Below, one piece after another: positions 1-64,000 of a stretch of DNA of 64,000 nt. Source of the stretch: Acidimicrobiia bacterium (GTDB lineage Bacteria; Acidobacteriota; Vicinamibacteria; Vicinamibacterales; CAVVIG01); NCBI GenBank assembly GCA_016871175.1, contig VFZL01000021.1, positions 1-64,000 of the forward strand, read 5' to 3'. Below the pieces are notes generated by a model that saw only the letters and a program-made list of their open reading frames with translations, did no database searches and was not told the DNA's origin. How positions within the stretch are numbered: the first letter of the stretch is position 1; every line of letters begins with the position of its first letter. Position numbers and translations under genes: made by a program.

Positions 1-1119
1 TACAACCGCGAGTGGCTGATCGAGCGACTGGGGTTCCGTCCCCCGGCCCAGGTCCGAGCGGCGTTTGCGGTCAGGCCCGCAGCCTGATTACCATCAACGC
101 GCTGTCCAATCCCCGTGCCGCGGTACAGCAGGTCGTATGCGGGCCTGTGCGCGCCGGAGAATCTCGGCAGCCGTTCGTCCGCCGCGTTCACCTTCGAGAG
201 CCTGAACGAGATCACGGCCTTCATCACGTCAGGCGCCGGGTCGACGTGCGGCACGGCGGCAGCAAGCGGGAACACGCCGCCGACAGTCAGCAGTCCCGGG
301 CCCGGGTTCACCGTGCCACGGCTGACGCCGTTTGCCCTGACCGCCTCCGGCAGCGATCCGGACGGCAACCTAATCATGTACTCGTGGGAAGAGCACGATT
401 TGGGCACCGCCAGCACCGGTGGCCTATCTGCTGTCACAGATGACGGATCGCGTCCGCTGTTCACAGCCGGAACGACAGGACAGTCCGCGACCCGTTATTT
501 CCCCGATTCGAATTACATCCTGAACTACGCGAATACGCCACCGGCGTACAGCGGTCAATATTTGGTCGGCCAAACGCTGCCCTCGACGAGCCGCACGATG
601 ATGTTCATGGTGACGGCGCGCGACATCCGCGGCGGCATCGCCTCCGCGCAGACACAAATCTATGTCAATGGAACGGCCGGTCCATTCACGGTGACCTCTC
701 CGAATACGGCGGTCACCTGGACGGGCGGGACTCAGCAGACCGTGACCTGGAACGTCAACGGGACACAAGCGCTCGCGGCCAATGTAAGCATTCAACTCTC
801 GATCAATTGCGGGTCGTCGTATACCGTCCTGTCGGCCGCCACACCGAACGATGGATCGGAAGTCGTGACCGTGCCGGCGGGAACGTCTGCGACGTGCGCC
901 AGGATCAAGGTCGAAGCCGTCGGGAGCGTCTGGTTCGATGTGTCGGACGCGAACTTCACGATTGTCCTACCCGGTCCGCCGCCCGGCGCGTTCGGCAAGT
1001 CCAGTCCGTCGGATTGGGCTTCGCCTGTCGCGTTCAGCCCGGTCCTGAGCTGGGCTTCCGCGAGCGGCGCCGCCAGCTACGAGAGGATACTATTCAGTTA
1101 TTGTCTGACAGATCCTTAG
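1..1119 (+). pseudogene. Secreted M12/reprolysin-like metalloprotease, C-terminal fragment
   Basis: Only the C-terminal part of a probable exported zinc metalloprotease is present; the HExxH catalytic region would lie before base 1. From about base 115 the frame reads SYAGLCAPENL and then NEITAFI, the stretch that follows the active site in this family. Beta-sandwich modules follow (SDPDGN turn near 350, a second module about 690-960), then the start of a fibronectin-like module (LSWASASGAASYE). The same frame carries a TGA at 85-87, just before recognisable sequence. The last module stops after about 20 family-like residues and ends in unrelated codons at 1119. Both ends therefore look broken. 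The family call rests on remembered motifs and is moderately sure. Confidence 0.55.
1103..1112 (+). repeat. GTCTGACAGA 10-mer, copy 1
   Basis: This exact 10-mer recurs at 4431-4440, 4442-4451 and 11904-11913. Here it sits at the point where the metalloprotease frame loses family similarity. Its function is unknown. Confidence 0.5.
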
Positions 1120-1365
1120 ACGACAGCCCGCATCAGCCGAGTGGGGTAGGAACCGAAGCTGCGCCGTAAGGCCCCTCGCACCCTGCGCCCCCTGCACAGC
1201 GGAGATTCGGCCCCCATCACGCGCCGATTGTGACGCTCTCCGACGGCGTGTCCAAGCGTGAAGGGGCGCCGTTAGCCTGCCGCTCTTCGCTGTAACATTC
1301 TTCTGGCGTCCGGTTGAAAGATCTGCGCGCCAGTGCCAGCGAATCCCGTTGGAAGAGCGTCAGCC

Positions 1366-1800
1366 ATGCTGTATCGACCCGGGAAGGTCCTCATCGCCAT
1401 CCTCGTCGTTCTGGGTGCTGCCGGGGTCTCGTCGCAGCAGGCCCGTCCTTCTGCCGAGATCACGAAACGTGCGGTGGCCGCTGCCGAAGCCTTTCTTGCC
1501 ACGCTGACGCCGGCGCAACGGTCCGAAGTCCACGTCGATCTGAACGAGAAGACGCGGACGGTGTGGTCGAATCTGCCGACTGGAACGACGATGCAGGTCG
1601 GCGCAGCGACGAGTGTCTATCTGGCGAATGCGCTGCTGCCCGGCGACCGTGACATTCAGGTGGTGGCTCGACGGCGCGACCGTCTGCAGCACGAGCTCGA
1701 TGTGGGATATGCGATCGCACCGCGATGGTCGACGGACCTCGTTTGGGCGCTGTCTGGTGTAGCCATGGTCGTCTCACGCTTTGTGGCAAAACGCTCCTGA
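1366..1800 (+). CDS. DUF3500-like secreted protein, truncated or degenerate
   Basis: An ATG at 1366 opens with a hydrophobic signal peptide (VLIAILVVLGAAG) and a likely cleavage after VSSQQ. The next 50 residues (AFLATLTPAQR, then TVWSNLPTG) resemble the N-terminal part of DUF3500 proteins, which usually exceed 300 residues. After TTMQVGAA the similarity stops and the frame ends at 1800, giving only 144 residues. It is probably a decayed or truncated gene. An in-frame ATG-less extension to 1333 is possible but would place 11 polar residues before the signal peptide. It lies 9 bp before the exported aldolase gene and could be co-transcribed with it. DUF3500 function is unknown and the assignment is from memory. 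Confidence 0.5.
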   Translation: MLYRPGKVLIAILVVLGAAGVSSQQARPSAEITKRAVAAAEAFLATLTPAQRSEVHVDLNEKTRTVWSNLPTGTTMQVGAATSVYLANALLPGDRDIQVVARRRDRLQHELDVGYAIAPRWSTDLVWALSGVAMVVSRFVAKRS

Positions 1801-1809
1801 GGAGAACTC

Positions 1810-2706
1810 ATGTTGAAGATGTGCTGCCTGGCCACGATGTGTGCGCTGCTTGCCGTCACGGTGTCGGCTCAGTTGCCGCCGCTGTCGCCTGCCCATCTCA
1901 ATCCCGCGATTGCGAAGCTCTCTGCCGGAAAGCCCATCTACGGAGTGCTCACCCAGGATCTCTCGCGAGAACATGCCCGAACGATCTCGAGGCGGGACAC
2001 GGATTTCATCTTCATCGACATGGAGCACTCGCCGCTGAACCTGGAGGCCCTCGCCAACTTCGTCGCGGCGGCCAACGACAAGGCTCATACCCTGAAGAAC
2101 GGGGCCCAGCCCCGCTCCGCGATTATCGTACGCATGCCCGCGTACGCCGCGGAGAATGCCGCCTGGCAGGTGAAGCAGGCGCTCGACATCGGCGTGATGG
2201 GGTTCGTGTTCAACACGGTCGAAACCAGAGAGCAGGCCGAGGCGGCGGTGAAGAGCATGCGATATCCGCCGTGGAAGGCGTTTCCCAACACCCATAAAGG
2301 GCCGGAAGGGATTCGCGGCTGGTCGCCCGGCGGCGCGGTCTGGGCCTGGGGCATCGACATCGAAGAATACCGGCGCCGGGCCGATGTGTGGCCACTCAAC
2401 CCGGACGGTGATCTGATGGCCATCATGATCATCGAAACGCAGACCGGCGTCCGTAACGTCGACGCGATTGCGCAGGTACCGGGCGTGACGGCGCTGAGCG
2501 CGGCCGCGGGGGGCGATCTGTCCTCGTCGTACGGAGTCCCGGCCAACGCGCCCGACGTCGAGGGCGCCCGCCAGTCCATTCTGCGGGCCTGCCTGAAGCA
2601 CAACGTGGCGTGCTGGATCTCTCCGACGGGCAAGGCCGATCAGGATCGACGTCTGAAGGAAGGATGGCGGATGATCCGGACGGCGGATGGACTGCCGTTC
2701 AACTGA
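1810..2706 (+). CDS. Exported HpcH/HpaI-family aldolase
   Basis: A 298-residue TIM-barrel aldolase/citrate-lyase family protein. Family features are DMEHSPLN (catalytic His near residue 78), VRMPAY (substrate-binding Arg), MIIETQTGV (metal-binding Glu) and GGDLSSSYG (metal-binding Asp). Members cleave or form 2-keto-3-deoxy acids with a divalent metal and pyruvate. The unusual point is the N-terminus: MLKMCCLATMCALLAVTVSAQ is a plausible signal peptide, whereas classical HpaI is cytoplasmic. GGAG at 1801-1804 precedes the ATG at suitable spacing. The preceding DUF3500-like gene is 9 bp upstream. The family is secure; the substrate cannot be told. Confidence 0.85.
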   Translation: MLKMCCLATMCALLAVTVSAQLPPLSPAHLNPAIAKLSAGKPIYGVLTQDLSREHARTISRRDTDFIFIDMEHSPLNLEALANFVAAANDKAHTLKNGAQPRSAIIVRMPAYAAENAAWQVKQALDIGVMGFVFNTVETREQAEAAVKSMRYPPWKAFPNTHKGPEGIRGWSPGGAVWAWGIDIEEYRRRADVWPLNPDGDLMAIMIIETQTGVRNVDAIAQVPGVTALSAAAGGDLSSSYGVPANAPDVEGARQSILRACLKHNVACWISPTGKADQDRRLKEGWRMIRTADGLPFN

Positions 2707-2932
2707 AGCGACGAACCCAGGAGCCTCGCCCTCTTCCCCTGAAACCGCCGGCCTGCTGGGCGTCGGGTGCGAACGATCCTGAGCGATTGCGCACCAGATT
2801 CGAGCGGCGTCGTGCCGGGACGATACGGTAACGACCACAGGTATCGGGGGACGCGTTTGCCGAGCCTCGCGAGCGCTGGCGCCGCCTCCGGGGGCACCGC
2901 GGCCCGGCGCGCGGCCGCCATCTCCTTCGGCG

Positions 2933-3748
2933 TCATGGCCGCGACCCGGTCCATCTCAACACGACGAGGACCGGGCGGTGGTCTGAGGCAACGCGATCAT
3001 CGATCACTTGCGATTCGACCACCTGCCACTGGTCTCGCGGCCGGTACAGCACGTAATCCCCACGCAACCGAGGTCGTTCAAAAGGGGAGACCGGCGGCAG
3101 CCCGTCGGCAGAGGCATTGGCCCATGAGCGCTCCAGAATCGTCATCACCTCGGTGTCTCGCGGTGCGTTCATGTCGCCGGCGAGGATGGCCGTCTGGTCT
3201 GTGGCCCAAAGACGATTGAGGGACGTGGCTTGCTCCAACCGGCTTTGCTCATCGCGTCCGTGATCGAGGTGCGTGCTGGTGAACTCCAGCGCGGGTCCCT
3301 GCTCGCCTGCCTTGACGTGCACGGTCAGCGCGACTCGCGGTTCGCGATCCGGTGCCGCGGGCAGCGGATGGCGTTCCACGCTCGAGACCGGCCAGCGCGA
3401 CAAGACGGCGACGCCGTAAGCGCCCCCGGAGTAGTCCATGGCCTTGCCAAATGTCGCGTGAAGGCGCGTCAGTCGCTCGAGCTCGGCCGCCTGGTTGACG
3501 CGACCGGTTCGCTCGGTCTCCTGGTCCACTTCCTGGAGCGCGACAAGGTGCGGTTCGGCGGCGGTGATGACGCCAGCCGTACGTGAGAGGTCGATCAGGC
3601 CGTCGGTCCCCTCACCGTGGTGAATGTTGTAGGTCAGGACGCGAAGCGTCGCCGGCACCGATGCGTCATCCGGCGCCCAGACCAGGAGCAGCAGCACGAG
3701 CGTACAGAGTCCTCGCACCGTGAGTCGATTCCTGACATTATGCCTCAC
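2933..3748 (-). CDS. Endonuclease/exonuclease/phosphatase-family protein, exported
   Basis: This 271-residue protein has the EEP fold motifs in order: LTYNIHHGEG (Asn), LVALQEVDQ (metal Glu), STHLDH, AGDMNA (Asp/Asn) and the C-terminal ASDHRPVLV (Asp-His pair). Enzymes of this fold cleave phosphodiester or phosphomonoester bonds with Mg2+; nuclease, lipid phosphatase and sphingomyelinase activities all occur. A hydrophobic stretch LCTLVLLLLVWAP near the start suggests export or anchoring. The start is a GTG at 3748; an in-frame GTG at 3718 would place the hydrophobic segment directly at the N-terminus. It is convergent with the aldolase gene across a 226-bp gap in which I see no gene. Confidence 0.85.
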   Translation of the reverse strand: MRHNVRNRLTVRGLCTLVLLLLVWAPDDASVPATLRVLTYNIHHGEGTDGLIDLSRTAGVITAAEPHLVALQEVDQETERTGRVNQAAELERLTRLHATFGKAMDYSGGAYGVAVLSRWPVSSVERHPLPAAPDREPRVALTVHVKAGEQGPALEFTSTHLDHGRDEQSRLEQATSLNRLWATDQTAILAGDMNAPRDTEVMTILERSWANASADGLPPVSPFERPRLRGDYVLYRPRDQWQVVESQVIDDRVASDHRPVLVVLRWTGSRP

Positions 3749-3880
3749 AGGCCGAGGGCGGGAAAGGCGTGGCGCTTCTTCGGGCGCAACGCGAGCTCGA
3801 GCGCATTCTGGCGGCGCCCCGCTGACGCGAGGCTCGGCCAGACGCGCTCAAGAAGACCTGGGCGACCACGGCACGTCGCG

Positions 3881-4291
3881 CTAATAGCCTCCGCCACTTC
3901 CTGGTGCCGGCGTTGGTGCGACAGTCCCGTTGACATTGCCGACCATGCTGGGATGAAGCGTGCAGTGGTAGTTCCCACCGGAGACCGTTCGCGCGTCGCT
4001 CGATGCGCCGGCTTGCAGCGTGCCGAAATCCACTGAACCGTCGTCCATCACGATTCGATGGGGCACGCGGTCAGTGTTGGTGAACATCAGCAGTTGTCCG
4101 GCCGTCTGGACAGGATTCGGTCTGAACGACTGGTTGCCATTGGTGGCGACGGTAGTGACGGTGACCGCCGAGCCAGTGCTGCCTGAGCTCGGTGCGGACG
4201 GCGCCCGGCATTAGAAGCTCAGCACGCCGGCCAGCACGATCAGTGCTCGACTTGCATGTGCTCTCACACCGTCGGTGAAGGCAGATGGCAT
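3881..4291 (-). pseudogene. Type 1 copper (cupredoxin) lipoprotein with in-frame TAA
   Basis: From ATG 4291 the frame reads a signal peptide (ALIVLAGVLSF), then TAA at 4211-4213, then Cys-Arg-Ala-Pro and a Ser/Gly linker. The cupredoxin domain follows: VTTVATNGNQSFRPN, MFTNTDRVPHRIV and YHCTLHPSM. All four copper ligands are visible (His of PHR, Cys of YHC, His of LHP, Met of PSM). The TAA directly precedes the Cys that would be the lipidated residue, so the intact gene would encode a periplasmic electron-transfer lipoprotein of about 135 residues. A later ATG at 4087 would remove the first beta strands. TAATAT lies 7 nt before the ATG. The stop may be a nonsense mutation or a sequence error (TCA to TAA). 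Confidence 0.75.
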
Positions 4292-4430
4292 GCCACCAAT
4301 ATTAGCAGGAGTCCTCGGAGCCTGTTGGTGGAGGTCTTTCGAGGTTCGTAATTCGCCTTACGTGATGTGAGCCCACCGCTCAGCCTTCCCACGAGCAGGC
4401 CAGCGACGAGCCCGTTGGACGTCCTCGGAA

Positions 4431-4451
4431 GTCTGACAGAGGTCTGACAGA
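4431..4451 (+). repeat. GTCTGACAGA tandem pair
   Basis: Two exact copies of the 10-mer, at 4431-4440 and 4442-4451, are separated by one base just before the MBL-fold remnant. Confidence 0.6.
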
Positions 4452-4455
4452 CAAG

Positions 4456-4959
4456 ATGGTATGGCTCACCTGGTCGTCACGCTCGTACGGCCGGTTCAAG
4501 ACCGTGATCGTGGGCGACCTCACGTGGAACAAGGAGTTCGACCTGATGTGCCCCATTCGGTCAGGTGGACGTCTACCTGGTGTCTCATCACGGGTCGGAT
4601 ACGTCGGGCTCCGCCGCGCTCGTCCACGCGCTGCGGCCGCGCGCCGCTATCATGAACAACGGTCCATGGAAGGGCGGCGCGGTCCAGACATGCGAGATTC
4701 TACGGGCAGCGCCCAGCCTCGAGGACGTCTGGCAGAACCATCATTCCGTCGTAGGTGGACGCGAGCACAACCGGCCTGACGCTTCGTCGCTAATCTGGAA
4801 GAGGGTGTCGTCTCCCGCGATAGACCGTCTGGCGCCGCACCGGTTCACATAGGACCCACACACTGGACCAAACTGTCCGCAAGCGCTGACGGCGGCTTCA
4901 GTATCACGAACAGCCGGACGGGATTCGCCAAACGGTATGTGCCGCACTCCTCGCGCTGA
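4456..4959 (+). pseudogene. MBL-fold metallo-hydrolase remnant
   Basis: The C-terminal half of a metallo-beta-lactamase-fold hydrolase is spread over three frames. Frame 1 reads GRFKTVIVGDLTWNKEFDLM. Frame 2 from about 4560 reads VDVYLVSHHGSDTSG, ALRPRAAIMNNG and APSLEDVWQNHHS. Frame 1 from 4861 reads HWTKLSASADGGF and TNSRTGFAKRY before TGA at 4957-4959. At least one frameshift near 4558 and a second disruption near 4780-4860 separate the pieces, and the N-terminal metal-binding domain is missing. Intact relatives are secreted proteins of roughly 350 residues. The pieces are in the right order and orientation, so this is decay in place rather than chance similarity. Confidence 0.7.
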
Positions 4960-5032
4960 GCCAAGGCGTGCGGCTCCTTGGATCAGATGGGCATAGCCGT
5001 GCCGCCTCCGGCTCACTCCGGCTCACCCGTTG

Positions 5033-5061
5033 TTGACACCCATGACGACGGGTGATACGGT
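5033..5061 (+). promoter_or_regulatory. Candidate promoter of the first TonB receptor
   Basis: A perfect TTGACA (5033-5038) is followed after 17 bp by TACGGT (5056-5061), which keeps the TA...T positions of a -10 box. Transcription would start near 5068, about 40 nt before the ATG at 5107. Not tested. Confidence 0.45.
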
Positions 5062-5106
5062 CATCGCGCTTCAGCCTATCTGAAACCTACTGAAATCGGG
5101 GGGTTC

Positions 5107-8100
5107 ATGCCTCAGTGTCGTATCCCTGGGTTCGTTCTCGCAATCACTTTCTGGCTGCTGCCACTCCTGGCAGCGGCTCAGCAAACGGCTGGTATCTCGG
5201 GTGTGGTGAGAGACAGCTCCGGCGCCGTGCTTCCCGGGGTGACGGTCGAAGCCGCAAGCCCAGCTCTGCTCGAAAAGGTCCGAACGGCCGTCAGCGACGG
5301 CGAGGGCCGCTACACCGTCATCGAGATCCCGCCGGGCACCTACACAGTCACGTTCACACTCACCGGCTTCGGCACGTTCACGCGCGAAGGCGTGACCTTG
5401 GCGTCGGGCTTCACCGCGACTGTGGATGCGACGATGCGCGTCGGGGCGCTCGAGGAGTCCATTACGGTGAGCGGCGCGGCGCCGCTCGTCGACACGCAGA
5501 ACGTGCGGAAGCAGCTCGTCGCGAGCGCCGAGCTCCTGTCCGCGCTGCCCACGAGCTCCAAACAAATCTATACACTCGTGACGCTGACGCCGGGCTACGC
5601 GGGCGTTCCAGACGTCGGCGGGCAGTACGCCTCCGAGGCGGGCGCCTTTCACGGCAAGCGCGGCACGCGAGCGCTGTTCAACGGGATGGGCGTCGAGAAC
5701 AGCTCGGGCAACAGCAGCTATCAGATCAACGCCGCGACGGTTGAGGAGATGGTGCTGCAGACCAGCGGCATCTCCGCAGAAGTGAACGCCGACGGTCCGA
5801 TCATGAACATCATCCCGAAGTCCGGGAGCAACACGTTCCAGACGATCTTCAACGGCCTGTATAGCAACCACGCGATGGAGAGCGACAACCTCTCCGACGA
5901 GCTCCGGGGCCGCGGCCTGAAATCGGCGAATCAGCGCGTCAAGATCTTCGACGAAGCCGCGAGCCTCGGTGGACCGATCAAGAGAGACAAGATCTGGTTC
6001 TTTGGCGCGTACCGCACATGGGGGATGGCGAAGTGGTTCTCCGGCGTGTACTACAACCGAACACAGGATCAGTCGAGGTCGGCACCTGGCGCGCCGCTGC
6101 GCGTCGTGCCGTACACGCCGTGGCTGGATCGACCGCTCGACACCTTCTCGGCCCGCTGGGAACACTACGATTCAGCGAGCGGGCGCGTGACGTGGCAGGC
6201 CGCCCCGAAGCACAAGATCGACTTCTTCATCGATCGTCAGTACGGCTGCAACTGCGGTTCGATCGGCGCAGCCGATACGGTGGAGACCTACATCGGCTCG
6301 TACAAGTTCGAGCCAAACCGGTTCATTCAAGTGACCTACAACTCGCCGCTGACGCCAAAGCTCCTGATCGAGGCCGGCTACGGCGCGTCGATTTCGCAGT
6401 GGAACCAGACCTACGGCCCGAACGTGACACCTGATATCGCGAGCGTGACCGACGTCGCGCTCGGGGTGCAGTACGGGTCATCCGCCACGTACCGGGGCCG
6501 GCCGAATTTCACGAACCGGAAGACGCAGCGTGCCTCGTTGACCTACGTCACCGGCGGACACAACTTCAAGACGGGCATCCAGACCGAACAGCTCGCCACC
6601 GACCAGTACCTCTTCGCAAACGGCAACATGAGCTACACCTTCCGCGCGGGCGTCCCCATCGCCCTCACGCAGCGCGCGACGCCGTTCAATCAGGAGGACA
6701 GAGGGAATGACTACGGGGCCTTCGTTCAGGATCAGTGGAGGATTAGGCGGCTGACGCTGAATCTGGGCGTACGCTACGACCACTACATGGGGTGGGTGCC
6801 AGAGCAGAACACGCCGGGCGAGACGGCGAGTCTTTTCGATCGGAGCTATCCGGGCGTCCGAGCGGCGTCGAGCTTCACGAATCAGTGGATCGGTCCGCGG
6901 AGGTTCGCGAAGGTGACCGGGATTCCGAGCTGGCACGATATCAACCCTCGCGTGGGGTTCTCCTACGACCTGTTCGGCACCGGTCGGACGGCGATTAAGG
7001 CGTCGGCCGGGCGCTACGTCGCCAAGACGAACGTGGACGTCCCGCAGGCGCTGAACCCGATCACGACGTCGGTGAATGCCGCCACGCGCGCGTGGAACGA
7101 CACGTTCTTTGGAGCAGGCGATCCGCGCAGTGGGAACTTCTCGCCAGACTGCGATCTTGGCAACTTCCTCGCCAACGGCGAGTGCGGTGCCTTGAACAAC
7201 CAGAATTTCGGCAGGTCCAACCCGAACGCCACAACTTGGTCAGACGCGGTGCGGAAGGGCTGGGGCGTCCGGGACAACAACTGGGACTACTCTGCCGAGA
7301 TCCAGCATGAGGTTCGCCGAGGCCTGTCGACGACGTTCGGCTACTACCGCAACACCGGTGGATACTTCCGCAACACGGACAGCATCAACCGCGTGACGGA
7401 TAACGTCCTGGTGACCGGTGCCGACTTCGATACCTACTGCGTGACGGCGCCGAACGACCCGCGTTTGCCCAACGGCGGCGGCTATCAGGTCTGTGGGATG
7501 GCCGATATCAAGCCGGGGAGGTTCGGACAGGTTCTGAACGAAGTGAAAGCGACCTCCGACTTCGGCAAGAACACTCGGTACAACGACTTCTTCACGATTT
7601 CGATCGACGGGCGGTTTCGCCGAGGGGCGCGCCTGGGCGGAGGATTCGACACGGGGCGGTCGGTGAACGACACCTGCTTCAACGTTGACGCGCCCGGCTA
7701 CTTCAACTTCCCGGCGAATGGATTCGGCGCGCTCACGTTCGGTCCTCAGACGGGCGTGACCATCGATGGCAAGTCGGTGTGCCGCATCGTGACGCCGTTC
7801 AAGGCGCAGACACAAGTCAAACTGAACGGGTCGCTGCCGCTCAAGAGCGGGTTCGTGTTCAGCGGCGTCTACCAGGACCTGTCTGGTACGCCTGTAGAGG
7901 CGGTCTGGGCCGCACCAACCGCAGCCATCGCCCCGTCGCTCGGTCGCAACCTGGCAGGCGGTGCGCTCACGGCTAACGTGCCGCTGTTGGCCCCGAACAC
8001 GATTTTCGAGGGGCGCATCCGCCGGCTCGATCTCCGGCTGACGAAGTTCTTTCAGCTGACGCGCCGGGTGAGGCTGCAGGCGAACCTGGATGCGTACAAC

Positions 8101-8217
8101 GCCCTGAACTCGAGCGCGATCCAGAGCATCATCCGCGCCTACGGGACGAGCTGGAGACAGCCGAACACGATCCTGGACGCGCGCATTCTCCAGGTCAGCG
8201 GGCAGTTGACGTTCTAG
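5107..8217 (+). CDS. TonB-dependent receptor, Oar-like, with carboxypeptidase regulatory domain
   Basis: An intact 1036-residue outer-membrane receptor. A signal peptide (about residues 1-25, ending AAAQQ) precedes a carboxypeptidase-regulatory-like beta-sandwich (ISGVVRDSSGAVLPGVTV to LEESITVSG, about 28-120), a plug domain and a long beta-barrel with repeated paired strands. The C-terminus ends in an aromatic residue (VSGQLTF), the usual BAM-recognition signal. Such proteins import ligands too large for porins using TonB energy; in Acidobacteriota the substrates are mostly unknown, often proposed to be plant or microbial polymers. A G-rich Shine-Dalgarno-like run lies just before the ATG. 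The OsmC-like gene follows 89 bp downstream. Confidence 0.93.
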   Translation: MPQCRIPGFVLAITFWLLPLLAAAQQTAGISGVVRDSSGAVLPGVTVEAASPALLEKVRTAVSDGEGRYTVIEIPPGTYTVTFTLTGFGTFTREGVTLASGFTATVDATMRVGALEESITVSGAAPLVDTQNVRKQLVASAELLSALPTSSKQIYTLVTLTPGYAGVPDVGGQYASEAGAFHGKRGTRALFNGMGVENSSGNSSYQINAATVEEMVLQTSGISAEVNADGPIMNIIPKSGSNTFQTIFNGLYSNHAMESDNLSDELRGRGLKSANQRVKIFDEAASLGGPIKRDKIWFFGAYRTWGMAKWFSGVYYNRTQDQSRSAPGAPLRVVPYTPWLDRPLDTFSARWEHYDSASGRVTWQAAPKHKIDFFIDRQYGCNCGSIGAADTVETYIGSYKFEPNRFIQVTYNSPLTPKLLIEAGYGASISQWNQTYGPNVTPDIASVTDVALGVQYGSSATYRGRPNFTNRKTQRASLTYVTGGHNFKTGIQTEQLATDQYLFANGNMSYTFRAGVPIALTQRATPFNQEDRGNDYGAFVQDQWRIRRLTLNLGVRYDHYMGWVPEQNTPGETASLFDRSYPGVRAASSFTNQWIGPRRFAKVTGIPSWHDINPRVGFSYDLFGTGRTAIKASAGRYVAKTNVDVPQALNPITTSVNAATRAWNDTFFGAGDPRSGNFSPDCDLGNFLANGECGALNNQNFGRSNPNATTWSDAVRKGWGVRDNNWDYSAEIQHEVRRGLSTTFGYYRNTGGYFRNTDSINRVTDNVLVTGADFDTYCVTAPNDPRLPNGGGYQVCGMADIKPGRFGQVLNEVKATSDFGKNTRYNDFFTISIDGRFRRGARLGGGFDTGRSVNDTCFNVDAPGYFNFPANGFGALTFGPQTGVTIDGKSVCRIVTPFKAQTQVKLNGSLPLKSGFVFSGVYQDLSGTPVEAVWAAPTAAIAPSLGRNLAGGALTANVPLLAPNTIFEGRIRRLDLRLTKFFQLTRRVRLQANLDAYNALNSSAIQSIIRAYGTSWRQPNTILDARILQVSGQLTF

Positions 8218-8306
8218 CTGCCACGAGTCGATCGATGCCAAGGTGTCGTCTGGACGGGAGGCGCTGATTCACTGGGAGATATCGTCCGCCAGAGGAGTGG
8301 CTGCAC

Positions 8307-8798
8307 ATGGGGAACGTGGTCTACACGTCGCGCGTTCGGATCACACGCCAACGTGGGCCGCTGCGCACGGCCGAACTGCCTGGTGAGTCTTCGCCTGTCG
8401 CCTTCGGCGTCCACGGTGCGATCGCCGAGCACTATAAGGTCGACCCTGAAGCCATCGGCGGCGCACATGCTGCAACCATCGACTACGTGATCGCCGCAAC
8501 CGCCGGTTGAATGCTCGGGACCTTTGGAGGCGCGCTGGAGGCGCGTCACATCGATGCAAGTGGCGGCCGGCTGACAGGCGAGGTGACAGGCGAAGTCGAA
8601 ACTGAGGAGAACGTCCTCGTCGTCAAGCGGATCCACGTCGCTCTGCGGTTGGCGGCGTCCGAAGACCTGCGTGAAACCGTGGAACGAGTCCACGGCTTCT
8701 ACGCGATGAAGTGTCCCCTTTACCGAACCCTTCGGAGCGCCATCGAACTCACGTCGTCCTACGAGTTGGTGGCGCCGATCGGCGGTGTCGCGGGGTAA
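8307..8798 (+). CDS. OsmC-family peroxiredoxin-like protein, candidate selenoprotein (TGA at catalytic position)
   Basis: Read through the in-frame TGA at 8508-8510, the gene encodes 163 residues with normal OsmC layout: VAFGVHGAIAEHYKV, GGAHAATIDYVIAATAG, position 68 = TGA, MLGTFGGALEARHID, then FYAMKCPLYRTL with the resolving Cys136. In the family the residue after ATAG is the peroxidatic cysteine (Cys59 in E. coli OsmC), which reduces organic hydroperoxides, so TGA replaces exactly that codon. A hairpin at 8529-8547 fits a bacterial SECIS. AGGAG at 8293-8297 precedes ATG 8307. OsmC-like proteins are, as I recall, among selenoprotein families reported from marine metagenomes. The alternative is a TGC-to-TGA change by mutation or error, since other genes here carry stops. 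The family is secure; the selenocysteine reading is inference. Confidence 0.8.
8529..8547 (+). promoter_or_regulatory. Candidate bacterial SECIS hairpin
   Basis: Arm GGCGCGC (8529-8535) pairs with GCGCGTC (8541-8547) in seven pairs including one G-U. The 5-nt loop UGGAG has G in its second position. The loop begins 25 nt after the TGA, inside the 16-37 nt window I recall for bacterial SECIS elements. GC-rich hairpins are common in this DNA, so a chance fold is possible. Confidence 0.5.
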
Positions 8799-8863
8799 CG
8801 TCGACGCCGGTCAGTCGCGAACGTGGCAGGCGCGGCTCCAGGGAGGCCCCGCAGACCTCGCCT

Positions 8864-11734
8864 TCACCACGACACCTGCAACCCGAGCCGGGGCAGACGG
8901 CCCGGGATGATCGACGTCGGTGTGCCGAAGGCCGCGCCGAAGGTCGCCACTTGCGTGATGACCGTGCTCGCGTTCAGCACGTTGAACACGGTCAGATCCG
9001 CCACCAGACGGAGCCCTCGAAGCTGAAACGTTCGCTTGGCGCTGAGATCGATCTGGGTCCAGCGGGGTAGGAACTGGGAGTTCGGCGCAATCAACGGCAC
9101 GGTGACCGGCTGCGTGCGACCGCCAGGAAAGAGCGATGCCGGCACGACCCAGTTCATCTCCATCCAATCGCCGAGATAGCTTCTCAGGGCGATGCTCCCC
9201 GTGAAGTTATAGGGGAGGCCCGGCACGGTGCTGAGGACCTTGAACGACGACAGGTAGGGCGATGGCGCCGTGCGGCCCAGCTCTTGGAAGAGCTGACCGC
9301 GCTGATCGCAAAAGCGGAACTGATTCGGATCGTTGGTGTCGCAGTTGACATCGACGCGCCGCTCGGCGCTCCAACCACCGAGCACTGTCCCCCCGCGCGG
9401 CAGCCGACCCGTGACCACCACGTGGTACCCCTCGTAGACGCGCTCGTTCAGATCGGAGGCCGTGTCCAACAAGTCCACTTGACCCTGCTTCGACCGATCC
9501 AGATTGTAGATGGTGATCGGCTGTCCATCGCGTGGGCTGGGCACCTGGAAGGACGCGAAGTCCCCCACGTCGGCGAGCTGGTTTCTCGAGGTCAGGCGGT
9601 TCCGGTACGGCCGCCGCTGGTAAAAGAGGCTGGCCGCGATGCCCTGCCAGAACTCGTGCTGGACGCTCGCAGTGTACTCGATGTTGTAGCCGCGCGGCGC
9701 ATCCGCGTCGAAGCGTCGGAAGGTCCGGAGGCCATAGTTCCGGTTGTTGCTCGGGCCGATCTCGTTGTCCTGCGCGATGTCGTCGCCATTGGTGGGGAGA
9801 TCGCGACCCTGTCGATCGCGGTCGTTCCAGTCGCGCCGGTCCGCTGGTGGCGCGGCTCCCGCAGACGAGGCGAGCGGCGCGGTGGGATCGTAGTTGCGGA
9901 CACCCTCCGGATTGCCGAGCGCCATGGCGGCGACGTACTTGCCGACGCTCGCTTTGATGGCGGTCCGCCCGTTGCCGAAGAGGTCATACGCGATGCCCAG
10001 CCGCGGCACGACGTCCTTGAAGTTGTGCAGGTTCTGGACGCCCGCAAACGAGCGATCCGGCAAGAAGCGCCCGGCCGCTGAGAACGTCGGATCGATCGAG
10101 GCGCGGAAGTGCTCGAAGCGAGCGCCCGCGTTGACCGTGAGGCGACCGATCGTCCACGCGTCCTGCGCGTAGACACCCAGTTCGGCGTTGATACTGTTGC
10201 GCGACTCCGTCGGCGAGTTCAGCACGTCCACGAACGTCGGGACGCCGTTCACGTAGATCTGGTACAGGTCGCCGTTCCATCGCGCCGTGTCGACGATGTT
10301 CCCCCAGCCGTGTTGAACGCCGACCTTGATGTTGTGCGACCCCGTCACGTACGACAGAGCCCCAGACAGGTTGGCCATTGTCGGCATGAAGGCGCCGACA
10401 CCGGCCTGGCCGGCGGCCCAATTCACGCCGGTGCCGATGTCCTGCCGGCGCGCCTGCGCGTACCAATCTGCTGTCCCGCGCGCGGGCTCGCCGAAGAGGT
10501 ACCGCTTCGTGTACCCCATCTGATTCCAGGAATATCCGGCCTCGAGCAGAAGCCGGTTGGTCAGTGGCGCGGACCACTTGGCGATCCCGAGGTAGTACAT
10601 CGAGTCCGGGCGATAGTTCGAGGCCGGCTCGTTGCTCCAACCGACCGGATCGAAGCGGCCGGTGTAGTCGGCGTGGAGGCTGATCTTGTGCTTGGCAGCG
10701 GCCTGCCACGTCGTGCGCCCGGTGATGTTGGTGATGTGGCCGCCTGTTACGCGCGGGATACCGTCTCTGATGATGCTTCCGGCCGTCAGCGCTTGATGCT
10801 CTTGATAACGATAGGACCCGAAGATCCACAGCTTGTCGCGCGAAATCGGACCGCTGAACCACGGGTTGAGATCGAAGGAGTGGTACAGCTTGTTTTGTGC
10901 GCGCAAGTTGCGAGCGATGAGCTCCTCCGTGAGGTTGTTGGCCTGCCATGCGCCATCGGAGACGTTGAAGATGGCACCACCGATGAACGTGTTGCCGCCG
11001 TCGCGGCCGATCAGATTGACGCGCACGCCGCCTCTCGAGATGTCCGCTCCCAAGGCCGTGGACTGATACGTTGTCTCCTGAATCATCGCGTCGTTGTAGG
11101 GCTGGAACGTGAAGGCGTGCAGCGTGGTCACGAGGACGCCGTCGATCTGCTGCGTGGACTCCCACGACGTCCCGCCCTGGGTCGCCAGTGTGGGCGGAAC
11201 GGAGACGTCGCCGACCATCGGTCGGTTCACGCCTCCACCCGTGACGGCTGGCAGTAGGACGCCAACGCTCCGATAGCCACGCCCGGTGGGCAGCGCGTCA
11301 ATCACTTCGCGGGTCAGCACTTCGGTGCGCTGCGTCGTGTGGACATCGACCGCAGGGGCCTGTCCGGACACCGTGACGGTTTCTTCGACTGCGCCTACCC
11401 GGAGCTCGACGTTCACCGTGGCCGTGAAGCCGGAGGGCAGATTCAAGCGGTCCCGCACGACGGTGGTGAATCCGGGAAGCGTGAACGTGACGGAGTACAC
11501 GCCTGGCCTGAGGTCGACGACGGTGTACCGTCCCTGATCGTCTGTGAGCGCCGCTCGGACTTTCTCAATGAGCGCAGGGCTCGAGGCCTCGACGGTCACG
11601 CCGGGGAGCACGGCGCCCGAGCTGTCAGTTACCAGACCGGCAATGGCGCTTTGAGCGGAAGCCGATGACGGAAGCGCGAGGAATAGGAAGACGAACCAAC
11701 CGAGGAGCGCCGGCGAACCCAATCTGCGGAACAT
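8864..11734 (-). CDS. TonB-dependent receptor, Oar-like, with carboxypeptidase regulatory domain
   Basis: A 956-residue receptor from ATG 11734. GGAGG about 5 nt upstream decides this start over longer in-frame extensions to 11959, which would add 75 residues before the signal peptide. Order: signal peptide (LGWFVFLFLALPSSASAQ), regulatory domain (IAGLVTDSSGAVLPGVTV to VEETVTVSG), plug (DALPTGRGYRSVGVLLP), then barrel ending LGLQVSW. It is close in the N-terminal domain to the other two receptors in this window but diverges in plug and barrel, as expected for different ligands. It is convergent with the OsmC-like gene and divergent from the kinase. Confidence 0.93.
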   Translation of the reverse strand: MFRRLGSPALLGWFVFLFLALPSSASAQSAIAGLVTDSSGAVLPGVTVEASSPALIEKVRAALTDDQGRYTVVDLRPGVYSVTFTLPGFTTVVRDRLNLPSGFTATVNVELRVGAVEETVTVSGQAPAVDVHTTQRTEVLTREVIDALPTGRGYRSVGVLLPAVTGGGVNRPMVGDVSVPPTLATQGGTSWESTQQIDGVLVTTLHAFTFQPYNDAMIQETTYQSTALGADISRGGVRVNLIGRDGGNTFIGGAIFNVSDGAWQANNLTEELIARNLRAQNKLYHSFDLNPWFSGPISRDKLWIFGSYRYQEHQALTAGSIIRDGIPRVTGGHITNITGRTTWQAAAKHKISLHADYTGRFDPVGWSNEPASNYRPDSMYYLGIAKWSAPLTNRLLLEAGYSWNQMGYTKRYLFGEPARGTADWYAQARRQDIGTGVNWAAGQAGVGAFMPTMANLSGALSYVTGSHNIKVGVQHGWGNIVDTARWNGDLYQIYVNGVPTFVDVLNSPTESRNSINAELGVYAQDAWTIGRLTVNAGARFEHFRASIDPTFSAAGRFLPDRSFAGVQNLHNFKDVVPRLGIAYDLFGNGRTAIKASVGKYVAAMALGNPEGVRNYDPTAPLASSAGAAPPADRRDWNDRDRQGRDLPTNGDDIAQDNEIGPSNNRNYGLRTFRRFDADAPRGYNIEYTASVQHEFWQGIAASLFYQRRPYRNRLTSRNQLADVGDFASFQVPSPRDGQPITIYNLDRSKQGQVDLLDTASDLNERVYEGYHVVVTGRLPRGGTVLGGWSAERRVDVNCDTNDPNQFRFCDQRGQLFQELGRTAPSPYLSSFKVLSTVPGLPYNFTGSIALRSYLGDWMEMNWVVPASLFPGGRTQPVTVPLIAPNSQFLPRWTQIDLSAKRTFQLRGLRLVADLTVFNVLNASTVITQVATFGAAFGTPTSIIPGRLPRLGLQVSW

Positions 11735-11774
11735 AGGACCTCCGAAACCCTGTAACTCGTCCGTCCGGTGCGGG

Positions 11775-11803
11775 AGCATTGCATGCGACTCAGCACGTGT
11801 CAA
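11775..11803 (-). promoter_or_regulatory. Candidate promoter of the second TonB receptor
   Basis: On the minus strand TTGACA (11803-11798) is followed after 17 bp by AATGCT (11780-11775), preceded by TGC as in an extended -10. The predicted start is near 11768, about 34 nt before the ATG at 11734. The -10 is weak. Confidence 0.4.
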
Positions 11804-12121
11804 GGCCGGTGTTCGCGTCTCCGGGCCCTTAGCCAGAAGCTCTTTCGTGCGAAGGAGGATGCCAGCGACCGCTCCGCAGCGCAGTCCACAGGACCGCGAC
11901 AGAGTCTGACAGAGAGGGCGATCGCTCTGGGCTCGTCCGAGACGACACGCGATCGGCACGCCACTCGTGTGCTGTGCTGAACTGAGATGACGAGACGCGC
12001 GCTGAGTGACGTCCGAATCACCGACGTGACACCTTACGAAGCGGCGTCAATGTTCGAGAGAAGCGCTCGGGGACCAGTGGTGATCCACGAGTTCCGCGTG
12101 GCCTGCGGCCGCACGAAGCCG
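11804..12121. other. Intergenic region between divergent receptor and kinase genes
   Basis: About 450 bp separate the two start codons (11735-12184), with promoters near each end. The middle holds one copy of the GTCTGACAGA 10-mer (11904-11913). The kinase frame stays open upstream to 11987, but those residues show no kinase similarity and lie before the predicted promoter. I see no further gene or RNA. Confidence 0.5.
11904..11913 (+). repeat. GTCTGACAGA 10-mer, copy 4
   Basis: Exact match to the copies at 1103, 4431 and 4442; here it lies between the divergent receptor and kinase promoters. Confidence 0.5.
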
Positions 12122-12150
12122 TTGTACTCGCAGACCGGCCACCGTATAAT
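12122..12150 (+). promoter_or_regulatory. Candidate promoter of the kinase gene
   Basis: A perfect TATAAT (12145-12150) lies 17 bp after TTGTAC (12122-12127). Transcription would start near 12157 and supports GTG 12185 as the kinase start. Confidence 0.55.
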
Positions 12151-12184
12151 TCAAACGATTCCTCACGGGTCGAGCCCAGTAGCA

Positions 12185-14463
12185 GTGTCCTCCTCTAACC
12201 CATCACGCATCGGCCGCTTCGAGGTCATCAGGCGCCTCGGGTCAGGCGGGATGGGCGTGCTGTACCTGGCTCGCGACCCATTGCTCGAGCGAGACGTCGC
12301 CATCAAGGTGCTGTCGCACCTCAGCCAGGAGCTACGCGTCAGATTTTCGCGGGAGGCCCGTGCCGCTGCGCGATTGAAGCACCCGAATGTGGTCATTCTC
12401 TTCGACGTTGGCGAGGAGGCGGGGCAGCCGTTCCTGGCCATGGAGTACGTCGAAGGCGAGACGCTGGCGGATGCCATCCGCCGCCGTGCCCCATTTGACG
12501 TGTGGCTCAAGGTGCAGCTCATCGTCGAACTGTGCGATGGACTCTCGTATGCCCATCGCATGGGGGTGGCCCATCGGGACATCAAGCCGTCGAATCTGAT
12601 GCTGAGTGCGGACGGCTCGCTCAAGATCCTCGATTTCGGCCTCGCGCGGGCGTCATCGGAAATGACATCCACCGAGCTGACGATGCCGGGCACCGTCATG
12701 GGCACGCCGCACTACATGTCTCCGGAGCAGATCGAGGGGTTGCCGACAGACGTGCGGAGCGACGTCTTCTCGGTGGGCCTGGTCTCCTATGAGCTGCTCG
12801 CGTACCGGAAGGCCTATCCCGGCGACAGCGCGCCCATCGTTTTACACAAGATCCTGACATCCGACCCACCGCCGCTGCGCGAGCACGTCCCCACCCTCGA
12901 TCGTGAGTTGGAGCGCGTCATTCACACCGCGATTCGACGGGTTCCCGACAGCGGTATCAGACCCTCGCTGCGATGCTCGAGGACCTGGGTCGGGTCATCG
13001 CACAGATGAACAGGCCGCGCGGTAGCGACCAGTCCACGATCATTGTCGGCTCACCGCCGCCGGTCGAACCGCCGTCGCCGAAGGTCATCGAGACCTCGTC
13101 CGGGCGACCGGGTGGGTCATCAGACGTGTCGCCGCCTAATGCAGTACCCGGTCGTCCCACAGAGACGCCGCCCGCTACGCCGCGTTTCGGTTCCGGCTTG
13201 GACGCCATCGCCCGCCGTCGCGCGGCCCAGATCGCCCAGTACCTCGAGGAGGCGTCGCGCGAGCTGGAGGCCGGCCGATTCGAGGCCGCGATCGAGCACT
13301 GTTAGCGGGCGGCCGGTCTGGACCCGCAGCATGCTGAGATGCTCGCGCTGCTCGAGCGCGCGCATGAGGCCGCCGCCGACAGTCGCGTCCGCTCGTGGTT
13401 GTCGGATGCCGAGGGGCATCTCTCCCGAGGGGTGGTCACACAGGCTGAGCTGCTCGTTGAGCAGGCGCGCCAGCTACGGCCCGAGCTCGAGGAGATCCGA
13501 AGGCTCGAGTCGGCGATCGTGCAGCGCCGGCGCGACCAGGAGCGTTCGCGACAGCTCAAGTCCGCCATTGTCCGCGCGCGCAGCGGTCTTCGCGAACGGG
13601 CATTCGACGTGGCACTCCAGGCTGCGAAAGACGCGCTGGCGGTAGACCCGGATAGCGCGGAGGCGTCGGAGCTCGAGCGCGCGGCCATGAGCGCAATCGA
13701 GGAGCAACGCACGCGGGAACGCCATGACCGTGACGCAGACTCGGTCATCCAAGAGGCCACGCAGTGGGCCCACGATGGTGACGGTGCCGCCGCGCTCCAT
13801 CTCTTGGAGTCGTTCACGCCTCCCCATCCAAGGGTTACTGCGGCGCTAGCCGCGCTGCGCGAGGAGCTTGCGAAGACGACGACCGCGCTGGACACGACGG
13901 CGGTCGGAGACACCGACGTGGCCTCAGCGCCCCAGCCGGCACCGCCGCAGTGGGGTGCTACGCCGCCCGTGAATCGCTCGGCTGCGGTGCCCGGACCCGA
14001 ATCGGAGTCCCGTAGGATCTCGAGCGCGAAACCGACGGTTTGGTATGTCGCGGTGGCCGCAGAGCTGCTGCTGCTCGCGGTCACGGTCTCCTGGCGACTG
14101 TGGTCTGGGCGACAAGAGAGCCAGGTGGCCGGCACGGCAAACACGAGCCCTTCCGGGGGCCCGGGCGTCCCCACTCCAGGAAATGCCGTTGGCGCGGAGC
14201 GACACCGTCTCGAGATCAACGCCGTGCCCTGGGTGTCGGTGCGGATTCAATCCACTCGCGGCTCAGACGAAACGCTAGAGCGCACGACCCCGTTTGCCGT
14301 ATCCCTGCCGGCGGGAGAGTATCGACTGGAGTTCCGCCATCCAGCCTTTCCGTCCGTGGATCGCTCCGTCACCGTCGGTTCAGGTGGCGCCGCGCCGGTT
14401 CTGGTGTCATTTCCAGGCGTCGACATTGACCGGATCGTCGCCGACGTGCTAGGCGAGGAATAA
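12185..14463 (+). pseudogene. Membrane Ser/Thr protein kinase with TPR-like region, frameshifted and amber-interrupted
   Basis: A Pkn2/Hanks-type kinase. From GTG 12185 it shows the Gly loop GSGGMG (19-24), VAIK (Lys41), HRDIKPSN (130-137), DFG (150-152) and the GTPHYMSPEQ activation segment. Near 12952 one base is missing (RRVPDSG should continue RYQTLAAMLEDLGRV), moving the frame. A TAG at 13303-13305 follows EAAIEHC. Beyond it, helical repeats, a membrane segment (VAVAAELLLLAVTVSW, near 14050-14100) and a PEGA-like beta domain run to 14463. The intact protein would be about 759 residues: cytoplasmic kinase and repeats, external C-terminus. The partner gene starts 12 bp later. If the lesions are real, only the catalytic domain would be made. 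Confidence 0.8.
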
Positions 14464-14475
14464 TCGGTGCGCGGG

Positions 14476-15752
14476 ATGACGTTCTCCCGGAGCCTCGTGT
14501 TCGTCTTGCTCGTTGCCGCGCTGGCAGCCAACGCGCAGGCGCAGGACTTGTTCTACGATGCCTACGAGCGCGGGCGCGCGGCCTTTGACGCGGGTGATCT
14601 GACGCTCGCCCGCCAGATGTTCGAGCGGGCGCTCGCGCTGGACGGACGGTAGAGCTGTCAGAAGCGCTTCAGCGGCATGACGTTCAGTCCGTATTTCCCT
14701 GAGTACTACCTCGCGCGGATCAGCTTTCGAGAAAAGCGGTTCGATCTGGCGATCCAGTACTTCGACCGAATGGAGAAGGCTGGCTTGATCAGATCAGGCG
14801 ATCCGGAATACCCCCACGTTGACGAGCGAACGGCAGGCGGCCCAGCAGGCGCGGACGACGCAAGTTGCGGGGGGGCCGACGACGTCTCCTTCGGGGGCGC
14901 CTCCTCCTCAGGCGACACCTACGTCCCCGCCGGTCGCGCCTTCGCCCGAACCGCCACGTGAGGCCACGCAAGCGCGACCGCAGGAGCCGGTGCCCGGCCC
15001 ATCGACGCCGTGGGTGGTTGCGCCCCCGCCCCCGAAGACGCCGACCGCGGAGCCGCCGACCATCGTCGCCAGGCGGGATCCTCCGGCTCAGCGTGCGGAT
15101 CCCCCTGGCACCTCCCGAACGCCCCCCCTCAGTGCTGGTCGCACCGCCGCCGGTAACGTCGGCGCCGCCCAGCTCCGCGGATGCCGAGCGGCTCGCGTCT
15201 GACGTGAATCGAAGTCTTGAGGCGCGCGAGTTCGCAAAGGCGTACAGCGATCTACAACGGCTTCAAACCATGCCTGGAGGCGCCGCTGCAGTGAGGGCCC
15301 CGCAGGCGCGCCTGCAGGCCGCGCTGACGGAGGAAGGGAATCCCCAGCTCCGCGACGGCAACTTGAGGGCGACGACGACGGCCGTCGACCTCCTGGTTCG
15401 CGTGGCCCCCAAAGGCGACGAGACGCGGCGTCTGCAACAGGCGCTGAACGACCGACGGGCCCAAGTGTCAACCGAACGTGCCGCGTTTGCCGATCTGCTT
15501 CGGGGCGAATATCGAAAGGTGTTGGAATCGGCGGCGCCGCTCGTCGACGCCGGCCGAGCCAGCCCTCGTCCCCTGTTCTACGCGGCCTGCAGTCGAGCCG
15601 CTCTATCGCTGACCGCGGCGCCGGACGGGCAAGCCGCGCTGGTCGACGACGCCCGTTGCCTTTTCGCCCGCGCGACGGCGCAGGGGGCGTCGTTCGCGCG
15701 CGACGAAACGCATATCTCGCCGGCTATTCTGTCGGTCCTCAAGCCGCGCTGA
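14476..15752 (+). pseudogene. Secreted or lipid-free TPR-like partner of the kinase, multiply interrupted
   Basis: The gene opens with a signal peptide (LVFVLLVAALAANAQAQD) and TPR-like helices (YERGRAAFDAGDLTLARQMFERALAL). A TAG at 14650-14652 interrupts a clearly continuing frame (SCQKRF, then YFPEYYLARISF). Two one-base frameshifts follow, near a C5 run at about 14811 and at C-rich runs near 15101-15128, around a Pro/Thr-rich linker. The last frame encodes a helical domain (DAERLASDVNRSLEAREFAKAY, to ARDETHISPAILSVLKPR at 15752). GTG 14467 is an alternative start. It follows the kinase gene by 12 bp and probably formed an operon with it. The length of an intact product would be about 425 residues. 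Function is not known. Confidence 0.65.
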
Positions 15753-15975
15753 CGCACCGGTCGCGCGCCGGTGGAAGCGATAGACCGCGGAGACCGAGAC
15801 GGTCGTCGGCCGAGACGCGAGGCTCAGGGCGGCCTGGATGACGCCAGGCGAGAAAGGCCAGTGAGTGTCGCTCCTCGCGGCAGGGTGCCGTAAGATTGTG
15901 ACGGTCAGGTCGCTGGGTTTCAGCCCCAGCATCCCGGACGTGGGTCTTACAGGCACGACTGCGGGAGGAATTGGT

Positions 15976-17181
15976 ATGGGACACCGACACGCGAGCCGTC
16001 GTCAGATCCTTCGATGGAGCATGGCAGCGGGGGCTGGCGTTCTTGCTGCGGGAGAGACAGACGCTGCGGCGTCGGCGCGGACGCTGGGCGCACCGCTTGG
16101 TCCGTACGGAGAGCGATCCCCGTTCGAGAAGGGGATTCGGTTCACGCGCGAGTCGAGGACCCCGGAGACGGGATCCAGCTTCACGCCGATCCAGGAATCG
16201 CTCGGCACCATCACGCCCTCGGCGCTCCATTACGAGCGGCACCACGGCGGCATTCCTTCGATCGATCCCTCCGTGCATCGACTTGTGATTCACGGCATGG
16301 TCGAGCGACCGCTGTCGCTGTCGATGGCGGACATCCGTCGCCTGCCCTCGGTCACGCGCACGCTGGTGCTCGAGTGCGGCGGTAACAGCGCGGGGGAGTG
16401 GGCTGCGCCAGGACCAGACGTGCAGCGCACCTACGGCATGGTCAGCGGCAGCGAGTGGACCGGCGTCTCTTTGGCCCGCTTGCTCGAGGAGGCTGGCGTC
16501 CGGCCAGGTGCGTCGTGGGTCATCGCCGAAGGGGCCGACGCTTGTCGCATGATGCGCAGCATCCCGCTCGGGAAGGCGAGACAGGACTCGCTGCTCGCGT
16601 ACGGTCAGAACGGAGAGGCCATGCGACCGGCGCAGGGGTATCCGCTTCGACTCATCAACCCGGGCTGGGAAGGGAACGCGAACGTCAAGTGGCTCCAGAG
16701 TCTGAGGCTGACCGACCAGCCGTACATGGCACGCGACGAAACGTCGAAGTACTCCGATCTCATGCCCGATGGCAAGACCCGCATCTTCACCTTCGAGATG
16801 GAAGCCAAGTCTGTCATCACGTTTCCCTCAGGCGGGCAGATGTTGCCTGGCCCAGGACTCTATGAGCTCACGGGCCTGGCGTGGTCGGGGCAAGGCCTCG
16901 TCGATCGCGTGGAGGTGACCGTGAACGGCGGCGAGACGTGGCAGCGCGCCCTGTTGCAGGAACCGCGTCTACCGATCGCGCTGACGCGCTTTCGATTGCC
17001 CTGGCGATTCGATGGACGCGAGGCGGTCATTGCCTCCCGCTGCGTCGATGAGACCGGCTACGTCCAGCCGACGCGTGAAGCGCTGATCGCAGCGCGGGGT
17101 ACGAATTCGATCTATCACTACAACGGCATCAAGTTCTGGCGCGTCCGCGGGGATGGGACGGTTGTCCATGTGGGCGCGTAA
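15976..17181 (+). CDS. soxC: SoxC-like molybdopterin sulfite/sulfane dehydrogenase
   Basis: A 401-residue protein of the sulfite-oxidase family. GGAGG before ATG 15976 fixes the start. A twin-arginine signal (ASRRQILRW plus hydrophobic segment) indicates export of a folded, cofactor-loaded enzyme. LVLECGGNS supplies the molybdenum-ligating cysteine (Cys134); SEWTGVSLARLLEEAG and LINPGWEGNANVKWL are typical SoxC motifs, and a C-terminal Mo-co dimerisation domain follows (near 240 onward). SoxCD oxidises sulfur bound to SoxY, releasing electrons; stand-alone pairs can instead oxidise sulfite. The stop overlaps the cytochrome gene, so the two are translationally coupled. No other sox genes lie in the window. 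Confidence 0.88.
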   Translation: MGHRHASRRQILRWSMAAGAGVLAAGETDAAASARTLGAPLGPYGERSPFEKGIRFTRESRTPETGSSFTPIQESLGTITPSALHYERHHGGIPSIDPSVHRLVIHGMVERPLSLSMADIRRLPSVTRTLVLECGGNSAGEWAAPGPDVQRTYGMVSGSEWTGVSLARLLEEAGVRPGASWVIAEGADACRMMRSIPLGKARQDSLLAYGQNGEAMRPAQGYPLRLINPGWEGNANVKWLQSLRLTDQPYMARDETSKYSDLMPDGKTRIFTFEMEAKSVITFPSGGQMLPGPGLYELTGLAWSGQGLVDRVEVTVNGGETWQRALLQEPRLPIALTRFRLPWRFDGREAVIASRCVDETGYVQPTREALIAARGTNSIYHYNGIKFWRVRGDGTVVHVGA

Positions 17182-17770
17182 CGGCGTCGGCCTCGCAGTC
17201 CTCATGGCGCTTGCCAGCGCTGGATCAATCAACGCCAGCCTGGGTTCCGCTTCCGGCGTTGCGCAGTCGCCTCGGTTCGGCGTCGGGCGCGCCCCCACAG
17301 CGGACGAGATTCGCGACCTCGGCTCGGCCATCGCACCGGATGGGACCGGTTTGCCGGCCGGGTCGGGCAACGTGTCCCAAGGGCGCGCGGTGTTCGCGGC
17401 TCACTGCGCGCGGTGTCACGGACGCCAAGGTGAGGGGGAGATTGGTGCCAGGCTCGTGGGCGGGCAAGGCTCCTTGCGATCGCCGCGCCCGCTCAAGACC
17501 GTCGGCAGCTTCTGGCCGTATGCGACGACGCTCTGGGACTACGTGAATCGGGCGATGCCGTTCGACAAACCGGGTGCGCTGCAACCGGATGAGGTCTATG
17601 CGGTTTCGGCGTTTATCTTGAACCTCAACGGCATCATCGGCGACGACCAGGTCCTGAACGCCGTGACGTTGCCCAAGGTCCAGATGCCGAATCGCGACGG
17701 TTTCGTACCGGATGCTCGACCAGACGTCAACGGGCTCAAGCCGAGGCCGCAGCCCACACCGGTGCGCTGA
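17168..17770 (+). CDS. soxD: SoxD-like c-type cytochrome
   Basis: A 200-residue exported cytochrome. The signal peptide is GVGLAVLMALASAGSINA; the heme site is CARCH near residue 81, with an axial Met likely in RAMPFDKPGAL. FGVGRAPTADEI and QMPNRDGFVPD are typical of SoxD and related sulfite:cytochrome subunits. The start overlaps the end of the dehydrogenase gene by 14 bp. An in-frame ATG at 17153 would add five residues. It should accept electrons from the molybdenum subunit in the periplasm. SoxD proper often carries two hemes; only one is seen here, so a generic class I cytochrome partner is also possible. Confidence 0.85.
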   Translation: MWARNGVGLAVLMALASAGSINASLGSASGVAQSPRFGVGRAPTADEIRDLGSAIAPDGTGLPAGSGNVSQGRAVFAAHCARCHGRQGEGEIGARLVGGQGSLRSPRPLKTVGSFWPYATTLWDYVNRAMPFDKPGALQPDEVYAVSAFILNLNGIIGDDQVLNAVTLPKVQMPNRDGFVPDARPDVNGLKPRPQPTPVR

Positions 17771-17811
17771 AATCGGCGACACGCCTCGCCGCGGGCGGTC
17801 GACGCGCGCTG

Positions 17812-18357
17812 TTAGTTGCGTTGCTGGCGCCTTCGGCCGATCAGGATGGGTGCGGCGGCTGATGGATTGCGCCAATGGGGCCGGACGGAAGAGGGTCGGG
17901 GCGCAATGAACGACGTCGTCGCCGGCTGATCGTTCGGAAGCTCCGAACGTTGCCGATTGAGGCCGCGGCTCTTGTCCTCGCTGTTGCGGGCCCATGCATC
18001 CCGCCCAAAGAGTCGAACGCCACAGTAGATGGTCCAGCGCACCGGAGGCCACACATTGAGGGTCCGCATGCCTTCGAGCAGGACCCGATCAGCGGCCGCT
18101 CGTGACAGTGACTGGTCCCAGTACATCCAATCATGGATGACCGAGGCGTACCCGTACTTCCCCCATGGTGGCAGGACGCCGCGAAAAGGCAGGGGCACTG
18201 AGGCAAAGTCCGTCTCGAACCCGCGCGGAACCACGATCCGCTCGATCTGGCCGGACCTGCGGTACTGAAACTCGAAGGAGTCGGCGAGCACCCAACTCGT
18301 CCCGTCGACACACGGGCACACGACAAGTTGCAACGGAAAGTAACCCATCCCCTGCAC
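17812..18357 (-). CDS. DUF1353 protein
   Basis: A 181-residue protein with the DUF1353 signature IVVPRGFETDFASVP, PPWGKYGYASVIHDW and MYWDQSLSRAAAD in the first 90 residues. The C-terminal 50 residues are basic and Pro/Ser-rich without family similarity. ATG 18348 is an alternative start three codons in. DUF1353 proteins are small, often found in phages and mobile regions, and their function is unknown. The gene is convergent with the SoxD-like gene and transcribed away from it. Confidence 0.8.
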   Translation of the reverse strand: MQGMGYFPLQLVVCPCVDGTSWVLADSFEFQYRRSGQIERIVVPRGFETDFASVPLPFRGVLPPWGKYGYASVIHDWMYWDQSLSRAAADRVLLEGMRTLNVWPPVRWTIYCGVRLFGRDAWARNSEDKSRGLNRQRSELPNDQPATTSFIAPRPSSVRPHWRNPSAAAPILIGRRRQQRN

Positions 18358-18438
18358 AGCTGGTGCATCGGAGGCCAGAATCGTGACGCGTCGCCAGCAG
18401 TTTTCAGCGGCCGCAAGCCGCTGTCTCCCGTTGTTGTG

Positions 18439-19335
18439 CTACTTGATGACGACGAACTTGATGTCCTCGGTAGCGCTGAGGCCTCCGTCGTGCGCCTGAC
18501 AACGCAGGACGTACTCGCCTGGCTCGCTGAACGTGGCGTTCACGAGCCACTTGCCGTCCGGCGGCACCGGCGGCGTCACCCAGCCGGGTGACCACGGCGA
18601 TCCGGCGCCGTCGCGATAGTCCTCCCACACTTTGGTCTGTGGCGGATCGAACCTGACGTTATTGGTGCCCCGGTAGAGGAACCACGAGAGTCGGAGACCG
18701 GTGGCCGAGCTTGGCGTGCCGCGTGCGGCGCGCCCCGCAGCGCTGGTTGAGAGCGGCATCGGCTTCGTCCTCGGCTTCCCATCGTCTTTGGCTGATGCGC
18801 TGAGCGGAACGGCCTCCCCGACCTTCGCGCGACGGATTTTCTCGCCGTCGACGCTGAGCGACGGTCCCACGTTCCCGATCGTGTCGGGCGCACCTCCACC
18901 AGGTCCGCCCGCGCCGTTGTTGTTCATCACCACGATGTCGTTTATGAAGTAGTCAGGCTTGAGCGTGCCGTACGCGCGCTCGGTCACGCCCTTGCTCGTG
19001 ACCGTCCAGACCACTTCTTGCTTGCCGAAGTCCTTCGGCACACGCACTTTGAAGACGAAGCGATTACGCCGGGGAAAGAAGTGCGTTGGCTGACCCTGGT
19101 CCGGCAACCCTGGGGACAGGTTGTTCTGCGGGCCGGTGGGGATGTCGAACTCCTCGTCCCAGTTTCGATTGTAGTAACCGAAGACCAGATTGAAAGACCC
19201 GTCCGGGTTCTCCTCCCAACCCTCGAACGACGGTGTGACGTTCTGTCCGGTTGGAGGGGACACCTGAGTCCCAACCGGTGCGACGAGCGTCAGGACCGCG
19301 ACGACGCATGACAACACGAGCCCTCGATTTCGCAT
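18439..19335 (-). CDS. Secreted Ig-like protein of unknown function
   Basis: From ATG 19335 (AGGAGG upstream) it encodes 298 residues: signal peptide (GLVLSCVVAVLTLVAPVGTQ), then an apparently all-beta protein containing FEGWEENPDGSFNLVFGYYNRNW, a form commonly seen in Acidobacteriota secreted proteins, and a C-terminal Ig-like segment (FSEPGEYVLRCQAHDGG). It follows the cytochrome/monooxygenase-like gene by 32 bp and is probably co-transcribed with it. I do not recognise a function. Confidence 0.75.
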   Translation of the reverse strand: MRNRGLVLSCVVAVLTLVAPVGTQVSPPTGQNVTPSFEGWEENPDGSFNLVFGYYNRNWDEEFDIPTGPQNNLSPGLPDQGQPTHFFPRRNRFVFKVRVPKDFGKQEVVWTVTSKGVTERAYGTLKPDYFINDIVVMNNNGAGGPGGGAPDTIGNVGPSLSVDGEKIRRAKVGEAVPLSASAKDDGKPRTKPMPLSTSAAGRAARGTPSSATGLRLSWFLYRGTNNVRFDPPQTKVWEDYRDGAGSPWSPGWVTPPVPPDGKWLVNATFSEPGEYVLRCQAHDGGLSATEDIKFVVIK

Positions 19336-19367
19336 ATCGCCTCCTGCGCGCCAGTGAGTCTCGCCCG

Positions 19368-20780
19368 CTATTGTTGTTGGGCGGTGGCGATCGGGGCCTT
19401 CTTGGGCGTGCCGCACAGCGGACACCCAAGCACGACCTGGCCTTCTTTGATGCCCAGGCGGGCTCGTCGTTCCGCCATCTCTCGCTCGAACTCCTCATCG
19501 GTCAGCGTGATCGACTGACCGATATTGATCATCATGTTGTCGATCGACCGATGGCCGATTCCAGACCAGTTCCTGGGGTCGGACACGTTCTTGTTGGCCG
19601 GCGTGTTGTCGAAGTATCCCGTCACGCGGAGAATCGTCCCCTTCGGCAGAAGCGGCGCGGCGTCGTCGGCGTACGCGTAGTTACGGACCCAACCGTGGTT
19701 GTATCCGGCGCAGCTCAGCGTCTGCGCGGTGGTCCCGTAAAGGGCGTCGAGACACATGCGAACGCCCGCCGCGTGCATGTGAGGCTCGTACACGACGATC
19801 TTGGTGTTCTCCGTGAGGGTCGAGTACGCTTCGAACTTCTGGTTGGCCATCATCGGCTTGATGTCGATGTCCATCGTTGCGGTGATGTCCAAGCCGACGA
19901 TCTTCTTCGCGGGCTTGTAGCCCTTTGGATGGAACTTGAACCCGTACTCCACGTTCGCCTTCGTGTCGGCACTGGTCGCGTGCAAATGGATCGATGGGAA
20001 GACCAACTTCGAGCCGGCCTTGAGGAGTCGGCCGGCGGCTTGGTCGAACACGTCGGGATTGCGACCGACCTCGTGAATCGGCCACGTTTCGGTCTCTGGT
20101 CCCGGATTGCCTTTTTCCGGGATGGCCGACCAAATCAGATGGTGCACGATGTGGAGCCCGCCGATGGTTTGCTGACCGGTGCCCTTCTTGAGGTCGTTGA
20201 CCTCACGCATCTCAACGGAAGCCACGTAGCGATCTTCCGTCAGCCCCGTGGGTACCGATGCCAGCGGACCCCACCAATCGGGCGCGCCAGCCTTGGTCTC
20301 GACCGTTGGCGAAATCACTATCAGGTCAGGAGTGCCCAACTGCCAGTCCTTGGCGCCCGCAAACTTGGCGGGAGGCGGCATGTCGGCCGGATTGCCGCGC
20401 GGGGCGCCGCTGTCCGCCCACCTGGAGATCTTGGCAACTTCATCGTCGTTCAGCGAGTAGTCCCCTTTGTACTGCTGGATGCCGATGTTCTTTTCGATGT
20501 ACCACGGCGGCATCGCGTCGGGCGTGCTGCGGAGCCCGGTGCGGTGTTTGATGGCGCGCGCCCACGGACGAACTTCCTCATAGGTCATCAGCGACATCGG
20601 CGCGACCGAGTCTGGACGGTGGCATCGCTGGCAGCTCCGCTGGAGAATCGGGGCGATGTCCTTCGTGAAGGTCACCTGTGACCCGGTTGAGGTAGCGGAG
20701 GCGGTGGCTTGGGCCGCCACAGTCGTCACCGCCATCATCAGCAACGCAGCGGCGGCGATCGAGCGAACGATCCACGTCAT
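19368..20780 (-). CDS. Cytochrome c-type protein with copper type II monooxygenase-like region
   Basis: A 470-residue exported protein. ATG 20780 is preceded by AGGAG; longer extensions lack a signal peptide. Order: signal (SIAAAALLMMAVTTVAAQ), a heme domain with CQRCH (KDIAPILQRSCQRCH, PMSLMTYEEVRPWA), then two beta-rich regions with His clusters (GLHIVHHLIW, PSIHLHATS, VYEPHMHAAG) resembling ascorbate-dependent copper type II monooxygenase halves, and a C-terminal CPLCG pair. Such fused proteins are frequent in Acidobacteriota and Planctomycetes; the substrate is unknown. A strong promoter lies upstream, and the Ig-like gene follows 32 bp downstream. Confidence 0.8.
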   Translation of the reverse strand: MTWIVRSIAAAALLMMAVTTVAAQATASATSTGSQVTFTKDIAPILQRSCQRCHRPDSVAPMSLMTYEEVRPWARAIKHRTGLRSTPDAMPPWYIEKNIGIQQYKGDYSLNDDEVAKISRWADSGAPRGNPADMPPPAKFAGAKDWQLGTPDLIVISPTVETKAGAPDWWGPLASVPTGLTEDRYVASVEMREVNDLKKGTGQQTIGGLHIVHHLIWSAIPEKGNPGPETETWPIHEVGRNPDVFDQAAGRLLKAGSKLVFPSIHLHATSADTKANVEYGFKFHPKGYKPAKKIVGLDITATMDIDIKPMMANQKFEAYSTLTENTKIVVYEPHMHAAGVRMCLDALYGTTAQTLSCAGYNHGWVRNYAYADDAAPLLPKGTILRVTGYFDNTPANKNVSDPRNWSGIGHRSIDNMMINIGQSITLTDEEFEREMAERRARLGIKEGQVVLGCPLCGTPKKAPIATAQQQ

Positions 20781-20840
20781 GATGGGCTCCTCTCTACTAC
20801 GGGAGAACTGGTCCGGAGCGGGCTCCAGCGTTTTCAAAGA

Positions 20841-20869
20841 TTTATACGCGCCGCCCTGACGCTTGTCAA
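20841..20869 (-). promoter_or_regulatory. Strong sigma70-type promoter
   Basis: On the minus strand TTGACA (20869-20864) and TATAAA (20846-20841) are separated by exactly 17 bp. Predicted start near 20834, giving a leader of about 54 nt to ATG 20780. Confidence 0.7.
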
Positions 20870-20983
20870 AGGGTTGTTGAGCCATAGTCTGCCACACGAC
20901 GGAGGACATGGCGAGGGGAGCCGCTGCTGAGCTGTATGGCGGGGCGCGGCCGACTGAGCCAGGGGCCTCATGAGGAGGAGCTC

Positions 20984-23900
20984 ATGAGGAGACAGCGCCG
21001 GAGGTACTCGACATTCCTAGCGTTCATTGGCGTACTGCTGACGGCAGCGCTCTGGCCCACCGTGTCGCACGCGCAAGCCGTTGGGGGGACGGTCCGCGAC
21101 ACGAGCGGCGCCGTGCTCCCGGGTGTGACCGTCGAGGCTCGGAGTCCGGTGCTGATCGAGCAGGTTCGAACGGCCATCACGGATGGCTCGGGACAGTACT
21201 TGATTACCGGCCTCGTCTCGGGGACCTACAGCGTGAGCTTCGCGCTCGAAGGGTTCAACAAGACGCAGCGCGACGGTATTGAGTTGTCGGCGGGATTCAC
21301 CGCCAACGTCAGCGTGCAGCTCACGGTCGGATCGTTGGCCGAGACGATCACCGTGACAGGTGCCTCGCCGCTCGTGGACGTCCAAGGCGTCAACCAGCAG
21401 GTGGCGATGAACCGTCAGTTCCTCGACGACATCCCGAGCGGCAGATCGTTCCAGAACCTTGGCATCCTCGTGCCCGGTATGGTGTCGAGTGGTGGCAACA
21501 CGGGCGCGGGATCGGACGTCGGCGGCCAGGGCGGTCAGACGCAGTTCAAGCTCGGCATCCACGGCGGCGATCCGAACGACCAGAACATCACGATCGACGG
21601 CATGGGGCAGGAGAGCGGACAGAACGGTGGCGCCGACTCGATGGCCTGGCTCGCGGACGCGAACTTCTCGGAGATCGTCATGAACTACTCGGCGAACTCG
21701 GCCGAGATCGAGACCGGCGGCGTGCGCGTCAACCTGATTCCGCGGGAGGGCGGCAACCGGTTCAGTGGCATGCTCCAGGGCAACATCTCCGGTCCGGATT
21801 TTCAAGCCGAGAATGTCGACGACGATCTGATCCGTCGCGGCCTGCCGGCCAACAGTGCGAATCGCGTGTCGAAGATGTGGCGTTTGGGGCCGGCGCTCGG
21901 CGGACCGATCAAGCAGAACGTCGCGTGGTTCTTTGGCGCGCACACGAGCAACCGGACCGATAGCTTTGCCGCGGGCGTCTTCCCGGATTCCGATCCGACC
22001 GACTTGGATTACACGCCGACGCGCAACGACCCCAAGAGCCAGTCCATCGATGATCAGCTGATGCGGTCCAACGCGTTCAAGCTGACCTACCAGATGACGA
22101 AGAAGGACAAGATCGGCTTCTACATGGACCGCACCACCCAGCGGCGCGCGCACTTCTTCATCGGGGGCCAGGCGGGCCGTATCGGGGAAGAGGCGTCGAT
22201 CGACCGCGGCATCACGACCTACACGACACAGTTGACATGGAATCGTCCCGCCACGACCCGACTGCTCATCGAGGCCGGGATCGGCACCTTCCGCCACTCG
22301 TCGATCTCCGGCACGGTGCCGACGGTGCCTCGCGGCGCCATTCCAGCACTGCTCCTCGCGAGCTCGGGCGGCACCGCGTTCGTGCGTGGCTTCGCCAGCT
22401 GGTTTCCGCGGAACCCCGGCGAACAAGACGATCACCAAATGATCGAGACGTATCGTGGGGCCGTGTCCTACGTCACTGGCACGCACGCCTTCAAGGCGGG
22501 CTTCCAGCTTCAGAATCGTGAGCTCGACTTCTCGCCGAAGCGGTACTCGAACGTGAAGTACGTCAGTCCCGGTTACGTCGTCGACCGGGCGTTGCGCGGC
22601 ACCTTGGTCAATGGGGCTCAATTCTTCGCGAACTCCGAGTTGATTGAGAAGGATGTCATGCCGCTGGGTGTCTACGTCCAGGACAGGTGGACGTTGAAGC
22701 GGCTGACCGTCAACGTAGGCGTTCGCTTGGACGCTTTTTGGGCCAGCTTTCCCGCGGGCGAGATCGAGACGTCGCAATACCGCGCGCAGCCGTTTCCCTT
22801 TGAAGGCGACGAGCCCTACGCGTTCAAGGACTTGCAGCCGCGTCTCGGCGCGGTCTACGACTTGTTCGGTAACGGCAAGACTGCGCTCAAGGTCAGCGCG
22901 AGCCGATTCGCCGATCAGTTGACGAACGACATTCTCGACAACCTGACGCCGTCAGACGTGGCGCCGATGACGCGCGTGTGGCGCGACCTGAACGGCGATG
23001 GATTGATTCAGGGTAATCCGCTGAACCCGCTGGCGAATGGCGAGTTCCATTTGAACGACGGTGACCCGAACTTCGGTCGCCCGGTGCTGACGGTGTCCGT
23101 TGACCCGAGCTATGGGAAGGGCTGGCGCATGCGGACCGCGAACTGGGAGTACTCGGCGAGCGTCGAGCACGAGCTCATGCCGAATGTCCAAATGGAGTTC
23201 GCGTACTTCTATCGAAAGTTCCTTCTCAACGAATCCCTGGACAACGTCAACCTGTCACCGGCCGACTACGACAGGTTTTCGGTGACGGTGCCGCGCGATC
23301 CCCGGCTGCCTGGTGGCGGTGGATACGTCATCGATAACCTCTTCGATCTCAAGCCAACGTCGCTCGGGCGCCCGGTTCGAACCGTCCGGACGAATGCCAA
23401 GCAGTTCGGCGGCGGACCAATCCAGACGTGGAAAGGCATCGATCTGACCGCGAACGTGCGGTTGACCCGATTGCTGCTGCGCGGAGGCGTGAGTGCCGGC
23501 GGCCAGACCACCAGCACCTGCGCGTACCGAGCCGCGCTGCCAGAGCTCACGCCCGGACGGGGCGAGTTCTGTGAAGCGAGCGAGCTGTGGAAGCCGCGCG
23601 GCAGTGTCGTGGCCGCCTACAACTTCCCGTACGACGTCCAGGTGTCAGGGACTGTGACTTCCGCACCCGGACCGATTCGCGCGGCGACGATGAATCTGCC
23701 GGTGAGCGCCACGACGCTCAATCGACCGCTGTCCGGGAACCTACAGATCAACGCCATCCAGCCGGGTCGGGTATGGGGCGAGCGGGCCACCGCGCTCGAC
23801 CTGCGCTTCACGAAGTTCTTCCGGGTCCGGACCATGCGTCCGCGCGTGATGGTGGACCTGTACAACGCGTTGAACAACAACTCGCCCACGCGTGAGGACT

Positions 23901-23995
23901 ACGTCATCACACCGGGCGGGCGGGACAACTACTTGAGCCCGGGGACGATCATGCCGGGCCGCTTGGTCAAGCTGGCGTTTCAGGTGGATTTCTAA
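20984..23995 (+). CDS. TonB-dependent receptor, Oar-like, with carboxypeptidase regulatory domain
   Basis: A 1003-residue receptor. GAGGAGGAG just before ATG 20984 sets the start, although the frame is open from 20936. Order: signal peptide (FLAFIGVLLTAALWPTVSHAQ), regulatory domain (VGGTVRDTSGAVLPGVTV to AETITVTG), plug (QFLDDIPSGRSFQNLGILVPG), then barrel ending VKLAFQVDF with terminal Phe. A Gly/Gln-rich plug loop (GSDVGGQGGQTQF) is notable. It diverges from the cytochrome/monooxygenase operon; no clear promoter for this direction was found in the roughly 200-bp gap. Confidence 0.93.
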   Translation: MRRQRRRYSTFLAFIGVLLTAALWPTVSHAQAVGGTVRDTSGAVLPGVTVEARSPVLIEQVRTAITDGSGQYLITGLVSGTYSVSFALEGFNKTQRDGIELSAGFTANVSVQLTVGSLAETITVTGASPLVDVQGVNQQVAMNRQFLDDIPSGRSFQNLGILVPGMVSSGGNTGAGSDVGGQGGQTQFKLGIHGGDPNDQNITIDGMGQESGQNGGADSMAWLADANFSEIVMNYSANSAEIETGGVRVNLIPREGGNRFSGMLQGNISGPDFQAENVDDDLIRRGLPANSANRVSKMWRLGPALGGPIKQNVAWFFGAHTSNRTDSFAAGVFPDSDPTDLDYTPTRNDPKSQSIDDQLMRSNAFKLTYQMTKKDKIGFYMDRTTQRRAHFFIGGQAGRIGEEASIDRGITTYTTQLTWNRPATTRLLIEAGIGTFRHSSISGTVPTVPRGAIPALLLASSGGTAFVRGFASWFPRNPGEQDDHQMIETYRGAVSYVTGTHAFKAGFQLQNRELDFSPKRYSNVKYVSPGYVVDRALRGTLVNGAQFFANSELIEKDVMPLGVYVQDRWTLKRLTVNVGVRLDAFWASFPAGEIETSQYRAQPFPFEGDEPYAFKDLQPRLGAVYDLFGNGKTALKVSASRFADQLTNDILDNLTPSDVAPMTRVWRDLNGDGLIQGNPLNPLANGEFHLNDGDPNFGRPVLTVSVDPSYGKGWRMRTANWEYSASVEHELMPNVQMEFAYFYRKFLLNESLDNVNLSPADYDRFSVTVPRDPRLPGGGGYVIDNLFDLKPTSLGRPVRTVRTNAKQFGGGPIQTWKGIDLTANVRLTRLLLRGGVSAGGQTTSTCAYRAALPELTPGRGEFCEASELWKPRGSVVAAYNFPYDVQVSGTVTSAPGPIRAATMNLPVSATTLNRPLSGNLQINAIQPGRVWGERATALDLRFTKFFRVRTMRPRVMVDLYNALNNNSPTREDYVITPGGRDNYLSPGTIMPGRLVKLAFQVDF

Positions 23996-24020
23996 GACGA
24001 CGTCCCCGGCGTCTCGATCA

Positions 24021-25172
24021 TCAGCGACCCCGTTCCCGCTGATACCGCTCCGTGGCTTCGGCGACGGCTTGGAGCTGTTTCTCGGCGTGTCCCGCGCGCG
24101 TGGCGTGGGCGCGGTCGGCGTGAGCCTGGAGGCCGCTGCCCGAGGACTGGAAGTGGGGCATCACGTGACGGGCGAAGAGCTCGAAGCTCCGCTTCGTGGC
24201 GTCGGGATTCGCCCAGTTGTGCGCGAGCACCAGATACACCCCGAAGCCGCCGTTTGACTGCGCGACGAGACTCCTAATCTGATCGACCATGCGATCTGGC
24301 GTGCCGACGACACCCAGGCCGTTGTTGACGAAGTCGATCATCTCGTCGAGCTTGCTCCCGATGACGGCCATTTGGGGGAACGCCGCCACGTCTTGGAAGT
24401 AGCGGAACCACTGTTCCATGCCGTAACTCACGTCCTCGCGGGCCTGATGGTCGCTCTCCGAGAGGTGCATGAGGCCGACGAGCCGCCATTTGCTCCGGTC
24501 CGCCACCTGTGCGTGCGTCGCGGCTTCCTGCTCCTGTACGGTCCAGTGGTGGGCGAGAACGTCCATGCCCACCGCTACTGTGGCGCCGAGCGACAGCAGG
24601 CCGGCGCCGAAGCGGCCTGCCAGCATCGCCCCCGATGGGGAGGCGACCGCGGCCACCGCGAGGTCGAAGAGCGGGTCGGAATATGGGCGCAGGTGCAGTC
24701 GTGCGTCCTTCAGCGTGAGCCGTGTCGACTCGAACGAGATCGGGTCTACACGAGTGAGCAGGTGGACGAGAATCGGGAGGTACTCCTCGAGGAGGGGCCG
24801 CATCTGGGGAGGCTCCAGCCCGAGCATCGCGGCGTCCGTGGGCAGCGCACCTGGCCCCACGCCGAGCATGACGCGCCCTCGGGTCAGATGGTCAAGCAGC
24901 ACCATTCGCTCGGCTACCCAGAGCGGGTTGTGATACGGCAACGAGACGACACCCGTACCGAGCTTGATCCGCGCAGTCCGCGCTGCCGCGGCCATGATGA
25001 AGATCTCCGGCGACGCGATGATCTCGCTGCCCGCCGAGTGATGCTCACCGACCCAGGCCTCGTCAAAACCGAGTCGATCGAGATGCGCAATGAGATCGAG
25101 ATCGCTCTCCAGCGAGAGCGTCGGATTGTGCCCCGGCGCGTGGAACGGCGCCATGAAGATGCCAAACTTCAT
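24021..25172 (-). CDS. LLM-class flavin-dependent oxidoreductase
   Basis: A 383-residue luciferase-like TIM-barrel monooxygenase. MKFGIFMAPFH, DEAWVGEHH, RIKLGTGVVSLPYHNP and GRVMLGVGPGALP are the classical motifs of bacterial luciferase alpha-like enzymes, which use FMNH2 or F420 to oxidise organic substrates. Chosen start ATG 25172; an in-frame ATG at 25193 adds seven residues. It ends close to the convergent receptor gene and lies downstream of the hydrolase run on the same strand, from which a 116-bp gap with a short GAACCCTC-type repeat separates it. Cofactor and substrate cannot be deduced. Confidence 0.88.
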   Translation of the reverse strand: MKFGIFMAPFHAPGHNPTLSLESDLDLIAHLDRLGFDEAWVGEHHSAGSEIIASPEIFIMAAAARTARIKLGTGVVSLPYHNPLWVAERMVLLDHLTRGRVMLGVGPGALPTDAAMLGLEPPQMRPLLEEYLPILVHLLTRVDPISFESTRLTLKDARLHLRPYSDPLFDLAVAAVASPSGAMLAGRFGAGLLSLGATVAVGMDVLAHHWTVQEQEAATHAQVADRSKWRLVGLMHLSESDHQAREDVSYGMEQWFRYFQDVAAFPQMAVIGSKLDEMIDFVNNGLGVVGTPDRMVDQIRSLVAQSNGGFGVYLVLAHNWANPDATKRSFELFARHVMPHFQSSGSGLQAHADRAHATRAGHAEKQLQAVAEATERYQRERGR

Positions 25173-25242
25173 TCGCACAGTACAGACCTTCACAAGTAGT
25201 CGGTTTCGTTCGCGTCAAACGCCCTTCGGCTCTGGATTTCGT

Positions 25243-25275
25243 TGAACCCTCGAACCCGTCAACCCCCGAAGAACT
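25243..25275. repeat. GAACCCTC-type intergenic repeat
   Basis: An imperfect array (TTGAACCCTCGAACCCG, then variants) between the oxidoreductase and the phosphotriesterase-like gene. It is similar to arrays at 56131 and 60730. Confidence 0.4.
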
Positions 25276-25288
25276 ACCCTCACCCGTT

Positions 25289-26437
25289 TTAGCCTCGTCG
25301 CGGCACAAACGCGAGGAACCGACGCGGATTGTCGACGAGGATCCGGTGCAAGACGTCGTCCTGGACGCCGCGCTCTCGCAACATCGGTACGAACTTGGTC
25401 ACGGCCCTCGCGACCCCGCCTCCGCCGCCGCGTTTGGACGAGGCTTGGAAGCTGAAGTCCGACGAGAGCAGAGCGCGTCGCTCGTGACCGCCGTCCAGAA
25501 AGGCCAGCACCATCTCAACGCGCGGTCGATCGGCGGCGGCTTGCTCGCCGCCGACGCGATCGAACCCGACGTACGCGCCACGTTTGGCAATCGCCGCGTG
25601 GACCTCGCGCCAGGGATTCGGATCGAAGTAGCAGCACATATGGCCGATCACGAGGTGGCTGAAATCGACGCCCTCGGCTTCGAAGATGTCGAGCTGGTGC
25701 ATGGCCGCCTTTCCGTTGGCGGTGTGCGAGAAGATGGGTAGACCGGTCCGGACGTGCGCCTTGCCGACGGCGCGCAACATCTTCCGCTCATCCGGCGTGA
25801 TGTCGTCCGACGTGCCAATCTCGCCGAAGGCTCCCCAACGCTGGTCACGCGCGTGCCGCACGAGCTCCTCGACCAGTTCGGATTCCGACATCCTCGCGAT
25901 GCGGGGCGGATAGGTCAGTTGTCGGTAGTAGCCTCCGCCCTTGACGATCGGCATGCCCGAACGGTTCGACAGCAGTCGCAGGAACTCCACGTCCGTGCCC
26001 ATGTCAGCATGACCGCCGTCGACCACGGCACTCACACCGTCCTTCGCGGCGGCTTGGAGTTCCTCCGTCATCCAGTCGAGGTCCTCCATGAAATGACGGC
26101 CTGTGAATGGACCGGCAAGTGGGGACCCCAAACGCTGCGGCGCTTCACTGCCGAGCCTGGCGAAGAAGTCGTTGTTGTAGGACAGGTGCTCGTGAAACAG
26201 TACCGCGCCGCGACCGAGCGTGCCGGGCACGAGGTCGGCGAGCAGCGATCGAATGACCGCACCCTTCGGGAACGCGACGGATGGGCGTCGACCCTCGGCT
26301 ACCGGCGCCGCTGCCTGGCTGCCGCCAGCGGCGCCAAGCGCGTCACCAGCCAGGCCGAATCCGAGACTCGCTGTGAGGGCGGACAATGCGTCACGCCGCG
26401 TCCATCCGCTCGAAGACCCGTCTCGACGATGCAACAC
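25289..26437 (-). CDS. Phosphotriesterase-family hydrolase, Tat-exported
   Basis: A 382-residue amidohydrolase-superfamily enzyme. GTG 26437 is chosen because AGGAGG lies just upstream and a twin-arginine signal (WTRRDALSALTASLGFGLAG) begins the protein. Binuclear metal ligands are visible: HEH (82-84), the bridging-Lys region IVKGGGYY, SHTANGK, VIGHMCCYFDP and LLSSDFSF (final Asp). PTE-family enzymes hydrolyse lactones, organophosphates or phosphosugar esters; most environmental ones are lactonases. It lies 38 bp downstream of the SMP-30-like gene on the same strand, suggesting shared substrates. Confidence 0.87.
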   Translation of the reverse strand: MLHRRDGSSSGWTRRDALSALTASLGFGLAGDALGAAGGSQAAAPVAEGRRPSVAFPKGAVIRSLLADLVPGTLGRGAVLFHEHLSYNNDFFARLGSEAPQRLGSPLAGPFTGRHFMEDLDWMTEELQAAAKDGVSAVVDGGHADMGTDVEFLRLLSNRSGMPIVKGGGYYRQLTYPPRIARMSESELVEELVRHARDQRWGAFGEIGTSDDITPDERKMLRAVGKAHVRTGLPIFSHTANGKAAMHQLDIFEAEGVDFSHLVIGHMCCYFDPNPWREVHAAIAKRGAYVGFDRVGGEQAAADRPRVEMVLAFLDGGHERRALLSSDFSFQASSKRGGGGGVARAVTKFVPMLRERGVQDDVLHRILVDNPRRFLAFVPRRG

Positions 26438-26475
26438 GTGCCCTCCTGAGGCTGGCTGTGACGGCAGTGGCGTGG

Positions 26476-27531
26476 TCAGCGGACCGGATAGCGCGCCACG
26501 CGATCGCCGCGCACGCTCCCGATCCAGATCTCCCGGCCCACCTGCGTCGCCGCCGTGGCGCCGAAGAATACATCGTCGGATGGATAGCGGACGACATCCT
26601 GCACCTTGAGTGTCTTCGGGTCCCAGCGCGCGACCTTGGCCGCAGCATCGCTGCAGGTGGTCCGCAGACACTCCGTCGCGCGCGCCATCGTCGGAGCGTC
26701 GTGCCCCGCACTCAACAGCGTGCCGTCTTCCTGCCAGCGGATGTTGTCCGGGTGGAAGGACACGTCGACGACGTCCTTCTGCACCGGAGCCCGGCCCCTC
26801 GAGAGGCGCATCATCTTCCGTGCGGGCCACAGGTTGATGTAGAGCCATTGGCCGTCAGGAGAGGCTTCGATTCCATTCGGGCCAGCCGACTCGCTGCCGG
26901 GCACGACCGACCAGCCCTTCCCGGGCTCCCACTCGCGGACTTCGCCGGCGATTTCCCCCCGGCCCGCGCGGTTGCGCGCATCCGCGATCTTCCTGTTGTA
27001 GGGGTTCGTCGCGACGAACCCACCATGGGGTAGTGGCGCCACCGAGTTCAGCGTCACTTCTTCGGGCGCGACGACGCACCCGATCCACGTGAGGGTCGGT
27101 GTTGAGGCCTTGACGTCGAGCTCGAAAACTTCGATCGACTCGCGGAAGCCATGATGCACGAGATAGACGGTGTGCACACCGTTACGCCCGGCGCGGACGT
27201 TCAGCCCATGTGCGCTGAACTTCTCCTTCTCGCCAGGGTCGAGCGGGCCAGGGCAGGTCGCGTAGGTCTTGCGGTCGAACCGCTCGCGAGGACTGGGGAG
27301 GGGAAAGAGCCGAGTTGGCGTAAAGGTCTCGACGCTCACGGCGTGAATCGCTCCGCCGTTCATGCCGGACACGAGCACCCACCGGGAGCCAGGCACCGAG
27401 ACCACGTCCTCCGGGTTGAGCGTGCCACAGACGAACTTGACCGCGCCGCGCGAATCGCAGCCTTGAGCGCCCGGATTCGCGTCGAGCGCCCCGAGTGCGA
27501 TCAATCCAACGAGCCAAAACCGCCACTGCAT
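26476..27531 (-). CDS. SMP-30/paraoxonase-like beta-propeller lactonase, exported
   Basis: A 351-residue secreted six-bladed propeller. A short signal peptide (FWLVGLIALGALDANPGAQ) precedes it. The propeller shows GLNVRAGRNGVHTVYLVHH, FVATNPYN, GPNGIEASPDGQWLYIN and SFHPDNIRWQEDGTLLSAGHD, typical of paraoxonase/SMP-30-like calcium-dependent lactonases (Asn and Asp ligands). It lies between the GDSL gene (14-bp gap) and the phosphotriesterase-like gene (38 bp), giving a three-hydrolase operon. Substrate unknown. Confidence 0.82.
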   Translation of the reverse strand: MQWRFWLVGLIALGALDANPGAQGCDSRGAVKFVCGTLNPEDVVSVPGSRWVLVSGMNGGAIHAVSVETFTPTRLFPLPSPRERFDRKTYATCPGPLDPGEKEKFSAHGLNVRAGRNGVHTVYLVHHGFRESIEVFELDVKASTPTLTWIGCVVAPEEVTLNSVAPLPHGGFVATNPYNRKIADARNRAGRGEIAGEVREWEPGKGWSVVPGSESAGPNGIEASPDGQWLYINLWPARKMMRLSRGRAPVQKDVVDVSFHPDNIRWQEDGTLLSAGHDAPTMARATECLRTTCSDAAAKVARWDPKTLKVQDVVRYPSDDVFFGATAATQVGREIWIGSVRGDRVARYPVR

Positions 27532-27545
27532 GTGAACCTCCGCTG

Positions 27546-28319
27546 TCAGCGTCCCGCCACGCCCCGAGCCACCGCACGTTCAACGCCGCCCGCGGCCGAC
27601 GTCTTGCCGAGCTCCTTCCAAGCTTCGATGAGGATTGGCTTGATGATGCCGGCGAACAGGTCATAAGCGGGTGGGTGGAAGTGCAGGCCGTCGGACCGAT
27701 AGAGCTCCCTCTTCGGCTCACCGTTAGTGTCGAAGAGTACAGGATTGAGGTCGATGTACCGCAGATGCTGGGTGTTACCAGCGGCTGCGCGGAGCTCTGA
27801 ATTGACGGCGTCGACCACACTCCAGCGATCGCGTTTGTCCGGCGACTTGTTGATGGCGACGAAGTAGACCCGCGTCTCCGGCAGGGCGGCGTGGGTGCGG
27901 TCAATGAACGCCTTGATGCGTGACACGATGTCCGGCGCGGACTCGCCTGCCTTCACGTCGTTACTGCCCGTGTAGTAGACGATGATCCGCGGGCGGTAGG
28001 GGAGGACGATCTGATCCATGTAGTGGAGCACTTCCCACGTCCGCGAACCGCCGAACGCGCGGTTGAAGACCGGCAGCGGCGCCATATGCTCGCGAACGTT
28101 CGTCCACTGGCGGAAGATGCTGCTTCCAATGAAGAGGATCGCGTCTCGAGGCGGTGGATCGGTCCTGTCGCGATCCACGAACGCGCGGATGTCGGCCGCG
28201 AACCCGATCGGTCGGTGGGCTGGGGCGGCAGCTGTGGCGGCCTGCGCTGAGGCTCTATCTACATCAAGCGGCCAGAGGGTCAGGAGACCGAAGAGAACGA
28301 CCACCAGGATCCGTCGCAT
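27546..28319 (-). CDS. GDSL/SGNH-family esterase, exported
   Basis: A 257-residue SGNH hydrolase from ATG 28319 (GGAGG upstream); longer in-frame extensions lack a signal peptide. Signal peptide ILVVVLFGLLTLWPL. Blocks: FIGSSIF (nucleophile Ser, in place of GDS), FGGSRTWEV (block II Gly), YTGSNDVKAG (block III Asn) and RSDGLHFHP (block V Asp-His). The set is complete, so an active lipase, esterase or carbohydrate deacetylase is likely. It is the first gene of the run continuing with the SMP-30-like and phosphotriesterase-like genes. Confidence 0.87.
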   Translation of the reverse strand: MRRILVVVLFGLLTLWPLDVDRASAQAATAAAPAHRPIGFAADIRAFVDRDRTDPPPRDAILFIGSSIFRQWTNVREHMAPLPVFNRAFGGSRTWEVLHYMDQIVLPYRPRIIVYYTGSNDVKAGESAPDIVSRIKAFIDRTHAALPETRVYFVAINKSPDKRDRWSVVDAVNSELRAAAGNTQHLRYIDLNPVLFDTNGEPKRELYRSDGLHFHPPAYDLFAGIIKPILIEAWKELGKTSAAGGVERAVARGVAGR

Positions 28320-28533
28320 GCGTCCCTCCAGGACAGGCCACATCCTACACGGGTACTTCTTGCGCGTCAGCCGTGTTCTCGAGGCGCGCAGTCGAATCGC
28401 CACGCGCGTTCCTGACGGGCGCAGGGAGACCGAGGACTGAGACGGCCGGCGTCGCGGTGACGGCGCGACACATGCGATCGCTTTGGCGTGCCACATCGAA
28501 GCCTCGCGACAGGGCTCGCCCGGAGCCGCCTGG

Positions 28534-28997
28534 CTAATGCGGCGGCGTACGCTCGAAGGCGAACGCCTTGAGAAGATCCGCGCGGGACTTCTCATCCAGG
28601 GCCATCACGCGAAGCACGTCGCTGATGGAGATCATCCCCCGATAGCGTTGACGCGCGTCGCCGCTGGCCTCGAGCACGAGGAGGTGGTAGATGCGGTGCT
28701 GTTCCATCAGCCGCAGGCACTCGTCGACAGGCCGGTCAAGTGACGCGCTCACCAGCGAGGTGCTCATGATCTCCGCATCTCCGCGACACGGGTCCAGTCC
28801 GGACAGACATTCTCGGCCGCGATCTTGTCGGAGATGTCGCTCTGGGAGAGAACGCCGACGACCCGGCCGTGCTCGTCGACGACCCCAACAGCTCGGACCT
28901 GCCGCTCACGCAGGTAGCGGGCCGCCTGATGCACGGTGAGACTCTCGGAGACAGCGTAGACGTCGGTCCGCGATCCGATCGCATCCTGAAGAGTCAT
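28534..28997 (-). pseudogene. CBS-domain-pair protein, frameshifted by an 8-bp tandem duplication
   Basis: A two-CBS protein of about 150 residues in its intact form. The first domain (VHQAARYLRERQVRAVGVVDEHGRVVGVLSQ, in the frame from ATG 28997) reads into stop after RVAEMRRS. The second (IMSTSLVSASLDRPVDECL, RGMISISDVLRVM) is in another frame ending at 28534. An 8-bp unit ATCTCCGC is repeated exactly at 28769-28776 and 28777-28784; removing one copy joins the domains as VAEIMSTSLV. CBS pairs bind adenine nucleotides and regulate partner proteins. AGGAG lies before ATG 28997. The Nudix gene is divergent 147 bp away. Confidence 0.85.
28769..28784. repeat. 8-bp tandem duplication causing the CBS frameshift
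   Basis: ATCTCCGC occurs twice in direct contact. Deleting one unit restores a single CBS-pair reading frame. Confidence 0.85.
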
Positions 28998-29144
28998 CGG
29001 TGGCTCTCCTTGCTCAAGTGCCCGGATCGTCGCACGAGAGACCCCGTATCGCAGCAAGAATCTGAGGTCGAGCTTGCCTCCTGGGGCCGCAACAAGCGCG
29101 GCTGTGCGAGAATTCGGACGCTTCAGTCCGCTTTCGTCAAAGAC

Positions 29145-29546
29145 ATGATCCCTCAAGCCGGAGCGATTGCCGTCCGAATCCGCGAGCGTAAGCCGGAGGT
29201 CCTGGTCGTGAGAGCGAAGCGGAACCCGCACGACTGGATCTTTCCGAAGGGCCATATCGAGCCGGGTGAGGACGCCGCCGCAGCCGCTGTGCGAGAGCTC
29301 CTCGAGGAAGGCGGTGTCGTCGGACGGGCCGCGAACTGGGTCGGCACGTCGGAAGTCGTGCTCGGCGACCGACGCCTGTCAGTGTCGTACTACCTGGTTT
29401 GGTATGAGTCAGACGGGACTCCGAAGGAGAAACGCGAGAAGGCGTGGGTGTCGTTTGCCGAGGCGGACAGGCGTCTGGCGTTCGAAGACGCCCGTCGCTT
29501 TCTGGCAATCGTTGGGAGGCTAGTGGCACCCGCCTCGGCGCAGTGA
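29145..29546 (+). CDS. Nudix hydrolase
   Basis: A 133-residue protein with a full Nudix box: GHIEPGEDAAAAAVRELLEE then GGV (about residues 43-65), where the Glu residues bind Mg2+. PHDWIFPKG before the box and VSYYLVWYESDGTP after it resemble diadenosine polyphosphate hydrolase-like (AP4A) members, which clear dinucleotide alarmones, but the substrate is not fixed by sequence. ATG 29145 is used because the protein then begins at a first beta strand (IPQAGAIAVRI); no strong ribosome-binding site is visible. It is divergent from the CBS gene. Confidence 0.88.
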   Translation: MIPQAGAIAVRIRERKPEVLVVRAKRNPHDWIFPKGHIEPGEDAAAAAVRELLEEGGVVGRAANWVGTSEVVLGDRRLSVSYYLVWYESDGTPKEKREKAWVSFAEADRRLAFEDARRFLAIVGRLVAPASAQ

Positions 29547-29571
29547 CTCCCTGACGGGCCCTAAGCTTGCC

Positions 29572-30894
29572 CTAAGGTCTGGCGATCCGGAAGAGCGTGG
29601 ACGCCGTGCGGACGACGAGGCTTCGACCGGCGACTGCAGGTGTCGCAAGCGTCAACTCCCCGAGCGAGTTCTTACCGAGCACCTTGAACTCCGGTCCGGC
29701 TTGGACGACGAACGTGTCGCCGTCTTCACTGAGCAGGAAGACCTTCCCGTTGTACGCCCACGGCGATGACGTGAAGCCGGTCGATTCGGCCGAAATCCGC
29801 TGGCGCCCGTAGATCTCCTTGCCGGTCTTCGCATCGTGGCAGGTCAGAAACCCGCGATCATGCAGCGTGTACAGGTAGTCGCCGTACACGAGAGGTGTTG
29901 GATTGTACGGCCCCGCGGTCGGATTCGACCACGCGATGAACGCATTCGATGTTTCGCCAGCCTTCAGCGAGATGTCGCCCGAGGCCCCCGGGCGGATCGC
30001 GTAAGTGGGGCGGAGTTGATCCGCGACATAGCCAGACGAAATGTAGAGGAGCCCGTGTCGCGCGAAGGGGGTCGGGATGGCGATCGTGGACATCCCGCTC
30101 AGCTCCCACAAAAGCTTGCCATCCACGTCGTACGCCCGCGTCTTATCGGAGCCGGCCGTGATGATCTCCGTTCGCTTGTCGTGCTCCCACACGAACGGCG
30201 TCGTCCAGTTCGTACCCTCCTGGCGTTCGACGCGCCAGAGCTCCGAGCCCGTCACTTTGTTGTAGGCCATCATGAAGGAGCGGTCGTCGTTGTCGACGAC
30301 GAGATACACCCGATCTCTGTGAACCACTGGTGAAGACGCCGTACCCCAGCCGTTCCGGATTCTGAACGGACCCATTGGCTTGGACCAGAGCGGCTTGCCG
30401 TTCAGGTCGAACACGAAGAGCCCGACGTTGCCGAAGTAGACGTACACGCGCTCTCCGTCGGTCACCGGTGTCTCAGAGGCGTAGCTGTTCTTGAGGTGCT
30501 TTGCGCCGCCCGGCACCGCGGCCTTGACCTCACGTTCCCACCGTCGTTGGCCCGTTCTCAGGTCGTAGTCGGAGACGATCCACTTGTACTCGCCCTTCGG
30601 CTCGGTGATGTAGGTGCCCAGATACAGACCCGGTTTCGGCTTCTCCGCATCGGTCGCGGTGACGGCGGACGTCACGATGACGTGGTCGTTCCACACCACC
30701 GGAGAGCTCCATCCGATGCCGGGCACATTGACCTTCCAGACCACGTTCTCGGTCTGGCTCCAGGTTTCGGGGAGTCGAGGATCGTCAGCGGCGACGCCCG
30801 CCTGCGAGCCACGAAACTGGGGCCAGTTCTCGGCATGGAGAAGCGAGATTGACGAGAGGGTGAGGATCAGAGCGGCTGCCGCCGGCTGTTTCAT
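29572..30894 (-). CDS. PQQ-like beta-propeller repeat protein, exported
   Basis: A 440-residue secreted eight-bladed propeller of the PQQ-dehydrogenase-like type without an enzyme domain. After a signal peptide (AAALILTLSSISLLHAE) it reads NWPQFRGSQAGVAADDP, the standard opening of this family in Acidobacteriota and Planctomycetes, followed by repeated blades (GWGTASSPVVHRDRVYLVVDN, YTLHDRGFLTCHDAKTGKE). PQQ binding itself is not assured. The -10-like TACAAT ends 6 nt before the ATG, so the transcript may be leaderless. The gene is convergent with the Nudix gene with 25 bp between stops. Confidence 0.85.
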   Translation of the reverse strand: MKQPAAAALILTLSSISLLHAENWPQFRGSQAGVAADDPRLPETWSQTENVVWKVNVPGIGWSSPVVWNDHVIVTSAVTATDAEKPKPGLYLGTYITEPKGEYKWIVSDYDLRTGQRRWEREVKAAVPGGAKHLKNSYASETPVTDGERVYVYFGNVGLFVFDLNGKPLWSKPMGPFRIRNGWGTASSPVVHRDRVYLVVDNDDRSFMMAYNKVTGSELWRVERQEGTNWTTPFVWEHDKRTEIITAGSDKTRAYDVDGKLLWELSGMSTIAIPTPFARHGLLYISSGYVADQLRPTYAIRPGASGDISLKAGETSNAFIAWSNPTAGPYNPTPLVYGDYLYTLHDRGFLTCHDAKTGKEIYGRQRISAESTGFTSSPWAYNGKVFLLSEDGDTFVVQAGPEFKVLGKNSLGELTLATPAVAGRSLVVRTASTLFRIARP

Positions 30895-30900
30895 AGGCGG

Positions 30901-30906
30901 ATTGTA
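30901..30906 (-). promoter_or_regulatory. -10-like TACAAT, 6 nt before the PQQ-propeller ATG
   Basis: The spacing places transcription start at or next to the A of the ATG. No -35 match is seen at 17 bp. Confidence 0.35.
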
Positions 30907-31054
30907 CTGGGTTCAGTGGCTGGCGGGCTACTACGGTCTCAGGTCCCGAGCCGCGTCCCGGTTCACCATGGACGCGGCGCCCGCCGACGACATGCCGGGC
31001 GACTCGCGACTGGCGACCTGTGACCGACAGCTCGTGACTGCGGGGAGTGGGCGA

Positions 31055-31486
31055 CTACTTCTTCAGGGCTTCGACGAGCTGATGCACGTACATCAGCCGC
31101 TCGACCCGTTCGGCGCCCAGCACGTAGATTTCGTACACGATCGCCTTGACGGCCGCAATCAGGGCGCGGAGCGCCTCGGGCGAGAGGGGTTCGTCGCCCG
31201 CTCCGAGCATGGCAAGGATTTGGAAAAGCGCGGGTGCCACAGCGGGATGCTTCTCGCTGAGCGTGAGCAAGCTAGTCGCGTAGTCGGGGGCTTCCGCGTG
31301 TTCCATCTGCAGGACGGTCCGAATGGCGGTACGCGGGCAGGCCGTGCCGCCGGTGGTGAACGCCATGTCGAGGCAGCCGTCGGCTTCATCGAGCAGCTTG
31401 CGCAGCGGCGCAGGCACGCGTTCGTCGACCTCTAGAAAGCGTGGGTTTCCAGTGGAGGGGGCGGCGGCGACCGTCCTGGTGCTCAT
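31055..31486 (-). CDS. Small helical protein of unknown function
   Basis: A 143-residue, apparently all-alpha protein without signal peptide or membrane segment. It has a Cys-containing loop (FTTGGTACPRTAI) and long amphipathic helices (RALIAAVKAIVYEIYVLGAERVERLMYVHQLVEALKK). No family recognised. It sits alone between the PQQ and MscS genes on the same strand. The start codon is the first in-frame candidate and could be later. Confidence 0.6.
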   Translation of the reverse strand: MSTRTVAAAPSTGNPRFLEVDERVPAPLRKLLDEADGCLDMAFTTGGTACPRTAIRTVLQMEHAEAPDYATSLLTLSEKHPAVAPALFQILAMLGAGDEPLSPEALRALIAAVKAIVYEIYVLGAERVERLMYVHQLVEALKK

Positions 31487-31715
31487 GGCTCGGAGGCGTT
31501 CTCCTCGGAGGCGTTCTCGAAGAAGGTTGACCGCGCGCGACCGTCAGGCGCGGACGCGCGTGCTCAAGGGACTACAAGAAGTGGGCCTGCACCGGTGGGG
31601 TGCGAACCCGGCAGGGAAGGCCCACCGCAGTCATCGCGCGGCGATGCGCGGCGGCAGGCGGTTGCAGATTTCGTACTCCAGATACGTTTTCGTCACGAAC
31701 GGGTCAGCCCCACGC

Positions 31716-32855
31716 TCATCGCGCGACGGGAGGGCGTTCGCTGGCTGGGGCAGCGACAGCGGCCGGCGCGGGTAGGGCGGCGGCGGGACGCACCGGCATG
31801 ACGAGACCCAGTTCGTCGAAGGTCTTTACGATTCGGCGCCGCAGTTCACGCGCCACATCCCACTGGCGGAGCGGCAGGGTCTTGACGCGCACCCGCAACA
31901 CCATCCCTGCTTCTTCAAAGGCCTCGATGCCGAGCACCTCGACTGGCCCGAGAAGAATCGGACCAAGCGCCGGGTCGGTCGCGAGCCCAGCGCCGAGCTC
32001 TCGCAGAACCGCGAAGACCCGGTCGGGATCCTCGGCGTAGCCGATTCGCACGTCTACGACCGCATAGGAGAAATCCTTCGTTCGATTCGACAGTCGATCG
32101 ATCGAGCCGTTGGGGAAGACATGGACCGTGCCGTCCGAGTCTCGAAGCACGATGGTTCGGAGGTTGATCGCTTCGACGAGACCTCCGACGCCATTGATCA
32201 CAGCGACGTCGCCGACCCGGATCTGATTCTCGAGGGTCAAGAAGAATCCGGCGATGAGATCCTTCACGAGGGTGTGGGCGCCGAAGCCCACGGCGAGCCC
32301 CACGATACCGGCCCCGGTCAGGATCGGCATGATGTCCACTTGCAGCTCGTGCAGCACCATGAGGCCGGCGATGCTCACAACGAGGACGGTGAGCGCGTTC
32401 TGAACCAGCCTGCTCAGCGTGCGAGCCCGCTTCAGCCGCTCGTCCTTGTCGGGGCTGGTGGGATCCCCCATCTCCAGCTCGATCCCTCGAGCGGTGGCCG
32501 AGATGATCCGCAGCACCGCATAGGTGAGGATGCTGATCACGAGAATCCGAAAGCCCGAGCCGAAGAGCCAGGCCGTGAGCGCGCGCGACGTGAGCCCAAC
32601 GCTGGTCTCGACGCCAGCCAGTTCGAGCGCGGGGAGCGCCAGCGCGAGAACGGCGGCAGCGAAGACGGCGAAGCGGATGACGCGGATGGGATGATGGACG
32701 ATGGCGGCGACGCCCGCGAGCGGACCGTCGTCGCGGACCACGGAAAGCAGGGCCGCTCGGGCCAGGCGTCCGACGATCCCTGCCGCGAGGTACGCCGCGA
32801 CGACAACAGCGGTCAGTGCGAGGGTGACCCGAGCCCAGTCGGCAGATGCGGGCAT
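31716..32855 (-). CDS. MscS-family mechanosensitive channel
   Basis: A 379-residue inner-membrane channel. Hydrophobic segments lie near 8-30, 60-85, 100-120 and 150-175, then the pore-lining TM3 with Gly/Ala packing (ILTGAGIVGLAVGFGAHTLVKDLIAGFF) and the cytoplasmic vestibule beta domain (ENQIRVGDVAVI, NLRTIVLRDSDGTVHVFPNGSI). These are hallmark MscS motifs. The C-terminal 30 residues are Ala/Pro-rich. It opens under hypo-osmotic shock to release solutes. Immediately after its stop another minus-strand frame stays open without recognised similarity. Confidence 0.93.
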   Translation of the reverse strand: MPASADWARVTLALTAVVVAAYLAAGIVGRLARAALLSVVRDDGPLAGVAAIVHHPIRVIRFAVFAAAVLALALPALELAGVETSVGLTSRALTAWLFGSGFRILVISILTYAVLRIISATARGIELEMGDPTSPDKDERLKRARTLSRLVQNALTVLVVSIAGLMVLHELQVDIMPILTGAGIVGLAVGFGAHTLVKDLIAGFFLTLENQIRVGDVAVINGVGGLVEAINLRTIVLRDSDGTVHVFPNGSIDRLSNRTKDFSYAVVDVRIGYAEDPDRVFAVLRELGAGLATDPALGPILLGPVEVLGIEAFEEAGMVLRVRVKTLPLRQWDVARELRRRIVKTFDELGLVMPVRPAAALPAPAAVAAPASERPPVAR

Positions 32856-32963
32856 GGCGAAGGGCGCAGCTTGAGATTACACCGTCGGGCAGGGACTCAC
32901 CCGAGCCCCTGCGAGAGCCGGAGGCGACTGGGCCTGGGTGTGGGACAGCGCGCCACGGCGGAC

Positions 32964-33569
32964 CTAGTTAAACCGAACCCCGATGAGCAAGGCCCACGCC
33001 CTGGTCTTGATTTCGTTGCTCGCCGAGAAGTTCTTCGAGATGTTTCTCAGGCCGCGGTTGTATCGCACCTCAGCCAGAAAGCGCGTGATCTCGATGCCGC
33101 CGCCGAACACGAGGTTCACGTCGTAGCCTTCGGTGAAGTCGATGATGTCGACACCGTTGAACTCGGACTTGAGCCGGAAGTCCATCGCCGGACCGGCTAA
33201 GCCGTAGACGCCGATGCCGCTCAGACTCCGGGACCCCGCGTTCACTCGCAGCAACACCGGAATCTCCAGCATGTGGATGTCGAGATCGCGGTTGGTCGGC
33301 AGCCGTGAACCCTTGCGCGCGTACAAAATGTCGGCTTCGACGCCGATCAACCCTCCCCGGTTGCCTCCGATGAACAGGCCCCCGATGAGGCCCGTGCGAT
33401 TCTGGATCAGATCGTCGTTCCTCCCGAAGTCGAGAGAGGAAAACAGGAGTCCTCCCTTGAGCCCGACGCCGATCCCCTCGGCGTTCTGTGCGTTGACAGT
33501 CGACGCGACCGTCGCGAGTAGAACCGCCAGTGGAAGCGCCAGACGAATACGACCGAGTCTTGGTGTCAT
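32964..33569 (-). CDS. PorT-like outer-membrane beta-barrel protein
   Basis: 201 residues from ATG 33569 with GGAGG upstream; extensions to 33632 lack a signal. Signal peptide LALPLAVLLATVASTVNAQ, then alternating barrel strands (GVGLKGGLLFSSLDF, GLIGVEADILYARKG, HMLEIPVLLRVNAG) ending AWALLIGVRFN. The pattern matches PorT-type small barrels (eight strands), which are structural or adhesion-related. A second, broken barrel gene lies 80 bp upstream on the same strand. Confidence 0.82.
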   Translation of the reverse strand: MTPRLGRIRLALPLAVLLATVASTVNAQNAEGIGVGLKGGLLFSSLDFGRNDDLIQNRTGLIGGLFIGGNRGGLIGVEADILYARKGSRLPTNRDLDIHMLEIPVLLRVNAGSRSLSGIGVYGLAGPAMDFRLKSEFNGVDIIDFTEGYDVNLVFGGGIEITRFLAEVRYNRGLRNISKNFSASNEIKTRAWALLIGVRFN

Positions 33570-33648
33570 GAGCCCTCCTCCCGAGGGGGCTGGGGTGATC
33601 TCCAGCTTAGATCGCCCGCGCCACGACTCCAACTCTGCCGGGGCCGCG

Positions 33649-34174
33649 CTATCGACTCAGTGGGAACACGACGCCCACACCGACCCGCAGTCCATCGACG
33701 TCTCCTCGGTCCCGGATCACGCGGCGCCAATCCACTTGGGCTCGGAACGCGAAGTGGGTCCGCGCGGCCATGTCGAAACCGAGGCCGGGCTGAATGGCAA
33801 ACTCGCGCGGCTGTGCGCAGCAGCGCTCAACGCCCAGCAGTATCTGGGCGAAGGGCGCGAACTGTCGATAGCGTTCGCTGGAACCGCAGGCCGCCAAAGT
33901 AGCTGCTGATGTTGTCGTCCTCGAAGTGGTTGTATCCGATCTCGCCGAGCGCCGAGGCGCTCAGGTTCTGCCCGATGAGAAACCGTTACGCCACGTCGGC
34001 CTGCAACCCGACGTTGCTGGTCTGGTTGTACTCGTTCATCGTGATGTTGTACAGGACCGCGGCGCTCAGGTCGTAGTCCTGCGAGGTGGGCGCTTGTTGG
34101 GCCATCGCCGGCGTCACGGTCAGACTGAACACGACGAGGACGAATCGGAGAATCGACGCAGCTCGATGACGCAA
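33649..34174 (-). pseudogene. Outer-membrane beta-barrel protein with TAA and frameshift
   Basis: TTG 34174 with GGAGG six bases upstream starts a signal peptide (ILRFVLVVFSLTVTPAMAQ) and barrel strands to SNVGLQADVA. A TAA at 33986-33988 follows, yet the frame continues with barrel sequence (RFLIGQNLSASALGEIGYN, NISSYFGGLRF). Near 33885 it shifts to another frame carrying RYRQFAPFAQILLGVE and the end GLRVGVGVVFPLSR. The intact product would be about 173 residues, with VAY-RFL expected at the stop (TAC to TAA). It is related in type to the barrel gene downstream. Confidence 0.72.
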
Positions 34175-34265
34175 TTCACACCTCCACGACGGTTTGGGGG
34201 GAACCAAGTCTCAGCCGGGATGATAGCAGGAGGGTCGAGGACCGGGGAACTGTGGTCGCCGGCCG

Positions 34266-35680
34266 CTACCGCTGGAAGCGAACGGAATCGAAGACCCGCT
34301 CGAACGTGCTGAGATAGACGTTGTATTCCCGATCCGGCACGACTGCAATGCCGTAGAACAACGTGCCGCCCGAAAGCTGCGTGGTGATCACCTGGACGGT
34401 CTCGCTCTCTTGAGTAGCCTCCGACACATTCGAGAGCCGACGCACCAACGCCGGTCGGCCGCCGAGGTCCGTGCGGCTGAACCCTTCTCGCGCGCGCATC
34501 CGCGGATTGCCGCACGAGAGTGATGCGATCAGGTTCTCGGAGGCGTCCTGCAGATCACGGCCCAGGTTCAGCGCGAAACCGAACTCCACGCCGTGGGTGA
34601 AGACAATCTGTCCGTTGTAGGACCCGAGGGCACCGGCAGGCGCAAAGGTGACGGCCGCCGACCCCTGGGACTCCTGCCAGTTGCGGGTACGGCGACGCGG
34701 AAGATATTCCCCGCGGTGTGCTGGCGGAACCGATCCGATGGCGGAGGCACATTGCCGCTCGGGGGGCGTGTCACGCCGCCGCGGGGGCTCCTGGCGGGCT
34801 TCGACTTGGCCAGCTCCTCGCTCGACGGCGCTTTCGGGAGGGAGCCTAAGTGGGTCTTGACGCGAGCGAATCGAGGTGAGGCGCCGACGGGATTCTCGAT
34901 ACGCAGCGACTCGGCCTCCGTCGTGATGTACTCAGAGCGATTTCCCGGGTTGGGGTGGCTGCTCAGCCACTCGGGTCCGGCGCCTCCGCCATTCTTCTCG
35001 ATCGTGCGGAACATCGCAGCCATGTCCCTCGCGTCGTACCCGACGCGCGACATGATTTGCGAACCGAGCAGATCCGCCTGCTTCTCGTACTCCCGCCCGT
35101 ACTTGAGGAAGACCGTCCCGAGGGTGAATCCGGTGCCCTGCGCGATCACATCACCGACTCGACCGCCCACGACGGCGCCGAGGATCGCGCCTGCGACCTG
35201 GCCGAGCTGGAATCGCTGCGCCTTGCTGGCTTGTGCGGTCCCGTGTCGCAGCACCACGTGGCTGATCTCGTGGGCCATCACGCCGGCGACCTCGCCTTCC
35301 GAGCTGGCCGCCTCGATCATGCCGCGGTTGACGAACATCGGTCCGCCGGGCAGGGCGAACGCGTTGATGTCTCGCACGTTCACAGTTTCGAACGTGTACT
35401 TGAACGCCGGCTGATTGAGCTCCGGGGGAATGCCACCCACGAGGCGCCGTCCGAGGTCGTCGACAAACGACGTCACGTTGTCATCCTGCATCATCGGCAG
35501 TTCTTGGCGGGAGAGGGCCGCGGCTTCGAGACCGAGCTCGACATCCTGCTGCGGGGTGTACTTGTTCTTTGGCGGAACGATCCGCGTTTGAGCTCCAAGG
35601 AGCGCGACCGACAAGGCGATGGTCGCCAGGGTTCCGAGTGCACCAACCGGTCTGAGCTCGCGTCTGGTTATCTTTCTCAC
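34266..35680 (-). pseudogene. M48-family metalloprotease with one frameshift
   Basis: A BepA/YfgC-like zinc protease. After an N-terminal hydrophobic segment (LATIALSVALLGAQ) it has VMAHEISHVVLRHGT (HExxH) and REYEKQADLLG (third ligand Glu), then a Pro-rich linker and a C-terminal beta domain. Near 34681 one base is missing: FRVAVPA should continue NWQESQGSAAVTFAP, found one frame over and running to FERVFDSVRFQR at 34266. The protease domain is intact, so a truncated product could still be active. GATAAT at 35695-35690 abuts a TTG (35689); GTG 35680 is used as start. BepA homologues handle outer-membrane assembly quality control. Confidence 0.85.
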
Positions 35681-35911
35681 GTTTGCCAAATTATCACGTA
35701 CTCGGAGGCGCGTCCGGCCAACGCGTGCGCCAGTCCGCAGGCGATGAGCCGGGCTCCCTGTCGCGATTTGTCAGGCTCAGCGGACGTCGCGTCAGTTTTT
35801 GTCACGTGCAGCGGCCGCTCACGCGCGCGCACCACTGGTCAACGCACGTCCCTCTTGCGCAGGACCAGCGCCGGCGCAGCGCCTGCAGGGCCGAGGGCGG
35901 AGCCACATTCC

Positions 35912-36443
35912 GTGCGTATTCGAAGTGCCCAAGGCTTTGCGCTCATCGAGATCCTCTTCGTCTGCGGCATCATTGGCCTGCTCTCGCTGCTGGCGATGCC
36001 GAGACTGCTCATGGCCCGGCAGGCGGCGGGCGCCGCCTCTGCAATCGGCGCCATGCGGACGATCAACAGCTCGCAACTGACCTTCGCCTTGACCTGCGGC
36101 GGCGGCTTCTGTTCGCCCCGGCTGACCGTTCTCGGCACCCCGCCTCCGTCCAGCGTCGTCGGGTTCATCAGCCCGAACCTCGCGCAAGCCGACACGTTCA
36201 TCAATAGCGGCTACACGATTCAGATGACGGCCGCCGCGGAGCCCGGGGCGCCCCCCAGGCTGCAACGGGTTGACGGGAGGCGAAGGGGGTCGTGGGTTCA
36301 AGGCCGCTGCCGGTCCTGTCGAGCCCACCGACTCACGTTACTTCGGCCTCAACTCCAACGGACAGATTTGGGAGCACACGGCAGAGCTGTTCACCACGAT
36401 GCCCGAGTCGGGCGAATCGCCCCTTGGTCGCGTCTTGAAGTAG
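35912..36443 (+). pseudogene. Type IV pilin-like protein, frameshifted at a C6 run
   Basis: GTG 35912 begins a class III signal: short positive leader, then GFALIEILFVCGIIGLLSLLA, with Gly/Phe cleavage site and conserved Glu5 (Ala replaces the usual Thr). The body reads RQAAGAASAIGAMRTINS and FALTCGGGFCSP. At the six-C run 36251-36256 the frame is lost; one frame over the protein continues GCNGLTGGEGG, FKAAAGPVEPTDSRYFGLNS and QIWEHTAELF to a TAG at 36441-36443. The restored length is about 176 residues. No pilus assembly genes are adjacent, as is common for these stand-alone Acidobacteriota pilins. Confidence 0.8.
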
Positions 36444-36487
36444 GTCGCGTGTCGTGTCCTTGACTGCGGTGAGAGGCGGTTGCAGCG

Positions 36488-37453
36488 TCACGCTGACCGC
36501 GACGCACGGCGCGCTTGGACCACTCGTGACGGCAACGCGTGATCCAGCCGCGAGCCGATGAACGTCGTGGCCGCGTCTAGCGCGTGGGCGTCCACGCCGC
36601 TCCGCATGCCCAGTCCATCCAGCATGAACACCAGATCGTCGGTGGCGAGATTGCCCGCCGCGCCAGGGGCATACGGGCACCCGCCGAGACCGCCCGCCGA
36701 CGCGTCGAACGTGCGAATACCGCTCAGCAGACCGGCCAGGACGTTGGCCAACGCGGTGCCGCGCGTGTCGTGGAAGTGCAGGGCCACGTGCGTGGCCGGA
36801 ACCCGTGCCAGGATCGCGTCGAGCGTGGCGGTGACCGCGCCCGGATGCGCGATCCCGATGGTGTCACTCACGGCCACTTCGAACACGCCGAGATCGAGGA
36901 GCTGTTCCACCCGCCGCACGACCGCCTCGATTGAGACCGCCCCTTCATAGGGACAACCGAAGGCGGTTGACAAATAGCCTCGTACGCGAACGCCGGCGGC
37001 GGTCGCCTGCGCGCAGACGTCGCGATAGGTGGCCAGCGACTCATCGATGCTCTGGTTGATGTTGCGCCGGCTGAACGATTCTGAAGCGGCGGCAAACACC
37101 GCGATCTCGCGAACCCCGACTGCCAGCGCCCGTTCGAGCCCCCGCGAGTTGGGAACCAGCGCCGTGTAGCGAATGTCCGATCGGCGCGCAATCCGCTGGA
37201 AGACCTCGGCTGCGTCCGCCATCTGTGGGACCCATTTCGGGCTGACGAACGCGGACACCTCGATCACCGGCACTTTCGCGGCACTCAGGAGGTTGATGAA
37301 CGCCACCTTGTCGGCGGTGGCCACTTGCGCGGGCTCGTTCTGCAAGCCATCCCGAGGACCCACCTCGACGATGGTGATCGGCTCGCCGCGAAGTGCCTCG
37401 ATCCCTGCGCTCTGCATGTTGCTACTCGGGTGACCAGGGGCCTGCGACGTCAC
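36488..37453 (-). CDS. mvaB: Hydroxymethylglutaryl-CoA lyase
   Basis: A 321-residue DRE-TIM enzyme: VEVGPRDGLQNE (catalytic Arg and metal Asp), EVSAFVSPKWVPQMADA, HFHDTRGTALAN (metal His pair) and GGLGGCPYAPGAAGN (active-site Cys loop). It splits HMG-CoA into acetoacetate and acetyl-CoA, the last step of leucine degradation. The GTG start at 37453 overlaps the biotin carrier stop by 4 bp (GTGA), showing translational coupling. It is the last gene of the operon that starts near 41918. Confidence 0.94.
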   Translation of the reverse strand: MTSQAPGHPSSNMQSAGIEALRGEPITIVEVGPRDGLQNEPAQVATADKVAFINLLSAAKVPVIEVSAFVSPKWVPQMADAAEVFQRIARRSDIRYTALVPNSRGLERALAVGVREIAVFAAASESFSRRNINQSIDESLATYRDVCAQATAAGVRVRGYLSTAFGCPYEGAVSIEAVVRRVEQLLDLGVFEVAVSDTIGIAHPGAVTATLDAILARVPATHVALHFHDTRGTALANVLAGLLSGIRTFDASAGGLGGCPYAPGAAGNLATDDLVFMLDGLGMRSGVDAHALDAATTFIGSRLDHALPSRVVQARRASRSA

Positions 37454-37836
37454 TCGAGCTCGACCAAGACCACGTCGGCCGCGACGAGCTCACCTTCGCG
37501 GCAGCGCACCGCCCTCACCGTGGCGTCGGCCGAGGCGCGCAGCGGCAGCTCCATCTTCATGGCTTCGACAATCACGACCGCGTCGCCTTTGGCGATCCGC
37601 TGGCCCGGCTGTGCCAAGATCTTGAGGACGGTGGAGGGCATTGGCGCGCTCACGGGCTGGAGACCGGCATGCCGGCCACGGCGTGGGGCGACCGCCTCGG
37701 CGAAGGACTCTTCCCGAAAGACCTGGCCACACCAGAACGCCCAGCGCCGTCCAGTCGGTCCGGCGACATAGATGAGATCCTGGCGTCCCTCGTGCGAGAC
37801 GCGGAACACGCCCGACCCGAGGTCTTCCACCTTCAC
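37450..37836 (-). CDS. Biotin carboxyl carrier protein of the MCC complex
   Basis: A 128-residue protein from GTG 37836, whose GTGA overlaps the biotin carboxylase stop. An in-frame TTG at 37872 is the longer alternative. An N-terminal beta region (VFRVSHEGRQDLIYVAG) precedes the biotinyl domain with EAMKME; Lys94 carries biotin, and MPSTVLKILAQPGQRIAKGD is the preceding hammerhead. In most methylcrotonyl-CoA carboxylases this region is fused to the carboxylase as MccA; here it is separate. AGGGGG upstream gives a ribosome-binding site. The split may be natural or follow from a frameshift in a fused gene. Confidence 0.88.
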   Translation of the reverse strand: MKVEDLGSGVFRVSHEGRQDLIYVAGPTGRRWAFWCGQVFREESFAEAVAPRRGRHAGLQPVSAPMPSTVLKILAQPGQRIAKGDAVVIVEAMKMELPLRASADATVRAVRCREGELVAADVVLVELE

Positions 37837-39344
37837 GCGGTCCCCCTGCGAAGCGTCGCCCAGGGATCCCAATCGTGACGCGAGCTGATGCCGGTCCGAT
37901 ACGTCACGGGGGCAGACGGCGCCGAGGCCCCGAACACGGCGCGCACGGGGTCTGGTAACGCCGTCGGGACGCTCGCATCGACCAGCGCGCGGCCTTCGCG
38001 GTCGAGAAAGCCGGTGTCAACGCGGCCCTCTCGGAACGCAGAATGGCCGAGAATGGCCACAAGGAGGGGGACGTTTGTCTCGATGCCGAGAATCGGGAAG
38101 GCGTGCAGCGCGTGCGTGAGCCGCTCGATCGCGGCCACTCGGGTCTCGGCGTGCGCCACGACTTTGGCGATGAGCGGATCGTAGTGCACCGAGATCTGGT
38201 CGCCCTCGGCCACGCCCGTGTCGACCCGAATTCCGGGTAGACGCGGCTCGCGAACGAGCCACAGGGGACCCGCCTGCGGTACGAAGCCGCGCGCCGGCGA
38301 TTCGGCGTAGACTCGTGCCTCGATCGCGTGACCGCGCTGGGTCAACGCGTCTTGGGTCCATGGCAGCGGGCGCCCCACGGCGACGGCGAGCTGCGCGTGT
38401 ACGAGATCCACGCCGGTCACGGACTCTGTGATTGGATGCTCGACCTGCAGGCGGGTGTTCATCTCGAGGAAGTAGAACCGGGCGTCACCGTCGTGGGCTG
38501 TCGGCTCGACGAGAAACTCAATGGTGCCGGCGTTGCGATACCCCGCGGCGCGCGCCGCACGAACCGCGGCATCGGTGATCTGTGCCCGCAGCGTGGGCGT
38601 CAGGAGCGGTGACGGCGTCTCTTCGATTACCTTCTGATGTCTCCGCTGCACGGAGCACTCACGCTCGAACAGATGCACGACCGCCCCGTGATGGTCGGCC
38701 ATGATCTGGACTTCCACGTGATGGGGCTCGTCGATCAAGCGCTCCACGTACAACGTGCCGTCATTGAACGCTGCCAAGGCTTCTCGGCGCGCCGCCTGGA
38801 TCGCCTCGAGGAGGGCCGAGGCGTCCTGGACCCGTCGCATACCCTTGCCCCCACCTCCGGCGGAGGCTTTGATGAGCACCGGCAGACCGACGCGCTCGGC
38901 CGCACGCCGGATGCCTTCGTCACTCTGATCGTGGGGCGTGTCGCCTGGAACGATGGGCACGCCGGCGGATTGCATGAGCGCGCGTGCATCGATCTTCGAT
39001 CCCATGCGCGCCATGACGTCGCCAGGTGGCCCGACGAAGATGAGCCCCGTCCGCTCGCAGGCCCGCGCGAACGCGGGATTCTCCGAGAGGAAGCCGTAGC
39101 CGGGATGTACGGCCTGCGCGCCGGTGGCACGCGCGGCCTCGATCACGGCGGGGATGGACAGATAGCTCTCCGTCGGCGGTGGGGGGCCGAGGCGAACCGC
39201 CCGGTCCGCGACCAGCACGTGCTGAGCCCGCGCGTCGGCGTCCGAGTACACCGCCACGCTCTCGATCCCGAGCTCGCGGCACGCGCGGATCACGCGGACC
39301 GCAATCTCGCCGCGGTTCGCAACAAGGAGGCGCGTCAGCTCCAC
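37833..39344 (-). CDS. liuD: Biotin carboxylase subunit of methylcrotonyl-CoA carboxylase
   Basis: A 503-residue ATP-grasp enzyme. LLVANRGEIAVRVIRAC, VHPGYGFLSENP, KASAGGGGKGMR (ATP loop), ERECSVQRRHQKVIEE (catalytic) and EMNTRLQVEHP are all intact. It carboxylates biotin with bicarbonate and ATP. GTG 39344 is the start: it overlaps the hydratase stop by 10 bp, and an open extension to 39755 is antisense to real coding sequence of the hydratase in another frame. The carrier domain is a separate downstream gene. Context assigns it to methylcrotonyl-CoA carboxylase rather than acetyl- or propionyl-CoA carboxylase. Confidence 0.92.
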   Translation of the reverse strand: MELTRLLVANRGEIAVRVIRACRELGIESVAVYSDADARAQHVLVADRAVRLGPPPPTESYLSIPAVIEAARATGAQAVHPGYGFLSENPAFARACERTGLIFVGPPGDVMARMGSKIDARALMQSAGVPIVPGDTPHDQSDEGIRRAAERVGLPVLIKASAGGGGKGMRRVQDASALLEAIQAARREALAAFNDGTLYVERLIDEPHHVEVQIMADHHGAVVHLFERECSVQRRHQKVIEETPSPLLTPTLRAQITDAAVRAARAAGYRNAGTIEFLVEPTAHDGDARFYFLEMNTRLQVEHPITESVTGVDLVHAQLAVAVGRPLPWTQDALTQRGHAIEARVYAESPARGFVPQAGPLWLVREPRLPGIRVDTGVAEGDQISVHYDPLIAKVVAHAETRVAAIERLTHALHAFPILGIETNVPLLVAILGHSAFREGRVDTGFLDREGRALVDASVPTALPDPVRAVFGASAPSAPVTYRTGISSRHDWDPWATLRRGTA

Positions 39345-40114
39345 GCCGGCTTCCGCTTCTCCAGGAAGGCGCGGAGCCCTTCCTGACCCTCTGGGGACAC
39401 GCAGCGCGTGGCGATCGCGCCGGCCGTGAGACCGGCGATCTGATCGGCGGGCGATTCCGAGACCTCTCGGATCAGCGATTTGGCCGCGCGCACCGCCTCG
39501 GGTCCGCCAGTGGTGACCTCGGCGACGTAGCTCTCCACCGCGTCGTCGAGCGCGTCGGACGGGACCACCCTGTGGATGAGCGCGATCTCGCGCGCGTGTG
39601 CCGCGCTGAAGCGCATGCCCGTCAGGAAGAGCTCCCGGGCGGCGGATCGGCCGATCTTGGCCAGGATGAACGGCGAGATGACCGCCGGGATTATCCCGAG
39701 CTTCACTTCGGTGAAGCCGAAGACCGCCGGCTGCTCGGCGACAACGATGTCGCACACCGCGGCGAGGCCGCTCCCACCACCAAGCGCGGCACCCTGGACG
39801 CGCCCGATGAGTGGAACGGGGAGTGAGTCCAAGGCGCCGAACATCCGCGTGAGAGCCTCAGCATCCGCGATGTTCTGGTCCTGCGTATAGGTGACCGTCT
39901 TGGCCATCCACGCCAGGTCTGCGCCTGCACAAAAACATGACCCCGCGCCGGCGAGCACGGCGACGCGAACGGCTCGATCCCCGCGCACGCGGTTGGCCCA
40001 GTGCTCGAGTTCGGCGATGAGCTCATCGTTTAGTGCGTTGCGAACCTCTGGCCGATTCAGCGTCAGGCGCTCGACGTAGCCATCCCGAAGACTTGTGATA
40101 TGCCGGTAGGTCAT
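39335..40114 (-). CDS. liuC: Enoyl-CoA hydratase, probable methylglutaconyl-CoA hydratase
   Basis: A 259-residue crotonase from ATG 40114. RPEVRNALNDELIAEL, GAGSCFCAGADLAWM (oxyanion Gly/Ala) and VQGAALGGGSGLAAVCD with TEVKLGIIPAVISPF carry the family signature; the Glu in FTEVKLG is a catalytic residue. Placement between the MCC subunits implies hydration of 3-methylglutaconyl-CoA to HMG-CoA. A Phe-Cys insertion in GSCFCAGADL is slightly unusual. The stop overlaps the biotin carboxylase start. Confidence 0.92.
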   Translation of the reverse strand: MTYRHITSLRDGYVERLTLNRPEVRNALNDELIAELEHWANRVRGDRAVRVAVLAGAGSCFCAGADLAWMAKTVTYTQDQNIADAEALTRMFGALDSLPVPLIGRVQGAALGGGSGLAAVCDIVVAEQPAVFGFTEVKLGIIPAVISPFILAKIGRSAARELFLTGMRFSAAHAREIALIHRVVPSDALDDAVESYVAEVTTGGPEAVRAAKSLIREVSESPADQIAGLTAGAIATRCVSPEGQEGLRAFLEKRKPAWS

Positions 40115-40128
40115 GGCCCAGGCCGTTG

Positions 40129-41736
40129 TTACATCCGAAAGACACCGAACTGAGGTGCAGCAATGGGTGCGTTGTACGCCGCCGAGAGGGCGAGCGCAAG
40201 GAGGCGGCGCGTGTCGACGGGGTCGATGATGCCATCGTCCCAGAGGCGCGCGGTGGAGTAGTACGGGGATCCCTCCGTGTCGTACTTCTCGAGGATCGGC
40301 TGCCGAATCACCTGCTCGTCCTCGGCCGAGAAGGCCCGACCCTCGCGCGCTGATTGATCTCGCTTCACTGTGGTCAGGACCCCGGCCGCCTGCTCGCCCC
40401 CCATGACCGAGATGCGGGCGTTGGGCCACATCCACAGCAATCGCGGGTCGTAGGCGCGACCACACATGCCGTAGTTGCCCGCGCCGAAGGATCCGCCGAC
40501 AACGACGGTGAATTTCGGGACCACGGAGTTCGCCACGGCGTGCACCATCTTCGCCCCATCCTTCGCGATGCCGGCGCGCTCGTACTGGCGACCGACGATG
40601 AAGCCGGTGATGTTTTGCAGGAACACGAGTGGGATCCCGCGGAGGTTGCACAGCTCGATGAAGTGAGTAGCCTTGAGCGCCGACTCCGAGAAGAGCACGC
40701 CGTTGTTGGCGAGGAGACCGATGAGCAGCCCGTGGAGGCGCGCAAACCCGGTGACGAGCGTGGTGCCGTACCGCTCCTTGAACTCGTCGAATCGAGAGCC
40801 GTCGACGATCCGCGCGATGATCTCGCGCACGTCGTACGGCTTCCGCAAGTCCGCGTTCACGATGCCGTACAGTTCCGCCGGGTCGTAGCGAGGTTCCTCG
40901 GGCGCCAGTTGGTCAGCGGGCATCTGCTTGGCGCTGGTGAGCGTCGAGACGATCGTTCGGCACATCTCCAGCGCGTGGGCGTCGTCCTCGGCGAAGTAGT
41001 CCGCCACGCCAGACAGCCGCGTGTGGACGTCGGCGCCGCCGAGCTCTTCGGCTGTCACCTCCTCGCCTGTGGCGGCTTTGACAAGGGGAGGGCCTCCCAG
41101 GAAGATCGTCCCCGTGCCGCGGACGATGATCGTTTCGTCCGACATCGCGGGGACGTAGGCGCCGCCGGCGGTGCACGACCCCATCACGACGGCGATCTGC
41201 GGGATGCGCGCCGCCGACATGCGGGCTTGGTTGAAGAAGATGCGGCCGAAGTGCTCGCGGTCCGGAAACACCTCCGCCTGCAGCGGCAGGAACGCCCCCC
41301 CAGAGTCGACCAGATACACGCACGGAAGCCGGTTCTCCAGCGCGATCTGCTGGGCGCGGAGGTGCTTCTTGACCGTGATGGGGTAGTAGGTTCCGCCTTT
41401 GACGGTCGCGTCGTTGGCGACGATCAGGACCTCGCGGCCCGAGACGCGGCCAATGCCGGTGACCATGCCCGCGCCCGGCGCGTCGTTGTCGTACATGCCG
41501 TGCGCGGCCAATGCGGAAAGCTCGAGAAACGGAGAGGCGGGATCGAGGAGCCGATCCAGGCGCTCTCGAACCGGCAATTTGCTCTGGTCGCGATGTCGCT
41601 GGAGGTAGTTCGCTCCGCCCCCTTCGCGCGCGCGGGCCGTGGCCGCGGCCAACTCATCGACGAGCCGCCGCATCCGCGCCTGATTGGTCTGGAAATCGGG
41701 AGCCGTGGCGTCAATGTGCGTCGGGAGGACGTGCAT
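40129..41736 (-). CDS. liuB: Methylcrotonyl-CoA carboxylase carboxyltransferase (beta) subunit
   Basis: A 535-residue carboxyltransferase from ATG 41736. It has [53 protein letters not shown] and [26 protein letters not shown], the latter typical of MCC beta rather than PCC beta. It transfers the carboxyl group from biotin to 3-methylcrotonyl-CoA. A small zinc-ribbon gene ends 8 bp upstream, and the hydratase follows 14 bp downstream, all on one strand. No isovaleryl-CoA dehydrogenase (liuA) lies in the window. Confidence 0.94.
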
Positions 41737-41744
41737 CGCCTGGG

Positions 41745-41918
41745 CTACCAGCCGCAGCAGTCGGTCTTGAAGCCGCACGCCGCACACCGCCACACAGCGT
41801 GCATCCGATACATCTCGCCGCCGCAGCGCTCGCAGAGCATCTTGTCGACGGGTCGGGCAGTAGCGCGAAGTGGCGCGAGGGGGCGGGCAACTGGAGGGGG
41901 TGGATCTTGTTCCGACAC
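41745..41918 (-). CDS. Small zinc-ribbon protein heading the leucine operon
   Basis: A 57-residue protein. Its C-terminal 31 residues form a zinc ribbon: [13 protein letters not shown], then [14 protein letters not shown] (two CxxC pairs plus a CC). GTG 41918 is chosen because GATAAT ends 6 nt upstream, implying leaderless transcription; ATG 41840 would give only the ribbon (31 residues) but lacks a ribosome-binding site, and a GTG at 41936 precedes the -10. It ends 8 bp before the MCC beta gene, so it is very likely the first operon gene. The role is unknown; an accessory or regulatory protein binding metal is possible. Confidence 0.65.
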
Positions 41919-41924
41919 GCCGGG

Positions 41925-41930
41925 ATTATC
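41925..41930 (-). promoter_or_regulatory. -10-like GATAAT, candidate promoter of the leucine operon
   Basis: It ends 6 nt before GTG 41918. A -35 match is not evident. If real, the whole zinc-ribbon-to-mvaB run is one leaderless-initiated transcript. Confidence 0.4.
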
Positions 41931-42141
41931 GCACACGGCTCTCGAGGGACCGGTTTGTCGCGCTTTCTCGGCACGAAGTTCTCTCCGACTCGACTCGACC
42001 GAACGACCGAAGGCACAATCGAATCAGTGTGTTAGGCGGCAATCCTAGGTTTGGACCTCGCACCAATGGGTGTAGCGCAAACAGACAAAACACGGATTTG
42101 TGTATTGACATCATGCGACCCGAAGGCGCATCGTCATTCTC

Positions 42142-43578
42142 ATGAACCCCAAGCGGAAGAGGCGAGTGCTTGCCATCGACGACGAGCCCTCACTAACGGA
42201 GTGGCTCAAGGTCCTTCTCGAGCACGGCAGATACGAGGTCCGCACCGCCCTCATCGGCACGCGTGGCGAAGAGATCTTCCGTACGTGGCGTCCGGATGCG
42301 GTGGTCACCGACATGATGCTGCCGGATGTCGACGGCATCGAGCTGGTCCGGAGGTTCAAAGAGCTCGAGCCGGAAGCCGAGGTCATCGTTGTCACGGGCC
42401 AAGGCAATATCCCGCGCTCGGTCGAAGCCATCAAGGCGGGTGCGTTTGATTTTCTCGAGAAGCCGATCGACGCCGATCGCCTGCTCGACAAGCTGGAAAA
42501 GGCGATCAAGCAGAAGTCCTTGATGGACGAGAACGAGCAGCTGAAGCAGAAGCTGCAGGATCGCTACAAGTTCCAGAATGTCATCGGCAAGAGCAAGAGG
42601 ATGCAGGAGCTCTTCGAGCTCATCGAGAGCGTTGCGGCGAGCGAGGCGAACATCCTCGTCCAAGGCGAGAACGGCACAGGCAAGGAGCTCATCGCCAACG
42701 CGATCCACTACAACAGCAAGCGATCGAAGGGTCCGTTCATCAAAATCAACTGCGCTGCTATTCCCAAGGACCTGATCGAGTCGGAGCTCTTCGGGTACAA
42801 GAAGGGCGCGTTCACCGGCGCCACGATGGACAAGGAAGGGCTCTTCGAGATGGCGGAAGGCGGATCGCTGCTCCTCGATGAGATCGGCGAGATGCCGGCC
42901 TACCTGCAGACGAAGCTGCTGCGTGTGCTGCAGGAGCGGGAGTACCGGCCCATCGGGAGCGACCGCATTGTCCATGTGGACTTCCGCTTGATCTGCGCGA
43001 CGAACATCGATCTGGACGCCGCTTTGCGCGATGGGCGCCTCCGCGAGGACCTGTACTTCCGGATCAACACCATCACGCTGCGCGTGCCACCCCTGCGGGA
43101 GCGGACTGAAGACATTCCGCTTCTCTGCGACTACTTGTTGGACAAGTTCGGACAGCGCTACTCGAAGAACGTGAAGACGCTCGCGCCTTCGGTCTACCAC
43201 CTCCTGATCCGCAATCGGTGGCCAGGCAACGTCCGCGAGCTCGAGAACGCGATCGAGCGCGCCGTGCTCGTGGCCAAGGGCACCGAGATCATGGTGGGCG
43301 ACCTGCCGGAGTCGATCCGCGAGGAATCCGCTACGGCCACAGACTTCGTGATCCCGCCGCACCGCACGCTGGCGGAGATCGAGAAGATGGCGATCCTCCA
43401 GACGCTGCAGCGCACGAACTGGAACAAGCAGGAAGCCGCACAGATTCTCGGGGTGTACCGGCCGACGCTCTACAGCAAGATGAAGAAGCACGACATCCGT
43501 GGTGGCGGCAAGCGAGCGGCGGCCTCAGCCGCGTCGTTGTCTTCGTCATCGCCCACCGCGTCGACGACGACATCGTGA
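42142..43578 (+). CDS. NtrC-family sigma54-dependent response regulator
   Basis: A 478-residue regulator. Receiver domain about 8-122 with phospho-acceptor Asp57 (VVTDMMLPD) and Lys107; a helical linker; the AAA+ domain with Walker A GENGTGKE (175-182), sigma54 contact loop GAFTGA (222-227) and [10 protein letters not shown] (Walker B); and a Fis-type helix-turn-helix near 425-455 ([25 protein letters not shown]). A Ser/Thr-rich tail ends it. It activates sigma54 promoters when phosphorylated; no sensor kinase is adjacent. TTGACA at 42105-42110 lies upstream but no convincing -10 follows. Confidence 0.95.
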
Positions 43579-43627
43579 TGGGGCGGGGCGCCGCAGCGGT
43601 CCCCGTGCGGGTCCGTTGAGCACCGGC

Positions 43628-44460
43628 GTGGAGAGGCTCGCAGCCTTCGGCCGGCTCACGACGCGCGCGGCGCTTGGCGGCTTGTTCGGATTCCTCTCGA
43701 GAGACAGCCTTACGTATGCTGCGTCGGTGGCCTACTACGCCTTGTTGTCGCTCTTTCCAGTCGTGCTCCTCGCTCTGGCCGTGCTGGGCGGCGTGACCGC
43801 CGATGAGGCGAACAGGGAAGCCGTGCTCGGGTTCATTCTCCAGTACTTTCCACGGCAGTTCGACTTCATCACCGCACAACTCGACGCGTTCAGCGCCAAT
43901 CGAATGACCTTCAGCGTGGCCGGAACACTGGTGCTGGTGTGGGGTGCGCTCGGCGTGTTCGGCGCAATCAGCACGGCGGTCAATCACGCCTGGGGGAGGG
44001 CGAGCAGCGGCGGAACTACTGGCGCCACACGCTGTTCTCGTTCCTCATGCTCGCGGTGGCGGGCGTGCTCCTGCTGCTGGCCTTGCTGCTGGTGTCCGCG
44101 TCCAAGGTGGTGTCGGCCTCCTGGTTCGCGGAAGTCCTGGGCCGGTTTCCCGCCCTCCTCGTGCTGCGCGGCGTCGCGCTACGCCAAGCGCCGACGGTTC
44201 TCTTCATCGTCGTGGTCGGGTTCGTGTACTACTTCGTGCCGAACACGAGAGTCCGCTTTCGCGACGTGTGGGTTGGTGCCCTCGTGACCGGTCTGCCCTG
44301 GAAAGCGGGCCTCGAGGGGTTCTCGTGGTACGTGCGCGATATGACCCGGTTTACGCAGGTGAATGGATCCATTGCCGCCGTGGTCATCTTTCTCGTGTGG
44401 GTGTAATTGCAGGCGGTCATTCTTCTGTACGGCGCTGAGTTCACGGCCGCCTACGCGCGT
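43628..44460 (+). pseudogene. YihY/BrkB-family membrane protein with frameshift and TAA
   Basis: A polytopic inner-membrane protein. Frame one gives SLTYAASVAYYALLSLFPVVLL and WGALGVFGAISTAVNHAWG; a one- or two-base shift near 43994 moves it to EQRRNYWRHTLFSFLM, and so on. A TAA at 44404-44406 then falls where the family has Tyr (VIFLVWV, stop, LQAVILLYGAEFTAAYARL). The C-terminal limit is uncertain because the frame stays open into the opposite-strand PfpI gene. GTG 43628 or TTG 43616 could be the start. Single-base changes explain both lesions (TAC to TAA). The function of YihY is unknown; some members may flip lipids. Confidence 0.75.
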
Positions 44461-44565
44461 TTGAACGGAGAGGGAGCGCGATCCCGCGAGAGTGCCGGAC
44501 CGGCGAACGCACGAGTCACGGGAGCGAGCACGCCGGGTTCGGGGCAGAGTGCGGAAAGGAACGAC

Positions 44566-45090
44566 TCAGCGCGTGAGCGCGCGGATGATGGCGTCGCTGA
44601 ACGCCGGCACATCGTCTTGCTTACGCGACGTGATCAGGTTCTCATCTTCGACCACGGGGCGATCGACGTACAGCCCGCCCGCGTTCTTCACATCGATCGC
44701 GATGGACGGCCAGCAGGTCAACGTGCGTCCCTTCAACGCGTTTGCCGAGATCAGCAGCTGCGGACCGTGGCAGATAGCGGCCACCGGTTTGCCCGCCTCC
44801 ATCGCGTCGCGCGTGAGATCGACCATGGCATGGCGCATGCGCATGCGATCCGGCGCATACCCGCCAGGAATGACGATGGCGTCCAAATCCTGGATTCTGG
44901 CTCTGCCCGCGCCGAGATCCACGGTGACGGCGGTGCCGTGCTTGCCCCTGTACGTGCCGCCGGCGGTCGGGCCGATGAGCACGACGTCGACGCCTGCGGT
45001 GCGCAGCGCGTCGCGTGGACCGGTCAGCTCCACGTCTTCGAACTCGTCCTCCACGAGGATCGCCACCCGCTTGCCCGCGAGATCACCCAT
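44566..45090 (-). CDS. DJ-1/PfpI-family protein (type 1 amidotransferase-like)
   Basis: A 174-residue single-domain protein. [29 protein letters not shown] (conserved Glu/Gly region) and [10 protein letters not shown] (nucleophile Cys with neighbouring His) are complete PfpI motifs. Members act as glyoxalases, deglycases, chaperones or proteases; Cys-His plus acidic residues are needed for all. Start ATG 45090; TAGAAT lies 8 nt upstream on the minus strand. The gene ends close to the degenerate YihY 3-prime end and diverges from the YyaL-type gene 55 bp away. Confidence 0.9.
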
Positions 45091-45133
45091 GGTTTGCGAT
45101 TCTACTTCAAGAGAGCGGGCCGACTCGCGATGT

Positions 45134-45139
45134 CATAAT
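45134..45139 (+). promoter_or_regulatory. -10-like CATAAT, 6 nt before the YyaL-type ATG
   Basis: Spacing fits transcription starting at the ATG. No -35 match at 17 bp. Confidence 0.35.
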
Positions 45140-45145
45140 CGTTCG

Positions 45146-47284
45146 ATGAACCGTCTCGCGCGTGAGCGCAGCCCCTACCTACTGCAGCATGCGACCAACC
45201 CAGTGCACTGGTTCCCGTGGGGTGACGACGCGTGTGCGGCGGCACGCCGCGAGAACAAGCCAATCTTCCTGTCGATTGGCTACTCGACGTGTCATTGGTG
45301 TCACGTCATGGCACACGAGTCGTTCGAGAGCGAGGCCGTCGCGGTGCTGCTCAACGAACACTTCATCTCTGTCAAGGTTGACCGCGAGGAGCGGCCAGAT
45401 GTCGATCGCGTTTACATGACGTACGTGCAGGCGACGACGGGATCCGGTGGATGGCCAATGAGCGTGTGGCTCACGCCGGAGCTCAGGCCCTTCTACGGCG
45501 GCACGTACTTTCCGCCCATCTCTCGATGGGGACGTCCCGGCTTCATCGAGGTCCTGGAGGAGATCGCACGCTTGTGGCAGAGGGATCAGGCGAGGCTGTG
45601 CGCGTCGGCCGATGAGGTGATCGCGCAGCTCGCCGCGCACGCGGGCGAATTGCCAGCCGACGCCATCCCCCAGGCGTCCGCGCTCGAGCGCGCCGCAGAG
45701 CAGTTCGCGCACAGCTTCGACCAGCGGTGTGGTGGCTTCGGTCAGGCACCGAAGTTTCCACGTCCGACCGAGCTCCTCTTCCTGCTTCGCGAGTTCGCGC
45801 GCACGGGTCGCGTCGAGTGGCGGGAGATGGTGTCCCAGACGCTCCGCGCGATGGCGCTTGGCGGGATGCGCGACCACGTGGGCGGCGGGTTCCACCGCTA
45901 TTCAGTGGATCGCGAATGGCGCGTGCCGCACTTCGAGAAGATGCTGTACGACCAGGCCCAGCTGGCGGTGGCGTACATCGAGGGTGCCCAGGCCACTGGT
46001 GACCGATTCTTTCTGGAGGTGGCGAAAGACACGCTGCAGTACGTCTTACGGGAGATGACCGACGCTGCGGGCGGGTTCTATTCGGCCGAAGACGCGGACA
46101 GCGTGCCGCCAGAGCACGCGAACGATCCCGCCGCGCATAAGATGGAGGGCGCCTTCTACCTCTGGACGCGCGACGAGATCGATCAACTGTTCGGGGCCGA
46201 CGCAGACGTCGTGGCTCGCGTCTTTGGCGTCCAGCGCGACGGAGGCGCACCGGCAGATCCGCACGGAGAGTTCGTGGGCAAGAACATCCTGTACGTCGCA
46301 GAAACGCCACAAGCTGTCGCTGCCCGGACCGGGCGTGCGGTGGAAGAAGTCGACACGGTGGTGAGCCGGGCCCGCGTGACGCTCTTCGAAGCGCGGCTGC
46401 CGCGGCCGCGGCCGCACCTGGACGACAAGGTGCTGACCGCGTGGAACGGCCTGATGATCGCGGCGCTCGGGCGCATGGCGCGGGTGACGCGTGACCTTGG
46501 GGATCGGACCGACGCGGAGGTGGCGGCGTATCTCGAGGCTGCGCGTCGGGCCGCGACGTTCGTCAAGACCCGACTCTGGAGCGACGAAACCCGTTTGCTC
46601 CTGCGTCGGTATCGCGATGGCCACGCCGAAATCGAGGGCTACGCGGAGGACTACGCGTATCTGATCTTCGGACTGCTGGAACTCTTCCTTGCCGATCTGG
46701 ACCCAGCGTGGTTGACCTGGGCGATTGAGCTTCAACGTCGGCAGGACGAGTTGTTCTGGGACGAGGGCGGTGGTGGCTGGTTCAGCACGACGGGTCACGA
46801 CCAGACGGTGCTGCTGCGCATGAAGGAGACCTACGATGGCGCCGAGCCGACGGCGACATCCGTCGGGGCCGCGAACCTCCTGACCTTGTCGCTCTTGCTC
46901 GACGAGTCGGTGTGGCGCGAACGTCTCGCGCAGGCGCTGCGGGCCTTCGGCACACCGCTCGACCGGATGGGCCGCGCCGTGCCGATGATGGCGGCTGTCC
47001 TCTCGCAGTACACCTCTCGTCCGGCCCACGTTGTCGTGGTCGGTGCGAGTGGGGCCGACATGGCACGTGGGTTGGCGCTCCACTATCTGCCGCAGGCGAT
47101 CACGATCGTCGCCAGTCCCGAGCAACAGCGGCGCCTCTCCGACGTCTTGCCGCTCGTGAAAGCGATGGCGCCAGTGGACGGTGGCGCGGCGACGGCCTAC
47201 GTGTGCAGGGACTTCACGTGCCTGCCGCCGATGACCGCTGTTGCACAGGTCGTGCAGGAGTTGGCGGCAGTCGCCGCGCGGTGA
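45146..47284 (+). CDS. YyaL/SPATA20-like thioredoxin-domain protein
   Basis: A 712-residue protein. The N-terminal thioredoxin-like domain carries CHWCHVM (near residue 53), as in DUF255 proteins. The remainder forms a six-hairpin (alpha/alpha) barrel resembling N-acylglucosamine epimerases ([17 protein letters not shown]-like [27 protein letters not shown]). Activity is uncertain; cellobiose epimerase-like and redox roles have been suggested for relatives. CATAAT ends 6 nt before the ATG, so a leaderless transcript is possible. A small gene follows 13 bp after the stop. Confidence 0.92.
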
Positions 47285-47297
47285 AGGGAGTCTGGGT

Positions 47298-47642
47298 GTG
47301 GATGTGGATATCTGGCTACGGGGCGAGAACATCGCGACCACGCGACGGTTGGCTGGGATCGAGCGCGATGCGGCCACCTGGACAGACGTGGACGTCCGGG
47401 CCGTGCTCGAGGGCATGCTCGATGCGATGTACCGGTTGAAGCACCCGACGCAGGAGTCTGGCCCCATCGCGCTTCGCGGCCTCAGCTGGATCGTCAATCC
47501 CTATGAGGAGGGTGGCGTGCTCATCGCGATCGAGATCTCGATGGGCGCCGCCGTCTGTGGTCCGTTTGCCATCGACAAGACGGTGCTCGAGAACATGATC
47601 GCACGGGTCCTCGCGGCGCCGACCTCGCCGACCGTCCACTGA
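47298..47642 (+). CDS. Small cytosolic protein of unknown function
   Basis: A 114-residue protein starting at GTG 47298 with AAGGGAG upstream. No signal or membrane segment. Residues include DVRAVLEGMLDAMYRLKH, a loop with RGLSWIVNPYEEGGVLIAIEISMG, then an Ala/Pro-rich tail. It follows the YyaL-type gene by 13 bp and is probably co-transcribed with it. I do not recognise the family. Confidence 0.6.
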   Translation: MDVDIWLRGENIATTRRLAGIERDAATWTDVDVRAVLEGMLDAMYRLKHPTQESGPIALRGLSWIVNPYEEGGVLIAIEISMGAAVCGPFAIDKTVLENMIARVLAAPTSPTVH

Positions 47643-47643
47643 G

Positions 47644-48344
47644 TCATGCATCCGTACGGCGTCGCGCGGCCAGCCGCGAGGTCACCAGCAGCTTGATCGC
47701 TTGAAACCCATCGCGCCAGCGGATCTTCTTGCCCGCAGCCTTGGTCCGGGGAGTGAACCGCACCGCGTGCTCCTCGATTCGATGACCGCGTCGGAGAAGC
47801 TGCGCGGTGATCTCGGGTTCGATGTCGAAGCGGTCGCAGGTGAGCGTGAGGCTGCGAGCAACCTCGGTTCGCATCACCTTGTAGCAGGTTTCCATGTCGG
47901 TCAGCGACGAACCGTACAGCAGATTCGTCAAGCCTGTGAGCAGGCGGTTGCCAAGCAGTCCGATGCCCGACGCCGCGCCAGCGCCGTTCATGAATCGCGA
48001 CCCGTACACGACGCTGACCGTTCCGGACAGAATGGGTGCAACAAGGCCTGCGAGTTGAGTCGGATCCAGTTCGAGATCTGCGTCCTGGATCGCAACAACC
48101 GTCCCACGCGCGCGCGCCAGTCCGGCACGGACCGCGTGTCCTTTGCCCCGATTGCCGTGAGGTGCACGACCTCCAGCGAGGGCTCTGCACTCAGCGCCTC
48201 GAGCACGTCGCGCGTCCCGTCGTTCACCACGATGATTTGACGAGGCGCGGGCAGCGGCATCGCCAGCAGGAGCCGGATGACGGTGCCGATGGTCGCCTCC
48301 TCGTTGTAGACGGGAACGACAATCGAGATGAGGTCGGCGGACAC
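47644..48344 (-). pseudogene. Family 2 glycosyltransferase (dolichol-phosphate mannosyltransferase type), frameshifted
   Basis: GTG 48344 starts LISIVVPVYNEEATIGTVIRLL and QIIVVNDGTRD (the usual DDGS is NDGT). At about 48157 one base is missing: VVHLT should continue GNRGKGHAVRAGL, one frame over. From there AIQDADLELDP (DxD), VVYGSRFMNG and DMETCYKVMRTEV run to 47644. The last 40 residues (EEHAVRFTPRTKAAGKKIRWRDG) match polyprenol-phosphate glycosyltransferases that feed periplasmic or cell-wall transfer. TACAAT occurs about 16 nt before GTG. It ends 1 bp after the convergent small gene. Confidence 0.8.
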
Positions 48345-48388
48345 GAGGCTGAAGAACCGGATTGTACCCGGGTTCCGGCCGCTGTGGT

Positions 48389-50088
48389 CTACGGAGGCGG
48401 AGGCAGGTGTTCGTCGGCGCACGTCACCGGCCGCCGTTGACCGACGACGGTGGCGGTGTCGAATCGCACCAGCTCCTCCAGGTCCACGCGCACCGACGTC
48501 GAGACCGCATCGAGGTCGACGATCGCATACGGGAGGGCCGTCGATTGATACCAGCGGAGGCTGGTCTGAGTCAGGTCATAGGTGGCGTCATCAGTCGTCC
48601 GAGGCGACGCCCGTGGGTTGCGCAACACCGCCAAGTGCAGCCAGTACGCCGTGTCGTCGTCGGTCACCATGTAGGCGATGCACCCGCGGGGAAGGTGATC
48701 GCGCGCCCAGACGCCGGCCCTCCAGATGGGCTCGCTGATCGCGTGGGCCTCAGGGGGACGTCTCCAGAGGCGAATGCCGGATTCGACGAGGGAGACAGCG
48801 AGAAGGAGGGACGCGAGGCGGCACGGCGAGAGTCGCTGGAGACCCATGTCAGCGGGCCCGCGCGAGAGTGCGACGGTGGCCAGTGTAGCAAGGGGATACG
48901 GCAGCAGATACAGCGTCTTGAATGCCATGTACGCGGAGGCGTTTCCGGCTCCGAGCGCCTGCAGGTACAGCACGCTCCACTGCGCGGCGATCCCCAGCAG
49001 CAGCCACAGGGTCGGCCGTGCAGATGGCGCGCCCCGAGCGGCGAAGAGCCCGAGGAGTGCGAGGATCGGGAGCACGGGTCCGAACGTCCAGAGATCCGGC
49101 CGCAGCACCGCACCAGGCGTGCCACTCATGCCAAGGAGCGCGCTCCGTCCGGCGATGTAGGTTGCGGCCACCGAGACGGGTGGCACCAGCGCCCAGGCGG
49201 TGTGGACAGCGCGCGTCCGGAGAGAGATTTCTCCGCGGAACACGAGCAGTCCGACGAGCGCCACCACCGGCGGGCCGAGATCGATCGGCCAGGCGAGAAA
49301 GGCCCCGCACGCGAAGAGGCCGTACAGCGCCATCGGCCGGCGACGTGGACTGGCGTTCCACACGCCGAGGGCCCACCACATGCCGATGACGAACGTCTCG
49401 GACATCGCCTGTGGCAGGAACCCGTCCCGCATGAAGGAGTCGAAGACGTACGGGTGTGGCACCAGCGCGAAGGCTGAGGCGGCGAATGCCAGCAACACAC
49501 GCTCTGGGTACGGGCCACCCAAGCGGGAGGCCATCAGATACACGAATCCGATCTTGAGTGCGACGGCAGTCGGACGACGGCATGAATCACGTGTAGACCG
49601 TCAGTGCCATGCCATCGGCCGGCGAGCGCCGCAAGGACGTGGACACCCGGGGTGTAATCGGTCATCTCGGCGAGGTAGGGGCTCACGTCCGGTCCGCGCG
49701 GAAGGCGCCAGTGACGTTCGATGTAATCAACCAGTTGGAGATGATGGGTCAGGTCACCTTGGCTCCCCAACGGCAAGAGCGAGGGCGCAGCCCGCCACAG
49801 CATCCAGCCGAGGGGAATCGCGACCACGGCCAGATACCTGATCAGCTCCGGGACGGAGGCGTGCGCACCTGTGAAGAGCCGCCAGCCGATGACCGCAGTG
49901 AACACGGCCGCGACCGGTGCGACCAGCGATGGAGAGAAAGCGAGGCCGACGAGATGGCACCCGTAGACGACGAGGATGGCCACGCAGAACGCGGAGACCA
50001 TTGTCGCCGCGAAGGCCTCGGCAGCGCTCAACGGTCCGCTCTGGCGATGCGACGGCTCCAAACGGCGTGACGGTTCTCGATGTCGCAC
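48389..50088 (-). pseudogene. Polytopic membrane glycosyltransferase-like protein, frameshifted
   Basis: A large multi-spanning protein. The N-terminal part has several hydrophobic helices (VSAFCVAILVVYGCHLVGLA) and a periplasmic-loop motif SQGDLTHHLQLVDYIERHW, which resembles GT-C enzymes that use polyprenol sugars. Near 49572 one base is lost: DGLHVIHAVV leaves the frame where AVALKIGFVYLMASRLGG continues it. The second part has seven or more membrane helices and a soluble C-terminus (VWARDHLPRGCIAYMVTDDD). GTG 50088 is taken as start; others exist. It lies beside the GT2 gene and diverges from the GT4 gene, so a joint role in surface glycans is likely. Substrate unknown. Confidence 0.65.
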
Positions 50089-50110
50089 GGGCGCGTGGGT
50101 TCGCGCGAGT

Positions 50111-50126
50111 ATACAGGGACCTGTAT
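50111..50126. promoter_or_regulatory. Operator-like palindrome between divergent surface-glycan genes
   Basis: ATACAGG GA CCTGTAT is a perfect 7-bp inverted repeat with a 2-nt spacer. It overlaps a -10-like TATACA (50110-50115) and lies 15 bp before GTG 50141 and 23 bp from the divergent start at 50088. It is well placed for a repressor. Confidence 0.5.
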
Positions 50127-50140
50127 TAGCCTTGTGGTCT

Positions 50141-51403
50141 GTGCCCGCCGACTCTTCGCTCCGCGTCGTCATCTTGACGACGTATTTCTCCCCGGTCATT
50201 GGCGGCGTCGAGAGCACGGCTGATCGGCTGGCGAGATACCTGTCCCGGGTTGGCCGTGCGGAGACGTGCGTCCTCACGAAGCGGGTGTCGCGCGACCTCC
50301 CCGACGAGGAGCGCATGGACGGCGTCAGGGTGGTCCGGATCGGTGCTCATGGCGATCGGAATCCGTCGGGGAAGTGGCGTCTGATTCCGGCGGCATTGCG
50401 TTGGTTACTCGCACATCGCGAGGAGTACGACGTCGTGGCCTGCATCGACTACCGGGGCATTGGGATCGCCGGACTATTGGCGCGCGTGGTGACGAAGCGG
50501 CCAGTCCTGTTCCAGGCACAGACGACGGGAGTGCTCTCGGGCGTCAATGCGGATCACGCGCTGCAACGCTGGGGAATCGCGCCGAGTACCGTGGTGGGCC
50601 GTGCGGTGAGGGCGCTCGTGACGCGGCTCTATGCCAGAGCCGACGCCTTCGCGTGCATCGCACATGACATCCAGCGAGAGACGCAGGACGCTGGCGTTCC
50701 GCCCGAACGCATCCACTTCTTACCCAACCCCGTTGATACCGATCGCTTTCGTCCGCCGACGGAATCCGAGCGCCTGACGCTGCGCGCGGCCTATGGGGTT
50801 GGAGACGACCGCGTGGTGGTGGCGTTTGCCGGACGCTTGAGCCGGGAGAAGGGACTGTCTGAGCTTCTTGAGGCGTGGCGTGTGTTGGCTGAGCGCAGCT
50901 GGGACGCCGGACCGACTGCGATCGGATCGCGAGTTCCGCTGTTGATCGTCGCGGGGCCGGACATGCCCGGCCACGCGTGGGACCTCGGAGTTGCGGCTCG
51001 GGCGTTCGTCGCCGAGCACGGCATCGACTCCTCGGTCCGTTTCGTCGGGCCGTTGAATGATGTCGCGTCGCTCTATCAGGCCGCCGACATCGCCGTGGTG
51101 CCGTCGCACTTCGAGGCGTTGGGACTGTCAGCGCTGGAGGCGCTGGCGTGCGGAACGCCTGTTGTCGCCTCGTCGGTTGGGGGTCTGCTCGACTTCATCC
51201 AGGACGATGTGAATGGCGCCCTCTGCCAACCCCGGGATTCGGCCGCTATTGCCGAGCAGCTGGGTCGCCTCATTCGGGACACCGATCGGCGTCGCCGACT
51301 ATCGAGTCAGGCGCGGGCGACGGTGGAGCGCACGTACAGTGAGCAACTGGTCCTGGCGCGGTTCACCGAGGTGCTCAGAGCCTTAGGATCGCGGCGGCGA
51401 TGA
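50141..51403 (+). CDS. Family 4 glycosyltransferase
   Basis: A 420-residue GT-B enzyme from GTG 50141. N-domain: VVILTTYFSPVIGGVESTADRLA; C-domain: VVVAFAGRLSREKGLSELLEAW, then SLYQAADIAVVPSHFEALGLSALEALACGTPVV, containing the retaining-enzyme acidic motif. GT4 enzymes build polysaccharide, glycolipid or lipopolysaccharide parts from nucleotide sugars. It is divergent from the membrane glycosyltransferase-like gene and overlaps the antiporter gene 3-prime end by 29 bp on the opposite strand. Confidence 0.92.
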   Translation: MPADSSLRVVILTTYFSPVIGGVESTADRLARYLSRVGRAETCVLTKRVSRDLPDEERMDGVRVVRIGAHGDRNPSGKWRLIPAALRWLLAHREEYDVVACIDYRGIGIAGLLARVVTKRPVLFQAQTTGVLSGVNADHALQRWGIAPSTVVGRAVRALVTRLYARADAFACIAHDIQRETQDAGVPPERIHFLPNPVDTDRFRPPTESERLTLRAAYGVGDDRVVVAFAGRLSREKGLSELLEAWRVLAERSWDAGPTAIGSRVPLLIVAGPDMPGHAWDLGVAARAFVAEHGIDSSVRFVGPLNDVASLYQAADIAVVPSHFEALGLSALEALACGTPVVASSVGGLLDFIQDDVNGALCQPRDSAAIAEQLGRLIRDTDRRRRLSSQARATVERTYSEQLVLARFTEVLRALGSRRR

Positions 51404-52796
51404 GAGTGGGCGGGAGCGCGGCGACAAAGAGGCCCAGTGGGTTGACGGCGCCATCGAAGAAACGGGAGAGCAGCGCCTGGCCGGCGGGGTTGGGTGCGTT
51501 GGCGATGATGGTCAATCCCCCGCCGGTCACTGCGCCGCCGACGACGGCAACTTTCATCGATTCGCTGAGATTCGGGACGAGCGTGGCGAGGTAGGTGACG
51601 AGCGCGTTGTCATTGAAGGCCGTGAGCACCGTCGCGCCGAGGAACAGGGTCTGCTCCGACAGGGCGGCCAGGGTTGGCGCGATCCACCAGGCTTGAAGGC
51701 CGCCGTGAATGACCAGGCCTCCCAGGAAGAACCCTACCAGAAGGGGTGCCCGCAGGGCGACGAAGCTCTGATAGGCCGCTGTCGCGCGGACGAAGCCGAG
51801 GAAGAACAGGAACCCGCCCAGGAAGAGGGCTGGGTGGTGGGCATTAAGGACGGTCCACGCGATAAAGGCGATGTGCACGGCAATGACCCAGCCGGGCACT
51901 GGCAGCAGGGACCCGCCCGCCGAGGCGGCGTCTTCGTCAGGTCGCTCGACATCGCGAACCGGGGGATGCTTGTTGAGCGTCCGCCACTCGCGACGGAACA
52001 CCACGAAACACCCTATCGTTGAAATCAGGATGGCGATCACGGCGCGCCAGCCGAAGCGGAGAACCATGAAGCTCGAGTCCCAGGCCCACGGGCGAGCCAC
52101 CATCAGCACGGGCGGGGCAGCGAAGTGCGTCAGCGTGCCGCCAATCGACACGTTCACGAAGAGCAGGCCCAGCGTGGCGTAGCGAAGGGCACGCGACGGT
52201 TGCAGATCGAAGAATTGACGGCCGAGAAGGAGGGCGCTGATGGTCATCGCCGCGGGCTCAGTGATGAACGATCCCAGCAGCGGACCGACGCTCACGATCG
52301 AGAGCCACCAGGCTGCGGGCATTCCGCCGCCGAGACTGGCCACCCGGCGCAGCGCACTCTCCGCAAACAGCACCACCGGCCGCGTGGATGCCAAGGCCAT
52401 GATCACGACAACGAACAGCGGCTCTCTGTAGTTCACGCCTTCGTCGACGTAGGAGGTCGCCGCGTCCCACCCGTGATACACGGAGGCGGCGGCGAGGAGC
52501 ACGACGGCCCACAACCCGAACACGACCTCCACCTCCCCGAAGAAGTGGAGGAGCTCTGCCCACACGTGTGGCGTCGGCGCGACGCCAGCCGCCCGCGCGC
52601 GCGCCTCGTGGGCCCGCTGGACATGGTGCGCGCGTTCGGTGAACTTCGCGGCAGCGAACGTGTGGACGACCGCCAACGCGAAGACGCCGGTCGCGACCGC
52701 GTTGAAGGGTTCGAACGCGACTCGATCGCCCAGCGTTGCCACCAGCCCGGCGGACGAGGGTGGCGGATACGCGTCGACTGGAAGGGGGAACGTCAT
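51375..52796 (-). CDS. Putative Na+/H+ antiporter (Na_H_antiport_3-like)
   Basis: A 473-residue polytopic protein from ATG 52796; the extension to 52898 precedes the first transmembrane span without signal-like features. About eleven hydrophobic spans. GSFITEPAAMTISALLL, TAFNDNALVTYLATLVPNLSE and GGGLTIIANAPNPAG are ion-pathway motifs of this group. The first 90 residues include a cytosolic stretch rich in His and Arg. It is convergent with the GT4 gene. Ion specificity is from family knowledge. Confidence 0.85.
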   Translation of the reverse strand: MTFPLPVDAYPPPSSAGLVATLGDRVAFEPFNAVATGVFALAVVHTFAAAKFTERAHHVQRAHEARARAAGVAPTPHVWAELLHFFGEVEVVFGLWAVVLLAAASVYHGWDAATSYVDEGVNYREPLFVVVIMALASTRPVVLFAESALRRVASLGGGMPAAWWLSIVSVGPLLGSFITEPAAMTISALLLGRQFFDLQPSRALRYATLGLLFVNVSIGGTLTHFAAPPVLMVARPWAWDSSFMVLRFGWRAVIAILISTIGCFVVFRREWRTLNKHPPVRDVERPDEDAASAGGSLLPVPGWVIAVHIAFIAWTVLNAHHPALFLGGFLFFLGFVRATAAYQSFVALRAPLLVGFFLGGLVIHGGLQAWWIAPTLAALSEQTLFLGATVLTAFNDNALVTYLATLVPNLSESMKVAVVGGAVTGGGLTIIANAPNPAGQALLSRFFDGAVNPLGLFVAALPPTLIAAAILRL

Positions 52797-53006
52797 GCGT
52801 CGCTCATCAACTGTCTCGTGGCCCTGGCCTGGTCGCTCGTGAGAACCAACGCGTGTGCATAGGGGGCTGCAAGGACGACCCAGGCGACAACAACGCACGG
52901 AATCGGCCTGTGGACCAGTATAGGCCGTCGCCCCTCCGACGCGCAGTCACGGCGCGGTTGGGGTACCATAAGCCAGTTTCCAAGAACACGGAGGAGGCAC
53001 AGCGTC

Positions 53007-53750
53007 ATGAACGCGAAAGTCGTCCTGACGGTTGGGTGCATCGCCGCGGCCGCTGCGCTTTGCGTGGGATCGGCTCTGGTCGGCGCCCAAACGCCTACCG
53101 CATCCGCATCTCCAAGCCAGATACCGGACTTGGGCGGGATCTGGGACGGGACCACCCGGGCACGCCCGGTAAACAGCGAGCGCGTCCCGTGGGGGAAGGA
53201 GAACTTCCCTGAGTTGAACGAGCGGGCACTGGCGTACCAGAAGGTGTTCGACGAAGCGCTGTCGCCGAAGTACGACTGCCAGCCATCCACGTCGCCGGCC
53301 ATCCAATACGACCCCTACTCGATGCAGGTGTCGCAGTGGCCTGATCGAGTGGTGTTCCGGTACGAGAAAGACGACCAAGTGCGCACGGTGTGGCTGGACG
53401 GTCGCAAGCCGACGATCTACGACTGGGGCATTCAAGGCTTCTCGGTCGGACGCTACGAGGGCAATGCACTGCTCGTCGAGACCGATCACTTCGTGTTCGA
53501 CATCACGGGATTCGACGACTACAACGGGATTCCCTCCTCGCAGTTGAAGAAGGTGCGGGAGCGGTACTGGCGCGAGGGCCAGGAGCTGAGAGCCACGGTC
53601 ACGGTCGAAGATCAGCTGTTCTTGAGGAAGCCGGCGTCGTACACGACGCGGTGGTTGCCTCAGCGACCGGGCTATCAGCTGAGTGCCTGGGATTGCGATC
53701 CGGAGACCTCTCGCGCACCCGTACGGATGATGCCGCAGAAGTACAAGTGA
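53007..53750 (+). CDS. Secreted protein of an Acidobacteriota-type family, unknown function
   Basis: A 247-residue exported protein. Signal peptide LTVGCIAAAAALCVGSALVGAQ; the mature part begins PDLGGIWDG, then IQYDPYSMQVSQWPDRVVFRYEKDDQVRTVWLDGRK and GRYEGNALLVETDHFVFD, a beta-rich fold frequent in these genomes, with no known role. GGAGG sits 10 nt before the ATG. It starts a run of four genes (DUF6152-like, then two membrane proteins) with gaps of 21-30 bp, so they are likely one operon. Confidence 0.82.
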   Translation: MNAKVVLTVGCIAAAAALCVGSALVGAQTPTASASPSQIPDLGGIWDGTTRARPVNSERVPWGKENFPELNERALAYQKVFDEALSPKYDCQPSTSPAIQYDPYSMQVSQWPDRVVFRYEKDDQVRTVWLDGRKPTIYDWGIQGFSVGRYEGNALLVETDHFVFDITGFDDYNGIPSSQLKKVRERYWREGQELRATVTVEDQLFLRKPASYTTRWLPQRPGYQLSAWDCDPETSRAPVRMMPQKYK

Positions 53751-53773
53751 GCTGGAAGAACGTAGGAGGCACC

Positions 53774-54199
53774 ATGACTAGTTGTCGGTGGACCGCGCTG
53801 GGCTTGGCGGCAGCGCTCATCGCGACCGTTCCCGTGATCGCGCACCACTCAAGCGCGCCGTTCTACGACGCGACGAAGAAGATCGAGGCGCAGGGGCCAG
53901 TGACCAAGCTGCTGTTGCGCAATCCGCACTCGTTCCTCTACTTCGAGTCGGAGGTGAACGGGAAGAAGGTCGAGTGGCAGGTCGAGCTCGGGCCCGCGGC
54001 GTCACTCACCCGAACGGGGTGGACCTCTGACACGCTGAAGCCTGGGACGATCGTCAGAGTCTCGGGACAACCGTCGCGTGCCGAGGGCTCATTCGGTATG
54101 TGCTGTGCGCGTATCACACGGCCCGACGGCAGCCCGATTACCCCTGGCGGCCGCGTGACGGAAGAGCAGCAGCCGCCTGGAGGCGGACTGTCGCGGTAG
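53774..54199 (+). CDS. DUF6152-like secreted protein
   Basis: A 141-residue protein with AGGAGG before ATG 53774. Signal peptide LGLAAALIATVPVIAHH; the mature part HHSSAPFYDATKKIEAQGPVTKLLLRNPHSFLYFE and KPGTIVRVSGQPSR fits the DUF6152 pattern, where the N-terminal His pair after cleavage and the OB-like beta fold suggest metal binding. Assignment is from memory of the family. Part of the 53007-55219 operon. Confidence 0.8.
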   Translation: MTSCRWTALGLAAALIATVPVIAHHSSAPFYDATKKIEAQGPVTKLLLRNPHSFLYFESEVNGKKVEWQVELGPAASLTRTGWTSDTLKPGTIVRVSGQPSRAEGSFGMCCARITRPDGSPITPGGRVTEEQQPPGGGLSR

Positions 54200-54220
54200 T
54201 CCATCGCAGGCCGAAGGGGG

Positions 54221-54700
54221 TTGCTAGCCGATCTACTTGCGTGGCTGGAGGGGACGCGCGTCGCGACGTGGACGAGAGAGTCACCTTCTCTCTGGGCCTA
54301 TCCGACGGTGCTCACGCTTCACACCGTGGGTCTCGCTATCGTCGTTGGGGTGAGCGCGGTCGTGGATCTGCGATTGCTCGGCGTCGCGCGGCGGGTACCG
54401 CTGGCGACGCTGATGCCGGCGTTTCGGCTGATCGCCTGGGGCTTTCTGCTCAACGCCGTCACGGGACTGCTGCTGCTCATCGCTGACGCGACGATGAAGA
54501 TGCGCCAGCCGGTGCTCTACGTGAAATTGGCCCTGATCGCGCTTGGGCTCAGGTGCACGGTGCTGGCCCGGAAGGAGATTCGGTACGGCCCCGTTGCCCC
54601 AACGTCCACGGTGTCGCCCAGGGCATCCGTGATCGCGATGGCGTCGCTCCTGCTTTGGGCAGCCGCCATCACCGCGGGCCGTCTGATGGCCTATCTGTAG
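54221..54700 (+). CDS. DUF6644-like membrane protein, first of pair
   Basis: A 159-residue protein with four predicted membrane spans (YPTVLTLHTVGLAIVVGVSAVVDL, GFLLNAVTGLLLLIA, VKLALIALGLR, ASLLLWAAAITAGRLM). The start TTG 54221 is adjacent to a G-rich run, so it may begin slightly later. A His inside span one and another Arg/Asp pair (VDLRLLG) are shared with the next gene, showing they are paralogues. A heme- or quinone-binding role is possible, but not shown. Confidence 0.75.
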   Translation: MLADLLAWLEGTRVATWTRESPSLWAYPTVLTLHTVGLAIVVGVSAVVDLRLLGVARRVPLATLMPAFRLIAWGFLLNAVTGLLLLIADATMKMRQPVLYVKLALIALGLRCTVLARKEIRYGPVAPTSTVSPRASVIAMASLLLWAAAITAGRLMAYL

Positions 54701-54730
54701 AGACCACGGGCGAAGCGCAATGCACATCCA

Positions 54731-55219
54731 ATGAATGCCGTCGTCGCGTGGATCCAGGCCACCGCGGTCTCACGCACGATCGTCGAGCAGCCCTGGATCT
54801 GGCCGGCCGCCGAGACCGCTCACTTCCTCGGTTTGGCCCTTCTCCTGGGAATCATCGGCCTTCTAGACCTCCGTTTGATGGGCTTTCTGCCTCGTATCCC
54901 GATCGGGGCTCTTCACGAGTTGGTGCCGTTTGCGCTGGGTGCCTTCGGGCTCAACGTCGTTTCGGGGGCGACCTTCCTGGTTGGCCATCCTGAGCAGTAC
55001 GCCCACAACATTGCGTGGTGGCTGAAGGCCGCATCCCTGGCTCTGGCCGGCGCGAATGCCCTCGTGTTCGAGCGGCTCTTTGCCAGACGAACGCTTGGGA
55101 TGCGGGAAGGCGAGCCGATGCCCGCCGCGGTGCGATGGATCGGGGCGATCTCGATGGCGGCCTGGCTGAGCGTGCTCTATTGGGGGCGGATGCTTCCGTT
55201 CATCGGCGACGCGTTCTAG
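54731..55219 (+). CDS. DUF6644-like membrane protein, second of pair
   Basis: A 162-residue four-span protein paralogous to the preceding one: AETAHFLGLALLLGIIGLLDLRLMG corresponds to LHTVGLAIVVGVSAVVDLRLLG. Spans follow near 80-100, 105-125 and 140-155. The shared His in span one and Asp-Leu-Arg after it may be functional. The two likely form a heterodimer or tandem pair in the inner membrane, with the two secreted proteins encoded upstream. Confidence 0.8.
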   Translation: MNAVVAWIQATAVSRTIVEQPWIWPAAETAHFLGLALLLGIIGLLDLRLMGFLPRIPIGALHELVPFALGAFGLNVVSGATFLVGHPEQYAHNIAWWLKAASLALAGANALVFERLFARRTLGMREGEPMPAAVRWIGAISMAAWLSVLYWGRMLPFIGDAF

Positions 55220-55299
55220 GGTTCGGGCCGTATTTCGTCGCGAGTGTAGCGCCGATTCCGATCTTCAGATAGGCGTACAATGAACGCTAGGGTCCGCAT

Positions 55300-56118
55300 T
55301 TGCGTGAGATCGCACGACTACACTCGGTGTTCACACTTCTGCTCATCGCGACGATGGTGGCTTGTGGCAAGCAGACCATCACGCCAACGACGCCCTCTCA
55401 GCTCACGCCGCCGACACCACCGCCCGCTCCGACGATCACGATCGCCGCTCCCACACTGGTCGAACCACCGAGCGGTGCCACGTCGTTCGGCTGGCCCAGA
55501 TTCACGTGGAACAACTCGTCGAAAACGAATACGGCCAATGCGCTCGTCTACCGTTTCGAGCTCTCGACGCGAGAAGATTTCAGCACGGTGGCGTACACGA
55601 CCATGGTGCCTGAAGGGCCTGAGCAGACGAGCTTCAACCCGCCCGCCACGCAGGCCACCCCAGCTGAGGGGAGGTTATTCTGGCGGGTCGTCGCGATCGA
55701 CCAAGCCAACGCCGTGCAGAGTCAGCCGAGCGCGACGGAGAACTTCAACTTCATTGAGAATACGCCGCAGCAGCGCGTTGCGGTGCAGCTGTATGGGAGC
55801 CTTTGGACGCACGCACGACCGACGGGCACCCGCGGACGCGCCCGCTTCGGTCCCGGGTGGAACGTCGGTGAGCGAACATCGTTCACTGGCGTGCGGTTCA
55901 TGAGCCCCCCGCTGGACGTGTTGCGGATGTACGACTTGCTCGACTTGGGGATGGATCCGTCCGCCGCCATCAACTGGATGAGGTCGAACGGCTACGCCAA
56001 CGAAGCGGCGTGGTATCCCAACGTCTGGTCCATCGGCTTCCAGTGGCAGTACATGACGCTGCTACCGCAGAACTTCGCCACCGGCGCTTGGGAGCTCGTG
56101 CACCGGGTCGGGGCATAA
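55300..56118 (+). CDS. Lipoprotein with fibronectin-like domain
   Basis: A 272-residue protein from TTG 55300: TLLLIATMVACGKQ gives a lipobox (MVAC), followed by a Thr/Pro-rich spacer and a beta-sandwich of the type LVEPPSGATSFGWPRFTWNNS, YRFELSTREDFSTVAYTT. The C-terminal 90 residues (MYDLLDLGMDPSAAINWM) are without similarity to known families. TACAAT at 55276-55281 lies upstream. It is placed between the four-gene operon and the DUF4159 gene, 80 bp from the former. Surface attachment is inferred; a role in binding is speculative. Confidence 0.75.
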   Translation: MREIARLHSVFTLLLIATMVACGKQTITPTTPSQLTPPTPPPAPTITIAAPTLVEPPSGATSFGWPRFTWNNSSKTNTANALVYRFELSTREDFSTVAYTTMVPEGPEQTSFNPPATQATPAEGRLFWRVVAIDQANAVQSQPSATENFNFIENTPQQRVAVQLYGSLWTHARPTGTRGRARFGPGWNVGERTSFTGVRFMSPPLDVLRMYDLLDLGMDPSAAINWMRSNGYANEAAWYPNVWSIGFQWQYMTLLPQNFATGAWELVHRVGA

Positions 56119-56130
56119 GCCGGTCCGGCG

Positions 56131-56159
56131 TTCAAGGGTTCGCCGGTTTGAGGGTTGGG
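56131..56159. repeat. GGGTT-type intergenic repeat
   Basis: TTCAAGGGTT, CGCCGGTTTG and AGGGTTGGG form an imperfect array, the reverse-complement type of those at 25243 and 60730. Confidence 0.35.
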
Positions 56160-56162
56160 CGC

Positions 56163-56168
56163 GATAAT
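56163..56168 (+). promoter_or_regulatory. -10-like GATAAT, 5 nt before the DUF4159 GTG
   Basis: It ends 5 nt before GTG 56174; spacing fits leaderless initiation. No clear -35. Confidence 0.35.
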
Positions 56169-56173
56169 GCCCC

Positions 56174-56986
56174 GTGCCCCGCACCCTCGTTGCCGGCCTC
56201 GTCCTGACAGCGCTCGCCTCGGGGGTGGTCTTCTCGAGCGCTCGCGGCACCGGTTGGGAAGCTGGGTTGCGAGCGAGCTCGGTTGCCGCCCAGGCCGGAG
56301 GCGCGGCGTTTCGTACAGCACGAGGTGAGGGCTCCTATGACGGTCGGTATACGTTCGTTCGACTGCGGTGGCGTCCAGAAGCCGGCCGCTTCCGCGGATT
56401 CTGGAGCTCGGCGTGGGACCACGACTACCCTCGCGCCGAGAGACACCTGGCGCAGATCCTCAACGAGCTCACGGACCTTGACGTTCACCTCGAGTCGAGT
56501 CGGATTCTCACACTCGACGATCCCGACCTCTTCCGCTATCCCATCGCCTTCATGTGGGAGCCCGGCTTCTGGACGATGACCGATGCGGAGGCGCAGTCGC
56601 TGCGGGCGTACTTGCTTAAGGGCGGCTTCGCTGTGTTCGAGGATTTCGACGGTCCATCGCAGTGGGCGAACTTCGAGCAGCAGGTCCGACGCGCCCTGCC
56701 GGACGCGCAGTTCGTACGGCTGGACAAGACGCACCCCGTCTTCAGATCGTTCTTCGCCGTCCAGGACATCGACTCAATCGTGCATCCGATGTCGGGACAG
56801 CGCCCGAGCTATCTCGGGGTGTTCGAGGACGACGACCCGTCCAAGCGCCTACTGATCGTCGCCAACTTCGACAACGACGTGCCCGAGTATTGGGAATGGT
56901 CGGGAGAGGAGTTGTTTCCGTTCAGCACCTCGAACGAGGCCTACAAGTTGGGTATCAACTACACGATTTACGGTCACACGCATTAA
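56174..56986 (+). CDS. DUF4159 domain protein, exported
   Basis: A 270-residue protein. The signal peptide is VAGLVLTALASGVVFSSARG. The DUF4159 part has YTFVRLRWRP, WDHDYPRAERHLAQILNELTDLDV, LFRYPIAFMWEPGFWTMTDAEAQSLRAYLLKGGFAVFEDFDGPSQW and FPFSTSNEAYKLGINYTIYGHTH, covering the whole domain. DUF4159 proteins resemble ThuA/glutamine-amidotransferase-like folds and commonly accompany AAA-type MoxR gene clusters; none is nearby here. GATAAT ends 5 nt before the GTG, suggesting leaderless transcription. Confidence 0.85.
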   Translation: MPRTLVAGLVLTALASGVVFSSARGTGWEAGLRASSVAAQAGGAAFRTARGEGSYDGRYTFVRLRWRPEAGRFRGFWSSAWDHDYPRAERHLAQILNELTDLDVHLESSRILTLDDPDLFRYPIAFMWEPGFWTMTDAEAQSLRAYLLKGGFAVFEDFDGPSQWANFEQQVRRALPDAQFVRLDKTHPVFRSFFAVQDIDSIVHPMSGQRPSYLGVFEDDDPSKRLLIVANFDNDVPEYWEWSGEELFPFSTSNEAYKLGINYTIYGHTH

Positions 56987-57147
56987 TCACACGAAGACCG
57001 CGCCGGTCTCGAAGCTCCGACGGCTCGCTCAGTCTGTTTCTGGAGGAAGCATCACGGGGCGCAGTCTTAACTCTGCCCCCGGGTGGACTTCGGCCCCCAC
57101 TCATTTCAAGTAAACACGCTGTTTTGTTGAGCTTACGGTGTGGTATC

Positions 57148-57447
57148 GTGATTGCCGATCCCTCGGGTGTGCAGCCAATACCCGTTCCTACGACCTATGA
57201 CGAAGCCACCGTCATGTGGCGCATGCGTCGCGGTGAGACGCTCACGACTCACGCGGTGCTTCGTCCGATGGGCCCAGCCGCGTGGGTGACGTGGTACGTG
57301 AACAACCACCCGATAGGCGTCAGGCAGTTCGCCGACTGGTCGGCGGCCCTGCAGTGGTCCGACCGTATGCAGTTCCAGAGCTGGACGGCAGGGTGGCGGC
57401 CGGTGCCGGAGTACGACGATCGGCCACTCGAGGGACCGAGGTCCTGA
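57148..57447 (+). CDS. Small protein of unknown function
   Basis: The conserved-looking part is MWRMRRGETLTTHAVLRP, AAWVTWYVNNHPIGVRQF and DWSAALQWSDRMQFQSWTAGW. Candidate starts are GTG 57148 (99 residues), GTG 57169 and ATG 57214 (77 residues); no strong ribosome-binding site separates them. The Trp- and Arg-rich repeat-like composition is unusual. No family recognised. It lies downstream of DUF4159 and is convergent with the first NHL gene. About 160 bp before it show no gene. Confidence 0.5.
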   Translation: MIADPSGVQPIPVPTTYDEATVMWRMRRGETLTTHAVLRPMGPAAWVTWYVNNHPIGVRQFADWSAALQWSDRMQFQSWTAGWRPVPEYDDRPLEGPRS

Positions 57448-57585
57448 GGCATTTCGCCCGCCCATGATGTGGCGGCCGCCCATGCCAAGGATCCGGGGGA
57501 TCGCGACCCCCAGGCGCGTCAATCGCGCCGGGAGCCGTGGTCACTGTCGTCTGGACCCTCTAGCGCTCAACGCCGCGCCATCGCG

Positions 57586-58782
57586 TCACCGCCCTGCGCG
57601 CAACGTCACTTTCTGCACGCGCCAGTTCGTCATCTCGCCGACCAGGAGCTCGTTCTCGTGGCGGCAATCGATCGAGTTCGCCAACCCGAACTGCTTGGGC
57701 AGTTTGCCGGCGGCGCCAAACTTCCCCACGACCTTGCCGTCGAGCGTCAGCTTGAAGATCGCGGCGTCTTCCATACCGTCCGGGTCGCCGGCGTGGGACA
57801 CATACAGGTGCTGCGTCGCCCCGGTCGTGAGGCACATCGCCAGCCCGTTGCCCGCGAACGGAAACTCCGACTTGAACGTGCCGTCGCCATCGAACACCTG
57901 AATGCGCTTGTTGCCCGAGTCGAGCACGTAGACGTTCCCCTGCGTATCGACGGCGAGCGCCTTCGGACCGTTGAATTGCCCCGGCTCCGCACCGGTCGAG
58001 CCCCACTGCCGGATGAAGTTGCCCTCGCGGGTGAACTTCGCGATGCGATTGACGTTTCCCGACATGCCGTCGGCGATGTAGATGTTGCCGGCTTTGTCCC
58101 AGGCGACGTCGGACGGACGATTGAAGGTCGATCCTGGAACGCCCGAGCCCGGCGGTCCAGGGGGCGCGCCGCGTCCGCCGCCTGGTGCACCGCCGCGGCC
58201 AGCTTCGGGACCGCCGCGCCCCGGGCCGCCAGGCGCAGCGGCGGGAGCGCCAGGGGGCGGGCCTGGGCGGACCGCAATTGCCTCTGGCTTTCGGCCCAGC
58301 ACGAGCGCAACCCGCCCGTCCGAATCGAATTTCACGACTTGATTGGCGCCCTGGTCGATGGTCCACACGTTGTCCTGAGGGTCGACGCGCAGGCCGAACG
58401 CCGCGTTGAACCCGTACACGTCTTGTCCGAGCTCGCGGACGAACTTGCCAGCCTGGTCGAATTGAAAGAGCTTGGAGCCGTTCCTATAGAACGTGCGGTT
58501 GTCACCCAGCGTCGCATAGGGATGGCCGGTCCGCGTGTACACGAAGATTTGCCCCTTCGAGTTCTGGGCGACGCCACCGACTTCGCCCACCATCACGTTG
58601 TCCGGCGTCTTCAGCAGGTCGGCGTTTGCCTCGAATGGGATCTCGGGCACGCCGGTTTGGGCGCGGAGTGAACCAGAAAATGACGTTGGGAGGGTGAGTG
58701 GTGCGGCGAGGACCAGCAACAGTGCGGCGCAGATGTCCGCGAGGGTCCGTCCCACGATCGTCTTCGATTGTGTAGGTCGCAT
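57586..58782 (-). CDS. NHL-repeat beta-propeller protein, exported, with Gly/Pro-rich insertion
   Basis: A 398-residue secreted six-bladed propeller. Signal region near ICAALLLVLAAPLTLP; blades contain FGLRVDPQDNVWTIDQGANQVVKFDSDGR, KAGNIYIADGMSG and GPKALAVDTQGNVYVLDSGNKRIQVFD. Between blades three and four lies a Pro/Gly/Arg-rich insertion of about 45 residues (58140-58270), probably a disordered loop. The related downstream gene at 58794 lacks it. Enzymatic relatives include peptidyl-hydroxyglycine lyases, but no catalytic residues can be confirmed. Confidence 0.85.
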   Translation of the reverse strand: MRPTQSKTIVGRTLADICAALLLVLAAPLTLPTSFSGSLRAQTGVPEIPFEANADLLKTPDNVMVGEVGGVAQNSKGQIFVYTRTGHPYATLGDNRTFYRNGSKLFQFDQAGKFVRELGQDVYGFNAAFGLRVDPQDNVWTIDQGANQVVKFDSDGRVALVLGRKPEAIAVRPGPPPGAPAAAPGGPGRGGPEAGRGGAPGGGRGAPPGPPGSGVPGSTFNRPSDVAWDKAGNIYIADGMSGNVNRIAKFTREGNFIRQWGSTGAEPGQFNGPKALAVDTQGNVYVLDSGNKRIQVFDGDGTFKSEFPFAGNGLAMCLTTGATQHLYVSHAGDPDGMEDAAIFKLTLDGKVVGKFGAAGKLPKQFGLANSIDCRHENELLVGEMTNWRVQKVTLRAGR

Positions 58783-58793
58783 GGCGTCTTCCC

Positions 58794-59879
58794 TCAGTTC
58801 CCGGAGGTCCGCGAGGCGGCCTGTGGCTTGAGCACGATCTTCTGAGCACGCCAGTTGTTGATCTCCGCCGTGTAAATCACGTTCGGGTCACGGCAGTCCA
58901 TCTGATGGACCGTCGAGAATTCGCCAGGCGCTTTGCCACTACGTCCGAACTTGCCCACGATCGTGCCGTCCAGCTCGATCTTGTAGATTTCCCCCGTGAA
59001 TTCCGCGGCGGCGGCCGGCGCGCTGTCGGGCCACGAGTTGGTCGAGTAGAGGTACTGTTTGCCGGGATTCTTCGGACCGGGCCCGCCGGAGACGCACACG
59101 CCCCAGGGGTTGCCCACGTTGGTGTAGTTCGCTTTCCAGTTCAAGTCGTTGCCGAGCACCTGTACGCGCGCATTGCCACGGTCGCCGACGTACACGTTGC
59201 CTTGAAAGTCGGTGGCGATCGAGTGCGGTGTATTGAACTCGAGGTTGCCGTTACCGCGCTTGCCGACGGCCTTCACGAACTTGCCGGTCTTGTCGTACTT
59301 GACGACGCGGGCGTCGAAGTAGCCGTCGGAGACGAAGATGTTGCCCTGCTGATCGAAGGCGACGTCGGTCTGGCGGCCGAAGCGGTACTTCTCGTTGCGC
59401 CCGTGAAAGATCCCCTGGCCCGGCATCAGAGCGAGCATGCCGACCGGATCCTCGCGCCGGCCGATCACCATGAGCACTCTGCCCTCGGGGCTGAACTTCA
59501 CCAACATGTCGGTCCCTTCGTCGACCGCCCAGATGTTGTCCTGCGCGTCGACCCGGACGGAGTGCGCGAACGCAAAGCCGTAGTTGTTGCGCCCGACCTC
59601 GCGGATGAAGTTGCCCTGGGGCCCGTACTCGAAGAGCCGCGTTTCGTTGGCGCGATGGTAAATGTAGATGGTGCCTTTCGAATTGGTGGCGATGCCCATG
59701 TTCTCGCCGGTGTAAATCCCGGGTGGGTTCCTGAAGAAGTTCGGCACCGCCTCGTGCGGGATGACGGGTACGTTCGTCGCCGTCGCCCGGCTTTGGGCGG
59801 AGAGGCTCGGACGCGTGACGGCCACGGCCCCGGCAAGCGCGACGATGAGCGCACACGAACAGGTCAGGGAACGCCTCAT
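58794..59879 (-). CDS. NHL-repeat beta-propeller protein, exported, paralogue
   Basis: A 361-residue protein from ATG 59879 (GGAGG upstream). Signal peptide CALIVALAGAVAVTRPSLSAQ; NHL blades include FAHSVRVDAQDNIWAVDEGTDMLVKF, VAFDQQGNIFVSDGYFDARVVKYDK and HSIATDFQGNVYVGDRGNARVQVL. It shares the opening VPVIPHEAVPNFFRNPPGIYTGENMG-type segment and ending NNWRAQKIVLK with the neighbouring propeller, 11 bp away, so they arose by duplication. The pair is likely one operon. Confidence 0.87.
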   Translation of the reverse strand: MRRSLTCSCALIVALAGAVAVTRPSLSAQSRATATNVPVIPHEAVPNFFRNPPGIYTGENMGIATNSKGTIYIYHRANETRLFEYGPQGNFIREVGRNNYGFAFAHSVRVDAQDNIWAVDEGTDMLVKFSPEGRVLMVIGRREDPVGMLALMPGQGIFHGRNEKYRFGRQTDVAFDQQGNIFVSDGYFDARVVKYDKTGKFVKAVGKRGNGNLEFNTPHSIATDFQGNVYVGDRGNARVQVLGNDLNWKANYTNVGNPWGVCVSGGPGPKNPGKQYLYSTNSWPDSAPAAAAEFTGEIYKIELDGTIVGKFGRSGKAPGEFSTVHQMDCRDPNVIYTAEINNWRAQKIVLKPQAASRTSGN

Positions 59880-60134
59880 GGCTGGTGCCTCCGAAGAACG
59901 CGGATTGACGGACGACGCATGGTCTTGAGAATGTAGCCTGAGTGTGGCCGAGTTCTCAACGATCCTCTTCCGCCCTCTTCCGCGACTGGTGCCCAAAGCC
60001 ATCCGTGGGGCCAAGGGCGACGGCGACCGCGTCATCGTCGAGCTCCGCGTCGTGACGAGTGACCGTGTCCGGGGCCACAGGCGAACGAACAATCACTGAA
60101 CCGGTGTATCGTTGGCCGAAAGAAGCGCGCATCG

Positions 60135-60677
60135 GTGCCTAGTGACTCGCTGAGAGTGGGACTCTGGCTGGCCCTGAATCTTGGTGGCCACAACAAGGTG
60201 GCGATGGCCGATCTCCGGGCCTGCCTCGAGCGACTCGAGCTCTCGAATTCGCGGACCTTGCTCCACAGCGGCAACGCGATGTTCCGGAGCCGACTCTCTC
60301 CGAGCGCGCTCGAGTCGCGGCTCGAGGCCGAGACCCGAATGCGGTTGTCGGTGGACACGTCCGTTCCGGTGCGGACGGCGGCCGAGTGGACGGCCATCGT
60401 CGACGCGAATCCATACCGACACGAGGCCGTGGACGACCCCAGCCATCTGCTCGTCATGTGTCTGAAGAGCGATCCGAAGCCCGGCGCTGAGAACGTGCTC
60501 CGGCCTCTGATCAAGGGACGCGAGCGATTTCACCTCGAGGATCGACAGGCCTATGTGGTCTATCCTGACGGCATTGGCAGGTCGCCGCTGACCATGGCCG
60601 TGGTCGAGAAAGCCCTGGGAGTCGTCGGCACCGCGCGAAATTGGAACACCGTCATGAAGCTTCAGGAGTTATTATAG
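60135..60677 (+). CDS. DUF1697 protein
   Basis: A 180-residue cytosolic protein from GTG 60135. It reads VGLWLALNLGGHNKVAMADLRACLERL, SRTLLHSGNAMFRS, RTAAEWTAIVDANPY and the C-terminal ARNWNTVMKLQELL, the DUF1697 pattern. The usual first motif is ALLRGINVGG; here it is LALNLGGHN. Function unknown. It is divergent from the NHL pair with 255 bp between starts, in which no strong promoter was seen. Confidence 0.88.
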   Translation: MPSDSLRVGLWLALNLGGHNKVAMADLRACLERLELSNSRTLLHSGNAMFRSRLSPSALESRLEAETRMRLSVDTSVPVRTAAEWTAIVDANPYRHEAVDDPSHLLVMCLKSDPKPGAENVLRPLIKGRERFHLEDRQAYVVYPDGIGRSPLTMAVVEKALGVVGTARNWNTVMKLQELL

Positions 60678-60729
60678 ATAGTAAATTGAAGAGAGAAGAA
60701 TGACGAGTGGGGGGGTACGTTGCCCCAGG

Positions 60730-60775
60730 AACCAAGAACCCTCGAACCCAAGAACCCTCGAACCCTCGAGACCCT
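60730..60775. repeat. AAGAACCCTCGAACC-type intergenic repeat
   Basis: The unit AAGAACCCTCGAACCC occurs twice in near-direct contact, followed by further degraded units, between the DUF1697 and cupin genes. Confidence 0.45.
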
Positions 60776-60781
60776 GAGCAT

Positions 60782-61147
60782 ATGCCGAGCGTGATCCAGC
60801 CGACCGACCGTGCCGTGTGGCATCCGGACAAGATGGGGAAGAGCACGCTCTTCGAGTCGCCGCGAATGCTTGTCGGCTTGAATGCGTTCGAACCCGGTCA
60901 GGCGCACGCGCTTCATGCCCACCACGGCATGGACAAGCTGTACTACGTGATCGAGGGCCAGGGGCTCTTCTTGCTCGAGAACGCCGAAAGACCGATGAGG
61001 GCCGGCGACCTGCTCGTGGCATCCGACGGCGTCCCGCACGGCATCCGCAATAACAGCAGTCGCCGCCTGTTGGTGATGGCAGTCCTCGCGCCGGGCCCAT
61101 CGACGGACACGGTGTCGGCGCCACGTTCGGCCAATAATCGTGAATAA
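60782..61147 (+). CDS. Cupin-fold protein
   Basis: A 121-residue single-cupin protein from ATG 60782. The metal motif is HALHAHHGMDKLYYVIEGQG (His, His, Glu) and the second motif PRRGD-like RPMRAGDLLVASDGVPHGIRN with the final His. Single-domain cupins include sugar isomerases, dioxygenases and small-molecule binders; nothing narrows the role. It precedes the BNR-repeat protein by 48 bp on the same strand. Confidence 0.88.
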   Translation: MPSVIQPTDRAVWHPDKMGKSTLFESPRMLVGLNAFEPGQAHALHAHHGMDKLYYVIEGQGLFLLENAERPMRAGDLLVASDGVPHGIRNNSSRRLLVMAVLAPGPSTDTVSAPRSANNRE

Positions 61148-61195
61148 CGACCAGGTGAGCAACCTCCAACCACCAAGGACGGAGGGACCAATCGC

Positions 61196-62311
61196 ATGGC
61201 AACCGTAAGAGTGCTTGTTGGAACCCGTAAGGGTGCATTCGTTCTGGCCGCCGATGGCACGCGTGGGGCGTGGCAAGTCAAAGGTCCGCATTTCGCTGGC
61301 TGGGAGATCTACCACGTCAAGGGATCGCCAGCGGCACCGAACCGGTTGTACCTCTCGCAAGGCAGCTCGTGGTTTGGGCAGGTCATGCAGCGCTCGGATG
61401 ACGGTGGAGCCACCTGGGAGACGATCAGCAACGCGTTCGCGTACGACGGCGTGCCAGGGACCCATCAGTGGTGCGACGGCACCCCCCATCCGTGGGAATT
61501 CAAGCGCGTTTGGCACCTCGAGCCGTCGTTGACGGATCCGGACACCTGCTACGCGGGCGTTGAGGATGCCGCGCTCTTCAAGACCACCGACGGCGGGAAG
61601 TCGTGGCAGGAGCTGCCCGGACTGCGAGGCTATGGCTCCGGCCCGCGGTGGGCACCAGGCGCGGGCGGCCTCTGTCTACACACCCTCCTGCTCGATCGCG
61701 TGAACGCCGGCCGGATGTTCGCGGCCATCTCCGCCGCCGGCGCGTTCCGGTCAGACGACAACGGCGCGACCTGGAAGCCGATCAGCCGGGGACTCAAGTC
61801 CGAGGGGATTCCCGATCCTGACGCGGACGTTGGCCATTGCGTCCACCGGATCGCCACGCACCCATCCCGACCGAACACGCTCTTCATGCAGAAGCACTGG
61901 GATGTGATGCGAAGCGACGATGCAGGGGAGTCGTGGTACGAGGTCAGTGGAAATCTCCCGACCGACTTCGGCTTTCTGATTGACGTGCATGCGCACGAGC
62001 CGGAGACCGTCTATGTCGTGCCGATCACGAGCGACTCCTTGCACTTCCCGCCTGAGGGCAGGTTGCGCGTCTATCGGAGCCGCACGGGCGGTCGTGAATG
62101 GGAACCGCTGACCGAGGGGTTGCCACAACAGGATTGTTACGTGAACGTGCTCCTCGACGCGATGGCCATCGACACGCTCGACCGCTGCGGTGTGTACTTC
62201 GGCACGACCGGCGGACAGGTGTATGCCTCGGCCGATGCCAGCGACCGCTGGATGCCCATCGTCCGTGACCTCCCACCGGTTTTGTCGGTGGAGGTGCAGA
62301 CGCTGCCATGA
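61196..62311 (+). CDS. BNR/WD40-YVTN-like beta-propeller protein
   Basis: A 371-residue cytoplasmic propeller, no signal peptide. Asp-box repeats ([39 protein letters not shown]) mark the sialidase/BNR fold, also seen in plant photosystem assembly factors. [20 protein letters not shown] is a typical start. It lies between the cupin and MoaD-like genes, and this propeller-MoaD pairing is common in soil bacteria, suggesting a linked function not yet explained. Confidence 0.87.
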
Positions 62312-62330
62312 CCTCTGGAGCCGAGTGCTA

Positions 62331-63167
62331 GTGGCGCAGGTCCGTGTCGAGCTGCCGTACCATCTTTGCAACCTCGCGCGCTTGGGCGACGAGGTGGTGA
62401 TCGCGCTGGACGGGCCCGTGACGCAGCGCCGTCTGCTCGACGCGCTCGAGGCGCAGTACCCGATGCTGCTCGGGACCATCCGGGATCACAAGACGAAGCT
62501 GAGGCGACCGTATCTACGGTTCTACGCGAACAAGCAGGATCTGTCGCACGAGTCTCCAGACGCGCCGCTTCCGGACGCCGTGGTGTCCGGGCGGGAGCCG
62601 TTCCTCGTCATCGGAGCCATGTCCGGAGGCGAGCTCACGCCCGGGGGGGCATGCGTGCGGGGGGTCGCAGGTTGGAGGGTTCCAGCGTTCTGGGGTGCGT
62701 TCATCGGGTTGGTACTCGGAAGCGCGGCGCTCGGCCTCGCAATGGCGGGCTGCGCACCTGGCGAGCCCGCTGTACCTGGGGCGCTGCGCGAGCGCCTCCA
62801 TCAGGAGGCGCGGCTCACGGACGCAGAGCTCGGCCGCGTCCGACTCGAGGTCGGACGACGCGTGGGCGACCGCCCCATCTGGCTCACGGAGGGGGGCACC
62901 TCTCGAGCGCTCGACGCCGAGGAGCGGCGGGGGGTGCTCGAAGTCGTCACGCTGGAGGCTGGAGTCTTTGATGAAGGTGTTCGGCGCGAGGGAAGCAAGA
63001 CGTTCCGCGTGCTGAATGGTCCTGCCCGATCAACGAATGCGGAGATCGAGGCTTCGCAACGGCTCTGGCTAGACGCGGACACCCTGCTGCCACGGCGGTA
63101 CGAGTTCGCGTACGCCTTTCCTGGTGTGGGAGAGGATCGCGTCTACGAGCTGACGGTCGAGCAGTAG
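62331..63167 (+). CDS. MoaD/ThiS-like protein fused in frame to a lipoprotein-type domain
   Basis: The first 100 residues form a ubiquitin-like sulfur carrier: RVELPYHLCNLARLGDE, LLDALEAQYPMLLGTI and the C-terminal VIGAMSGG at 99-100. Normally a stop follows Gly-Gly; here codon 101 is GAG (62631) and the frame continues without interruption. A strong lipoprotein signal follows (FWGAFIGLVLGSAALGLAMAGC, possible start GTG 62655) and about 135 residues of unknown beta-rich domain to 63167. Free Gly-Gly is needed for thiocarboxylation, so the fused form would be inactive. It may be two genes whose first stop is lost, or a real fusion. Confidence 0.7.
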   Translation: MAQVRVELPYHLCNLARLGDEVVIALDGPVTQRRLLDALEAQYPMLLGTIRDHKTKLRRPYLRFYANKQDLSHESPDAPLPDAVVSGREPFLVIGAMSGGELTPGGACVRGVAGWRVPAFWGAFIGLVLGSAALGLAMAGCAPGEPAVPGALRERLHQEARLTDAELGRVRLEVGRRVGDRPIWLTEGGTSRALDAEERRGVLEVVTLEAGVFDEGVRREGSKTFRVLNGPARSTNAEIEASQRLWLDADTLLPRRYEFAYAFPGVGEDRVYELTVEQ

Positions 63168-63170
63168 CGT

Positions 63171-63968
63171 ATGCGGTGGTCGGCGGCCCGGTACGTCACG
63201 TTCGAGGCAGAACGCACGCGGCCCGTCTACGATCTACTCGCGACGGTCCCGTTGGACACCGCTGCGTATGTCATCGATGCGGGCTGCGGGCCAGGCAACT
63301 CGACTGAGGCACTCATCGCCCGATTCCCGGGCGCATCCATCCTCGCCTTCGACAGCTCTGCGGAAATGTGTGCGGAAGCTCGGCGTCGCCTGCCGTCCGC
63401 CCGGGTGGAGCAGTGGCGAGTCGAGGCGTGGGTCAACACCGGTGGCGGCGTGGACCTTCGTCGACCAGATGTCATCCTGTCGAATGCAGTCCTCCAGTGG
63501 GTCCCGGACCACGCCGTGTTGCTGCCGAAGCTCGTCGATCGACTGGCGCCGGGGGGTGTGCTGGCCTTGCAGGTGCCAGACAATCTCGCGGAACAGTCCC
63601 ATGTCTTCATGGAGGAGATCGCGGCCGAGCCTGAATGGGCGCGTCTTCTGCGATTTGCGACGGCCGCTCGCACTCGCATCGAGCCGGCCGAGTATTACGT
63701 CAGGCTGCTGCGGCCCCGCTGCTCGGATGTCTTCGTGTGGCGGACGACCTACTACCACGAGCTCAGGGGCGGAATCGCCGACGTCGTGGAGTGGATGCGA
63801 GGCACCGGGCTTCGGCCGTTTCTCGATCCGCTCGATGAGGAGGGGCGCTCGCGCTTCCTGAAGGCCTATCACCGGAAGCTGGAGACCGCGTACGCGCCGC
63901 TCGACAACGGAAGCGTGCTGTTCGCGATGCCGCGACTCTTCGTGGTGGCGGTCGCGGCGAACCGCTGA
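63171..63968 (+). CDS. tam: Trans-aconitate 2-methyltransferase
   Basis: A 265-residue class I methyltransferase. MRWSAARYVTFEAERTRPVYDLL is the standard Tam N-terminus; VIDAGCGPGNSTEAL is the SAM-binding loop and ILSNAVLQWVPDH the post-I motif. It methylates trans-aconitate, an inhibitor of aconitase formed from cis-aconitate. It begins three bases after the preceding gene's stop. Complete within the window. Confidence 0.92.
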   Translation: MRWSAARYVTFEAERTRPVYDLLATVPLDTAAYVIDAGCGPGNSTEALIARFPGASILAFDSSAEMCAEARRRLPSARVEQWRVEAWVNTGGGVDLRRPDVILSNAVLQWVPDHAVLLPKLVDRLAPGGVLALQVPDNLAEQSHVFMEEIAAEPEWARLLRFATAARTRIEPAEYYVRLLRPRCSDVFVWRTTYYHELRGGIADVVEWMRGTGLRPFLDPLDEEGRSRFLKAYHRKLETAYAPLDNGSVLFAMPRLFVVAVAANR

Positions 63969-64000
63969 CGGTGCGGCGGACCGATCTAGCCCGCGGCATC

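What the first reader, a model, noticed from the sequence alone, without database searches (positions are those of the whole stretch)
8307..8798. OsmC-family gene with TGA at the peroxidatic cysteine and a SECIS-like hairpin: candidate selenoprotein
Seen: both halves of an OsmC protein are in one frame, separated only by TGA (8508-8510) at exactly the position where the family has its catalytic Cys (ATAG-x-MLGTF). The second redox Cys is intact at residue 136. A 7-bp hairpin (8529-8547) has a UGGAG loop starting 25 nt after the TGA with G in position two, fitting the bacterial SECIS rules as I recall them. Established: OsmC reduces hydroperoxides through two cysteines, and OsmC-like selenoproteins have been reported from metagenomes. 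Inference: position 68 is selenocysteine. Caution: five other genes here have TAA/TAG interruptions explainable by single C-to-A or G-to-T changes, as would be TGC to TGA.
Basis: partly seen in the sequence, partly recalled or inferred. Interest (0 to 1): 0.85.

Follow-up and report, generated by a model that had tools for sequence, protein, structure and literature searches.

The report
Selenium-containing OsmC peroxidase gene in Acidobacteriota
The apparent stop codon in this bacterial antioxidant gene is almost certainly a code word for selenocysteine, the selenium amino acid, because its relatives share the same codon followed by the same RNA hairpin, and the genome carries the machinery to read it.

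Summary
TGA 8508-8510 interrupts an otherwise open OsmC-family frame (8307-8798) at the family's first redox Cys; Cys136 is intact. Own genome: SelA, SelB and SelD in one cluster and a tRNA-Sec with anticodon TCA. In the order, 49 of 49 matches (48 of 162 genomes) hold an in-frame TGA. In a phylum sample 32 of 33 do, and the 33rd misses the site. In 54 aligned genes the TGA column is invariant; the hairpin at +19..+37 shows compensatory changes, an invariant CTG codon and raised synonymous constraint. In seven comparisons selection after the TGA is as strong as before it. Among 76 OsmC-family matches in 27 genomes, 10 have a TGA, none a TAA or TAG. OsmC-like selenoproteins are already in print from marine metagenomes, so the kind is known. 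New relative to what I could read: an Acidobacteriota-wide clade with no Cys form seen, and a possible separate Sec gain in another OsmC subfamily. No experiment shows selenium insertion; substrate and reductant are inferred.

The parts
8307..8798 (+). OsmC-family selenoprotein gene, 163 residues with Sec at 68, stop TAA 8796-8798
   Evidence: Pfam PF02566 E 1.9e-10; AlphaFold2 model (Cys in place of Sec) pLDDT 92.5 and Foldseek hits to solved OsmC/Ohr proteins
8508..8510 (+). UGA codon read as selenocysteine (Sec68) at the peroxidatic position of OsmC/Ohr
   Evidence: Invariant TGA column in 54 of 54 distinct aligned genes; an in-frame TGA in 49 of 49 matches in the order; aligns with the first Cys of solved OsmC proteins
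8529..8547 (+). bacterial SECIS hairpin inside the coding sequence: 7 bp stem (8529-8535 with 8541-8547), loop UGGAG 8536-8540; an eighth U-G pair leaves a GGA triloop in the minimum-energy fold
   Evidence: Covariation, synonymous constraint, geometry within the bSECIS limits quoted in PMC13188914, fold
8712..8714 (+). codon of Cys136, the conserved second (resolving) cysteine, in a Cys-Pro pair
   Evidence: C136 and P137 invariant in the 25-row alignment A1; aligns with the second Cys of 4mh4 and 1ukk
8291..8297 (+). AGAGGAG, probable ribosome-binding site 9 nt before the ATG
   Evidence: Read from the sequence; inference

Best explanation
The gene encodes an OsmC/Ohr-fold protein in which the peroxidatic Cys is selenocysteine. 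The ribosome meets UGA at codon 68; the hairpin 19 to 37 nt downstream binds SelB carrying Sec-tRNA(Sec), and Sec is inserted instead of termination (inferred from the established bacterial mechanism plus the parts found). The selenolate of Sec68 would attack a hydroperoxide, probably an organic one; Cys136 would resolve the selenenic acid to a selenenylsulfide; a lipoylated or other thiol reductant would regenerate it (inferred by analogy with Ohr). Shown: conserved UGA at the catalytic site, selection on the protein after it, selected RNA hairpin, Sec machinery in the genome, OsmC fold prediction. Not shown: Sec insertion, enzyme activity, substrate, reductant. The confidence given is for Sec at codon 68; the peroxidase step I hold at about 0.7.
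For: Machinery: SelA C29:39764-40861; SelD 378.7 bits, with one in-frame TGA; tRNA-Sec 74.6 bits, anticodon TCA, on C15 (a second match over the cut-off, 51 bits on C4, is called tRNA-Ser by ARAGORN); SelB TIGR00475 300.8 bits (cut-off 242.25) with Pfam SelB winged-helix and beta-barrel domains, between SelA and SelD. Conservation: an in-frame TGA in 9 of 9 matches in 27 family genomes, 49 of 49 in 162 order genomes, 32 of 33 in 396 phylum genomes, the other a fragment missing the site. In 54 distinct genes the TGA column is invariant. Of the 32 genes, 12 end in TGA, so TGA also serves as a real stop here (4 end in TAA, 16 in TAG). dN/dS after the TGA is 0.10-0.20, before it 0.10-0.21 (seven comparisons, one before-value saturated). 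Hairpin: pair +24x+32 is GC in 27 and AU in 23 of 54 genes, +23x+33 CG in 48 and UA in 4, +19x+37 GC in 31 and CG in 10; both-sided changes from one standard pair to another fall on five tree branches. In 21 of the 54 sequences 98.0% of cells pair against 90.7% shuffled, covariation score 0.318 against 0.187, 0 of 500 shuffles as high. CTG at the hairpin tip is invariant, 54 of 54, and mean same-codon excess is 0.329 in hairpin codons against 0.034 (sd 0.082) elsewhere. Control: 76 OsmC-family matches in 27 genomes, 10 with TGA, 0 with TAA/TAG. SelA is in 44 of 48 carriers against 82 of 114 non-carriers in the order, and in 29 of 32 against 223 of 364 in the phylum sample (not corrected for relatedness).
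Against: No experiment. Six distinct carriers lack a SelA match at E up to 1e-20: G029 (57% complete), G119 (62%), G120 (81%) and G101 (93%) in the order; G236 (75%), G444 (88%) and again G101 in the phylum sample. G101 is not easily blamed on incompleteness. Two of five measures do not exceed shuffles (pairs with a change on both sides, 322 of 500 shuffles as high; pair types, 498 of 500). Five of 54 genes (L041, L058, L069, L070, L072) do not form the standard stem of 6 or more bp around the loop, and the outermost pair +19x+37 is unpaired in 13 of 54; most changes at that pair are one-sided, and one of the five both-sided branches (L069, L070) lies in genes that have lost the stem. 3 of 54 fold weaker than -7.5 kcal/mol over +17..+40. 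Single-sequence folding is not significant.
Confidence: 0.97

Rival explanations
1. A Cys codon was changed to TGA by mutation, sequencing error or DNA damage; the gene is broken.
For: TGC to TGA is a single change, and the window does hold apparent TAG interruptions at 13303 and 14650. A lone TGA of this sort probably exists in another OsmC gene, G004:C108.
Against: An in-frame TGA is in every match covering the site across the order and the phylum sample, in one column in 54 of 54 aligned genes; selection after it is unrelaxed; no TAA/TAG occurs among 76 OsmC matches.
Confidence: 0.01
2. UGA is recoded as another amino acid (for example Trp) or read through without Sec.
For: A TGA-containing frame alone cannot tell which residue is inserted.
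Against: 12 of 32 of these genes use TGA as their own final stop; full Sec machinery with tRNA-Sec(TCA) is present; the codon sits at the catalytic Cys site; the hairpin is conserved and covarying.
Confidence: 0.01
3. It is a selenoprotein but not a peroxidase: a YhfA-like OsmC protein with another redox task. (Compatible with Sec at codon 68; it competes only with the peroxidase step.)
For: Solved structures match only weakly by sequence (best E 0.003); PMC5962072 (passages) says the family includes proteins such as YhfA of unknown activity; the Ohr Arg/Glu pair could not be assigned here.
Against: Both redox positions are kept, and R20 and D59 are invariant in 25 rows, which would suit an active-site network (inference).
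Confidence: 0.25

Closest known systems
OsmC-like selenoprotein family of marine metagenomes (COG1765/PF02566, motif printed as UxxT; PMC1088965, PMC2398784, PMC9312934, PMC13188914, passages seen)
   Same: OsmC-family protein with Sec in place of a redox Cys, predicted from an in-frame UGA; PMC1088965 also shows a predicted bacterial SECIS for it (legend).
   Different: Here Thr is at +4 from Sec (U-x-x-G-T), not +3 as the printed motif says; the host is Acidobacteriota; a second Cys about 68 residues later is invariant in 25 rows. The published sequences (3, then 5; representatives MBR72571.1, MCS5647933.1) could not be fetched, so their relation is open.
Ohr/OsmC Cys-based peroxidases (for example 1ukk, 4mh4, 6ebg, E. 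coli OsmC 1qwi)
   Same: Predicted fold (Foldseek E down to 6.7e-8, TM-score by target about 0.6-0.8) and, for 4mh4 and 1ukk, aligned positions of both redox residues.
   Different: Sec instead of the first Cys; only 10-18% identity to the 50 listed structures; Arg/Glu network not assigned.
E. coli-type bacterial SECIS/SelB decoding
   Same: Hairpin in the coding sequence directly after UGA, G in the first two loop positions, loop 25 nt from the UGA, SelB and tRNA-Sec in the genome.
   Different: The stem sequence was not compared with E. coli's; the element here is conserved in one OsmC clade of a phylum.

Membership tests
Bacterial selenoproteins | in-frame UGA at a redox-active Cys position, conserved in orthologues | tested here: met
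   same column in 54 of 54 aligned genes; an in-frame TGA in 49 of 49 order matches
Bacterial selenoproteins | SECIS hairpin: loop 3-9 nt with G in first two positions, stem 4-16 bp, 16-37 nt from UGA, MFE at most -7.5 kcal/mol (limits as quoted in PMC13188914) | tested here: met
   window: loop 25 nt after the UGA, 7-8 bp; 51 of 54 genes at or below -7.5 over +17..+40; stem of at least 6 bp within the loop and spacing limits in 53 of 54
Bacterial selenoproteins | SelA, SelB, SelD and tRNA-Sec in the genome | tested here: met
Bacterial selenoproteins | selenium actually inserted | not testable with these tools
   needs 75Se labelling or mass spectrometry
OsmC/Ohr family (PF02566) | profile match over curated cut-off and OsmC fold | tested here: met
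   41.4 bits against 27.5; model pLDDT 92.5; 63 PDB hits at E up to 0.001, the 50 listed named OsmC/Ohr-type or putative, hypothetical or untitled proteins
OsmC/Ohr family (PF02566) | two redox residues, peroxidatic and resolving | tested here: met
   Sec68 and Cys136 align with the two Cys of 4mh4 and 1ukk; second is Cys in 25 of 25 rows
OsmC/Ohr family (PF02566) | active-site Arg and Glu as in Ohr (Arg19, Glu51, Cys61 of XfOhr, PMC5962072 passages) | tested here: inconclusive
   R20 and D59 invariant in 25 rows, but the acidic residue is 9, not 10, residues before the redox site; no coordinates to compare
OsmC/Ohr family (PF02566) | peroxidase activity | not testable with these tools
   needs purified selenoprotein
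Sargasso/GOS OsmC-like selenoproteins | motif UxxT | tested here: not met
   Thr is at +4 in 54 of 54 genes; how the authors counted could not be checked
Sargasso/GOS OsmC-like selenoproteins | sequence relatedness to MBR72571.1 or MCS5647933.1 | not testable with these tools
   sequences not held

The most novel reading that the evidence does not exclude
This is an obligately Sec-containing OsmC clade, spread over the Acidobacteriota, in which no Cys form survives, so its substrate or environment makes selenium indispensable; and OsmC proteins in this phylum have gained Sec more than once (a second subfamily in genome G023 shows a lone TGA with a hairpin that its nearest Cys relative lacks).
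Probability: 0.5. Interest if true: 0.6.

Novelty: new member of a known kind. Interest (0 to 1): 0.45.

Why it matters
Gene finders that read this UGA as a stop would split such genes (the window's ORF list, at a minimum of 80 residues, shows only the 95-residue tail), hiding a likely antioxidant enzyme carried by 48 of 162 genomes of one order. A clade where Sec never reverts to Cys is a good test case for why selenium is kept, and comparing it with the Cys-type OsmC proteins of the same genome (three in this one) would measure what selenium buys a peroxidase of a non-thioredoxin fold.

Tried and rejected
Rejected: assembly error or pseudogene; stop-codon reassignment; simple read-through (reasons under rivals). 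Conserved gene neighbourhood: ORFs within about 1.5 kb of 15 loci (of 54; two of them, L046 and L047, with longer flanks) show no shared neighbour by eye, so context gives no functional hint; larger stretches fetched for five loci were not analysed. No relatives found in plasmids at E up to 1e-3, phages at E up to 0.01 or viral contigs. The genome-contig scan gave two relatives only, both titled Acidobacteria or Acidobacteriaceae. Single-sequence folding gave no signal. L082 (G004:C108) was considered as a further Sec-OsmC and set aside: of three Cys relatives examined, L088 keeps the hairpin strongly (-19.9 kcal/mol), L085 in weaker form, and L087 folds otherwise; G004 has no SelA match; and it is the only one of 5 matches with a stop. 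The order-wide Pfam OsmC search printed only its best matches, none with a stop; the rest, including the window gene, were not printed, so it is not used as a count. One clade member, G023:C299, is missing from the Pfam list at E up to 1e-5. NCBIfam gave no family for the window protein.

Full report
Observation. The frame 8307-8798 (+) is as described: 163 codons, one TGA at 8508-8510, and a hairpin at 8529-8547 whose UGGAG loop starts 25 nt after the TGA. Read through, the protein matches Pfam OsmC at 41.4 bits, over the cut-off of 27.5. A predicted structure, with Cys in place of Sec (pLDDT 92.5), finds solved OsmC/Ohr proteins as its best matches. A profile of 25 relatives aligns position 68 with the first and position 136 with the second redox Cys of 4mh4 and 1ukk, at weak E-values (0.0068 and 0.012).

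Machinery. The window's genome (4.44 Mb, 97% complete) has SelA, SelD, SelB and a tRNA-Sec with anticodon TCA. SelA, SelB and SelD lie in a row on one strand of contig C29. SelD itself has an in-frame TGA, and the next gene, an AhpC/TSA-family peroxiredoxin (Pfam 113.8 bits; NCBIfam models below their cut-offs), has a TGA in the context T-A-G-U, which fits the TXXU motif listed for peroxiredoxin selenoproteins in PMC1088965. Both look like further selenoproteins.

Conservation. Matches to the protein: 9 in 27 family genomes, 49 in 48 of 162 order genomes, 33 in 32 of 396 genomes drawn from the phylum (profile search, E at most 1e-10). Every match that covers the site has an in-frame TGA; the one without a stop (G147:C206) covers only profile positions 88-153 at a contig start. 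I held loci for 30 of the 49 order matches and 30 of the 33 phylum matches, plus two from genome contigs; these 62 loci gave 54 distinct genes, one of them (L024) cut at its start, and in all 54 the TGA stands in one column. For matches without a held locus the TGA's exact place was not checked. Two order matches were flagged with two TGAs; in the held copies (L029, L032) the second is the final stop. No Cys form was seen at these thresholds; remoter relatives were not examined.

Selection. Comparing the window gene with seven close relatives, dN/dS is 0.10-0.20 after the TGA and 0.10-0.21 before it (one before-value was saturated). The stretch after the TGA is therefore under selection as protein.

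RNA hairpin. Over 54 genes, 49 form at least 6 consecutive pairs around the loop and five do not. Pairs change in a compensatory way: +24x+32 GC in 27, AU in 23, GU in 2, unpaired in 2; +23x+33 CG in 48, UA in 4, unpaired in 2; +19x+37 GC in 31, CG in 10, unpaired in 13. On a protein tree built without the hairpin codons, changes on both sides from one standard pair to another fall on five branches, one of them in the two genes that lost the stem; one-sided changes also occur, most at +19x+37. The pair tool on 21 of the 54 sequences gives a covariation score of 0.318 against 0.187 shuffled and 0.000-0.097 for slid partners, though two of its five measures do not exceed shuffles. The Leu codon at the tip is CTG in 54 of 54, where the expected chance of two genes sharing the codon is 0.30. 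A hairpin of at least 7 bp within the bSECIS loop and spacing limits follows the TGA in 52 of 54 genes, against 6.2% of 5,479 other codons and 4 of 53 real stops. Folding the window sequence alone is not significant.

Controls. In 27 family genomes 76 OsmC-family matches include 10 with one TGA and none with TAA or TAG. Eight of the ten are this clade (compare). The other two are single cases. G023:C186: 36 of 37 order matches have no stop and the nearest Cys relative lacks the hairpin, in a genome with SelA. G004:C108: 4 of 5 matches have no stop, two of three Cys relatives examined keep the hairpin in some form, and no SelA was found. So a TGA at the Cys site plus a hairpin is not proof in one gene; conservation and covariation are what settle the window gene.

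Co-occurrence. SelA is found in 44 of 48 carriers and 82 of 114 others in the order (Fisher p 0.006), and in 29 of 32 against 223 of 364 in the phylum sample (p 0.0005). The phylum carriers were read off the listing by eye, and relatedness is not corrected for. Six distinct carriers lack a SelA match; five are 57-88% complete, one (G101) is 93%.

How it most likely works. SelB bound to the hairpin brings Sec-tRNA to UGA68. In Ohr enzymes the peroxidatic Cys is oxidised to sulfenic acid, attacked by the resolving Cys, and the disulfide is reduced by a lipoylated protein (PMC5962072, passages read). By analogy Sec68 and Cys136 would do the same through a selenenylsulfide. Invariant R20 and D59 may serve as the active-site pair, but I could not test this.

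Known work. OsmC-like selenoproteins were reported from the Sargasso Sea (3 sequences, UxxT; PMC1088965, passages) and the Global Ocean Sampling set (5; PMC2398784, passage), and are listed in two reviews (PMC9312934, PMC13188914, passages). A 2006 survey counts 3 selenoprotein families and 4 selenoproteins in Acidobacteria and holds no word beginning 'Osm' (PMC1794560, passages); a 2025 method paper lists one acidobacterial genome with 3 known and no new selenoprotein genes and likewise no 'Osm' (PMC12013277, passage). The paper searches 'OsmC + selenoprotein', 'OsmC + selenocysteine', 'selenoprotein + Acidobacteri + selenocysteine' and 'selenoproteins + Acidobacteriota + UGA' listed no title or abstract start on an acidobacterial OsmC selenoprotein, in an open-access library only; most listed papers were not opened. 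The kind is known; this clade looks like a new member, possibly a separate subfamily.

Noticed in passing
L002 5890-10862 (own genome C29), minus strand: selA-selB-selD-peroxiredoxin cluster in which both SelD and the AhpC/TSA-family peroxiredoxin have an in-frame TGA at the expected redox position: two more likely selenoproteins.
   Followed up: partly
L081 350-787 (G023:C186): A different OsmC subfamily with TGA at the Cys site and hairpin UCGCGC-UGUAC-GCGCGA; 36 of 37 order matches have no stop and the nearest Cys relative lacks the hairpin: a likely recent Cys-to-Sec change.
   Followed up: partly
L082 360-698 (G004:C108): Lone TGA at the Cys site of another OsmC type in a genome without a SelA match; two of three Cys relatives examined keep the hairpin in some form, so probably a mutation or error.
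   Followed up: partly
window 12900-14960: Near a protein-kinase-like ORF, an apparent frameshift around 12.9-13.0 kb and in-frame TAG codons at 13303 and 14650 inside TPR-like frames (judged by eye); 14461 TAA, and 54698 and 63165 TAG, look like ordinary gene ends.
   Followed up: partly
codons next to the Sec TGA in 54 genes: The base after the TGA is C (33) or A (21), never G or T, and the codon before it is GGT in 34 of 54; could reflect reading context or only the amino acids needed there.
   Followed up: no
L069, L070 (G253, G212): Two closely related genes keep the TGA and the CTGG tip but have lost the standard stem; another hairpin folds at -11.5 kcal/mol, perhaps a shifted SECIS.
   Followed up: no
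window 5107-8217 (+) and 8864-11959 (-): The gene sits between two large ORFs that look like TonB-dependent, Oar-like outer-membrane receptors (recalled resemblance, no family search run); the relatives looked at do not share this context by eye.
   Followed up: partly
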